This document shows positions 1-64,000 of a DNA stretch of 64,000 bases, one piece after another (position 1 is the first letter of the stretch; each line of letters begins with the position of its first letter). The DNA comes from Agelaius tricolor (lineage: Eukaryota > Chordata > Aves > Passeriformes > Icteridae), in NCBI GenBank assembly GCA_023055355.1, contig JALJCS010000034.1, forward strand, positions 5,532,001 through 5,596,000, given 5' to 3'. The notes below the pieces were generated by a model, which saw only the letters and a list, made by a program, of their open reading frames with translations, was not told where the DNA came from and did not search any database. Both the position numbers and the translations under genes were made by a program.

Positions 1-1300
1 CACCGGCTGCATTTAAGAAGCAAGTCTGCACTGCTTCCCTAGCATATGCTTTTACCACATCATTTCATAGGAAGTTTCTGCCTAGCTTGTATTAGCAGAT
101 AAGATCTCATTATTTTTGACTTCTGGAGAGAAAAAACCTTTCTTCCCCCCCTAGCAGAATTTGCTAGGTGAGTTCTCCAAGCTTTATTAAAAAAAAAGGG
201 AGAGAGTTTCCTTTCCTGGCTAAAGCACTGGTGCTGTGTTTATGCAAACACTCTTGTTATTGTTAATATTGGTGAAGTTATACAAGCAAGCAGAGGGTGT
301 CAAGTCCCAGCCCCAGCTGTGCAGGGGAAGACAGCAGAGGTTTGCCTCGTACCAGATGCAGGAGTTTGAGGAAGGAGAGCCGTGCTGGTTGCCAAGCAGT
401 TCTCAGGCAATGCTAGTTAGTAAAACTGCCATAATTTAACTGTGGCTAGTGCAGTATGGCCTCTGCACTGCTCCTCACTCCCAGAGTAGGTGTCACCATG
501 AGTATTCCCCTCAGAGGTAGCCTGAGATGCCAATGAAGCCAGCCTAGCAAAGGTCTCCATGTCATCTCCATCCACTCCTGGTGCACAAGTTGGGCTTTAG
601 GGACCTGTCTTGAAAATTCTTGTCAGTTTTCATGACAGACCATTTTATGACTTGATTTTTGTGTCTTTTAATATGCCTGTTATCCAAAGTATTAGCATTC
701 AGAGAAAACCTGCCACGTGTTTTTAATATTAAACCATGCTAGGGAAAAGCTAAGAGTCCTGTGGCTACGTCCATGCCTTCACATTTTTCCTCTTGTAGCT
801 AATTGGTTTTGGTGTGGCTGGGATTGGGGTAAAACTAGAGAAGTGGTAATAAATCAGATTGTGAGCAGTTGGTTCACTAAATGATGGATGTAAACTCCCT
901 GCTTAAGAACCTGCGAGGGGACTTTATCATTTAAAGGGATCCTCAATCCAGGAAAGATGCAACTGTTTCCAGATTACATTAAATAATTGTCAAATTCAGA
1001 TGGAAAATGCTTCCTCCAAAATCCACTACAACAAAGAGGGTGAGGCATTCCTTATTATTAGAACTCTTTGTCACAGTTTATTTTCCTACAAGTGCACATT
1101 GCAAGTAATTCAGTTGGAGATAATGGGATAAATAGAGCGGGTTAAAGGTGAAATTGCCTGTCTTGTCCTGCTTTATCTAGAAATCTCATCTGCAGTCAGA
1201 TTAAATTAGCCTAAATGGAGCTCTACAATTTCTGAATTGTACAGGTAGAGGGTGTGGATTATACTTTACAGGTTTAGCTATACTAGCTAAAATACTCCTG

Positions 1301-1497
1301 TGTGAGGTGTGGTTGGGCACTGGCACGGGTTGCCCAAAGAATTTGTGGCTACCCCATCCCTAGAAGTGCTCAAGACCAGGTTGGATGGGTCTCTGAGCAA
1401 CCTGGGATAGAGAAAAGTGTCCCTGCCCATGGCAGAGGGATTGGTACTGGATGATCTTCAGGATCACTTCCAATGCAAACCATTCTATGGTTCTGTG
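1301..1497 (+). repeat. CR1 LINE 3' fragment
   Basis: The order of diagnostic phrases is that of a CR1 3' end read on the plus strand: gaggt-gtggttgggcactgg, a 'gccc-a-agaa' block, 'accccatccctagaagtgctcaag', 'ccaggttggatggg', 'tgtccctgcccatgg', 'ggatgatctt', and 'ccattctatggttctgtg'. It closes in degenerate octamer repeats, the usual CR1 terminus. It is 5'-truncated, as most CR1 copies are, and diverged. It lies in the FAT4 intron in the sense orientation. Confidence 0.9.
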
Positions 1498-2085
1498 CAT
1501 ATATCATGTTGCAGGAACTAATCAGAACATAACCCTTTTAAATGACCTCCCATTCAATAGCTAGTTTTAAGACAAAACCCAGTTTGTTCAGCAAATGAGA
1601 CTTGGAATACTAGTAAAGTTGAATCAGCCCTGTAGTTAGGAATATGCTTGCTTTAGTGGTTCATTCTTTTCATTATATTCTGCTTGTCAGTTGCTCAGCC
1701 ATTTAAATAAAACCCAGAAATTTGTGTTACTCAATGCTGTCAACTTCAGCCTTTGTTTCAAATTTAGAAACGTGTTCTGCTTCAAGGCACCATTCCATGT
1801 CTTTTCCTGGGTGAAGCAGTCATGGACCAGTCTTGTCTCTGGAAATTTTCTTTTCCAAATGCCCCTAGTATGTTATTTATGAGTCTTCTAGCATTAGTCA
1901 CATGCAATTTTAAAGATATAGAAATAGGGTTAAAGAATCATGAATTATAATGGAAAATATGAGTTGCTGACAGGTAAATAATTCTACAGGTCTTTTCTAA
2001 GGTGAAATTAAAAATTTTACTTCTGTGCTCAGTCTCCCCTTAAGTTTGGAGAGTGTTGTCTGGCATGGTGTATTCCTTTCTGTTT

Positions 2086-2127
2086 GCATAAAGACTAAAA
2101 TACAAGGCAGTATTTTAGTCTTTATGC
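2086..2127. repeat. perfect 18-bp inverted repeat, 6-nt loop
   Basis: Bases 2086-2103 are exactly the reverse complement of 2110-2127; the loop 2104-2109 is AAGGCA. A further partial echo of the right arm (gtattttatggggcataaaa) follows at about 2130. The stem is shorter than a normal pre-miRNA stem, so I annotate it only as a hairpin-forming repeat within the FAT4 intron. Confidence 0.85.
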
Positions 2128-3819
2128 CCAGTATTTTATGGGGCATAAAAGACAGAATAAGACGTAAGAAACCAATACAGGTTGCAGACATAAATATATG
2201 TATACATTCAGCTCAGTCAAGCTTTTTATAAGTTATTGTGAGAAATGCTGTTTAATATGTTTCAGCAGTCTGTGGGCTGCATTTGTAACAGTGGGATTTT
2301 CCTTGGGCTGTGCAATAGTTTAGACACATGCCACTTGTGTTTTATCAGTAACAAAAGCATCCTGTCTGCGAGATGAGCTTTATCAAACAATACATTTTCA
2401 AAAAGTCTAAATTACTGCCTTTGGAAATGAAGTGGATGCACATATTAACCATTGTTGTGTCCTCCATCCAAATGGAAAACGTGCTAGATGCATTCATTCA
2501 GGCAGCTGCCAAGACATGAGCGTGGTCTTAGTGCCTTATTAAAGCTGGAGTGTCTGAACAAAGTCCTCAGCTTGCATCACCGGAGAAGCAAATCCAGAAC
2601 ATTTAACAGTTTCTGGAAAGGAGAGCAGCATTCTTGTAGCCAGTGTGTCACCTCACAGTTCTTCCCAGGTGAACCTTATTTTTCCTGGAACAAAGGATGC
2701 AAGGCTTTGAGAGTTTCCAGCAAACCTGGGGCTGTGACCTTTCCTGGACTCTGCCTGCGCACGTCCTGCACGCTTGGGGTACGGATCTCGGGCTGACCAA
2801 GCTGCAGTGAGGGGGAACGTGGGACAGAGAGCAGTTGTTCCATTTAATATGTGTGACCAAGCATGCAGGAATATGTGACCAAAAATGAAGAGCACCAAAG
2901 GAAACTTGCAGCAAGTCCCAGAGCCATGCTCCGTGAGTTTGCGCAGTTCTGTATGCCCTTAGGAGGTCAGCCAGTGTACCCAAATTTACGCAATATTTGA
3001 GAAACTGGCAGGGTTGGATGTTGGGATTCTTTTTAAGCTCCTACATCTTAAGTGCAGAATTTGCACTGATCTCATTTTGGGATCATAGTAAGAGGTTTGA
3101 AATCCCGCATCTCATGATTCGGTAGAATTGTGAGGCATCATTATTAAGAGAAAAAGCCATAATATTCTTCCTTTTTCCCCTGGCTGTTCACAATTTTTAA
3201 AGCAGTTTGCTCAAGAAAGTACTACTTGAAAATTCTCACAAAATCACGCGCTTTGCAACTCTTCAGAAAGTTTTCTGAAATACCACAAAAGTTTCCTGCA
3301 AAATACCAATTAGCAGAAAAAGCAGATATGAAATGGGGCTCTTGCTCAAGCCCTGCCATGCTTTATGCATTCCTACTGTGTCGTAATAAAAACTGGATGC
3401 AATTTTCTTGGGCGAGGACAACATCTGTTCGCTCTGCTAAGCATTTTCCACACTTGCCTTGAAGAAGGAGAAAGAAATATTCTTTCTCTGGTTAAAATGT
3501 GTGTCATGTGCATGACCTATAGCTGGCTGCTCAGTAGGATTAGCCAGGAGTTGAATGGATGGCAGCTCAAAGATGCACGTTTTCTGCCAAAGTTTCTACA
3601 ATGTGATGTGGTTTAGCTCTGGCCAAATTTTTCATGCTAAATAATTAATGCCTTTTTAGTACAAAGCAATTATTTGGGGAAAAATATGCCCACCCCAGCT
3701 TTCTATTACACCAAAGCCACGTGTTACTGTAGCTGTGAGTGTACATCAGAGTGGTTATGTGTGCCTAGGAGTTATGCGGCACCATTTTAAAATTACACGT
3801 CATGTGTTCTTCTGAGCAG

Positions 3820-4081
3820 ATAAAAGGTGGGAAGGTGCACTACATATCTGATGCTGGAGTTGCTGGGAAAGTGGAAAGGAACATCCCTGAGGTGTATGCT
3901 GCAGATGGCCAGTGGCACTCGGTCCTCCTGGAGAAGAACGGCTCTGCCACCATCCTGTCGGTGGACAGGACCCACAGCAGGGACATTCTCCATGCCACCC
4001 AAGACTTCGGTGGCCTCAACGTCCTCACCATTTCTCTGGGAGGAATTCCATCCAGCCAGCCTTTCAAGAGCACAGCTGCAG
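3820..4081 (+). CDS. FAT4: FAT4 atypical cadherin, laminin-G exon (penultimate coding exon in window)
   Basis: This internal exon of 262 nt encodes about 87 residues, beginning IKGGKVHYISDAGVAGKVE and ending in GGIPSSQPFKSTAA. It aligns closely with the second laminin-G-like domain of vertebrate FAT4, for example VHY-SDAGVAGKVER, ADG-WH and QDFGGL-VLTISLGGIP. FAT4 is a giant atypical cadherin at the cell surface that pairs with DCHS1 in planar cell polarity and tissue-growth control. Boundaries were chosen from the acceptor (AG at 3818-3819) and the donor GCAG|gtaatt (gt at 4082). The exon ends one base into a glycine codon, which the next exon completes with GC at 6139-6140. No stop or frameshift is present in the exon. 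The same frame runs on past 4081 into intron, so the open frame alone overstates the coding region. Confidence 0.95.
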
Positions 4082-6138
4082 GTAATTTTTTTTTTCTCCC
4101 CAAGTACTGTAATTCTTTATTAGTTATTAGTGTACGTCCATCCTTTGCTAGAAAAAATGCAAATTGAATGAGTAAGGATTACAGATTTTGTTCCTTTAGT
4201 ACACACTGCAGGCTTCTTGTTTCCACAAGCAGACACTCCATCTGCAGGGCTTTTTTGAGACAAGGGAGTTGCTTGTCTGTACATCAACTGCTGTATTTTT
4301 GTTACCCCTATGGAGAAGAAAGGATGTATTCTTCACCTGAATCATAACCTGGAAAATCAAGGCAAATCTTTCATTTGAGCAAAAATGCAAAACAAAAACT
4401 TTGTAGGGATTTGGTAAGTACCGCAGGATTTACCCTGTTATTTATATGATAAAAATATTTTCTGCAACTCCAAGGTCCTGCTGCTTTATCCTGCTGTCAG
4501 ATTAAGAATGGGATTTATTTCTGAGCAAGGACAATAAGGAAACACTCTCTGACTGATGTCTAGCTGTTAAGGAGCAAATCAGTCTCCCTTAAGAGTTAAA
4601 GTAACTGTCTCAAACCCTGGCAAAAGAAGTAGATAACACATATTTGATATCATTTCCCAAGTGCTAGGTAAAGATGGAAGTGATTTTTAGCTGCAAAACA
4701 TGAGATTCTCCAGACAATACAGATGTATTTTTCATGTATTTCTATATTGAAAAATCTTCCTGGCTTCATGAATTGTGACCAGATAAAGTATTTTTGAGTG
4801 GAGTAAATTCACACTTTACACTTGTGCATTGTGAATATGTATGAAATGTGGTACAAAAGCTTGTGGATGCTGTGCTGACCTTTACCCTTTTTACATGTAT
4901 GTTTTATAAGCAGCATGTGCATGGAAAAAGCAGAGGCTTTAGGAAAGCTGGAACAAGGAAAATTGAGGACACTAACCTCTCACCACTGCCCAATGCTGTG
5001 GCAGACAAATTAGGAATGTCTGGCTTCCATTAAGCAGACACACAGTCCAAAATCCCTTATTCATATGATTTTATTTTATTTTAATATTGGATTACATTGG
5101 GTACAACATACCAAGGAATTTACAAGGCTCTGGTATAAAACTCTGCATGAACTCAGAGTCAAAAATATCTGCAGTGCTGTTCAAGGCAGACAACACACGA
5201 GGTGACAGGGCTGTGAAGTTGCTGTGTCCAGTAACATTTCCAAATCCAGGCAGATGTGACAAGTTGTTTATCACATCAGTACTACAAGGAACCACCATGC
5301 ATGAAGCAAGGTGATCATCACTTTTGCTTGTGCTCCCAACTGAACCTGAATCTTCAACCCTGAGGATTCTAAACCTTTAATAGCATCTCATACCACTGAA
5401 GTATATTTGCTGTTTCATGAGAGTGGTATCCATCTCTATGTTGGAAGCTCCAAGCAGAGATCACCGTAAGGTTGCACTACCTCAAAACCCTTCCAGAAAG
5501 GATTTATTCAGGGGAACACAGAGGATTATTAGGCTGGCAAAAGACTGGATTTTCCTGTGACCTCACTCAACCGCTGCACAGCCTTGGGATAATTCCATCT
5601 CCTGGGCTCTCACAGCACTAAAATTTGTTGTAGGGTAGCACTGCAACCAAAGTATGGGAAGTTTGGGAAAAGGCCCCTCAAGACTCAGAGAAACAAAAGG
5701 ATTGCCATGAATTTAGGGGACAAGAGGCTTAGTTGAAGCACGTTGGGCAAACTCAAGTAATGCTTGGTGCTAGCACAGCCAAGCCAGCTGCCCACGGGAT
5801 TCTCTGTGGGAAATTATAAGAAGTTTTAGAGATATGGGAGAATCAGGAGAGAAAAGCATTTCAGTATATTGAATATATTGAAATACATTGAATATACTGA
5901 ATATATTGAATATGCTATATTTCAGTCATCAGACATTGTATTTATTCAAACTCAATTTAAAGACATTAAGTGCTGTTAGAATGGATGTTTCCCTATGGTA
6001 ACCATGTGAATTCTTGGCTTATTTAGTGAACAGTGGAGTATGTACTGAGTATGTACAGTGAGTATGTACTGCGCTGTTGACCGTGAACGCTCAACATTCA
6101 GCTCCCAACAACTCTGTCCCTCTTTGTCCCTCTCTCAG
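4082..6138 (+). other. FAT4: FAT4 last intron
   Basis: This intron is bounded by GT at 4082 and AG at 6137-6138, with a pyrimidine-rich tract (ccctctttgtccctctctcag) before the acceptor. It holds no recognisable exon. Between about 5863 and 5930 there is an AT-rich short tandem repeat built on attgaatat. Just before the acceptor, at about 6037-6070, there is a small repeat of gagtatgtact. Confidence 0.85.
5863..5930. repeat. AT-rich short tandem repeat (attgaatat-type)
   Basis: Degenerate tandem copies of a roughly 10-bp unit (ttgaatatat / ttgaaataca / ttgaatatac) are visible within the last FAT4 intron. This is ordinary low-complexity sequence. Confidence 0.7.
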
Positions 6139-8012
6139 GCTTCAATGGCTGCATTTCCTACATCAAGTACGGCGGGGAGACCCTTCCCTTCTCCGGCAAG
6201 CACAGCCTGGCCACGCTCTCCAGAACAGACCCCTCGGTGAAGACGGGCTGCCGCGGCCCCGACGTGTGCGCCAGCAATCCCTGCTGGGGCGAGCTGATGT
6301 GCATCAACCGCTGGTTCGCCTACCAGTGCGTGCCCCCAGGGGCCTGTGCCTCCAGCCCCTGCCTCAACGGGGGCAGCTGCGAGCCGGGGCCCCACGCCGG
6401 CTTCACCTGCAGCTGCCCCGAGGCCTACGCGGGACGGACGTGCGAGACCGTGGTGGCCTGCCTGGGCGTGCTGTGTGCCCCCGGCCACGAGTGCAGGGCG
6501 GGTGTCAATGGTGGCCACGTGTGCCTGCCGTCCCCGCACCCTGCCGAGCTGTCCCTGCCGCTCTGGGCCGTGCCGGCCATCGTGGGCAGCTGCGCCACGG
6601 TCCTGGCGCTGCTGGTGCTCAGCCTCATCCTCTGCAACCAGTGCCGGGGAAAGAAGTCAAAAGGGCCGAAAGAGGAGAAGAAAACAAAGCAGAAGAAGAA
6701 GAAAGGGAGCGAGAACGTGGCGTTCGATGACCCTGACAACATCCCACCCTACGGTGATGACATGACTGTCAGGAAGCAGCCCGAGGGGAACCCAAAACCC
6801 GACATCATCGAAAGGGAAAACCCTTACCTCATCTACGACGAGACGGACATCCCGCACGCCACGGAGACCATCCCCAGCGCCCCGCTGGCCTCCCCCGAGC
6901 CCGAGATCGAGCACTACGACATCGACAACGCCAGCAGCATCGCCCCCTCCGACGCCGATATCATCCAGCACTACAAGCAGTTCCGCAGCCACACTCCCAA
7001 GTTCTCCATCCAGAGGCACAGCCCGCTGGGCTTCGCCCGGCAGTCCCCCATGCCCCTGGGAGCCAGCAGCCTGACCTACCAGCCTGCCTACGGGCAGGGC
7101 TTGAGGACAACATCCCTGAGCCACTCGGCGTGCCCCACTCCCAACCCCCTGTCTCGGCACAGCCCCGCACCCTTCTCCAAATCCTCGACGTTCTACAGGC
7201 ACAGCCCAGCCAGGGAGCTGCACCTCGCCATCAGGGAAGGGAGCCCGCTGGAGATGCATGGTGACGTTTGCCAGCCCGGCATCTTCAACTACGCCACTCG
7301 GCTGGGCAGGAGAAGCAAGAGCCCACAGACCATGGCGGGCCACAGCTCCCGCCCGGGAAGCCGCCTGAAGCAGCCCATCGGGCAGATCCCGCTGGAGACG
7401 TCTCCCCCGGTGGGGCTGTCCATCGAAGAGGTGGAGAGACTGAACACCCCCCGCCCCAGGAACCCCAGCATCTGCAGCGCGGACCACGGCCGCTCCTCTT
7501 CCGAGGAGGACTGCAGGAGGCCTCTGTCCCGGACCAGGAACCCGGCCGACGGCATTCCCGCGCCCGAGTCCTCCTCCGACAGCGACTCGCACGAGTCCTT
7601 CACCTGCTCCGAGATGGAGTACGACCGTGACAAGCCCGTGGCCTACACCTCCAGGATGCCCAAGTTGTCCCAGGTGAACGAGTCGGACGCAGATGACGAG
7701 GACAACTACGGCTCGAGGCTGAAGCCGCGGCGGTACCCGGGGCGGCGCGGCGAGGGCGGGCCCGTGGGGGCACAGGCAGCGGGCACCGCGCCCGGGGAGA
7801 GCTCCCTGCCCGGGAAGCTGGGCCAGCAGGCAGGAAGCTTCAACTGGGACAACCTCTTGAACTGGGGCCCGGGCTTTGGGCATTATGTGGATGTTTTCAA
7901 AGATTTGGCATCGCTTCCTGAAAAAACAGCAGCAGCAGCAGCGAGTGAAGACAGCAAAGGTGGTACGGCCAAGGCTGTTTCCAAGGAGGGGGAAGCCGAA
8001 CAGTATGTATAG
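6139..8012 (+). CDS. FAT4: FAT4 terminal coding exon: laminin-G end, EGF-like, transmembrane and cytoplasmic tail
   Basis: The exon is 1874 nt and ends in TAG at 8010-8012. The order of parts is as follows. First comes the last laminin-G strand (FNGCISYIKYGGETLPFSG). Next are cysteine-rich EGF-like modules (for example CASSPCLNGGSCEPG and CSCPEAYAGRTCE, about 6260-6530). A single transmembrane helix, AVPAIVGSCATVLALLVLSL, falls at about 6558-6635, with NQCRGKK as the basic stop-transfer. About 460 cytoplasmic residues follow. The tail is strongly conserved with vertebrate FAT4 (NVAFDDPDNIPPYGDDMTV, FSIQRHSPLGFARQSPMP, NWDNLLNWGPGFGHYVDVF) and ends EAEQYV. The protein is the receptor of the Fat-Dachsous system; the tail carries the intracellular signalling regions. 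The acceptor at 6137-6138 restores the split Gly codon. The exon is much GC-richer than its surroundings. One oddity is an in-frame run of alanines near the end (7922-7942). Confidence 0.97.
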
Positions 8013-8528
8013 GCTTTGTCTCCTGGTACTGCCACAGTGCAAAGCCACGGGGACTGCTCAAACCATTATATGGTTGTAGAAAAGCCAAGGTCAGCATCTG
8101 ATCCCCAGGCCAGTCTGGTTGGAGGAGACTTTAAAAATAATAACCATTATGCTGCTGAAAGAGACTTGAGACATTTTTAATTTAATTATGCTTGGATGAA
8201 TTTATTTCTCCTGCATGCATTGTATTTGCAAACCAGATATTCGGCATGCAGCCTTTGGAAAGGGTTTTCCTATTTACCATTGTTTGGTTCGTGGTTCTTA
8301 AATTAATAATGCTTTGTTCTGAAAATGAACTAATTTTTTGTTTCAATTGTGAAGGATGTGCATATTGTCTCCAGCTACTAACATGTTCCACGATGCAAGA
8401 GTACTGAGGATTCCATTTTCCTTAAGAAGTGCATGGAAGTAAGATGGTGAATGAAGGAACTACAGTGGTGAGGTGTCTCAGAAAATGTAGTTACCATATC
8501 CTGCAGTTGCTCACATGTGACTTTATGG

Positions 8529-8534
8529 AATAAA
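8529..8534 (+). terminator. candidate proximal poly(A) signal AATAAA
   Basis: An exact AATAAA hexamer lies about 520 bases after the FAT4 stop, followed by the GT/T-containing sequence gcttgctgtaagtctt some 40 bases on. Use of this site would give a short 3' UTR lacking the SINE. Confidence 0.4.
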
Positions 8535-8632
8535 TCAGCTTGAATAATTACTGGCAACAGTGCTTGCTGTAAGTCTTATTCCATACAAGAGGTGCTAGAA
8601 GCAGCTCAAGCCAGTCAGCACTTTAGGAGTTT

Positions 8633-8755
8633 GTTTTTTTTTTTCTCCTTTTCAGTTTCTTTATTTTTTCATTTCAGGTTTCTTTCTTTTTTTCTTTTTT
8701 GTTTGTTTTGTTTTGTTTGTTTGCGCTTGTTTGTTTTTTATTTTTTTTTGGACAA
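8633..8755. repeat. T-rich low-complexity tract
   Basis: The tract is a near-continuous run of T with interspersed C or G, including (gttt)n-like blocks (gtttgttttgttttgtttg). It lies in the FAT4 3' UTR. Confidence 0.9.
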
Positions 8756-8954
8756 AGTTGTGTGAGAGCTTCTGAATCTCTATGAAATGTTTTTGGGGAT
8801 GCTTACTTAATCCTGGTCCCTTCCTGCCCCCCCCTCAGTGATTCCTGATGGTCATTTGTCAGCCCAGCCCCCTGGCTCACAGCATCGAGGGACAGACCTG
8901 CCCATTCCCACATCTCTTGGCTGTGCTACTGCAGCCTGTGCTTGTCCCCTGATT

Positions 8955-9105
8955 CCATTTTCCCACCTGTACCATGGAAAGGTAGGAAGAACCTGCGGTT
9001 CCCTGCCTCACAGGGGTGTTGTGAGGGCTAAACAGTTAACTCTTCTGAAGTGCTTCGACATTATAAAGCACTATAATAAGTATTATCATAATTATTATTA
9101 AAGCA
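8955..9105 (+). repeat. MIR / CORE-SINE remnant in the FAT4 3' UTR
   Basis: The stretch reads in MIR order: ccattttcccacctgtaccatgg (the 'fold' matching TTTCCTCATCTGTAAAATGG), then cctgcctcacaggggtgttgtgaggg, a TAAA block, aagtgcttcgacattataaagcact, and an ATTATTATTA tail. This is the conserved 3' part of MIR-type SINEs, which are ancient in amniotes. The copy is old and diverged. Its position inside the probable 3' UTR would make it part of the mature message if the distal poly(A) site is used. Confidence 0.7.
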
Positions 9106-9558
9106 CTGCCTAGCCTCTGTGACCTTGGAGTGGCATTTTCTGCATTCTATGATTTTCTACGGTGGAAACTTTGAAGAATTATTTATTGTATAGAAAATTA
9201 CTGCACTCTAGCATTTTGGAGCAGATATGAGGGAAAACTACTTGTAGATTCATTAATGTAGCTTACCAGTTGCCCCCAGTTCCCTAAAGTTGTAGGTGAA
9301 ATAGAGTCTCACAAAGTCCTTACATCTTCATGCAGATCTGATGAACCTGTTGTACTGTGTAAAAACTTCAATTTTTTTTTTTACCTAAGCTGTGTTTTTT
9401 ATATCAATATTTTCCTATGCTGAATAGTTTTCTTACTTTCAGGGAAGGTAAGAAAAATACTTTTTTTACATTGTTACTTATGTAACATCCATATTTTTCA
9501 CATTTTGATAAAATTGTAACATACTGTATGCTTTCTACCTGTAAATGCCAATAATAGA

Positions 9559-9564
9559 ATTAAA
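9559..9564 (+). terminator. candidate distal poly(A) signal ATTAAA
   Basis: ATTAAA lies in an AT-rich stretch and is followed by atttaaaatctttagtgtgtgttattgg, a plausible cleavage region with a GT-rich downstream element. I infer it to be the main end of FAT4 mRNA, because the preceding sequence (aacatactgtatgctttcta and onward) has the composition of a conserved 3' UTR terminus. Confidence 0.45.
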
Positions 9565-9590
9565 ATATTTATTTAAAATCTTTAGTGTGT

Positions 9591-10570
9591 GTTATTGGAA
9601 ACCTTTTAAGTTATAAGGTTTTTAAGCTATATAAACTTTCTAATCAGAAAACAGGCTTTAAGAAGCAAGTACATATCTCAGAAAGATGGAGAAGGATATT
9701 ATGAGGTTGTTGAGCATAAGATAATGTCAAAAAGTACAAAATCTGCTTTCATATTTCTAATAAAACAATAAAACCTGTATTTTAGTCCATAAGGTTTTAT
9801 TAGCAGCAATGGTTTCACATTTGTTAACCACGATTTCCACCTCTGCTCCAAGCTGGAGCTTTCCAGTGCACAGTGAGGAGTGTGAGAACAAGGTCTTTCT
9901 GTCATAAAGCAGCAGCTGAACAATAAATAACTGCATTCTTTTATACTTACAAAGGGATAAATCAGACTTGGACAACTTCTTGGAGAATGCAGAGAGTGAA
10001 AAAGTTGAGGCTGCAGGCAAGAGGTGAGTTCTGAGGTTACACTTTGAATTTCTGGTAAGTGTAAAGAACTTAGAAAAAGGACACCAATTCAAGGGGGGGT
10101 TATGTTTATCATGTTTGGTTTAGAGATTATTTTGTCTCACAACTGGCAATTAGGATCCAGCTAAAAGTGCTCCCAACTTCATCATGCCCCACAAAAGTGA
10201 GAAGATAATGGGCCAAAGTAACCCTTATTGGCATGTAAGTAGTTTCATCTGAAATAACATGAGTTCCACAAGTGATTTCAGAGTTTGAGGAGCTGCTGTA
10301 ATTAAACATCTGTTAAAAAGCTGTATGTTTAGTTTGAATATTATCCTTTAATACAAATTGTACCACATCCAAGCAGTGATTTTAATAACACATGAAAACT
10401 TTAGCAAATGAAAGCTTTTAAATGTAACACCAAACATATTGAGGGCTGTATTATGCCTGTTAAGCATTCTGAATTTATCAAGAAGTTTTGCTAAAGGGGA
10501 ATAATACGCAGTGTGGACTTACACAAAGTACATGTCATAACTTTAGCACAGTTTACAATTTACCCAGGGG
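9591..10570. other. intergenic spacer between FAT4 and the LTR/CCNA1 chimera
   Basis: This is AT-rich unique-looking sequence with no convincing gene. An AATAAA pair at 9759-9772 could serve as an additional FAT4 poly(A) site. The small open frames here are at chance level. Confidence 0.6.
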
Positions 10571-10797
10571 TGTTGCCACCGCTTGGGGCGCGGCGTCCTG
10601 GGTCGAGGACGGTTCAGTGGCGGTGCCTCTGCCACACGGGCCAAGCACATGCACACACCATGTGGTGGACAGTATCTGGTATTTATTAATGATTAGGGAG
10701 GGTCTTTTATAACAGGGGGTAACGGTCAGTAACAATAAAAGGGGAGGGGTTCTGCATAACATCGTGATATCTCGAAACCTCGCGATATCTGCCCACA
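10571..10797 (-). repeat. 3' LTR, complete, 227 bp
   Basis: On the minus strand it begins TGTGGGCAGATATCGCGAGG and ends GGTGGCAACA. A TATAAAAG box is at about 10704-10711 and an AATAAA poly(A) signal at 10682-10687, only about 20 bases apart, so the R region is short. U3 contains two copies of a TCGCGATATCT-type motif. The upstream neighbour is a polypurine tract, as expected for a 3' LTR. Homology to the other LTR is clear over U3-R; the last ~75 bases (U5) have no counterpart at the other end of the element. Confidence 0.85.
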
Positions 10798-10813
10798 TTT
10801 CCCCCCCCCTTTT
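10798..10813 (-). other. polypurine tract (plus-strand primer site)
   Basis: The minus strand reads AAAAGGGGGGGGGAAA directly before the TG of the 3' LTR. This is the standard position and composition of a retroviral plus-strand primer, and it fixes the orientation of the element. Confidence 0.85.
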
Positions 10814-11680
10814 ATGACCAGCTAAAAACATAAAACAAAACTGACAGGTAGGAAACGTGTGTAACTGGCAAAATGCAATTAACTTGACCAATATAACTGC
10901 AATAAACTTGTAACTGCAAATGTTTAACAACGAAAAGCTAACTATCTCTAACTGTTTTTTTCTAAAAAAAACAACACAAACTTGTTTAAAATGTAAGGCG
11001 ATCAGTCATGGGGGCTGACTGAACCATGACTTTGAATATCTTTGTAGGACCTCCTCAGTTTTTTAGTTGACCTCCTAGGACCGAATTATTCTCCCAGAGT
11101 CTGCGACCTGTTTGATCTTAAAACTAGAGAGGATTTGGAGAGTCCATGTCTTATGTTCCCTCCAAATCGCCCTTTGATCCTTTGACACAGGGAAAAACTC
11201 TGGGTTACTTGGCATTCCATCCAAGTAGAGCCAGAACCTGGCCAGAGCTCGAACTCTACTTGCTGGATACCTCTTAACATTTTTGCTGAGCTGTTTTTCC
11301 CCCCCCGTCCTTCTCTGTGCCAGCCGCTCCTTTAGTTTGGTCACTGAGTTCTTTCACGACCCTGGTATGGTCTGCCATCGGGCTGCTTGATGATTCATTG
11401 CAGCCTTTAGGAAGTGGGGTATACGGGCCGCGGGGGTGTCTGAGGATTCAGTCCTGCAAAACAAACTTTACAAATTTCATTAGTTTTTGCCCTGAAGGTC
11501 TGGTTTTATCGACTTAAGTGGGCACCTTTTGATTTTACTATTTTTCTTGATGGCTGCGTACCCTTGCCCTGTGAGTACCAGTCTCCAACCCTGTTCCCAT
11601 TCCCCTAGTTCATTTTTAATTATGTCCTGTGGGCCTTCCTCAAGTGCTCGGGTGGCCCAGTGTCACAATGTTAAGGTGTT
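10814..11680 (-). pseudogene. degenerate retroviral 3' internal region (possible integrase C-terminus, then unassigned)
   Basis: Immediately after the cyclin breakpoint there is a short open stretch (about 11640-11475) with EWEQGWRLVLTGQGYAAI and a following KSIKPDL. This resembles the SH3-like C-terminal part of a retroviral integrase or an equivalent pol end; that reading is inference and moderate to weak. After its stop come short frames of up to 89 codons (11075-11344) with no recognisable function. They could be remnants of an env or accessory region. Nothing here looks intact, and the distance to the polypurine tract (under 0.9 kb) is too short for a full env. Confidence 0.55.
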
Positions 11681-12870
11681 CTTCTGGCCAGAAAGATCTG
11701 TTCACTGTATAGTTTGCCAAACAGTAGGCTGCTGCAGCAATTTGTGAAGGAAGGTACTCCAGAAGAGGATCAACTTGAAGGAGACTCAGCTCTGCAAGAT
11801 ACCTTGCAAGGTTCTCTGTCCTCATACAGATTCCACATCTCTGAATATACTGAAGGAGGAACTGGTTGATGGTTGGGGCTGTTAGGTCAAAACCCAGCAC
11901 TTTGAGAAGCAAGTGTTCCATTCTTAGCAGCTGCTCCTTTGTGTAGGTATCATCTGTTATATAGACAAATTCCTCCACATCTGGTGGGTAGATCTCTTCA
12001 TACTTCGCAGCCAGAAGAATTGCTGCTGTTCCCACAAGCTGTAACTTCCCTCTGAGAGCAGACATGCAGGAAAGAAACCTCTCCAGGAAGTTCACTGCCA
12101 AGTACAAAGTCTCTGTCCGAAGTTTATACTCTTCCCCTACTTACTCCAACCAGTCTACCAGGATAGCACGCATTCCTGTTGTGATATCTGGCTGTTTCTT
12201 CATGTAGTAGGGCTTGGGCCTAAATCTTACTTCTGCCTCTTGGAGGTACTGATAAATGTCTTCTGCATACTCTCCCACAGCCAGAGTTACAACATCTTCC
12301 ACTACCATAGGAGAGCCTGAATTCAGATCCAGCCGCGATGATTACTGGATGTCATTGCACTGGTACCCAGTTCACAGTGGCTTAATTCCAGCTCTTCAGA
12401 CACTTGGCAGCTGTAGTCTTCTTTATCTTCTGAATCGTCTATGTAGATAGCAAAACCTTGCTTTGATGCAGTTGGGCACTTCATCTTTTCTACATGAAGT
12501 GACGGTGTTTTCAAAGCCAGAGCATCGCTTGATAACAGCAGCACCCTGGCCGCCGGGCCGCTGCTGCTGCCCGTTGTCTGTCAGCACCCCCAGCACGGCC
12601 CAGCCGCCGCTGCTGCGGAGGGCGGCGGGGCAGGACTCCCGCCGCCCCGCACGGCTCTTCTCTCCGGTGCGATGCATCGCCCCGACGTCGGTACCGCGCT
12701 GCCCGGCTCTGCTCGCCACCAGCCCAGGGAAGGGTCCGGCCGCCCTGCGCCGCCCAGGCTGCCCGCCGGCCCTGTGTAGGCGCGGCCGCTGGAGGCGGCG
12801 GTTGTTGGCCGCGGCCGGTTGGAAGCCCGGCGGCTCAACCCGCGGCGCGCCGCCCCGCCCCGCCAGCCCC
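11681..12870 (-). pseudogene. CCNA1: cyclin A1 processed copy, truncated and frame-broken
   Basis: This spliced copy has no introns. A GC-rich leader (12870 to about 12678) precedes an ATG at 12677-12675 (MHRTGEKSRAG) followed by the A1-type segment AVLGVLTDNGQ and a GQG motif. The frame then shifts near 12460 into QGFAIYIDDSEDKEDYSC and again near 12340 into [29 protein letters not shown] stop sits at 12143-12141, where LVEVGEEYK should be (it reads WLE-stop-VGEEYK). From there the cyclin box is open to TVNRSFWPE, near 11685. Residues such as [39 protein letters not shown] and [12 protein letters not shown] match CCNA1 rather than CCNA2. The C-terminal part of the second cyclin fold is missing, replaced by retroviral sequence. 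Cyclin A1 normally activates CDK2 in germ cells; this copy cannot make a full cyclin. Confidence 0.9.
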
Positions 12871-13045
12871 AATGCATGCACCAATGTGGTGGACAGTACC
12901 TGGCCTTTATTAACGGTTAGGCAGGGTCATCTATAACGGGGGATAACGGTCAGTAATGGTAAAAGGAGAGGGGTTCCGCCTGAGCGTAACATCGCGATAT
13001 CTTGGGACCTCGCGATATCTCGAGACCTCGAGCTATCTCCCCTCA
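12871..13045 (-). repeat. 5' LTR, U3-R only, fused to the CCNA1 leader
   Basis: It begins TGAGGGGAGATAGCTCGAGG on the minus strand and aligns with the 3' LTR through the AATAAA signal (12906-12911) and the CTGTCCACCACAT block, then breaks at about 12871-12874 into the CCNA1 leader. The TATA region reads TATAGATG instead of TATAAAAG. U3 carries three, not two, copies of the TCGCGATATCT-type repeat. U5 and the primer-binding site are absent. By eye there are about nine differences over the ~57 aligned bases around the TATA and R region, high for two LTRs of one insertion. Confidence 0.8.
12955..13045 (-). promoter_or_regulatory. tandem palindromic U3 repeat (TCGCGATATCT-type), three copies
   Basis: On the plus strand the units read atcgcgatatcttgggacc, tcgcgatatctcgagacc and tcgagctatctccc, about 18 bp apart. 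The corresponding part of the 3' LTR (10761-10797) has two. Direct repeats in U3 commonly act as enhancer units. The CpG-containing TCGCGA core is unusual in this AT-rich neighbourhood. A regulatory role is inferred from position only. Confidence 0.5.
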
Positions 13046-15449
13046 CGGGTAGTGCGCTCCTCTAAATTTTGACGCTTTATGGCAGACAAATGTGTATTTT
13101 ACTGGTTTCCTTGTTTCCCTGTTTCTGAGAGGCGTGGAGATGTTTTTGACACTTAAACATACGATCCATTCCTGCCCTTTTTTAATAATTCTTTAAAGAT
13201 GAGGATCAGCAAAGGGTTCCAAGTGAATCGTGTGGAGCAATCATCCAAAATTAGCAGTTGTGAGGGAGTGAGCTGCACAATTCCCCTGGTTCATCATCAC
13301 AGCTACACGGTCCTGTTTCAAGAGCTGGGACATATTGTAAGTCATAAATATGTGGAAAGAAAAACAGCCTGCACTGCTCACTGTGGTGCACAGGAGCCTC
13401 CAAACACATCTCTTGTCAGCAATTTGTCTCTGACCTGTCTTTCTGCTGGTAAAATGCTAGAAGGGTCTTTGCCAGCTCAGGTGGAGATGTTTTCTCCTGA
13501 TGATGCTCCTAATTAGATGAAAATGGACAGAGAAAGGGTAGATTTACTTGGCATTCTCTTGTTTAGAGAATGAAAAGGAACATATGAAAACGAAAATACA
13601 AAAATGCAGTGATTCGTGGTAGATGAATAAAGGAATAAAAGGACTGAAATCTAGATTTATCCAATCCAAGACTTCTCAGCATTTTTCATCAACGTTTTGT
13701 AACTTCAAAACCACGAAATTAAAAGTAAAGCGCGCTACACTGAAAAGTAATGAAAAGTCCCACGTTTTGGTGAAAACATCCCCCATCAGGATCAGACTGT
13801 GAGTCTGTGCTGCCGACCACAACCTGTGTCAGGGAGTATCGGTTAGCAGTGCAAAATCCAGCTGCAGCCACATGACTCCAGTCTGGGAACGAGAAGGCTT
13901 GGGGCTGGAAGGAGGTGCAGGATCTCACTGATGTCTTCAAAAGCAGGAGATGGAGCCAGCCAAAGGACTCGAGCTGCCAGTGTTCATAAGGTAAATTGCA
14001 TGTGGTGGAAGCTCTTTGAGAGTGTTCTGTTTTTATTGTAGACTGTGATTTTGAAGCTGAAAATTCAAGTAATAGTATTATTCTCCTTCAGTGTTAGGAT
14101 GTGTAAATGGTATTTTCTTAACTGGATTCTAGAAGAGACTTTTAATTATGGATCCTTTGAAATTGGGAAGGACAATTAGGAGAAGATGATGAAGGGAATA
14201 AGTTGCTATTTTATTAAGTAGGATTGAGGGAAGAAAGTGAAAATGTTCATCTCTCTGCTTTATCATCCTAGCATTTTACTGTTCACCATTTTAGCCTTTT
14301 CTATGACCATCTATGTATTAATTCCACCATCCTTTCCTCTGCTCTGTGAAATTAGTGCTTTGTTCATCCCAATCTGCTCACTTTGGTTTTCTATAAAGAG
14401 CACTTAATGAAGATGACTGACAGCTTGTGTTTAGGTTGTCAACCACAACTTGTCTTTTTTAAAATTTAGATATTTACACTCATCTGACCTTTTCTACATT
14501 TTGCATGAACCTCACATTCAGTCATCTTACAAGTGCTTTTTCCGTCAATAAAATATGGTTTGATTCTTAGTAATTTTTACAGCCTTTTTCCAGTGGCTTT
14601 GAGGTGTCATCATCCTGTATTGAAAGGATGAGCAGTGAGTAGAGTCTTTCTAAGTTGCACTTTGAGTTTAAAAGGACCTTTATCTCTGGGCTTCACAAAG
14701 TAAATCCTCAAGAGACTCGCTCTTCAACTTTAGGGCCGCATGTATTTAATTTGTGAGCATGTACAAAAAAAAAAAAAGTAATTCCCCACATGAATGATCA
14801 ATATCTATTCTTCTGAGTTGTCATTTACTGTTGGGGAAGAAGAAGACACTCCACCTGTCAGGAAGTATTTTCAGAAATGTTAAACAGCTTTTTTTCAGTT
14901 TTCAGAAGTGGCTTGCACCAAGCCCATTTTCTGATGAGAACCCTCTAAGGGAAGACCCTGCATGGTGCCCTGAGGCACTCAAATGTCAGCATTCCATTGG
15001 CATCCGTAGGGATCACACTGTGCCTGCTTGGAGCTTGGCTTCATCCTGATCTTCCACAATCTTCCCATGCCTCTGCTTCCAGTGTGGGGCAAAGTGAGGG
15101 TCCAGCAAGGCATTGCTTTCCTTCCTCTTTTACACCTGGCAAGACATGGAGAATGAGTGGAAATGGCTCCTCCTAACCTCTGGGAAACAGCAATGCTAAA
15201 CTACATTCATTTAACTTTAATTTATGTCCTCTCAGAGGGAGCATTTTCAGGGAGTCACCAAACAGTGTCAGCTGGAAGAAAACAAAGATGAAAGCCCCAC
15301 ATCAGAAAGTTTGTGTCAGTGGGGACAAATCAACAGCAAAGGGGTTAAAAACATTTCAGTCTTTGTAGGGTGAGCCCCAGGGATGATGTGTGGTATCTTG
15401 GGTAACTCACAGGTGGTGTCATCGGTCGGGAGAACAAAGAGGAGCGGAC

Positions 15450-15611
15450 ATTGGAACAGGCTTTCGAGGGAAGTGGTGGAACCATCATCCCTGGGAATGC
15501 TCAGACAAGGATGTGTCACCTGGGGAGGTGGTTTAGTGGTGGCCTTGGCAGTGCTGGGTCAATGGTTGGACTCTGTGATCTTGGAAGTCTTTTCCAGGCT
15601 GAGTGATTGTG
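15450..15611 (+). repeat. CR1 LINE 3' fragment
   Basis: Diagnostic blocks include ttggaacaggctttcgaggg, aagtggtggaaccatcatcc, ggttggactctgtgatcttgg and agtcttttccaggctgagtg. This is the CR1 3' end of a subfamily whose tail reads GGACT-GATGATCTTGGAGGTC. It is 5'-truncated. Confidence 0.85.
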
Positions 15612-16717
15612 CGACACGTATGTGTGGCAAGGCACACCTGTGGATGTTCATTCCACATGGCAATTGATGCCCTGCAAATTCCCTGCCAGGACTCCAGGTT
15701 TGGAAAACAGATCAGCAACCTGCCTGCCCCCAGCCATAAAAACCCAAGCCACTGTTCCCTGTGATTCCGTGTGTTCCCCTAAAGCCCTGTGACTCTTTGT
15801 GCAGCCTGTCAGACAGGGAACAGGGAAAATAAACAGGTCCCTGTCTTCCCATTTGTTGGTTTATTTCCCCTGAGCCTTTTAAAAGCCAGAGTCTGATTTA
15901 GTAATTAGTGTTTCTCCTTGCATATCTTGTGCAATTAGCTAGAACAGCAAATTAGGGAATAAGAGATAAACATTAATATAGAAAACAAACATTAATATAG
16001 AAGAACATAGAGGATGAGGAATGGATATTGATGAATCATTCAAAAAGCACATTTTGGTGCAATAATCTAGAATCCTTACAAATAAGCATTGTAATTTCCT
16101 TTAAAATACAGCTCTTTTTCAATAATGCAAGCCTTTATTAAAACAATTTGTTAAACCTTGGCAGAGAAACTATGTGACAGCATCGTTTTACAAGAATTCC
16201 TTGTAGTTCGTAGAAAGCTAAGGGAGAGCTGGAATGGTTTGTCTCTCTTAAAACAACTGATGTTAAGCATGTCAAAAAGGAAAATGAATAATGTTTTATA
16301 TATTTTTTTTACACCTGTGGAATGTATCACAATCATTAGAACTGGGAGCTGTGTAACCCCGTGTGGCAGGGAATGCCTTTGCTGTGATGGTGACACCTCC
16401 CTGCTTTGCAGGAGGGGCTGTAATCAACATGACATGTTATTCTGAGCTCCTGCCAGGGGCAGCCTGCTAGTTTGGAGAAAGAGCAGCGAGTTCTGATAAA
16501 GAAAACCCACCCTCAGCCTTGGAATGCTTGGAGCACGCTGGTGTCCCAAGGCAGCCATGGCTTTTGATACTGCCAGGACAACATTCCTAACTGCCTGTGA
16601 ATTTCTGCCTAAATGCTCTTTTACAAGGGAGAAAATGCTTTTGTGAGGGGAAATTGGTATTTCAGTCTGAGCCTGTCTCTGCCAGCAGGAAAAAGGACAG
16701 CAAAAGCTTTAGTTTAG

Positions 16718-16840
16718 GAGGGGCCTTAAAAATCACCCAGTTCCAACCCCCCTGCCATGGGCAGGGACACTTTACAGTAGACCAGGCTGCTTCTAGCCCC
16801 ATCCAACCTGGCTTCCAGGGTTGGGACATCCACAGCATCA
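16718..16840 (-). repeat. CR1 LINE 3' fragment
   Basis: Reverse-complement CR1 3' end: ggggccttaaaaatcaccca, gttccaacccccctgccatg, ggcagggacac, gaccaggctgcttctagccc and catccaacctggc. Confidence 0.9.
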
Positions 16841-18670
16841 CCCCTGTATGGTTTCATCTAACTCCTGTTCTGGTTTTGAATCTATATACTTTCATGTATA
16901 TCTGGTTTTGAGTCTATATAGGCAAAATAGGCTGGAAACTAAGGGGACTTTTTTGAGGTTTAATCAAAGCTGAAAGCACTCAAAGGTAACAGGGTGTAAG
17001 AATGCAATCCTTTGAAAGCCAAAAATTTGTGTATCTAATCTACTGGAGCACCCCAACATTTCAACAATTGTTTTATGGAATTGCATTAAACTCTGGCTTC
17101 CCAGAAATGCCACAGAAAATCCAAGTAACCAGATTATTTTATCCATGTCAAATACACTTCTATTAAAATTACCCACAGAGTCTCCAGTGCCCTGGCTGCA
17201 TTTCCAGCACCATCCAATCACTCAAAGCACAAGTAGGAGAGAGATCCTGATGGAACAAATAGGTCCCTGAGGATGACAATTGCTCTCTACTGCTCCTGAG
17301 GGAGGTCATTCCTAGTAAGTGCCAGTGATGCTTGAAACTTGTAGCCTGAGGTTTATTAGGAAATTCTTTCCAGCTGGGGCAAATCATGCCCTAGCTATGG
17401 GTGTCACTTGGAGCTTTTCTAATCCTGTTATGTTTAGGGATTTTATCTATTTCTTTCTCCAAACTAGATTGCAGCTTGAGTTGCACGAAAGAGGTAAGAA
17501 ATATTGTTACTTCTACAGAACTGATTTTTGATTGAAGTTTTTAATTACAGTGAGGTGGGAGTTTATTATGAGGGATATTATATTGTGTTCATTTTGATCC
17601 TTTTTTTTGCTGCTACTAGAAATTCTGTTGTTGTTTGTTGTTCTGTATTCCATTTAGTTTTTTCAGGGTTGGTTTTATTCACCTGTTCTTAGCATTAAAA
17701 CCAAGGGCAGCTTTTTATGAAGCTAATGCTGCAAATACCATCACCTTGAAACTTTTCAATGCCTTCTCTGGCAAAGGGGGCCTTTCTATTTCATTGTTTT
17801 GAGTGCACTCACTGAATAATTGCATCTGACGAGGTTCTGAAGCTTTGTCAAAGTTTCCTCTGCCTTCTCATTTTGGTTGCTTCTGTTTTGACTTTAAGAT
17901 GTCCCTGGATGTTTGTCATGGGAAATGAGCTTGGCTGTTTGCTTTGGTTTAAGTGACATTCAATACTCTGAAGAGAGAAGTGGAGTATGACAGGTCTGTA
18001 ATTGGGTCAATTTTTCTTTTTCCATCCATGAAATAGCCAGGCATGTACATATCTAACAGTTCTGCTCATGCAGTACACCATGTCCTGGATTTTTAATAGG
18101 GTTTCTCTGTAGCAAATGTTTTGAAATGGTTTTTTTTTGGTGGTTTTTTTACACTTACAAATGAATCTTGTAGAGCACTGAGAGTTTTTAATCTGGAAAA
18201 TGTCAGTGACAAGAGAAAAGCTGTGGTATGACAACTAAGAGAACCTTTTCCAACTTGTCTGATCAGCACTTCCCTGCCCTTTGGCAGGAGACATTCACTT
18301 GGTGGAAAACAAATCTGCAGACTTTACAGTGCCTGGAAAACAAAGGCAAGGGGCAGAACTGTGGGGTTCCTCAGCAACAAGCAACAGGTTGTGAAGCTAA
18401 AATCTGCCTTTGAGAAATGGTTTAAATAGGATTAAATAGTGCAGATTCCTGGGTCTAGCTGCTACCTCATGGTGGTTTTTTTGCTCTGAAGGGTTTTTAA
18501 GTCCTGGTGCAAATCTGGCCTGTTTTTGCTGAAAGCAGGGACACTTGGCTGGTCTGTAGCAGCTGAGGAGCTGGCTCTCTGTGGTTACTTAAGGACAGCA
18601 GCACAGCTCCACAGACATCTGTGAGTAGTTGCAGCAGGGGAAATATGCATTAGTTGAAAAAATTCTCCCC

Positions 18671-18842
18671 TGTGAGGGTGGTGAGGCCCTGGCACAGGGT
18701 GCCCAGAGCAGCTGTGGCTGCCCCAGCCCTGGAAGTGTCCAAGGCCAGCCTGGATGGGGCTTTGAGCAGACTGGGATAGGGAAAGGTGGAGGTTGGAATG
18801 AGTTGAGCTTCAAGGCCCCTTCCAACCCTGTGACTCTATTCC
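18671..18842 (+). repeat. CR1 LINE 3' fragment
   Basis: Plus-strand CR1 3' end: tgtgagggtggtgaggccct, gtgcccagagcagctgtggc, ccagccctggaagtgtccaa, ggccagcctggatggggctt, and ccttccaaccctgtgactct. Confidence 0.9.
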
Positions 18843-20199
18843 ACCTACTGTCTTCTACCTAAAAATAGAAATGGCTTCTCTAAAATGATACCCCTTCTAC
18901 ATCTTTGACTTAAAAAGATTATATGTGGGGCATCAAGGGATGAGACAAACTGAGTTTTAGTCAGCTGTGGCCTGATATCCAGCTCGTGTGATATTGGCTG
19001 ATAACACTTCCATGGCACCACTGGATTGCCTCCTGAGCTGCCTGAGTACAGGGAAGAGACCAATCCTCCCCCAGTACCCCCAGCCCTGCTTTGTATTTTA
19101 TACACCTACAGCTGTAGGACATCTGCTGAGACAGAAGATCCTACATAAATAAGATGTTAATGTAAAAAATGTTATTTACATTACCTAAAATGAGAACTGT
19201 TAGGGAAGTGTCCAAGAGCCTGTGTATCTTTCCTGTGACGGCTGGATGGCGATTCCTAAACAAAAAGCAGCAGGCAACCCAATGTTTTCAAGGGGTCCTT
19301 TATGTTTTCCTAAACTCTTAAGGGTGCTGTGGAACAAGACTTTTAAGGTTCCTTCCAAGTGGCCCTTTAGGATCTTAACTGCTCTATTGTGCTTTACTTT
19401 CTTTTGGTTCTAGTGGGCTCTTTCCTCTGCTTTTTGAGGACTAAGAAGTGATTGGGAGGGTGACTCATGACTTGCAGATGACCTTCCATACTGACAGAAC
19501 ACACATGGAGGAGAGAAATCCCTGTCCACCTTTGAGAAAGCACCAGGGTGTCTGCAGCTTCCAGCATGAGCCTTTCCTTGTGCTTCCCTCTCTTCCAGGC
19601 CGGATTTGCTGCTAAGATGGTCAACCATCACACGGATCTCCTCTGTTTCATTTTCTTACTTCATCCTGGGTTTTTTCCTTGGTTGTGCTGCCTTTTCCTT
19701 GGTTGTGCTGATCTCACGTGCAGACACGAGAGACACACAAGGATTTGCCTATGGATTATGTTCATTTTTGTTCTGGAGCAAGCAGCCCCAGGTTTGCCAG
19801 GCCTCAGTCTGATAGGGCAAGCACAGTCAGTGGGGGAAAACATGCCATGTCAGCAGGAGAATGGGAACCAGTGAAACCAACAAATTATTTGTGGTTGGAT
19901 GTTTGTTTCATGACTCTTTTGTCACTCAGCCACCCTTCTCTTCATCATGTTTTTTTTTTTTTTTGGTTCCTGCTGAAGTGCTCTGACATATTTTCCACTC
20001 CATACATCACTGAGGATTGCTGCCCTGGGAGTGGCTGCGGTGGGACAAATTCCTTCCTCTTTATTCCTCATTTCTAGTAGTTCTAGTGAGGAAATGGCCC
20101 TTCAGAGGGTGACTGGGTGCTCCTGGGGCTCAGGGATCACCTTGCAGCTCTTCAGCTGGCCATGTTGCACTAGCACTCCAAACCTACTTGCTCACCACA

Positions 20200-20315
20200 G
20201 AAATAAAGGTAATAATATTAAAGGTAATACTAATAATATTGCTATTATATATTAATAGTATACTAATAGTAATAATATTACTATTATAAATAAAGGTAAT
20301 AACATTAAAAGTAAC
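20200..20315. repeat. AT-rich (taataataa) simple repeat
   Basis: Interleaved ggtaataatatt / actaataatatt / tattaatag units appear with partial inverted symmetry. This is low-complexity sequence. Confidence 0.8.
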
Positions 20316-20778
20316 ACCCAGACTCCATGGGGATCTCCTTCAGTACAAGACACCACACAGTGTCCCTGAAGTCATGAGTTCTCTGAGTCCCAAAAATGGT
20401 GTCTGTGGAAGGACTTGCAGCATTGGGAGTGACAGCAAACATGCTGCTTGTCCTGGGATGCTGTAAGGAACACGTGTTTATGGCAGCGGCTGATCCTGGT
20501 TTGAGTGTTTCCACCAGGCCTGTGCTGAAAGACACACCACGCTTAGCAAATGTCTCCTTTGGACTCTCAGCCCTGCAGAGCAGGCTGATGGGTGGCTTTG
20601 AGTGCTGCTTTTCATTTGGTGCTATTCCTCCATGAGCAGCTGCAATAAAAAGAGCTCAGTGAAAGGCTGTGCTCCAGGTTTGTGTGTGTGAGGGCAACAT
20701 GCACGTGCAAAGCAGGCAGAGGAGAACTTGTGTTTTGTTTTCTTAAAAAACCCAGATACCAGTGCCTTAATGGAAATT

Positions 20779-20898
20779 CTGATTATTCCACTAACCAGCC
20801 CCTGCTTTACCAAGGTCTGCCTGTGATTATTCCACAAACCAGTGGAATAATCACAGGCAGACCTTGGTAAAGCAGGGGCTGGTTAGTGGAATAATCAG
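20779..20898. repeat. perfect palindrome, 57-bp arms, 6-nt spacer
   Basis: Bases 20779-20835 are the exact reverse complement of 20842-20898, separated by AAACCA. Each arm begins and ends with gattattccac in opposite or same sense, so the arm itself contains an internal repeat. A third partial copy of the arm core (taccaaggtctgcct) follows at about 20933. No open reading frame or known element explains it. Absence of any arm mismatch implies a recent origin, active gene conversion or a sequencing/assembly fold-back. Confidence 0.95.
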
Positions 20899-22074
20899 TG
20901 AATAATCAGGTAAAGCAGTGGAAACCTTGCTCTACCAAGGTCTGCCTCTCTGGGGTGTGCTGCGGGGGCTGGGGGGCTTTGCAGTGAGTGGCAGCTCTAA
21001 CCCCCATCACAAAGCCAGGCTCCTGGGCACAGAAAACAGAGATGCATTCCCCTGACAGTGTTTACAGGTGATTATAGGTGCTGAGACATCCTCCCTGGGA
21101 TAAGAGAACCTACAGAAGTTCATAGCACATGAGAAGTGGTAATGGGTTAAGCAGTAGGATGCAGCTTATAGCACTGAAGCTTTCCCCTCCTCAAGTTCTG
21201 CACAAAACTACTGCAGTAACCTTCATCAATATTTCTAATTAGCTTTCCCCAGGGCCCGTGGGGATTTGGGGTCAAGAATAAAGAACAAAGAGAAACATAT
21301 ATATAAGCTATGTTTTATACCATAATGACCTGGTCACCCACTAACCAAAAATGCTGAAATAGCTCAGTAAATGAGTTTGTCTGATGCAGAACCACATGAA
21401 AGACCCTTTTAAGGAGTTCCCCATTGCAGACTTGCCACTCTCTGGTTTGGTTTTTTTTTTCTCTGAGGACACCAGCTGTGGTTTTTCCTCTCCTCCTCTC
21501 CTCTCCTCTCCCTATTTAAAAAGTGCCACATTCTTGCTGAAAACTCCTTTCCCAAAGCAAAGGGAATGACTAGTTCCTGACACTTAAAAAAAGCTTTCTC
21601 ACTTGAGTCTCATCTTAGTAATGCATCAGGAGGATGTAGCAGCCTTTGCCAGAGCAAGTCTTGTCCAGAAGAACTCAGGCTATGGGGCCCTTTTGGGATA
21701 TCCTTCTGTTTCTCCTCAAATTAAAGAATTATCCTCCAAATCATGGATATAAGCAGTGATATGTGAGTAGCATTTAGGCCCATTTCCTAGTTCCACAGTC
21801 TGCAAAGAGCGGGGGTAATTGATCTACATTTTGTTGTTCAGTCTTTCCTGGCCTGGGATGGCTTTTCCCCCTGTGTTAATATCACACTTCTTTGAGCAGT
21901 TTATGTGCTCTATATATGGATGATCAAATATAGCCAGAAGCTGTAAACCTAGGAAAAACTTCAGGGAACATGTAGCACTTACCAAAGTGCTGATGCAGGG
22001 ACAGCCAAACTAAAATGTGACCCTCTCAGTGCAGCCCCACGTGAACCCTGTGCTCTGTCCACGTGGGCCCTGCA

Positions 22075-22235
22075 AAGAATCACAGGAGGGTTTGGGTTGG
22101 AAGAGATCCCAAAAGATCATCTCATTCCAGCTCCCTGCCATGAGAAGGGATGGCATTCACCAGACCAGGCTGCTCAGAGCTCCATCCAAGCTGGCCTTGG
22201 ACACTTCCAGGGGTGGGGCATCCACAGCTTTGTGC
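22075..22235 (-). repeat. CR1 LINE 3' fragment
   Basis: Reverse-complement CR1 3' end: gaatcacaggagggtttggg, ttggaagagatcccaaaaga, tcatctcattccagctccct, accaggctgctcagagctcc, ggccttggacacttccaggg and gtggggcatccacagc. Confidence 0.9.
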
Positions 22236-25200
22236 ATCAAGCAGGGACCTTCCATGGCTTGCCCATTATATTGTTCCTGGCTAAGCTTTTTCTTCTATAA
22301 AATCAAAAAACCTAACTCAGCATCCAGTGATTCCAGAGTTATCAAGACCTAATTGCTTTAAGTTTGCTCTCATAATAACAGGAAGTGTAGCAGAGCACTG
22401 TCAAAGTGGCTTATTTCCATAAATACTGTTGGAAGAGTCTGCTGGCATTTACATGGTGAATGAGTTCATTGAAATAAAGGCAGGCTTATTATGGATTAAG
22501 TGGGAGCAAACACTCAGCCTTAAAGCAGGAAAAAATAGCAATATTATTCTTGCTATCTGCACATTGTCTTTACAAGAACACTCCTCTTTGTGCTGCTGGG
22601 TGGTTCTTTTATTTGGAGGGGAAGGGTTGTTTTTAATATTCCATGATAAGAAGACCCTGAAAAAATAAATAAGCTTGCTGGGACTGGGGGGAAGGGGGAC
22701 TACCCTCAGTACACCATTGTGTTTCCAAAGCTTTCCTCTATCAACAGCCTGGCTCTGGAGTCATGACTCTGGGTGTTTATTATTGTATTAGCATTGTATA
22801 TATTGACAGTCTGACCAGTAAAACTCTGCCAGAGTCATTCCACAAAATGCTGGTGAGGGAAAACAGCACTGAACCATCCAAAATAGCATTTGCTGAAGCT
22901 GTTTTTGTCTCTTGAGGAACTAGCAAACTGCAGTTTGTTTTCAAATGGTCCCTTTCCCATTTTCCCTTGTTTTTTGTGACTTTCTCCTCTCCTATGTCCT
23001 TTTCTTATTTTTTTTAAGCCCATGTTGCATCTGTTGGCATCATTTCAGGTCACAGAATGCTTGGTTGCATTTTTCGGGCGGGAGGGAGATGATCAAGCTA
23101 AAATCACCCCAAAGTTCCTTGCATTTCTATAGTCTTGAAACGCAAACAGAAGTGAAAAAAAATCCTTTTCAGAGAGACAAAAACTGACATTGGCACTGAG
23201 TGAAGGCAACAACCTCCTGCCTGCCCAGACCTCAGTGCTTTGGAACATGTGTCTGCAGGTTTTCTTCTTAGGCTGAGTTATCTGGATGGTGTGAGGTGGT
23301 ATTGATTTCCAGGTGTCCCCTGGCTGAGAGCACCTTGGTGCAGAGGGCAGGAGTGGTGGGGCCATGGCTGCAGAGCCCCACACTGGTGCTCTCAGGGACA
23401 GAGACAGAACCCAGCAGTGCTGGTGTATGAAATCCACCTCAGGCTTGTAGCCTCATAAGGAAAAATATGCCCCAACAGAAGGCAGTAATTGGCAGAAAAT
23501 AAGGCAGAGGGAGAACTCAGCTCGAGTCTCTGTTCTCATTAGTTTTAAATTGGCTTCATGGGAGTTATTTCTGATTGAGGCTCAGATAGCTGAGCTCAGA
23601 ATCAGATGCAAGAGGTATTGAAACCTTTTTTTGGGTACAGTTGTGTGGCATCCTGTGAAAACAGCCTGGAAAATGCTGTGCTCTGCTGGGCTGCCTTGCA
23701 GCACCATCCAGCACCACCACGGTACCCTGCCCACTCACACATTTTGCATCATCCCAACCCCCCCTGGCTTGCTGGGCATCACCATCAAGCACACAATGCC
23801 TTTTCCACAGAGGTGAGGAAGGTCCATCAGCAGAATTCATCTGTCCTTGGAGAGGTCTTTTACCCACCAGAAAAGCTGCTCATTCAGCGAAATGCAGTTT
23901 GCTGCTGAATAGTTTGTGATGAAGGTTCTGAAGGCCAGCACTGCCGTGGTTGTTTGTACTTGTTTCAGGCGATCTGCCGTGCACAAACTGCTCTGCTGCT
24001 TCTGCAAGCCCTTCCTGCCATTCCTCCAAATGGCTCCTTCACTCAGCAGCCAAGCTTGGGCTCATCATTAATTACATTTAAAGTGACAGAAGCTCAGTTT
24101 CTCCCTACAATGTTTCTTTCTCCCTACAGCATTTACACTGCAGTGATGCATTGGCTCCTCTCAGTCAGTTCCAGCTAAACATGACCAAACATTACTGAGG
24201 TTTTGCCATTCCTTATTTTTTTCTTGTTTTTTTCTGATACCTCAGTTACACTGATTGCATTTTAATCAGAGAGAAAATCAGCAGAATCTGAGGAGGCAGA
24301 AGAACTGTAACCTGATAGAGTCAGTGTGTCACAGCAAGCCTGGCAACTCCAAAATCTCTCAGCTGGCAGCCAAATTTTCACAGTGTGGGCTTTGCTGGGT
24401 TTAAATCTGTCCCTCTGTAGTTCTGTCTCAGGCTGTGCTGTCTCAGACATGCTCAGGAGCAGAATCTGATCTAAAAATTATGAGTGAAATAAAAATAGAG
24501 TTACAGCAGTGGAGCTATGGCTGTAATTCAAAAATCTTTCGTTATGCTACAGGTAAAATTTCTGCTGTTTTGCTCATTCAATTTGTGCTCATTCAATGTC
24601 ATCAGAAGAAAACAGGTAATTTGAAGGAAATAAGAAGTGATAGATGTTTGAAAATCAGAATACCAAAAGTTATTATTTTATTTTGAAAATCTGCTTTTGC
24701 TAAATAGGCAGACATGTTATAAAACCAAATAACTGTACATTTTCCTATGAATGAACTGTACATTTACACTGAACAAGCATGGGTTTACTTCTTGACCATT
24801 TGCAGTTATTTAAGGTTCTGGCATGACAGCATTACTTGAAATTACTTGAACTTACTGAAAATAGTTCTAAATACAATGAGAAAAGCTATGTTTCAGTAAA
24901 GCCTGAAGGCTGTTGGACCTTTCCAAGCAGAATATGATCTTCAAAGTCCCAGGAATCCATCACGAAAGTGTAGTCCCAAACTTACCTTTTAAGGAAGTTC
25001 ATGATGTTTCAGATAAGACTGGAAAGAATTTCCCAACTTCCCAGCATTTACCCATTTCTATAAACAAATGTAAACCCTAAACCTTTGACAAATCACTGGA
25101 AGGTTTTACCCACTGCATGTGCAATAGATCTGGATGCGGTGCTGAGCTGCCTTGCCCCAGAGGGGGAATGCAGAGGTGCTGCGGTGATTTCAGGACCAAG

Positions 25201-28200
25201 CTCACCCATTTTGATGCTTTTCCTTGTATTCCTGTATTTCTACCACAGTTCTCCACGCACACAGCTGTGCTTCAGCTGGGCCTGGAGAGGAGGGTTTGTT
25301 TGCAGTGGCATTTTGGGCAGCCTCAGAGCTGCCTTTCCCCGGGCTCAGCTGCACGAGCTCACTCTCAGCCTGCCCTTAGCGTGTGCGATCCAGCTGCTCC
25401 CCGTACGCGCCATGACCTCGTGCCGCCACATTTCTCCTCACAGAGGAAAGCAAGGCACAGATCTTCCCGAGAATATTGCTGGGGTTTCACATTCTCTGAA
25501 CATCAGAGAAGGGAAAGACAATTCTTATCTTATTTGTTGTGCCAAAGTAGAATGCAAGGTGGAGATTGTTTATCCACAGTGATGGGGTTTTGTGTGTGTG
25601 TGTGTCAGGACTGTGGGCTGAGAGTCACGAGATTCTGGGCAGGTGTGTGCAGAGCTGAGTGCTTGGCAGAGTCAGTTTAGATGCAATGTAATACAGTGTT
25701 ATATAGTATAGAATAATATGGTGTAGTAGGTAATTAATTAGCCTTCTGGTAAGATGGAGCCACATGCATCATTCTCTCCCCTTCGTCGGGGCTGCCCTGC
25801 AAATTCTACAACCCCGAGCACTCTCCCTGCTCTGTTTCTCTTTCCAGAAGAGGAAAGAAGAGCCTTTTTTCTTGGCTTTGTCCATCAAAATTAGGCATGA
25901 GAAACATCACCTGATGACTTACAGCCTAAAAAGGAATGAAGAAACAAAGACAGGAAATCAGAGCTAGGGTTTGGTCTGGCTGTCCCTGGCAGAGGGGCTC
26001 TGGTGCTGGAGGGTTACAGATGGATTTGGATACCAACTCCTTATGTCTCCAATATTACGTTAATCCTGTGGAGAGTCCCTGCTTTTGAGTACCTACTTTG
26101 CAATGGGATCAAGGATAGTGTGTAATGAGGTGTTTGGGGGCCATTTCACAAATAATAAAGTGGATTTGCTAGGAAGGCAGATGGAATTTCTGCTAATAGT
26201 GTCGAATACATTTTCAGCTGAGCACTCTTCTGAGAAGAAAAACCAACTAAACAAACAAAGTGAAGTTTTCAGGGTTTTTTTTTAAATTGTGACCCAGCCT
26301 GTTAACATCAGTTAATGAACTTCTGCAGAAGGAGCTTTAAAGCAAGTGGAAGAGGAGTGAGAAAGGAGGAGAGAAGAGACAAAAGCTGTCAACAGCCCAA
26401 ATTCTCCTCATGCTGATGCACTTCCTTCCCAGTCGGCTCATCTTCCATGAAGGCTTTCCACAGATTGGTGTAAACCAATTATCTGTGGATCTCAAGCCCA
26501 ACAAAAATAATCCTTTATTGTTTAGCACTTAATTGCAGGTCATCACTTCAATTTTAAACAGAATAAAAGTGACTGTGACCTGTAGGGAAAAAGGAAAGCA
26601 CTTCCTACACATCCTACATCCAGTCTAGGAGGAATCACTGAAGTACACAGGAAGATCTGGGAACATATTTTTCTGGAAATTGAAAATCAGAATTTTGCAA
26701 TTATTGCGTGAGATAAATTTGGCAATCGTTGGATGCAAGTCTCTGTGCTTGTCAACTTCAGAATAGGCGGAGATTCCACTGAAAATTGCTTACTGTCAAG
26801 TAAATTCATCCTAGCTGTGTCCTCCTGGTTTGGAAGACAAGGCACTGGAGCAGTACAAACAAAAAGAAAGGTGCTTCCCTCATGGAAGACACTGAAAAAG
26901 TAATCAATTCACAACATAAAAATATCTTAATAAATTTCAATAACCACTGCCTGATTCCAGAAACAAAGTTGCTGCTGGATGGTTTGAACACCTGGCAATT
27001 AGAAAAAGGATGTGGCAAATTTTTCCCCTGCTGTGCCTTTAGTAAGCCCATTGATTTTGGCAAAGCCAGGCCATGGGACCTCCTCAAACTGTGAGATGGG
27101 CTGTCATAAGGTTGGGTTATCAATATATCTTTATGGAGCATGTCCAGCTCCATTTTAGTAGTTTGGTTTGCTGGGGTTTTTTTTTTGTTGTTGTTTTTTT
27201 CTTTTTTTAAACTGTTGCTTCCTTGTAGCAAGTAAATTTAATGTAAAAATTACTGGCAAATATGAAGGGTGCACCTTTACAGTGTGACAGACAGTTTAGC
27301 CACAGCACAGCCCCACTCTGATATTGCTCAAATGCTACCTGTTCTTTTTTTGTCCTCTGATCTCATTCTGCTTCCCCCCGATGGTCAAATAACATGGGTC
27401 TAATTAAAATCAGGCGAATATTTTGTGTCGTGTGTAATAGGTAATATAAAGTACATATGTAATGATTTAACTGAACATCTGAGTTTTGGATAAGGAGAAG
27501 TTTTCATCTGGCATTAACTTCCCAGTGGGAGGAGAGCAGTGACTGTTGCCAGTCCCATCAGAGCTCTCTGATAGATGCTCATTCTATAGGAATTATTCAA
27601 GCACAGCAAATTCAAGTGGGCTCTTTTGGGTTTTCTTTTTCTTCTTTTTTTTTTTTTTTTTTTTGGTAGCTCTCATTTGTATGGGAAAAGTGATCCTCAA
27701 AGTTAACAGAGGAAAATAGAACACCAGAAAATTTTTGTGATATTTCTGTGAGAGTGTCCTAATCTAATCTCTGTTTGATTATGGGAGTTGGATCAGTATA
27801 AAACATTAGCAAATTGGGTCTCTGGCCTCACAAAGCCAAACACAAATATTTAACCTGGCAAGGGATTTTTCAGTCACAATCCCCCAAAAGCCTTAGAGAA
27901 AGTAGGCCTTGAAATACTTTAAAAGTGATAATATGCTGATGTGCCACTGCTCAGGAATAGCAGGCAAGAATTCTCTCCAGCCAGGGATATCTATTCAGAA
28001 ATCGAGATCTGGGTGTTGAGAAAGAACCCAGCTAAATTCCTACTCTTCTTCTTCAGAATTTGAGAGGTGAAAAGTAAATGCAGGTAATTTTCTGTAGCTC
28101 TGGCTGTGCCCGAAACTGTACCCAAGTTTTAAAAGAGTGCAGGGAGAAGAGGTGGCTGATCAGTCACCAGAGGAATGGTAAAGGGAGAGATACTTTACTG

Positions 28201-29187
28201 CTGAAAGAATGGTATTAATATTTATATTCCCTCTAAGGTGTATGGCTCTGTAAATGGCAGCATAAAACTAGAAATCCTTTCCCCCCTTTTCCCAGATTTA
28301 TATATCAATGGTGTATTTTCTTATTCTGTCCTTAAATAGTTGGTTGCTGCTTTTTCTGTTTCTCTTGGCTTATTTGACAGAATCTACAGAACACAATGAC
28401 AGCACTTTAAAAACTTAGAAAATATGCACACACAAGCACACTCTTATGTGTATTGGCAGGTTGTAAGAAATGTGTGAATGTCATTCTCAGAAGTCATTAC
28501 CCAACATAAAGGATCTAACAGGAACTGAGACATTTATTTAAATTCCTATCTGTAATGTGCAGGATTAAACTGTGCTGTGGGAATGAAAGGAGAAAAAGAG
28601 CAAGAGATCTTCATGCTTTGTGAGACAAACCAGCTATTCACAGTGTTTTCCATGGGGACCTTTTTTCCACTTTTATTCTCCTTTTGAGATCTCTCTTCTG
28701 AGAGAAAGGATAAAGTGGATCACTACTCTGAATCAATATGGAAATTTCTCTGCTTATATTTCAGATGTTTCTCCCACTCTCTAGATTTGGACAAGAGTGG
28801 GAGGAACCTACATGAAGAATCAGCTCTAGCCAAAGTTCCCAGAGTTTGGTGTCATTCCCTAAAATTTCAAAGGCATTGGGGTTTTTTTAGGAATGAGTGC
28901 CACAGCCTGAGCAGACCCCTCAAAGAAATACTGATTTTCATGAATCCTCCTTCTGCATTTGCCCTGGAGCACTTGTACAGCACAGCAAAGGTGCAAACAA
29001 GTGGCAGGGACTTTGCTGTGGGCTGCGTGATCCCCAAAATTACTTCAGACTAAGCACATGCCAAACCTGCAGAGAAATACCATTGCCAAGAGCCCACTTC
29101 TGTAAAAGCAAACACTTCTTTTATTTAAAGAAAAAAATCACTGTGGACTTTTAACCTGTAGGGGGATACAGTATGGGTAAATGAAGG

Positions 29188-29270
29188 TGGTGTAGAATGT
29201 AATCTTATCCCCCAACGAGTTGCAGCTGAACCAATTACTAAAGATCAGGAGCAGGTGTGATGTTAACAGG
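29188..29270. promoter_or_regulatory. unique sequence upstream of the 58-bp array
   Basis: This reads tgtagaatgtaatcttatcc, then ...gctgaaccaattactaaag..., then gcaggtgtgatgttaacagg. It contains a CCAAT (29231-29235) and a diverged, partial relative of the following repeat unit. It may be the start of a larger repeated element such as an LTR, but I cannot define a matching terminal end. Confidence 0.35.
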
Positions 29271-29618
29271 CCACACCTGTAACCAATAAGAGCAGGGGTA
29301 TAAAAGAGTGGATTGGTGGGAACTGGAGCCACACCTGTAGCCAATAAGAGCAGTGGCATAAAAGAGTGGATTGGTGGGCTCTGGAGCCACACCTGTAGCC
29401 AATAAGAGCAGTGGCATAAAAGAGTGGATTGGTGGGCTCTGGAGCCACACCTGTAGCCAATAAGAGCAGTGGTATAAAAGAGTGGATTGGTGGGAGCTGG
29501 AGCCACACCTGTAGCCAATAAGAGCAGTGGTATAAAAGAGTGGATTGGTGGGAACTGGAGCCACACCTGTAGCCAATAAGAGCAGTGGTATAAAACAGTG
29601 GATTGGTGGGATCTGGAG
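29271..29618. repeat. 58-bp tandem repeat, six copies, promoter-like unit
   Basis: Copies start at 29271, 29329, 29387, 29445, 29503 and 29561, exactly 58 bp apart, and are nearly identical. Each unit contains CCACACCTG, then CCAATAAGAG, then TATAAAAG (copies 1, 4 and 5; copy 6 is TATAAAAC) or CATAAAAG (copies 2 and 3), then GTGGATTGGTGGG, which holds an inverted CCAAT. With this period the ATTGG of one unit lies about 45 bp upstream of the next unit's TATA box, i.e. near -75 if TATA is near -30. Because 58 is not a multiple of three and the reverse strand has no stop, the minus strand is open in all three frames across the array. That explains a 165-codon frame here which I do not regard as a gene. 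Confidence 0.95.
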
Positions 29619-29690
29619 TCAGTTGGCTGCTGCAAGGACCAGGAATAGTCAGTGCTTAGAGGAGCTGCCTGTGAGAAACATGGAGGAGGT
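29619..29690 (+). other. possible first exon downstream of the 58-bp array
   Basis: Just after the last TATA-like box (29590) the sequence runs tcagttggctgctgcaagga and onward to an ATG (29680-29682) followed by GAGGAG and then GTATGA, a good splice donor. This could encode Met-Glu-Glu before an intron. I see no recognisable partner exon downstream, so this is a candidate for a lncRNA or repeat-derived transcript only. Confidence 0.3.
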
Positions 29691-30716
29691 ATGAAACTCT
29701 GAGGATATGTATTCTTTGAACTATAATGATAAGAGAACTCTTGATATGTGAGGCAATATTAACCCACTCTGAGTAGAGTTTTGAAAATTTCATTTGATTT
29801 TCAGAGACTGTAAATTGCATTGGTTTGTACTTAGCCAAGACTCCGGGACTAAATTCCAAATATATTTGAAATGATGCTCACAAGCATAACCAGTCAGCTC
29901 CAGTCCTAAAGAACACACACTGATTTTCTCTTATGTCCAGTCAGGAACTGCTGTTTCAGCATAGCTCTCCCTATGAATTTTGAATAATATGAAAAAAAAA
30001 ATTTAAAAATCACTGGATTACAGGATTGAATTGCCTTGATCTGTCCTCCTGCCCTCATGGAGCTGCACTCCATCCTCTGGTGGTATAATTAATTTCATGT
30101 AAAGCAGAAGGGCCTTGTTCTATTCTGGTTTCCAGTGGCTCAGTGTGATAGCACTGCTGTCAGATAAGCTTTTGCTGCTGAATTTATGGGAAGAATGTTG
30201 GGGTGCATGATCTGAGATGCCTGGTGATGTACGTGTTCAGCTGACTCTTGATTACTTGTCATCAATTGTACCATTGCAATTGTACCATGACTGTGAGGAA
30301 CCAGATTTGAAGTGCTGGGTGTTACCAAAAAGGCTGTTTCCAGAGTCAGGAAAGGAGAAGAATAAATTTGTCTAGGTGTTTCATAAGCTGGATGGGAGCT
30401 CCTCAGTTAATTGAGGAAAGGGAAAGTGGGCACAGCTGCCTTATTTCTCTAAATTAAAAATACCTTGGCTTTATTCACCCCTGTAGGAGCCAGCCCAAAC
30501 CTAGGAATTGTAACAGGATGGAAACAGCTTTGCACCTGAAGGAATAAAGGGTTCTGAGTCCTGCTCAGATATGCCCAAGTGATGGTGGTACGTGGCATGG
30601 CTCAATTTCTCACCAGTCCATAAGGTTAGGGGTGGGCAGGCAGAAATAACTCCTGCTGACACCTCCAGCAGCTGGACCCTGCCATCCCTGAGTGTCCCAA
30701 GGGAGCAGACCAGCTT

Positions 30717-30862
30717 GCTCCAACCCTGTCCAACCTTGGCCTTGAATGCTTCCAGGGGTGAGGCATCCCCAGCTTCTCTGGACAAACTGTTCCAGCACCT
30801 CACAATAAACAATTTCTTCCTAATATCTAATTTAAACCCACCCCCTTTCAGCTAAAAGCCAA
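30717..30862 (-). repeat. CR1 LINE 3' region fragment
   Basis: Reverse-complement CR1: ccttggccttgaatgcttcc, aggggtgaggcatccccagc, ttctctggacaaactgttcc, agcacctcacaataaacaat, ttcttcctaatatctaattt and the cccctttcagctaaaagcca block. This copy extends further into the element than most others in the window. Confidence 0.9.
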
Positions 30863-31254
30863 TTTTTTTTGGTAATTTTAGCATTTTGTGGTCTAGCTGC
30901 CGAGGAGAGCAGCACAAACACAGAAAAGTGCTTGACTGCAGTTTCTGCCTCCTCTTTAAGCGCTGTACGTGGCTTCTAAGGGAAGTGGTGGGTAAAAATT
31001 CCTTTGCAGAAGGATCTGGCAATGGGAAGGTTAAAACATGAGTGCTTCCCAGGAAGATTCCCCTTGTACAAGAGCCTGTTGCAGGGAGAAGAGCCACCTG
31101 CAGCCCATCAGCATGGGAGGGGAGGGGGGATGAAGGACAGTGGCTCTTCTGAGAAGTGTCAAAAAGCTGCACCTCCGTGGAAATGCTGAAGCTGAGCCAG
31201 GAGGACCTAGAAAGGTCCTCATGCTTAAGGTTTTACAGAGGATGAGGCCTTATA

Positions 31255-31490
31255 ATGTTATTATTATTATTATTATCACTGCTAAATTATTATTATTATT
31301 TCTTCTTTATGTATATTTGTCTCTTGCTTATTTCTACTTTAGGGATTTTCTTGAACTCTAGCACTTTTGCTCCTCATTTCTTTCTTCTCTTCAAGAATTC
31401 CTTTTGGCTTCTTTTTTTGGGGGGAGTTTGTGTTTTTGTGGGGTTTTTTGTGGGTTTTTTTGTTTTGTTTTTTTTTAATTTTTTTAATAG
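31255..31490. repeat. TTA microsatellite and T-rich low complexity
   Basis: (tta)n blocks at about 31256-31275 and 31285-31302 are followed by a G/T-rich stretch (ggggttttttgtgggttttt) at about 31420-31490. Confidence 0.85.
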
Positions 31491-32389
31491 CAGCCTAAGA
31501 TAAAAGCAGTTTTACCTCTGTAACTTGGACAAGGGGGTATTTGAAGGGGAGCATAAATGTCATCTTTCATGGTGTCTGACTTAAGTAAGCTAAGGTTGTT
31601 TTTAATCAAGGTTGGTGTGTCTTTATCAACTCAAACAGAGGTGCTGATGAGGCTCTGCACTGGAATCTCTAGGGCAGGGATTTAGAAACCCATCAGACAC
31701 TGTCCCCAAAGCCATCACCTTGAGGAATCAGGCCAGGGAGGCAGCAAAGTGCTGCTGTAGCAGGAGCACTGGCTGTGTCTAATCTGCTGCTGAGGGCTGT
31801 GCTGCTTGCCAGAGCTGCTGCTCCTGAGCTGGGAGAGAGCAAACCATCCAGATACCCTTTGGGCAGCCAAAATAGCACAAAAAACTAAACCCAAGAAAAT
31901 GTTTGGCTGCCTTTCCTCTTGCAAATAGCATAGTCTGAGATAGAGGGCTTTTCTAGAGGAAGGAAATTAAGTGTTTGCTGATGCTGATTAATTTCTGGGA
32001 AGATGGAAGAAATGTGTTTATCCATGGGCTGGAGGTGATATCATTTTGTCTGATGTCTGGGAAGAGTGAAGCCTTCTTCAGTTTGCTTATTCAGACGTGA
32101 GGCTCTGAGAGGTGAACAGAGAAGGCATCCCATTGCCTCATCACATCAGTCAGAAAACTCACCAAGAGCATAAGGCCATACAGTCTGGATTCAGTGAGAA
32201 CAGCTGACTTGGAAAGAGAGAAAAAACAGTTTGTGGCTCTCTTTTCAGGCTGGAGCCTTTGAGCAGCTGTCTGTAACAAGGGAGCAGAAAGCTGTGCTGT
32301 GCCATGCCTGCCTTCCTCCCCTGCCTCATCCTCAGCCTGCTGGGGAGGGGTTGGTAAAGCCAGTCCTTCTTCCAAGTGCACAACTGAAA

Positions 32390-32556
32390 GAATGCCCAGA
32401 GAAGCTGTGCATGCCCCAGCCCTGGCAGTATCCAAGGCCAGGCTGGATGGGGCCCTGTGGACCCTGGCCTGGTGGAAAGTATCCCTGCCCAGGGCAGGGG
32501 TGTGCAAGGAGATGACCTTTAAGGTCCCTTCCAACCCAAACCATTCTAAATATAAA
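32390..32556 (+). repeat. CR1 LINE 3' fragment
   Basis: Plus-strand CR1 3' end: gaatgcccagagaagctgtg, ccccagccctggcagtatcc, aaggccaggctggatggggc, cctttaaggtcccttccaac and ccaaaccattct. Confidence 0.9.
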
Positions 32557-32730
32557 GATATTTATAAAGATATTCATTTCTTGATAATTATAAAGAGTAT
32601 TGTAGAGCTGAAGAATGTGTTTTACTTGGGAAGGTGAAGGCAGGCACAAGTCAGGCCACAGTAGGTCAGGCTTAGCTCAAGGTGAGGATTATCTCAGAGC
32701 AGGAGATAATTTCTTCCCAAAGCTGAGAGC

Positions 32731-32882
32731 CAATTGCTCTTTGCTACAGGAACAGGGCCACACTGAAAGTGCTGGGAGGTGATGGTCACAGTGTAGGAGA
32801 AAATCCAGGGATAATTGCTCCATGCTACAGGCACACTGAAAGTGCTGGGAAGTGATGGTCACAGTGTAGGAGAAAATCTAGG
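32731..32882. repeat. two-copy tandem duplication, about 81-bp period
   Basis: Copy one starts caattgctctttgctacagg (32731) and copy two taattgctccatgctacagg (32812). The shared core cacactgaaagtgctgggag (second copy ...gggaa), followed by gtgatggtcacagtgtagga, is nearly identical. The second copy lacks about nine bases near its start. Confidence 0.85.
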
Positions 32883-35800
32883 AGATCCAGGGATGAATGG
32901 GAATTTATGGATATGGTATACTGCAAAAAGGGATCTGATGGTAATACTTTAAATTGACTTCTTAGAATAATTTAGTGCTGGGGACACTGATGGCTCAGGA
33001 GGTAGAGTTAATGTTTCCCCACTCAAAATATCAGATGGATGCCAAATCCCAGCCAGTAATGATGCAATAAATGGTTGATCAATAGAAACTGGAGAAGTTT
33101 GAGAAAATGTTTCAGAGCACCAAGTACCATCCATTTTGAATGCAGCAAATGGATGCAGCAGGCTAGGCTAGGCTGGGATCAAAACTGAAAGTTCTTCCCT
33201 AAACTGCAGGCCTAATCCCAAAGAAATGCTGATTTGGGGTACAAGAAGAAACATTTTTCTCTCACTATTGGGATCAGAAGCAGGCTGTTATTCTGTCAAG
33301 GAGAATCAACTTGATTTTCCATGTCTTCCTTGTTTACATGTAATCTGTTGGTGTTTTCAAGGTTTTCTTTCTCAACTGTAGTGTGAAACCTGGGAGGAAA
33401 CACAAATTGCTATTCTGGGGTAATGATCTAAACCCCACTCTCCCTGCTATGCCTGTCTGTAATAATGCATTAATTCATTACATGGTCATGGAATTGTCTT
33501 TTGGGAGAATTCCTGCTGGCAGCTCTCCCTCACCAACCCCAGGTAAGCAATTGTGTGAAGAGCCCACAGCAGGCCATGGGATGTGGAAAATGCAGCGTCA
33601 GGACTTGGGAAGTTCAAGACATAAGGCTTAGATTTGGAGGGGGAAAAGGTGATTGAGGGAAGCCTGGGGCCTGGATGCCTTTGTAATGCCAGCCCCATGG
33701 CTGCTGCACTCCTGATTGAATCCTGCTCCCTCCCAGCCTCGTGCAGATGGTGGTGGAGGGTCACTGGAGCCAAAGGGGTTTAGGAGCCCTCTTGAGGCAG
33801 CACTCAGATTCTGCCTGGGTTAAGTTCCGTGGCACTAGTGACGATCTGGAAAATGGTTTCATTGTTTGATAGGGTTCTCTGGTGTTGTGGTGAAGTTTAT
33901 ATTCTCTGGGGGAAAACACCTTATCCAAATTGTCATCTTCCATCTCCAGTGGAGTGCAGAGATGGGAGGGAACCAGCAAAGAATGAGAAAGCCTCTCTGC
34001 CTATTTTGCTGTTGTTGCTGCATGATCAAGACTATACTGAGCTCTTAAAGCAGAAGTCAAAAGCAAGATAATAAACAGCCAACAAATGGAAATTATAGAT
34101 ACTACATCATTGATATTTTTAAACTTTGTATTCATAATCATGAGATTGATATGACTTTGACAAATTATTTTTATATAGCCATGACCCTTATAATTACTGT
34201 AAAATTATTTTAGCCTTTGTTGTACTGTTCTCTCTCATTTACTTCTTTTTCATCCATTATTTAGCTTGTTTTTGGAGTTGATTTGTGTGCTTTTAAGTCT
34301 GATACATGTGTTTTTAATATACTGGGAAGATAAAACATTACCTCTTGTCAGTCCAGTTGGAGTCTGTGGCCAAATCTCAACCTTACAGAACAAAAAGGAG
34401 TCCCTGTTATTCTGTGTATATGGAATTATTTCATTCTTACCACTTTTTGTCCAGGTTTGAGTTAGTATAAGCGCTTCTCTTTTTTTTCCCCTTTCAACCT
34501 TCTCCTCCTGAGGGAAGGTGTGGCTGTCTGCTGGTATTTTCCATCTCTCTGGGGCCTGGGATACACTTGAGGGAACACAAAGAAAGAATGATTGAGGGAT
34601 TAAACAACAAACAAAAAAATTGTCATTATGTCAAATGAAGAAGCTTTTTGCTTCTCACAGAGAGCACCCTGAGGATGCTTCCTCCAATACCACCCATTTT
34701 TTTCTGCCTTGGACTCTGTTTATTCAGGCCATGGCTATTCTTGCTGTCAGTATGAGCTGGTCAGCACTTCCAAGGTCTCTGTGGTATAAGTGATATCCAT
34801 TCCTGTCCCAAAGCCACGTGAACAATTGCAGAGGTCATTATTCTAATAATGAGCTACTCTGTCCTTACCTCATGAAAGTACATATTCACCCTGATCTTTA
34901 AATTTAAAATATTTTACCAGACAAGCCTTTCAAGGCTGATTTTTATCATTTCTTTTTTCTTGAAATGGTGTATTGGGAAAACAATGTTTTATAACCCTAG
35001 TGCCTAATTTCCAAAACAGTATATTCATAGGACAAATGCCAATAAGCTAGAATGCTACACAAACAAGAATGCTATAAATTGTGTGTGGACTATTTACATA
35101 AAAACTTCAGCTTGAGAATTTACACAGTAATTCATTTTTAAGCATTTTACAACGCATTCAGTAGGACAGAGGAAGGTAACAGAGTTAAACCATTTCTTTT
35201 GTAACTCACGAGTTTAGAAGGGAAGATTTATTGGACGGTCAGTCATATTTTGCATAGTCATGAACAATAAAACCTGAAGTTGCTACAGCTGTAGCTGTTT
35301 GACAGAAAAGACTGCTGAAAAAGTTCTGCTAATATGTGGCTCCACAGAAACTACATTAATGTCTATTACAGCTGAAACATAAACCCACCTGTGTCTACAA
35401 AAAGGAGGTTTTTTTTGTTTATCCTCTGTTGTTTTCCCTCCCCTGACATAGGGGGAGGCTATAATAAAACAAGAAAATTTGTGATTTACTTAAGCTTTTT
35501 AAGACAACGGAGAGAAAAGAACAAAATTTCTTATTGTGACACGCTCCTTTTTGAGAAGAATTTCAAAACTTGTGATGATCTGACAAAACACAAAACTCAT
35601 TTTTCTTCCACGGAGTGGCCACTGCAACACACAAAATAAATGTGAATCTAAATTCTTCAATCATATTTGCTGCTTGAATATTCTTGGTCAGAGGGAAATG
35701 TTTTATTTTCATCTCTAACAATATTTTTTTCTATTCTCTCTGTTCAGCTCAAAAAAAACCACAAAAAAACCCACAAACAAAACCAAAACTATAAAAAGAA

Positions 35801-38800
35801 TCAGAAACTTAATATTCTACCATTTCTCAGCACTCATGGTGTAAAATAGTCTGAAAAGATGCCTTGGTCTTAATACTTTTTAGCACCTGGTATTCCTAAA
35901 GGTATGGTAAATTCCTTAGCACTGCTCTTACTCAACACAGTCTTCACAGATTCAACAAGAAGGGTAGGAATATGTTTTTAAAAGAATTCTTTACACTGAG
36001 GCCAAATCCAGCCTATATTCTAGTAAAAGCCTTTCTGAAGCCACCCTTCTTGTATGGAAATGGGTGGTTGGTGAATTCCCAGCTGAATTCCCCATTTCTA
36101 GCCTGGTTTTAGGTTTCCATTGTCTTCCTGGTGACCAGTTACACATTCAATTGCATTCAATAACCTCTGGTTTTATAAACTGAAAAACAATTGTGCTTCA
36201 GGGCAGCATCCCAATTCCCTTTGTTTCTTTGGGGACAACGTGATGCTTGGGAAGAGCATTTCAAACAATTAGGGTTAAATTGATCCTGGAATTCAGAGGC
36301 ATTTCTTACATTTGGCTCTTGGAAAGGAGAATGCTCTTTTATCTTCTGTTTCTTCTGTCATCTTTGCAAGAATTAAAGGCAGGGATATAGAAGCACCAGT
36401 GGATCTGTGCCTGTGTCATTTTGTTGAGTGGGGCAGGGGTTTTGAGTCTATGTATACATGTAGAGACAGTGAAATGAAGAGTTTTTTGAATATGTGACTG
36501 ACTGAAAAATGAGGTTTTTATGTTTACACTCATCTGATTTGATCCTGTAAGTGGTTAGGTTTACATATGTGAAACTGACTGGAAAGCTCCTGGGAGCTGG
36601 AAGCTGAGTCCTGCTGGAGTCATGCATAGGAAGGAAAGGCTAACTGAGCTCAAAGATAGACTCTCTGTAGTGTTAGACAGAACTGATGGACTAGGGATCC
36701 CTCATCACATTTTTCTTCCACAGTGAATCCTGATTTTGGCCACTGTTTTGCAGCATGCCAACTTGATTTAATGTACAAACTGCTTGAGCTGTTGGAATAT
36801 GCCCATAACTGTTTTTTATCTCAGTTTCAGGTTTTAAATTTTATGTCAGTAATAAGTACCTACATTTCATTACAAGTTTACAGGACTGTCTGATTGTAAA
36901 TCATTGCAAATCTTTTTCCTTCCTTAGTAGGGGTGTAAACTTCATTTTTTTTTTCCATGTGGCTCAAGTGCAGTAATAGGATGAGAGAGAAAACAGTTTA
37001 CTTGAGCCTTGGATATAAATACAAATTCATCCTCTTCAGGATAAACTTCAGTCAGGGTTAATCCAAATTTAAATTTAAGTCTTGCTTTGGCCAGCACTTC
37101 AGTGTGCTTTTAAGTGCAGCAGTCATAAATAAAATTCCAGGAGAACAAATCATGTTGAGTGGCATCTCTTAGCCTGTTCCCTGGAGCTCATTGTCCTGCC
37201 TCTGGTGATGTATAACCTCCTCTAACAGACATGCCAATATGTTTCTTTCCAGCTGATAAGCATGCCCAGGTACAGCTGTATTTAGCTGCTGTCCCATGTT
37301 CTGTGCAGTGTCTGAACCCAGCAGGGGTGAAGCCTTATGGTGTTGGAAGCCCCAGTGGAGCTCTGTCTGAAGGTGTGGCATGGGGACATCCATGTTTGAT
37401 TTACTGCATTTCTGGGGTTTCCTTTTCTTCTCAGCTTTGCCCATTATTCTCCAGTGTTTTCAAGCTGTGTCAGTCAGTCTAATAAAAAATATTGCATCTT
37501 CTTACTAATGATTCCTGTGCCTTTAGACTCTTACAGCTGCAACAATACTGCTGCTATTGAACTATTTACATCAATATCTTTTGTTGTTCTTACTAGTTTT
37601 TCTCAAATGGAATTAGGAAATTCCTTTTCTTTAGGAAAGTGTAATTCTGTGGGAGGGTAGTAACTTAAATTGTTAATTCATGCAATTTAACTCTTTGATT
37701 TTTTCCACCATTTTAAGAAAGGCTAATGAATTTCATACTAATTTATGCAAGCAAATCTAGGTGGCCTTTAAGAAATGTTAAAGAAACACCCTATAAATAT
37801 CAAGTTATAAATGTTAAGCTCTATAAAGTTAAAGCTTTAATCCAAAAAACCCAAATGCTACAAAATTAAACGAGGGCAGCAGATATTCTCTCTGCTGCAC
37901 ATATCCTAAAGCTCAGTCTAAGATGATCCAAGTCAGCAGCTTCACCATTGAAAGGCAGGTTTTCAAAATATGAAAGAGCTCAGGTTTTCAAAATATGTCA
38001 AAATATGTTTAGCACAGGCAGGGCTCCAGATGCTGGTGTGATTTGGGGTAAGATGGGGCTGTTTCGTCTCTTCCCCATCAGCAGATTTGCTGCATCCCTC
38101 CCTCATCTGGGTGGCCAAACCCAATTTTTTTTTTTTTCCCTGACCTCATGGAGGGATGGCTCAGCATGCTGGAATGATTTTCTGGCACTGCAATGACATT
38201 ATAAAATTCAGAGGAACCCAAGCACAGGAGCTGACACCACTATGACAGACAAGCCTTGGGTGACACAAGGTTTCAGGGTACTTGCAAATACATTTGAGCT
38301 TTGCCTGAATTCTCTTACTAACACAGAAAATACCATAGACAGACTTTCTGTTTGGCTGGGGGTTCAGAGCAGTCAGATTTTCACTTTGATTGTTCATTGT
38401 TAAAATAGACAGCTCTCCTGCTAGGAAGATGTCTGTCCCACTCTTGGGTTGCCAACAGAGAGCAGGTTAGGTGGCAGGATTTGTTTCTGGGACAAAAAGG
38501 GAAACAGCAAGATGTTCCTTTCTTATCACAGTTTGGAGCAAGGAAAGAAGAGATCAGTGTGTCAGGCTGTTACTCAGCTGTGGTGTGACATGGTCAAGGG
38601 CAAGAGCTCTTTGTGAGGCTGTATGATGGCTTTCATGTCTGCACAAATAACACAGCAAAAACAAACAAGCTGGTTGGCTGGGGTGATGGGTATTAAAAAG
38701 AATCTGAATAGTTAGCTTGTTTAATAGAAAAAAAAGTTAAAGGCAATTATTTTTCCTTTATGTTTTCAAGATGTGTTAATGTCTTACAAACAGTAGTCAA

Positions 38801-41800
38801 GGAGTAATTGTGTGCAGAAGGTGTCTTTAGTCAGTCAGGCTGAACTGTAATTCAGCTGAGAGGCAAACTTTGAGCTTTTGGTATTCCATATGAACTTCTC
38901 ATAATGTTTTTCAGTGGCTTGCACCAATTTTATTTCAAACTTTCTCATTTCAGTTTCCTCCCTCTTCCTTCCTGGTTTCCTCATCAAAACTCATCATTTA
39001 GATACTGTGTTTTTACCTGAATTTTACCAAAACTGTCCCAATGGTGTAATTAGCTTCTTAAAAAGAAGATGCATCATGAAGACCCTGAGCAAGTTTCCAA
39101 ACACAGCATCACTGCAAATGCCTGTGTCTTGCAGCACTGAAAGTATTCAGCTTTATGAATCTGTTTCATGAGCCTCATTGAGGAAAAAAAAACCCTATAA
39201 AATCACTTTGGAGATGTTCATCTCTGCATATGTTATCACAAGGATTTCCCTTTTAATGGGGAAAATATTATTAAGCTCAGACTGTTATGAACAATCTAAT
39301 TTGTCTGGGCATGTGATATCCATGAGGAACAGATAAAAGAAAAGATTTAATAGTTTCAGTCCTTGGCAGTATATTTTGTTCCAGTAACCACACAGAATTT
39401 AAGCTGTTTGTGTTAAACTTGAACAAAGCTAAACAGAAGAGAGATCATGCTGATTTTCACAGCCAGTCAGAAGAATCCTTTTGGAAACTTACAAAAGGTT
39501 CAAATATTCCCTTCCCCAGAAAAATTCTTTAGTATGAGTAAGCTCCCATTTGTGGGGTTCCTCTGAGGTTGCTCAGGACAAGAGAGTATCTTTCTTCTTG
39601 ATCACTGGAGTGGCTGCCAGGTACTGAATGTCACTGAAGCAAAAATGTGCCTCCTCCTGCAATCTGAGTTTCCTACAAATTACTTTATAAACATCTTTTT
39701 ACCACCTTTTTGTGTGAGCATTAGATGAGTTCCCAAGGTGAATCTTTCTGGTGCATCAGTCATTTTCCATCTTTTGCCAAGTTTTTAATGGGACTGAGCA
39801 CAAGCTAGTGAAGCTAACTTGCTAGGGAAGCAGAGAGAATAATAATTTATGAAGGTTTTGGCACCACTGAAGTGCAGCTTAGGGGGTGTGTTAGAGCTTC
39901 TGGACGTACCTGAGTGTAGAGGAAGAAAATGTGGACAGTCAGAAGAGGATTAATGGTTGAGCAGTAAGTCCACGCTGCCTTGAAGCACCTTTGCCTTGGT
40001 GGAAAAGCCACTCAGGAAGGAATAGTCAGAGCAACTCTGTTTCCCACTTGCCCTGTCTGACCTCCTGGCTCTGCTCTGCATGCAACAAAATTCGCATTTT
40101 CTGCAGAAAGGAACAGAGAGGAGGTTTTACAGAAACTCTATGATCAACCTACCATGTAAATGGGGGATAGAGAGATGATTTGCTCCCCATCTTTCCTGTG
40201 CTTCCTACTGGCAACCCACCTTTGTCAGAGCTGAATAAAACCATGAGCCATGGCAGAAATCCAGGTGAAGAAATTAGAGGGCAAATAGAATATTCAGTTA
40301 AATGTTGGTAAAGAAATATTTGGGGAGTTTGCTAAACTTCTCCTCAGCTCCCATGCATTATTAAAGTCACTTGGAATTAATAACTTTCCAGTACTGGCTG
40401 GCAGCTGAAGAACTTCCATAAAGACAAATTAACTAAGAAACGAGGGAAAAGCTCACATCAGAGCATAATGGCATTATAATTTGCACAAGAACATTTGTCA
40501 GAGAGGAAATTATTACTAAATGCTACAAAAGAGTCCTATAACAAAGGAATCTTATGGGAGGAAATGTTCAGAGTTTTTTTATGGTCTGTTCTCTATTTCA
40601 GTGCCTGATGTAACAGCTAGCTCTAATGTGCACAGTCAAGGTCATTGAGTGGAACTGGAGCCAGCAGCCATTTGTTCCAGCAGTCCCTCTATTTCTTCTC
40701 AGGTCTTACTGAATTCCTGGAAGATTTGCTCCCCATTGTTTAACAGAGGCTGTGTGAGGTCTAGGAGTCGTCTCCTATTCTTCTCTTTTTATTGCCTTCT
40801 TTATAATTTCATTCTCTGTTTTTGCTACCCCTCCACAGTTCATTTTCTCCCAGAGAGGCTATATGCAAATTCTGTCCCAGGAGGACAAAATCTGCAGATA
40901 TAGGTGCAAAAATCTTGTCTTTGCTTTCACAGTTTTATGCATCTTTGAGATGTATGGTTCCTACTTGAATTTCTCTAGCGTGGTCCAGAATCAGAGCAAC
41001 TTTCCGTCGCTGGGAAATTTTCCCAAGCCAAGAAATCTGGCTAGAAGTCATGATGTATTTTGCCTCCTGCTTGTGTGTCTCCACACTTGTGAGGTCCTGC
41101 AGTGTTTTGCAAGTTGTAATGCTTGGAGCATAGCTTGGGACTGTTTGGCATTACTCAATTATAAAGGCTGACTCTTCAGACAGCGCTGCCTCGTGTAAAA
41201 CATGAATCCCTGAGCTTTACATCCATGTGTTTTATAAAAATTCCTCTCAGACATGTCACTGCTGTTCATTGGAGGCATCTGAGCACCCCACTATGTCATC
41301 TTGGAAACCTGCCACAGATCCTAAAACCAGACTAGCAGCTGTAAATTTAGTATGGAGCTGGGCTTGTCCTTTGGCAGGAGCAAGAACCCAGTCCTGTCCT
41401 GAGGCAGATGGGGATGCAGCTCTTGACTACACATCCAGGGAGCACTTCCTGTCCATGGCCATCAGGATCTGCAAGTGTCTGCCTGTCCAACTTTACATTA
41501 ATTTAAAGAAGCCACATTTTTAAGTGGTTAAAAATATTTGGATCCAATCAATTAATCCAAGCTCTTTCCCAGACTGGGTTGTGCTAGAGTAACTCTGCTC
41601 AGCAAAATACCTAGTTGTTTTTTCTAGTTCCTATGATTTTATATTGACAGCGTTTCCCTGGTTATTTCTGGATTACAATATAGCTCTGTTTGAGCTCAAT
41701 GAAGCAGTGATATTTTCAACGTGGAGTTTGGAGTGGTAGCTAGAAAAATGACTAAAACTTTTCTGATTTTCTAGACCAGCCTGATCCTCAATCCAGATTT

Positions 41801-44800
41801 AAAAACAGATTCTCCTCTGTTTCATTTTCATTTTCCCTCAGAAATGGCAGTGTAACTAAGGGATCTTTCAAGACCTTGTTGTTACAAGCAACTACACAAA
41901 GAAAACAGGTAGTTTGTAAAAAGTCTCTCTTCCTTCACCAAAAAATTAGCTAAACCAGTTCTTATTCAGGAAAGTAAGTGCCATTAAATCATGAAATTGC
42001 TTATGATATAACCAAAGAAAGTGTGAGTGAAAATGTAAACACAATGACGACTCGATGGTGCCAAAATTAAAGCTTATATTACACCAGCTGATAGCTAGCT
42101 GCAAGTCAGAAATATGATACATTAAAATAAACAGTTTGAGATTAATCTTCGGCTATCTGGCAGAGCATGAATTAAAGCACATTTCAAATAATGTCAACAT
42201 CAGTTTAATTCTCCTTCCCTTACACTCTCTTCCATTACCCAGCCTTATACACATGTTTTTGGTTGAAGCCCAAGGTCGGGAATGGACTTTTAGCTGGTGG
42301 ACCCACTTCACATGCCCAGACGTCTGGGCGCACAGCAATTTAGCAGGAAATCCCCCAGGTCATCTGGGAAAAGACTGTGACTCTTCATCACTTGCTTTTG
42401 GAATAGATCACAGTGAGACCTTGGAGTAGTTTTGGGTTTATTATTTATCTCAGTTTCTAGAAGGAATCCATCTGATGTTTGAAATTCAAGTTTGTCTTAG
42501 GGCTCTCATTACTGGATATCACCTACAAGAAAACTTTAGGGTCTCACTGCAAAAAAGCTGCATGCCAAGCAAAATTGAGTAGTGTTTGAATTTAATATTG
42601 GAGCAAGGGCAGATCATAAGGAAAATAAAAACCACTCCCCTGTAATGCAAGATATACTTATATGGCTCTGTTCACTCGGAAATCTGTTCTCGTTGATCTT
42701 TGTCTGACTCTCTGCAGGGTTTCCTTGGTCAAGGAGGCTAAAATTGATTCAAGGCCCAAAGCTCTTCAGCTCAGTGTTGACAAAACCTAGAATCCAATGT
42801 CCTTGTGTCAACACGCTCTGACTTTCTTGGATCTTCAAACCACATTCTGCTGTATGACCAAAAATGGAAGGTGGATCACAATGAGAAACATATGGCTGGG
42901 AATGGAATTTCAGACTGGAGGAGAAGAAAGGAGGAGGAGTAGGATGGAGATTGTGAGGAAAAGAGCAGAGTAAAGTAGAAAATGAGAAGAGAAATTAAAT
43001 TTAGGCTCCTCTATTAGGGAGAAGAAAAACAACCCCCTCAACTCTTCTGGTGACCTTACATGGGAACCTCCTCTAGCTTTGTTTTATGTCTTCTCTCTCT
43101 TGCATTTATTTCCCTTCACTGTTATTTCTATAAGGTGCTAGACAAATTTTGAGTTATTTACCTGCTTTCCAGGGCATTCCAAAGGGGTGTGCAATATGTC
43201 TGAGTTTAGAGGCAGGAGCAGCTTTTTAAATGAAGATGTTTGGCTGTGACTCTGTAGTTCGAGGCTGTTTGCAGAAACGTCTGAGGCAAAAACTCATTCA
43301 ATTAATTCAAAATTAGAGCTGACTGAAGGGCAACAACAGCTCTGCTGTGTGGCAACTTGTGAGGTCCAGCAATTTGGGTTTGCTCAAACACGGCCTTATC
43401 TACTGGGAATTTAAAAATGTCCACTTTTCATTCTGACACGGAGCAAAGTTTGGGGCTTTTTGTTTGCTCTCGCAAAACGCCGATATATTTTTACAGGGTG
43501 CTGGAAACAGCCTTTCAGCGTGGAAATGTGCTTTCAATGTGCTTCATTCCTTACAGGAAAGGACAGGGCATCATGGCCTTGCCTGGACATGGACCATGCT
43601 GTCCTTGGTGACACTGGTGGCCCTCTCTTGTGGCTGAAGAGGGACTTGTGTCAGGGCAGGAGGAGCTGGTACAGGTTTCAGCTGTGACTGACTTTGCTTG
43701 TATCATATAGAGCTGCTCTTATCATGTGTTAAGCAGTCTTCTCAATTTGAAAAGGACCAGAGAAAATGGGACTTTCCCAGCTGGATGGAGATGTTCTTGC
43801 TGTAGCTTTCCAAACTGTGTCATACAAAGAAATAGGGGGGGAAAAAATACCAGAAAAGAAATGCTTGATTTCTTGATGATTCATACCAAATTCTCAGTTT
43901 CTGATGATGATACAATGCCGATGATACAATTACACTGCTAATAACACTTGATAAGCAAAATCTCATCCCTTATTTTGACAGAATTCCCTGTGGACATCAT
44001 GGGAGCAATGGCTCAGAAGTAACATTTTAAATGTAGTGTCTTCAACTGGGTCCTGCTTCTAAATTCACTAGATATCAATAATCTAAATATCAACCCTCCT
44101 CTCATCTAAATCCTTAACAGGGCTCCTACTGATTGCACCAGGAACAATAAATACATAATTATATTTTATATATATTATAAATAGTAAAGTGCAGCTGATT
44201 CTAAGTGATTCTTGATGCATCAGCTGAGATTTGAGGGGTGGAACACAAAATCAGGTTCCTACTGACAAGTGATTCTTTGCACGTTCTTGAGAGTGTAAAG
44301 AGATTTTCATATGGGTAAGGAGCCTGGTTAAACACTGATGTGTCAATCTGTGCTGAGATTTCCAATAGGGAATCAGATTATATCTTTAATGAGTAGCCCT
44401 ACAAGATGTAATAAACACACTTCAGGTTTTGGTTTATAAAATTAATGATATGATATTGGTCAAGCTTTTGTGACTGCTAACTGCATTTACAAATGGATAT
44501 CTTGGAGCATTCTATGTTTGCTTTTCAAACAACAACAGCAAAAAAATCTGATTTTGGGCAGCCTATTAAACACTACACAGTGCAGACTGCTTCAAAAATA
44601 GCATAAGCTAAACATTGATGGTTTTTAATAAACCAGACTTAAACACTGAGTAAGTTTAATAAAGCAGATACTTAAGACAAGCATAATGAAAGGTGAAGGT
44701 CTGTTTTCTTTTTATTTCATTTCTTAACCTCTACTCTTCGATCCTGTGTTTGGTTTGGGGTTTAAAATAAATCATTCTCTTAAATGAAGTAATAAGAGAA

Positions 44801-47519
44801 GCAGAGTGAAGAGCCAACCTGTGCAGAGAAATTTATTGCAGAGAAACTAGCAGGCAGGTAGAAAAAAGTTCCTATATTAACTACAAAACAGTAAGTGCTA
44901 AGACTTTAATAACTTCATTGCAATGAAAATGTTTTTCATAGAGTCAAAACAGATTAGTTGCAAAAAAATATTTAGCTCTTCTACTTGAAGCCAAATGGTG
45001 AAAAATTCAGTTAATCTAAATAGATTTATGGCTCTCATCATAGTCTGTTCCCTGTGATGATTTGGCACGTTTTTTGCTGTAACCAAACACCTTGAGACTG
45101 TGCTCAGACTAGAGAGAAAAGTGATCGTGCTTCCCTTTTATAACCTCCTGAATCCCATCTCCCTTGTGTTTGTGTGACTGTGATGCCCTCACACCTTTCT
45201 CAGGTCTGGAGGAGGCGAGGGTAAATTCCTGCCTCTTCTCAACTTCAACAAGTTGAGGGGGTATTGGACTTCATATTTTAGGATGTTTGCCTGTTTTTGC
45301 ATTAGTAGTTTTTGCAGCTGCTCCTAATTTCTTTTGCCAGCCCTACCAGGCTTCAGCAAAGGCAGAGACTTCCCCCCAAAGCCTCTGTCAATCTATTGAA
45401 AACAGCCTTGTGCTTTGAATGTTTCAAGCAGAGATGTTTCTAGACACAATAAAAAAAAATAAAAAAAAAAAAGCCAGTTTCAACATAAAGTGGAGAGGAA
45501 TAAATTTCAGTTTTCATTTCAAAGAGAGACAGACATGTGTGAAATATAGTTTAGATTTATTTACATGTGAACATTGGCAGAAAGGGTTCATTAGTCACAC
45601 AGCAATATGAAGATACTGTGTATGGAGGCTTTCATTTGGAGACAAGGTATGGAAAAGGCATTGGCAAGTGGAGGGAAAGGAGAATGTTGTCTGGCTTGTG
45701 TACTTAAGTACAGATGGGCATTCAGTTATGATTATTAATAATCTCTAACAAATTTATCAGGAGGTGCCTCTGTATATCACAGTTGTGCAAGATAAAATTT
45801 GAAATTATTAGATGATAGTGCTGTAGTAACAGTATATTTTTTGTAATTATTTAGTTTCTAAAATTTCCTCCCAAGGACGAAAATCAGAGTTTTCCTAATA
45901 ATGACATTTAAACTAGGACCACTGGGTTAATGGAAATATTTGGTTACAGTGGATGGATTCAGACAACGGTGAGCTGGTGACTAGAAAAGATGCCTAAGAC
46001 ATATGTGGGTTTTGCTTTATTGAAGAGAAATTTTAGAATTGGGGTTTCTTTTCCAAGTTTAAGAACGGTGCTAAAGCAGAGGGATTTCCGTGTAGGTAAG
46101 AAAGAGATAACTCTTCTGACAAAAGTGTCAGTGAGCTTAATTAGCAAAGTTATCCAACAAGTGTATCCAACCAACACATTATTTAGAGGTTCTACTGAGC
46201 TTCTATTTAGTCTGTTTTCCAGACAGGCATTCCAGATGAAAGCAAATCAGAAAATTATGCAAGCTTCAGATGACTTCCCTAAAGAGGATCTCTTTTAAGT
46301 GAGTTTAAAATTTACAGATAGACAATGAAAAAGATATGATTTGTACATCTTTGTTGGTAAGGCAGCCCACATGTCATGAGATTTCCACTTGTTTTTGTTT
46401 TCCTGCAAGTGGGCATGAAATTCCCTTCTTAGATAACATACACAGGCTTAGGATTCAGTGGATGATGATCTGAGAATAAAGCTTAATCAAGATTTTGAAG
46501 AAATACAGTTGACAATTAGCAAAGCTTTAGCTTTTAGTTATTGTGGTATCAGTATTGTATTTGACTGGCAGCTTCATTTATTTTCTCCTGAGTGGAAAAC
46601 TATTTTCCTGTACTCCTACTGTCACTAAAGTGCTCCAACTCTCCAATATTCTGAACAGGAAAATATGTTCTCAGATAGGCTGCATTGTCTTTCCTGAGAC
46701 ATTTTGCCTCTCCTGTCTGTTAGTCTGAATTCATAAAAATAATTCACAGGAACAGAACCTCATTTTAAGAAGGATAAACGGGCTTGTCAGGCTGATGCAG
46801 ATGGGAGGTGGGATGGCTGTATGCTCAGCAGGTGAGGTGGGACCATTCCCAGCTTTCTTTAGCACCATATGGAGAAGAAAAAGAAAAAAAAAAAAACTTT
46901 CATGTTTTTCTATCCCCAATGTTGATAGGCAATGCTGGGAAATTCTGGTTACAAGGCAGCAGCAGTTTGGGGAGTTTGGTTTAGGTTTCTTACTGGTTTA
47001 CTGTGACAACAATCTCAGTTTCTTTGGGAGTTGTCCTTGTGGGAAAAGGGGGATTTTTGGAACTGTGAAAATGTGCAAGTCCTGTGTAACATCACTGTAG
47101 TGGTTCAGACTGCTTCTGACAGGACTAACAGTGATAACATGCAGAGAGGAATCCCAAGTGAGTGTTTACACAAGATAATCTCATTGCAGGACACTAAAAC
47201 ACTTGTTACCCCCTCTGCAGCCCTGCACACCTTCCCAGCCTCGTCCTGGTGATTAATTTCATGTGAGCCTCACTTTCTGCTGGGTGGATCAGTTAGTTTT
47301 TCCACTTCAGCTGAAAATCCTGAATTTGTCATGTGGCACCCTAAAGTAACACCACTCCTGACCCCAAAATCATTAACTGTGCAGAAGACTCAGTGCAGAG
47401 CTCTGGTAGCTCTGAGAAATCAAATATGGTCCTTTTAATTGGGCCCCAGACTTCTCTGAGAGGGGAGGACCAGCCTCTTCCTCCAAGTAACAAGTGACAA
47501 GAGGAAACAGCCTCTGACT

Positions 47520-47653
47520 GCACCAGGAAGGTTGAGATTGGATATTAGGGAAAACCTCTTCACTGAAAGGGTTGCCAAGCATTGGAACAGGCTGCCCAGG
47601 GAAGGAGCTGGTGTCAGCAGCCCTGGAGGTGATTAATGGATCTCTGCATGTGC
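47520..47653 (+). repeat. CR1 LINE fragment
   Basis: Plus-strand CR1: gaaggttgagattggatatt, agggaaaacctcttcactga, aagggttgccaagcattgga, acaggctgcccagggaagga. The 3' octamer end is not present, so the copy is truncated at both sides. Confidence 0.9.
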
Positions 47654-49824
47654 CACAAAAACTGTACATCTGCTGCATGATCCTGCACTAGCTGGAGAGG
47701 ATGCAGTTGGGTTGATCTAATTTAGGAATTCTGAGTCTTTCTCTTGAGGTGTTTTTACACGGTCCAGACTTAGAAGCTGAGTTCTTTTCCTCCTGGTAGC
47801 AGGGGGATAAAAAGGTACTGTTCATACCAGTTACCAAATGTCTTACACCTTTTGAAGGACTGCTCTGAGAGCTCCTGGGGAAGGAGCACAGTGTCTGTTC
47901 AGTGCAGGAACACACACATTTCCTGATGCTGGTGGTGCTGGGACATTTCACTCCCCAGCTGGGCTGTGGGGAGGGGAGCACACAGCTGTGCTGACTCCAC
48001 ACCAGCATCAGAGCCCAGCTGTGACAATCACACTTTGCTTGTCCTTTCCTCACTGCTCCCAGGGGAGATGCTGTCACCTGGCAGAGAGCTGGGGGTGCCT
48101 CTGCCTCCCCACAGCACCTGGGAAATCTCCAGGAAGTCCCAGGATTTCCCACCCATTCACGTAGGAGTGTGGCAGTATCCTGCAATGGCATGTGCAGTGT
48201 CCTGATGGGGATTTATCCACCCCACATTACCCTGCTTGGACAGGTTGGAGGCAGCTCTGGAGAAGCTTTTGTGCAGATGCTGACTTGGGGCTCTAAATCA
48301 GTAATGTCACATTGGGCTCAGACTGGGAAACTTGCAGAGTTTATCATTCCCAGCTCACCTTTGGCTTCACAGAAGCACATGGCACAGAGGATGCCCAATT
48401 TTGGTGGTGGTTCCATCTGTTTTATACACCAGCATTGACACTCTTAGCCAAGAGTCATTCAGTTCCCTGGTCATTCAGTTTTCTTCCCTGTCCACCTCCT
48501 TTCTTTGATCCCATGGGTTTTTTCTCTCTCTTTTTTTTCCTAGGCAAGGTTTGTGGTGGGCATAATGGAACGAGTTAAAAGGTGCCAAATTAAATTAGTT
48601 CACAAATTTGGAAGGAAGCCAGTCAGGAAATAGCAACTGCTTTTATAGGGAAGCATGAGAGAGAGAGAGACGGGGAGGATCTGTCTGCCTGTGTGCAAGT
48701 GCAAATGTGAATCATGTGCCCCAAACCCAAAGTCAAATGATTATAAATGTTTTGGATCGATGCAGCACATTTGTGAGTGATTTCCAATACTTCTTCCTGG
48801 AAAAAAAATCCCCCTGTTTGCTCACAGAAACAGCCAGATGTGCAGGAACTCGTTGGGAACTCGTGCATTGGCATTTTGGACATTTCAGGCTGACCTTTGC
48901 TGTGCTGGTGAGTGAAGGAACCCCATGTACACCTCATTGACTTGATGTAAGGGTAGAAAACGTGGTAGAAAACAAGGAGGATGTGCTCACTGACTCCACA
49001 GCAATGGTCTACATGGCTTTAGCTCTCCTCTGAGCTTACAAACACAGCAGCCATGAGGAAATCTTTCCAGCCACAGCTTGCCTCTGCTTTACAAGTTGAT
49101 CTCATTTCATCTGCTCATGTGACTTCCAGCAAAGTCAAATCTGCGGAGGCTTCCTCTCACTTCATTCTGCCCTGAACTTAAAATAGTCAGAAAGCTTTTA
49201 TATGGCTCGCAGCAGAAAACAGCTCTGGTGGCTTTCAACCAATTACATCATGATTATGCTGTAATCTGTGTTTTTTGTGTGTTCAGAAATGTATTTTTTG
49301 CCACAAGTGCCTATTATAGTAGATTTATGGAAGAGCGCAGGGCACATTTTCTGCTTTGTAAACCAAATATTTTATTATATCAGATGCCTGCCAAAGTTCT
49401 CCTAATATATTTTGTGTCAGACTGTTGTGGGAAACAGCACAAAATGGAATACATTTCTTAGTTTCTCATGAATATTAATCTCTGAAGAGAAGCACAGACT
49501 ATATTCCACCAGCTTATTCTTGGTGCAACACTAAACCAAACCTGAGATCTCTAGGTGAGATTACAGCTCTTGAGAAATGTTACTGTACTCCTTTAATTCT
49601 CTGTTCTCCATGGCACAAAATGCATTTAAATACAGGGATGAGCTGTTGAAATTATGGCTGTTAAATATGTCATTTATGCACCTCTACTGAAGGTCTTCAG
49701 CATTTTTTACAGTGTCTACCTTGTGTGTTTGTTTATGCTATTAAAGTGTATAATACATGCTTCATAATATATATTAGATATATCATACATCTTACATCAA
49801 TGTAATGTTAGAAATCAGGAGAAG

Positions 49825-49935
49825 CTAATTAAATGACTTGCCAGAGCCAGAGAACAACTGTGCAGAATCATTAGCAATAAAAATCAGAAACTGTGACTCT
49901 TGGACCTTTATTCTAACCATTAAGCACTAGTTTTC
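49825..49935 (-). repeat. probable MIR / CORE-SINE remnant
   Basis: The block taattaaatgacttgccaga, a gap, then aactgtgactcttggacctt and tattctaaccattaagcact follows the reverse-complement MIR order (AAGTGACTTGCCCA..., CCTGACTCC..., TCTAACCACTA). It is very diverged; the assignment rests on these ordered landmarks. Confidence 0.5.
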
Positions 49936-52900
49936 AATTCTACAAGGACACTGCTTTGGGGAGGAAATACATAATAAAACTGCATTGAGGAAGTCTTTTT
50001 CAGCTTCCCAAGTCTGAGGTATTTTGATTGAAGGAATCATATAATCACCATATCCATATATAACTAGTTGATAAAGGCAAGCAATAGGTGGGCAATCTTT
50101 TATGTCTTTGGCATTTGACTGGGCAGAGGAGAATTTGTTGCACTCAGAGGAGAGGTCAGAGCATCTTTCACAAGAGAAATATTTCTGGAGCTCAGTATGG
50201 GACCTTTCACCATTGGATCTTGGCTTTCTGCTCCTGTTTCCTTCCTCCTCCTCTTCCTTCTCAGGCACGTTTATTTCCGTATATGAAGGTTATTAATAGA
50301 ACTAAACACTTTATAATTTTTTAATCTCTAATTAAGCCTTGCTCTGGCGCTTTTTTTACAATGATCGCTGCTAAAGTCCTTTCAGGTATGATTCCAGAGC
50401 TCATAGCTCCTTGTGCTGAAACAAGAAAAGTCCATAGAACACTGTGTAAGGACATCAAATGAGACACCTTTCATGTGCTTTCAAACTGAGACTCTTTTTT
50501 ATCTACTTGGCTTTGAAAACATCATTCACCTGTTTCACACAGCTGAATGACAAAATTCTGAGCACTCTGAGATGCTTTTCTGGTAACAGCACCTTCCCTC
50601 ACTGAGACCAAAATGAGAAAATAATTAATCTGCCTTTCATGGCATTGATAAGGGGTTTGTTTAGTCACAGCAAAGGAAGGTTTTGTGAGCAGCATGTAGT
50701 ATTTCAGGTTTCCTTTTAGTCACAGTGCTGTTCTGACTGTTCTGCTGCACTCATCCGGAGCTCTTGCATGTTTTCAATCTGTGTCGCCACTCTCAAAAGT
50801 CTTCCTAATGCAACCAAGAGATGTATCAGAGCATTTTCTTCCAGTAGATTCCTTGAAGGCATCCTAGTGATGATAAAAATATGATACTTCATCAATGGTG
50901 CATTAAAATGGGCCCCAGAGTTTTTGAGACTGGTACATAGTTTGCATTTCATTTAAATGAATGCTTTGCCTCATTACTTAACTAAGTAGACAATCCTCAT
51001 GTTATGAGCTTTATTTCAAGCTTAGGTTAATTATTCATATGATTATTTTCCTTTCCTAGGTGCCACCTTTCTCCTTTTCATAGTCTGGCAATAAATAATG
51101 TACCTAACATGCCTGTATTTTTGGACCAAAACACCCTCAACAGTGAACTTATTTTGTGTATGGCAACCAAAGTTCAATAAATATAAAAAATTAATCTGTT
51201 TTTCATTTGTGTAAGCACAAAAATGTATTTAAGAAAATTCAGTCCCCTTCATATTTTACACTCTTTAAACTCCAACTTGGCTTTAGTGACATTTTTTCCA
51301 ACTTAAAACCTTGTTTGCCAAGATTCAAACTGAGTGAATTTTTATTGCATAGTTATAAACCATTGGCAGGGGGGGTGGGGGGAGAATTATATAATGGAAA
51401 AAAGTTGAAATAGCCTTTGCTCTAAAAGTGCAAATAGCATACAGCACCCATTAGAGAGGGAGAGAAAGAAAGGTCATTGTTAATATTTTCATTGAAATAC
51501 TCCTGTAATGCTTTAAAATGCACCCAGGGTGCTTTTCACAGATGGAACCACTGCACATCATTAAGGAGTAATGACCAATGGAGAGGGCAGCTAATGACAA
51601 AAAGGGGCAAAAGCTGCGGTGAAACCGCCAGCCCTGAGCTTCACTGGTCTTTAGCAGCCAGGAAATGCCAAACTTTTGGAGCAAAGAGGAATATTCTGGT
51701 CCTGATGGTGTTCAGGTGTGGTGCTTTGGTGGCCAGGTGAGCATCCTGCTGCTCCTGGCTGTACCAGAGGAGAAAGAGGGGGTAGAAATACCCAGGGACG
51801 TGTCAGTTCTATAATAATCACTCAGGAGAACATTCAGTTTTATAATAATTGCTCAGGAAAAGCTGGAAAATATTCAGATTCTGTTAACAATAGTTTGGAT
51901 AGGCTTCCAAATTTTTTTTTTCTTTTCAGGGTTGACAGCTGCCAAGGCCTTAGCTGGTTGTTGCTTTGCATTCTGGGGTGCAGCTCTCAGTGATTATTTA
52001 TCCCAGCGAACCAAAGCCTCCAGTATTTTTCAGCATGACCTGGATGGTCAAATCTTTGGCTAGTTCAGTGATTTAAACTGAAATACCATCTGGCAGCAAT
52101 ATAAAACCCAGTCTGGTAGGGGGTGAAATGGAAAAGTAGGGAAGGATTGGTACAAAACATATGACTGGAGAACAAATAGGTGTATCAGGATCAGTGTCAG
52201 AAATTCCATGGTACGTCTTGGTGCCATCTTATGGTTAAGTTTTATGAGGCTTGTCTTCATGAAGGAAAACAAACAGATTTGAGGGGAAGAACCAGGGTTC
52301 TCCTGTGGTAGGGAACTATTTTCCTGTGGTGGAACATGACTATTGGAGTTTACAAATGCATAATAATGAAGGGGAACAAATAACATTCATTATAATGCTC
52401 TTGAAGCAACAATCAGAGCCTGTTTTAAAGTCAAGTGTCTCACATTTCATGAATTAACTTGACAGAATTAGGAAAATTCTATGGAAACTGGAAAATGTAC
52501 TGCATAAAGCTGACTCTGTTTTGCCAATTCATACTCCAGTGCATTTGTATAATTTTTATACATAAATGAAGCAGTGTGTAATCTGTGTAAATCATTTGTA
52601 AGTACTGGGAGCTGCAGTATCTAGAGCATGAAGTGTATGGAGCCAGAGAAAAAGCTCTGAAGGAACAGTGATGTTAATGTGATGACTGAGAAGTAACTGC
52701 ATGTTTAACTGTCTGTGAAACACAAAAAGGTTAACTGCTACATGAGAAACAGAATTATTATAGTGCAGCTTCCCCATAGCTTTTAAGGACACTATATATA
52801 GATATATATACATAGATAGTCATGCTTTCATATAAATGTGTGCATCAATCTGTGCACAAATTTTGGAGCAAACAAAACATTTGACTTTTTTATTTTAACC

Positions 52901-55440
52901 TTTATTTTTCTATTATTATTGAAAATTTCTTTCTGTTATCCCATCTATGAATGGGAGAAGAAAATGTTCTCAATTCATGCAGTTTCATGTGACTTTTATT
53001 AACGTTTGGCCTTTAATTTGGTGAAATTCCTTTTGCAATACGTCTTTCCCATGAATATGATTTAAATCAATGTCTTCAGGTTTCACTGACATAAAACTTT
53101 AAAGAGAAGTTTGCTAATGCTTGCTCTGTTCTGAAAGACAGTGGTCAGGACAGCAGGAGCTTTAGGTTTCAGTCTTTAAAAGAGAAATTTTTAGAGGCAG
53201 AGTATGTTCAAAAAGCAAATACCCAAAGGCTCCACGCTCAACACCTGGGGAAAAAAATCATGGCAAACTCTCTCGAGGTGCAGTGCACATTGCTTATTCA
53301 AGGGAAATCTCCTGATTTAAAACAGTGGAACCTTTGCCCTCCATTGTTCAGGAATTCTGAATAACTCCTTTTTCTTACAAATGTGATTTTTTTGCCTTCA
53401 AATCCTGTGAAAGTAAAAATCATAAATAAAGGTGCAACAATCTCGCACAGCAACAGGGTGGATCTTCAGTAAGCTTCAACATGAGATTATCCAGAAGCAT
53501 AAAAATAAGTGGATATTCATATTCAGTAAATCAAACCAGGCTTGTATGTTGCAGAAAGAATGGGCTCTAAAGCAGCTGGAAAAATTTAAAAAAAAATAAA
53601 AAGGATGAAATGGTTTTATAAGGAACTGAAAGGGGGTCAATAGAAAAAATAAGTAGAGATGATTAAAGGAGAACAGGTAAAATTTCTGCGGAAGGCCAAC
53701 CAGAATAGAGAAGGAGTAATCAGTTCATAAATTCAATTTAAGTTTTTAGTTAAAAGTTCAATTATGCTGTTTAAGGGCTTTCAGATGGTCCCACAGGATA
53801 GCAATTTCTTTCTTTTCCCTTGGATAACTGCAGTCTACTCTTCCTAGACTGCAATCCCTTGGGTCTGACATGAGCAGTGGCCCAGATCTCCAGCACAAAC
53901 CAACCCATTCTTAACGTGGGTGAGTCAGTAGACACACCTGACATGAATTTCCTTGGAATGAGCTGGCATGTGAGCTTTGTTCAGGCAACATTTTGGTGTT
54001 TTAGTCCCTAGTACAGATCACCAAAGGGTTTCCTGTTGAGTTTCAAGCACAAACCTTTTCAAGAGCCTTGTCTTCCTGGATGTCTTCACAGTACATGCAA
54101 AGACCAACTGCTTTCCCCCAGCTTTTGACAAAGTATGAAGCACCACTACTCATTTCTAGTATTCAAATATTTGAAACTTAGTTGTTAACATAAAACATTT
54201 TTCTTGAAAAATATAAAAAATAAATTTCGAAATTTTAATCTGTATTTGTGCACTGAGCATGATTCCAAAATCATCATTTCAATGCTCTGTCATGATTGCA
54301 GAAAGATGCCTCCCTGTGATGGAAGTCTTGCTAGATTTTTCTAGGGTGTAGCTCTGAGCCTGGCTCTCTCTCCTTTTTCAGATCAGAAGGAGCAAAGGAA
54401 TTCATGTCAGTGACTGATTTAGAACTGTTTTCCACAGCTGCTGGAAGAGCTGCAACCCACCCATTCCCCGACACAGGTATCAGATTAATCAAAAACTTGT
54501 TGGGGACTATTTTTCCTTGACATATCCCTACAAAATCTCTGCCTCCAAGAATTAGATGGGTCAAAGAACCTTTTCATGGTTAAGCTTTTTGGTTGGAAAT
54601 GGGATTACCACGGGACAGAGTGGTCCTTGGGCAAGTAGGCAAAGACTTCAAAGGCAAACTTGGCATTGGAGGTTTGGCAAGTAAAACACTTGAATCCTCT
54701 GCCAAGCACCCCATGTCCAACAGTGCCCAGCATCCTACACAGAAGGAAGCTGAGGGAGACTTTTGATACCTTAATGAGCTAAAGAGACTATAAAAAAGTA
54801 GTGTTTATAACATGTGTGTTGTGCCAGAGACCAAAAAGAATCCTTTTTCTCTCTCTCTGTGCAAAGGATAAAGAGGTAATTCATGGCAGAGAAATGAGTA
54901 AAAATTACCTCAGGCTTGCAAGACTTTTGTTTTTTGTTTTGTTTTAAACTTTTTTTAATCTGCCTTATCAATTAATTACCATAAAATAATGTTTATCTTT
55001 GTTGCATTTCAGAGGCAGCTCTGACTCTTTATGATTTCTGTCCAAAGTAAATGTTTGAGCTTTCTCGGCTGAAATGACAGAATATACCATTTCCATCAAA
55101 AACCAAAGTCATGAAAGCCATGAAAACAGCTTTAACTGGCCCTGTAATCACCTATCTATGTTTCTACAAATGGGCCAGGGGGAAAATAATTAGCTGGTGA
55201 TTTGGACAGCCTCTGGCACTGCAGCCAGATGTGTGGGCAGGCAGGGAGGTGATGGCTGGTGTCACTCTGCTCCAAGAGCCCATGGAGGCTCCCCTGGATG
55301 CAGCCATGCCCTCCTGGGGTGCTGCTCATTCAACAAGCCTGGGTCAGCTTCCACCCTAAGCCAAAATTGCTGGGAATGGTTTTTGTGAACTCGGCAGCGC
55401 GGTGAGACGCTTGATGTGAAAATTTGCATTAACGGGCTGA

Positions 55441-55612
55441 AAGGCCCATTGAGAAAACATGTTATGGAGTCATGGAATGATTCTACAATGAATTAATAAA
55501 ACAGGTGATTATTAGAAAGCCCATACATTGTTATTAGAGTATATGATAATATAGATGATTATTAGAAAGCCTGTGTAATACAGATTATGTTAGAAGGCCC
55601 ATTGAGAAAACA
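55441..55612. repeat. internally duplicated segment
   Basis: The phrase aaggcccattgagaaaacat occurs at about 55441 and again at about 55592. Between them gatgattattagaaagcc-like sequence occurs twice, at about 55506 and 55556. This suggests nested local duplications. Confidence 0.7.
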
Positions 55613-55740
55613 TAAGATCATATAGAATCACTCACTATGTCATGAATGGATGAATATAGAATACTTTCACTTTGCCATGAGACAGCCTGTTATCTGTGGA
55701 ATTTCCATTCCTTTTCTTTCTGACAATATTTTAAATATAT

Positions 55741-55772
55741 AGTTCATTTTATTTTGTTTTATTTTATTTTAC
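55741..55772. repeat. TTTTA simple repeat
   Basis: Consecutive attttattttgttttatttt units. Ordinary microsatellite sequence. Confidence 0.8.
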
Positions 55773-58700
55773 ACTTATGTATTTGTATATTTGATTTGTC
55801 TTGATGGTACTGTGTCTTGAAACTTGCTGCATGAGCCATTCTCCAGTGAGAAATGCAAATATATACCTTCTTAAAATGCACTGGTGGCATTTTGAAGTAA
55901 AGTTGCAAATGGACACATCATCTTTGCCTCACCTCTCCTTCCCTCTCTCTTCCCATTAATGCAATGTTTAAGGTCTGATATGCTGAGCTTGTCATCTCCT
56001 GCAGGGGGATTAATTGTCCCCCTGCAAAGGAAGTTGAGAAAACAAATAATAGTGTAAATCATCACATTTTGTTGCTCTTTTGTGCATTTTGTGTTCCTTA
56101 AATTGCAAACTGGTTTCGTGTTGCTTGGATGGAAGCTCTTTCCCCACTGCAATAATGTCTATTCTGACTTCAGCAGCTCAGTTTAGCTGATTGCTACAGG
56201 CCTTACCCTAATTTTCCTCCTCCATTCATCCCTAATACCCAAAAAATAGCTGTAGGAAAAAATGCTCCATTGCTTTTTTTGTTGTTGTTTCAGTTGAAAA
56301 CATTTGCTGGCATGGGTGCTGCTGCTGAGAAATGAATTGTGGGCATTGTCTGTGTAACCACTGCACCTACTGAGCATCACTGCCCTTTGGAGTCCAAAAT
56401 TTTGCTCATTGCTGACATGAGGCACATGATTGCCAGGTGGACTGTCATCCTCCTGGCTAGAGATTCCTGACCCAAGGGGCTCTGCCTGGGATTTGCCTTT
56501 GGAGTCCCAAGTGCCATGCAGGGAACTCTTTGCATGGGGCACGTGAGCCCCAAGAGGACAAAACCCCGGTGGTCTGAGGCTGTTTCAAGCCTTAGGTCAG
56601 AGTTTCCATCTGTAAACATTCTCTTGCCTGTTTATGCTTTCATACAGCTTGATTTATTGGAGGTGAAACCCACTGTATACTAACTAACTGTATACTAACT
56701 CTCTTAATGAAACTGATAAATTACTGTTGATTGCAGAATATGCTCATCAGCAATAATAACTCAGATGATCAGCTCATTGCCCCATACTATTAAGTTCAGC
56801 TGCATGGTGAGCTCATTGGTTAAATGTCAGAGAGGTGACTGTGGGTTATCCCACCTTTTGAAAAAAAATAAAAAAATTAATAATTATTATGTGGCTCTTT
56901 TACAACATGCCTCCAGAACAGATGAAAAGTGTCCATTCCATTTCTGTCTGGGTGACATCACAGACCTCTGGTACACTCAATGCATGTTTGTTAACACAGT
57001 TACCAATTTCAGAGTTAATTTTCAGAGTGAAAAGAACTTTATATCAGGAGCTGAGGGTCATTCCTGATATTTATACACACACACCTACTTAATGTGTATC
57101 TTAATGTATATATTTTTATTTTATATTTCTTGGTTTTGTGGTACTGACATGCATCTTCTCAAAAAAGGTTGGATTTTCCAGTAGCAGTACTTTAGGAAAG
57201 GCAGTAGATCTTCTGCTAGAAGCATGATCTACTTTTTCCTTTGTAAAACAAATTTTACCAATTTTTGTGCATGTTCTTGCCTTAAAGCAGCACAAGCAAG
57301 ACCTTTCAACTTTCTGAGGGATTTTTCTTTCCATGTCTGTGGCATGAACTGCTCATCTTTTGCAAATTCGTCAATGTGCAGCAGAATAACTATTTTTTTG
57401 GCCCAACTTTCCTTTTTTTTTTCCTCAAAGACCAGATTCACTCCCTTCAAATCCAGAATGTCCCAACTTTATAGCTAAGTTGAGATGTGGAGCAGAGAGT
57501 ACCATTATTGCTGTTCAATCCTGCCCATCAAGCTAAGCTCCAAGTACATAAATGTAATGAAGTGATAATACAGGGATGAAAAATATTTCGTTGAGAATAT
57601 CCAGCAACCCTCTGTGTTTGCTAGCAAAAATAAAATCACCACAAAACATTATGGTGAAATGAAACCTAAAATCAGTAAATATTTTTTAATTTCTCTCCTA
57701 TTTTGATAAGAAATTAACCATGTTGTTGCATTTTTTTTCCTTTTTCTGATGCATTTGTGGATAGAAGTGTGTGTTGGCTATTTTACAATGTGTGATGTGA
57801 TCACAGGTACAAACAGTTTATAGCACTGCAGTCATAGCTAGAAACATCCAACATCAAAAAGAGAACTGGCTTTTACTGTTACACTGTTCAGAAGAAATTT
57901 AGTTCCTGGACCTGAAGTAGCAAGCAGGCATGAAATGTGATATTGTTTAATGGTGAATTTGAAACCTTTCACAGGGGGAATCCAAGAGAAAAATGACCTC
58001 TGAGCAGCCAGAAATCACTGGCTGCCAACTGCTGACATCTGTACTCCTGGTGATGCTCTGAGATTCCTGACATATGAGGTTGAGTAAAGCAGAGTAAATT
58101 GATAAACCAAACATCACAGCTCTGGATTTCAGCTCAGTTTCTTCATATTAAAATAGCAAACAGAAAGCTTCTGCAGGGCAACTGGTTTTGAAGGGGACAC
58201 ATTTGGCTTTGATGTTACTGCAGCCCCACTTCAGCTCTGTGTTTGAACTGGTTAATGCCTCCAGATTCAACCTTTTGTGCCATGTGAGGAAATGTTCCCC
58301 CACTGCCCTGATCTCACATTCTTTCAGTGTGAGATTTTCTCAGTCTCAAAACATCCTTTATTAACAACCCAGAATTTCAGGGCCCAAATCAAAACTTTCA
58401 GTGCAGCCGATCCAGATCCAAATGTTACAGCTCAATTTCTTTCTGTTCATGTCTTTCCTACTGATACTCAAACAGCTACAGGAAAATCCAGTATATTACC
58501 CTCATTTTCCACCTTCAGCTACAAAGTTTTTATCTTTCTGCATTTGTTTTTATGGTAGGACAGTTTCTGGTTTGAATTTTATCTAGCATAAAAGCTGCCT
58601 AAAGGCGCAGACCTCGAGACTAGCCTGTTATTCCTTTCAGGTTTTGGCTGAAACTGAACCATGGAGGAAAACCAATTGTCCTCCTTTTCCTGCTCTGAAA

Positions 58701-61700
58701 GATAAGTGTGACATGAAGCACATGCCTCTCTTAAACGCTCTCGCATGTGCCTAGAATTTGAGGTCAATAAACCCAGCTCTGGAGCGGGGCTGAGGCAAGC
58801 ATTATGGATTAAAGATTTGTCAGAAGGGCCAGATTCCAGGCAGAGGTTTCTTTGTTCCTCCAGAAGGGTTTGTTCATGCACGTTACTCCCTCTTTTATGG
58901 CTCTGCTTTTCAGTGCTTGGCCACCAGATCCTCACAGGATGCAGATGTGCTTCCCCACTGCCCTCGTGCCTTCCCCACACTCTTCATCCTCACTGTCCAA
59001 ATGTCCAGAGGATGTAGGTATGGGTGTCCATGGCGAGACTCCCTTGGCAGACTGGAGGATGTCATCACTTCTCACATCATTTCCAGGACTCCCAGCAACC
59101 CAGAATTTGCAGATTCTTTGTTGTCTTCAGCACACAGGTGAACCTCAACAGGCACCTGAGCTTTTGGACAGGAGTTGTAGCACTTGGAAGACCCACACAA
59201 ACGAGCCCATGGATTCACCCAGCTGAAGCAAATTAACTTAATTTCAGGCAGAAAAACTTGTAACATGGCTGCTAAATTACATCCACTTTCTGCTGCTTTG
59301 TTTCCAAGCACTTTTCCATTCTCTTTTCCTTCATATTGGTGTGGTTTTTGTCCCTGGAAGTGAAGTGGCAATGGCTGTGCAAGTCCTGTTTAGAGAAGGT
59401 CAGGAATGTTCATGTGAAAAAAGTCTTAGTTTTGCCTTCCAGTGCCTCCACTCCTGGGGATTTCCTGTTACTAAATAATGCTCTTAATAATATTTAAATC
59501 TCCCATAAAAATAATTAAATTAACTCTGTCAAAACACTGTTTTCCTTCCTGACACTAAGATGGGAGATTAATGATCAATTGGTTGCCTATTCCTTGCTCT
59601 CACCCTTTACAAAAACATTGTAAATATAGATTTTAAAAGATATGAGAGAGGTGAGAAATGAAAATTACGGACAAACTGAGGCCTGTTCTTGCTCTGAAGA
59701 GCCTCAAGCACCACGTGGGGCTCACCATAGGAAAAGCAGAGGGGCCAGGCTGATTGCCTTGCATTGCTCACCACCCTGAAGTTTGAATCAGCTCCTCTTC
59801 CCACAGTATTTTTGCCTTTCCTCCTCCTTGACATCTACATCGTTTTTCACTTGTTCTCTGGTGACATCCAGGCAAAAAGTTTCTCCTTGATTTCAGCCTC
59901 CTGAACTGCAGGGAAGTGGGATGTGCCAGAGACAGGGACTTGGACAACCTTCTCCAGGCAGAGATATTGGAGGGCAATAATAAATAAACTCTGGGTGAGC
60001 CAGCCCTAGAGGGATTGAAATGCAGAAATATCCTCACACAAGGGCAATTAAATAAAGGACTCAAATACAATGTCTCTCTTAAGGTTTGAGTGCCAGCTTA
60101 ACACCTAGGTGCTGAAGTAACATTTCCAGGTAGAGAGATATGTGCATCCAGATAAAACCATGCCTTAATAGCCAATCCTGAAATCCCAGCCTTCCAAAAG
60201 CAGACTTGACTGCTCAACAGTCCTTTAAACCTCTGCAATCCAGATGTACTTTGGTTTTAGAAGCTGCTGTTCTGATTTCACCTTGCAAGTATTTGCAACC
60301 TCTTTTCCTTAAATTATCGTGCCTGATTGGGTGTGCAAATATGTGCCAACATATCTTCCACATTTAGTGGCTAAAAGGGACAAACTGAACTTAAAATAGG
60401 GATTGAGGCTGAGCAGGAATTTCTCTATCCCGGGTACTGTCCTAATATCCAAGTAAAACTTCTTTTCTTTCTTGCTGACTCAGCCCTTTAATGAAAGGGA
60501 GGTTTTAATTTAACCTCAGGGCTGAAGAATGTCTTTGGATATGTCTTCTAGAAGAAGCAGAAGTAAATATAGTTGTGCAACTTCTACCCCCTCTGCTTAG
60601 CTGGAACCTCTTCCTCCACAAGGAGAACATGATGAATTGCATGGTCTTAAATGTAAAAAAAGCCCATTAAAGTATAGGGTCCTTTTTTGCTTTTGTATTC
60701 TTTTGAAATATGAAATATTATTCGGCCCCAAGGTTTCCGATATATTTACTTTGGCCCTCGTGTAAAGAAGGCAAATGAAGTTAATTTCTGAGAGGAAATA
60801 ATGTTATTTCTCCTTAGAAGAAAGGAAGTTACATACACTCCAAGAAGTTTTCTAGGAGCTAATTATCTCAGCACTAATAACTGCAATCTTAATGGCCAGG
60901 TCTTGCTTCTGGTCATTTAGGAGAAACCTTTCATAACGCTGTCCTTTGAAGAATCTTCTGTACAATTTTTAAGTTGGGATTGCTCACTTGCTATTTTTAG
61001 CCATCCTTTGAAGAGCTCCCATCTCTCCTATGCCATTTCCTAGGAATTGCCTCATGAGTTCTGACATTTTTTAATTAATGACTATAGATACGTAGTTTTG
61101 CCAATAAAGGTAAATTCTGTTCTGTTCAATAAAGGTATATTCTGAAAAAGAAATAAAAATTAAGGGTTGATTCTGATGTTTCCTGTACCAACCATAAGTC
61201 CATCAGAATCAATCAATTAATTTCACTGAGTCCAGAATAAAAATAATAATTTATTTCTTGCTTTTAATATTTCTGATATGGAAGGTATGCTTTTGAATGA
61301 AATATAAAATGACTGATCATTGGAGTTGCTGACCAAAATGCCTGTGTATGCACATTTTTATAACTAGCATGCAAATTTAATTTTCAAACCCTAAAAATAA
61401 ATGTCATTTCTCCATATTCCACTAGAATTTCTCGTTGAGTAAAAGCAGCAGCAAGGGAGAAAGTGTGGTGTATTTAACAGTCCCTCTGTTACTGCTGGCA
61501 TTTTCAAATTGAAAATTCCTAGAAAGTTCATGTCTTATTCCTGTTAATGTCTGCTTTGCCCCAAGGTGTTGGCTCTTTTATTATTAACACCTAAGGTCTG
61601 ATTTCTAACAGTGGGTAGGCAAGAAGGCAGTGTTTTATACCTAGAATATCAAATATAAACTTATAACTCCCTGAAGTGGCAGTCATGGAAAAGGCACAGA

Positions 61701-64000
61701 AATAACTGTTGTGCACCTCTGAAAGCCATACCAGCACTGAAGAAGGAAAAATTGTATTTATTCCAGGTTTTTCTGTACCAGCCTGGAGCTGACTGGGCAG
61801 AAGGACTGAGAGGCATCACAACTGCCATGTAAGCCAGCCTTGGGTATAAAACCTGGGAATAAGGCATGTCAGTTTGCTCTTTAGCAGCCTGCTGAGCTTC
61901 AAATAAACACAGAGGGATAAACTGCATATCAATAATTCAGAAATATCTAAATATTACTATTTCAGCTCCTTCAGCTCTTGTACTGTTTTATTTATTCTCC
62001 TCCTATGTTTTGAGCTGCATGCTTAAGCCATAGACCCTTCCAGTGGAAGTGGTGGCACCCTCCTGGCTGGCATGCCAGCCCTGTCACACAGCTCAGTGTC
62101 CTGGCAGTGTCCCCAGGTCCCCAGTGCTGATCCCGCACCTCCTCCTGGCCCTGCAGCTGCTCAGGATGAGCTCATGGCAGCTACAGCACTCACTTTGTTT
62201 TAGAAAGACTTCCAAGATCAGTCTCCTTCTCAAGCGAATATTTCCATAGCTGATGTAGCTCTGTCATGGTATTTTGTGTTTATCTGCAGCTGAGAAGAGG
62301 GTGTATTAAATTACTTGGTAGCAGCTAGGGTAGACAGTTCCATTTTGTCTTTATTAAATCACACGTCGCTGAAAGTTTAAACTACTTGAGCAAAACAGTG
62401 AATCAAAGTTCAGGGCTGCTCCTCTGATTTCAGCTGACTTAGATCACTTTCACTGGACTTGAATTATTTGTGAAAGCAAACCCTTCAAGGGTATTATTGT
62501 GGTAAAAGGAATGGAATCCTACATTATTTTATATATGATATCTGGTTTTTTCCACTTCACGTCCTGTTCTTTACAAAAGTCTTTAGTTTAATTGGCTTCA
62601 AAGAAGAATTTGCCTGCATTTAAGTTATCAAAACTTTAGGCAGAGCAGATAGGAGTAAAGCCAGTTATTTATACTTTGTTTTTAGTGCACCAAAATGATG
62701 AGAATATGAAAAGCAAAAAGATTAACCCAAACTCTCTAACATTTTAAGGTCTCAAAAAAAAACCCCAAGATTAAGGCTTTGAAAAGCATCCAAGTTATAA
62801 ATCCACAGAACCAAAACACACAGTTTTAATAACTTTATGACAGAGAAACACAGGAGCTGATGGGCACAGATGCTAAGCTGGGAAAACTTCAGCAGCCCTC
62901 TGTGTTTGTGAACTTTTAGAACTCAAGGGGTCAGGTGGAATAAGCTGATGATGCAGTTTGATTCTCTGATGCCAAAACCCAGTGAGGTACTGGGGAAGGG
63001 TAAAAAAGGGTGGGAGAAAAATGTTCCCAGCCTCCTGCCTGGTGTCATTGGCAAAGCCAGTGCTGCTCCTCTCTTTACATAAAGCAAACACTGAGACTAT
63101 GGAGTCATAAAATCCCTCAGACTGAGGGGCTGTTTGGGCAAGACTGTGATGATCTCCCCTGCCCCAGAGAGGAGTCAGGTCTGAGTTGATGCAGATGTGG
63201 TGCAGATCTCGTGTGGAAAGCTCAGTGTCCATGGGGCGGGGCAGGGCATGGAGAGTGCACCTCAATGAAGTGTAACTACTGTTTTCAGACAAAAATCTGG
63301 TTACAAATGTAAACATCCTGAGCTTTATTGAGATTTTTGTCAGCAGATTTGCTCCTGGGTTTTGCTCAAAGTCAGCTGCTGGCTTTTGGGGGAGGGAGGT
63401 GTGACATTTATTCCCCTATAGCCTTGTGGATTTTGCTGAAAAGCAGAGGAGATGATTCTAATTCTTCTGAATACCAGCAAAGCCACTTACAGATGTTGAG
63501 TAAGCTATTCTCCTGCAAATCCACTGGAGACTTAATTTAGTCTGCTGCACTCACTAGAGAAAATAAACTCAGCTTTACTTTGAAATTTCTGGATGCATCT
63601 CAGAACTGACAGGAAGCACTGCTCCAGAAATCAGCAATTTTGACACAGTAATGAATGGCAGACAGGAACAGTTTTGAGTGCAATGCTTACTTGCATGACA
63701 CACAATTGGCATTACTCCTTTTCAGAGCAATACATATTTTGTTGTTGTATCAGACCTGGATATGGTGGTTCCTTTGTTTTCCTGCTTTTCTTCAAACCAC
63801 AGATCTGTACAATGATTTCAGGTAGTGAAATGAAAGGAATCAAACTCCTTTCCATCTCTTTCTTGCAGTCTTTCACTGTACTTCTTGCTGCCTCTAAGAA
63901 TCTGGACATCAGGCTCACAGGTGTGGCTCTATCCATTTTCCTGGACAGAGGAATGACAAAGGATGTTTCTTTTTCTTCTTCTGTGTTCTTTCACTTCTTC

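Follow-up and report, generated by a model that had tools for sequence, protein, structure and literature searches.

The 64,000-nt stretch of Agelaius tricolor DNA analysed here (the window) contains, at 10571-13045 on the minus strand (reading 13045 -> 10571), a songbird retrovirus-like element with a CCNA1 sequence inside it (Table 1). The initial annotation had described two related LTRs in the same orientation, an intronless CCNA1 sequence, a retroviral 3' part, a polypurine tract and a complete 3' LTR, and all of these are present. Two elements of that description had to be refined. Both LTRs enclosing CCNA1 were found, but the 5' LTR comprises U3 and R only; and what had been called a CCNA1 cDNA, while indeed intronless, breaks off before the coding sequence is complete, and two frameshifts and one stop make it a pseudogene.

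Table 1. Features of the CCNA1-bearing element, listed in the direction in which it reads.
Feature	Position	Strand	Basis
5' LTR, U3 and R only (TG...CACCACA; R end putative)	12885..13045	-	alignment to 3' LTR
Ambiguous junction stretch TTGGTGCATGCATTGG, at most 16 nt, U5 or CCNA1 5' end	12869..12884	-	alignment, sequence reading
GC-rich, putative CCNA1 5'UTR-like sequence	12678..12868	-	Turdus CCNA1 alignment, composition
CCNA1 reading frame piece 1, from ATG	12465..12677	-	tblastn
CCNA1 reading frame piece 2, past first frameshift	12368..12469	-	tblastn, ORFs
CCNA1 reading frame piece 3, past second frameshift, ends FWPE within coding sequence	11682..12341	-	tblastn, ORFs
12 parent codons (DTSFQSQPEDHM) absent, as in P0001 and P0002	12299..12300	-	protein comparison, tblastn
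In-frame stop in CCNA1 piece 3	12143-12141	-	ORFs, tblastn
3' junction CCNA1/retroviral sequence, recurs in M. ater and A. phoeniceus proteins	11681..11682	-	protein searches
RSV-like integrase C-terminal domain remnant, 60 codons, frame other than that of CCNA1	11483..11662	-	E 7.6e-11 over 60 aa
Unclassified, taken as retrovirus 3' region, ~670 nt	10814..11482	-	ORF pieces against Pfam
Polypurine tract AAAAGGGGGGGGGAAA, directly before 3' LTR	10798..10813	-	sequence reading
Complete 3' LTR, 227 nt (TGTGGG...CAACA)	10571..10797	-	LTR alignment
3' LTR signals: TATA-like; AATAAA; putative R end, U5 after	10712-10705; 10687-10682; 10661	-	

The nearest named proteins to the cyclin part in a protein search were bird cyclin-A1 or cyclin-A1-like (among the best 120 of 2348 matches), and residues 1-350 of the 409 in the Haemorhous CCNA1 protein align by tblastn at 12677-11682, with the CCNA1 start codon at 12677. 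Pfam recognised Cyclin_N2, Cyclin_N and a partial Cyclin_C (positions 1-71 of 119), the reading frame stopping at FWPE, position 11682, within the second cyclin box. An origin from CCNA2 was considered, as the first-listed solved structures are of CCNA2, but was rejected given that the closest proteins are avian cyclin-A1 and that the N-terminal part matches CCNA1. The window copy can no longer serve as a cyclin gene. Upstream of the ATG, a Turdus CCNA1 model aligns over 15 codons, with GTDVGA common to both, which argues that at least part of the GC-rich stretch (GC 0.79 and CpG observed/expected 0.92 over 12540-12872) is CCNA1 5' sequence; the full extent that we assign to the 5'UTR is presumptive.

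The captured CCNA1 sequence very probably came from spliced RNA. Five gene models from other species (P0197, P0204, P0205, P0181 and P0206, among the 13 printed) have VR... after ...NRSFW or a similar sequence, which is what read-through of a GT splice donor into an intron would give. These models place an exon border at a point where the window reads TTCTGG|CCAGAA without interruption, and it is this unbroken crossing that points to a spliced source. The breakpoint between CCNA1 and retroviral sequence lies 6 nt into the exon that follows the predicted border. A 3' junction made by splicing was rejected for this reason, the break being beyond the border and not at it; a viral splice acceptor might have played some part.

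On the retroviral side, the 60-codon piece that follows the cyclin matches the C-terminal domain of Rous sarcoma virus (RSV) integrase. Five of its seven matches are integrases, the best of them named as that of RSV and the others presumably RSV as well, while the last two are weak and unrelated. We suggest that the element derives from an alpharetrovirus-like endogenous retrovirus (ERV), of whose pol gene the RSV-like integrase piece would be the only part left. No env was recognised in 10814..11482, where the ORF pieces tried matched no Pfam family above the cut-off, and Pfam searches with ORF pieces found no gag 5' of the cyclin. Neither was a leader found between the 5' LTR and CCNA1 in the window copy, and eight primer-site 18-mers scored no higher than shuffled sequence over 12600-12900. 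Neither Rfam nor tRNA scans of the window gave a match, and viral contigs scanned with the LTR pattern, P0001 and the integrase piece yielded no relatives.

The join between CCNA1 and integrase is not private to the window. The initial annotation had named, as a check on its reading, a search for the same junction at other loci, and at the protein level the junction is there: EHLNIV directly follows FWPE in 3 of the 206 proteins compared, namely P0001 and P0002 of Molothrus ater, located on contigs of 4.98 Mb and 116 Mb, respectively, and P0100 of A. phoeniceus. Further observations on these proteins are as follows: (i) P0001 and P0002, both named 'cyclin-A1-like', are the top two matches to the cyclin part and cover 99% of the query, while among the best 120 of 2348 matches the others cover at most 95% and mostly at most 93%; (ii) both, like P0100, carry the window's 13-residue junction peptide; (iii) P0002 continues as RGRPTSHD, resembling the GRPTGHN that the window's retroviral part encodes in the next frame; (iv) the two cowbird models, as predicted proteins, run from the CCNA1 start through to retroviral sequence with the first cyclin box complete and the second truncated; and (v) among the best 120 of 122 matches to the P0001 tail, full coverage was reached by P0001, P0002 and P0100 only. 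P0001 and P0002 are 88% identical and thus too different to be alleles. P0195 of M. ater, which came from a search for shorter proteins (18 matches), is the one protein among 103 with the motif that ends exactly at FWPE; it may represent a further copy, known only up to that point. All of these other copies are known from predicted proteins, and gene models may splice around damage, as in P0100, which is without a central part. The recurrent join indicates that CCNA1 and integrase form one unit as opposed to an ordinary retrocopy beside an LTR.

The chimeras form one clade nested within the passerine CCNA1 sequences. In a 16-row tree the four chimeras group together with support of 98/97, and P0001 pairs with P0100 (98/89); these two may be one orthologous insertion common to both species. 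When the junction tail and the 12-codon region were cut out, support for the chimera clade was 85/74, and the chimeras were placed with Haemorhous, apart from Lonchura, at 86/84, both values being below the tool's starred level. The window, P0001 and P0002 share the 12-codon deletion, while the whole region is missing from the P0100 model; by the pattern used, the long form occurs in 57 of 206 proteins and the short form in P0001 and P0002 only, the rest falling outside the pattern's scoring. At the SALRG motif all four chimeras also carry A, in contrast to the V of the five passerine parents that were compared. Some sites conflict with one another, in that IYQYLQ is common to the window and P0002, MCAIL to P0001 and P0002, WLE to the window and P0001, and the W of GGWAVLG, FLE and the E of EYLP to the window, P0001 and P0100; this pattern fits recombination between copies or chance. 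Taken together, the common junction, the common deletion and the clade point to one capture in the Haemorhous/icterid lineage, followed by multiplication, and segmental duplication could have made some of the copies.

We consider it highly likely that a spliced CCNA1 mRNA was captured by a songbird alpharetrovirus-like ERV and then multiplied via retroviral machinery. The best explanation of the window, judged from sequence comparison, is that it holds one dead copy of a non-autonomous retroelement family, the other copies of which appear as predicted proteins. The first reading of this locus as a fossil capture of a cell-cycle activator by an avian ERV is therefore supported by the CCNA1|integrase junction recurring in proteins of two species. 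As to the contrary possibility raised at the same time, that two independent LTR insertions flank an ordinary CCNA1 retrocopy, there is no poly(A) and the junction recurs, but a clean target duplication is also absent, so that for the 5' end part of this possibility stands.

The LTR pair bears directly on how this 5' end arose. The LTRs share an ungapped 96-nt block with 84% identity, and their local alignment score of 156 compares with a maximum of 28 in 200 letter shuffles. Across U3-R, 113 of 135 sites are equal (16 transitions, 6 transversions, K2P 0.19), and the 5' LTR has an extra 18-nt unit plus 6 more nt relative to the 3' LTR, as judged from the alignment and the tandem units. The similarity runs to CACCACA at 12885 and fades within the next 16 nt (12884-12869). 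In both LTRs AATAAA lies about 20 nt before the CACCACA end (12911-12906 in the 5' LTR), and in the 3' LTR a GT-rich stretch comes after it; this spacing and the GT-rich stretch suggest that the 5' LTR breaks at or just past the poly(A) site, that is, at the putative R/U5 border.

The two LTRs are more diverged than the cyclin between them would lead one to expect. Of 324 comparable codons, nine are private to the window copy, two of these beside a frameshift gap. Taking these private changes as neutral, 2.9 differences would be expected between the LTRs, versus 16 observed at 115 non-CpG sites, gaps aside (rate test, p 2.8e-5); counting all 25 differences from Haemorhous gave p 0.025, and aligning by hand so that the two TG ends coincide (18 of 119 sites differing) gave p 5.6e-6 and 0.011, respectively. 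This excess implies that the LTRs were unlike at insertion or have separate histories. An R-jump joining two RNAs, recombination between elements and a separate 5' fragment would each account for it, with no firm choice among them. We rejected the LTR divergence (K2P 0.19) as a clock for the insertion, the cyclin frame having diverged far less. Around the whole unit, no clean target duplication was seen in the flanks (at best 3 of 4 positions, and 3 of 6 at a length of six), so the 5' LTR belongs to the rest on presumptive grounds only: its position, orientation and family are all that link it to the unit.

For the 5' end we tentatively favor an R-to-R jump, to which we would assign close to an even chance. 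In this scheme, minus-strand synthesis would have run through U5-R and U3 and on past the polypurine tract into the end of pol, and reverse transcriptase would have switched within the integrase region to CCNA1 mRNA, copying it to its 5' end. From there it would have jumped to the 3' end of R in another viral RNA, in a manner analogous to the first strand transfer, and R-U3 would have been copied. Plus-strand synthesis starting at the upstream polypurine tract would then yield U3-R-CCNA1-IN-PPT-U3-R-U5, which is the map seen in the window. Such a product could be integrated without a primer-binding site of its own, its two LTRs would stem from two RNAs, and for later copies a helper retrovirus would have supplied the enzymes. 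The host gene CCNA1 codes for a cyclin mainly of germ cells.

It is also quite possible, if on balance doubtful, that the founder's 5' LTR was complete and accompanied by primer-binding site and leader, and that the window copy or its sublineage lost the stretch from U5 to the leader by deletion or inter-element recombination. Strongly different LTRs together with the lack of a clean target duplication are a mark of inter-element recombination, and a simple deletion from R/U5 to the CCNA1 5'UTR would yield the same map. However, the break follows the putative poly(A) site by no more than 16 nt, a position that the R-jump predicts and that random deletion would produce only occasionally. We regard it as improbable that the 5' LTR is a separate LTR-fragment insertion, with a 5'-truncated chimera inserted into it or next to it, or brought there by rearrangement; the missing target duplication and an LTR pair too unlike for one insertion would suit such a history, but the two LTRs are of the same family and orientation, and the 5' one has a clean TG start and joins the CCNA1 5'UTR-like stretch directly.

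A transduction of the oncogene type, in which read-through RNA from a provirus at CCNA1 was packaged and recombined and an acutely transforming virus became fixed in the germ line, strikes us as distinctly improbable. The captured gene is a cell-cycle activator, and the 3' breakpoint lies within pol, as also occurs in v-onc viruses. Against this, the captured part starts in mRNA 5'UTR-like sequence and not as a gag fusion, and 5' of the cyclin in the window copy we found neither packaging signal, primer-binding site, leader nor the gag that v-onc viruses usually have there, the LTR joining the CCNA1 5'UTR-like sequence directly. Finally, an ordinary LINE-made retrocopy flanked by unrelated LTRs by chance has a negligible likelihood, as the intronless state of CCNA1 and a 6-mer, ACATTG, found close to each end of the cyclin piece (12887 and 11671) are outweighed by a junction without poly(A) (the nearest five-A run is 65 nt off, in retroviral sequence), by truncation within the coding sequence and by the same join to integrase in other proteins, a recurrence that contradicts it. 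A skeptic would most likely point to ACATTG; 30% of 2000 shuffles also share a 6-mer, and we therefore count the repeat as chance and not as a sign of separate insertion.

How the family multiplied is a further question, for which we offer a scheme that we hold to be rather unlikely as it stands. An RNA with R at both ends and a polypurine tract might propagate without its own primer-binding site or packaging leader if U5-R were supplied by the strong-stop DNA of a helper and the 5' U3 were regained by a second R-to-R jump in each round. If this were true, a copy could insert with two LTRs that differ from each other.

Capture of host genes by ERVs has been described as uncommon (PMC4299795), and the present element adds a core cell-cycle gene to those captured. 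It provides a natural case of retroviral mRNA pick-up in a bird lineage young enough that the parent gene, the other copies and the order of species should be readable. The 5' LTR without U5 and the unequal LTR pair make a specific template-switch model testable by sequence alone. There are also two warnings: three cowbird and red-winged blackbird proteins that carry the name 'cyclin-A1-like' are retroelement chimeras, and the age of such insertions may not be readable from LTR divergence.

The initial annotation knew of no avian element carrying cyclin A1, which agrees with our searches of the open-licence PMC literature, where no described cyclin A1 element appeared among the papers listed. 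RSV and other v-onc viruses carry a captured growth-control gene, and the window element resembles them in this respect and in its alpharetrovirus-like integrase; it differs in that neither a packaging leader nor gag was found and in that infectious or transforming behaviour is not evidenced. Alpharetrovirus-related ERVs are described as widespread in birds at low copy number, with an ERV expansion in three oscines (PMC4272516). The rv-cyclin of WDSV is likewise a cyclin carried by a retrovirus, but one with <20% identity to host cyclins and likened to cyclin C (PMC3185748), whereas the window cyclin is a recent, traceable copy of the bird's own CCNA1.

A closer precedent is LTR-mediated retroposition, attributed to a template switch between the RNA of an LTR element and a host mRNA, for which chicken is among the cases reported by Tan et al. 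(as reviewed in PMC5408686). It too makes a chimeric retrocopy with LTRs, and several of its hallmarks are found here: spliced host sequence, LTR-element sequence on both sides in one orientation and no poly(A) at the junction. A further one, a target-site duplication enclosing the unit, was looked for and not found in clean form. The present case differs in that the chimera occurs in several predicted proteins from two icterid species and in that the 5' LTR ends near R/U5. The crocodilian ERVs CrocERV29 and CrocERV31, described as having captured KIT-ligand and nectin3 mRNA, respectively, involve other host genes and another virus group (PMC4299795). In CrocERV31 nectin3 stands in place of env, and in CrocERV29 KIT-ligand lies between pol and env without major loss (PMC4299795), whereas in the window the integrase C-terminus is the sole pol remnant. 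All the same, like our element, each is an ERV lineage with a captured host mRNA, several genomic copies and common indels (PMC4299795).

Three predicted proteins with the CCNA1-integrase junction, P0001 and P0002 from Molothrus ater and P0100 from Agelaius phoeniceus, carry the database label 'cyclin-A1-like' and are retroelement chimeras. P0195, a Molothrus ater fragment that ends exactly at the junction point and is labelled 'CCNA1 protein, partial', may also be one.

In the Haemorhous CCNA1 protein, the segment GGRAVLGVL holds an RxxL destruction-box-like motif. Its arginine is replaced by tryptophan in the window copy (within 12677-12590), P0001 and P0100, whereas P0002 keeps arginine, and the change may therefore predate the split of the former three copies. 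Shared residues are in conflict among all four copies, which suggests either recombination between copies or repeated changes.

The 5' LTR contains tandem 18-bp units (TCGCGATATCTCGAGACC), of which the 3' LTR has one fewer. Elsewhere in the window there is a 58-bp tandem array (6 copies, 96% matches). The element lies downstream of, and antisense to, a set of ORFs that end approximately 2.6 kb from it and appear to be the terminal part of a large, FAT4-like gene of the cadherin type.

Positions of repeats and neighbouring coding features in the window
Feature	Position	Strand
ORFs with Laminin G and EGF domains and a long tail	3769-8012	+
Laminin G domain	3772-4164	+
EGF domains	6090-8009	+
18-bp units, 5' LTR	12992-13039	
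58-bp array	29270-29618
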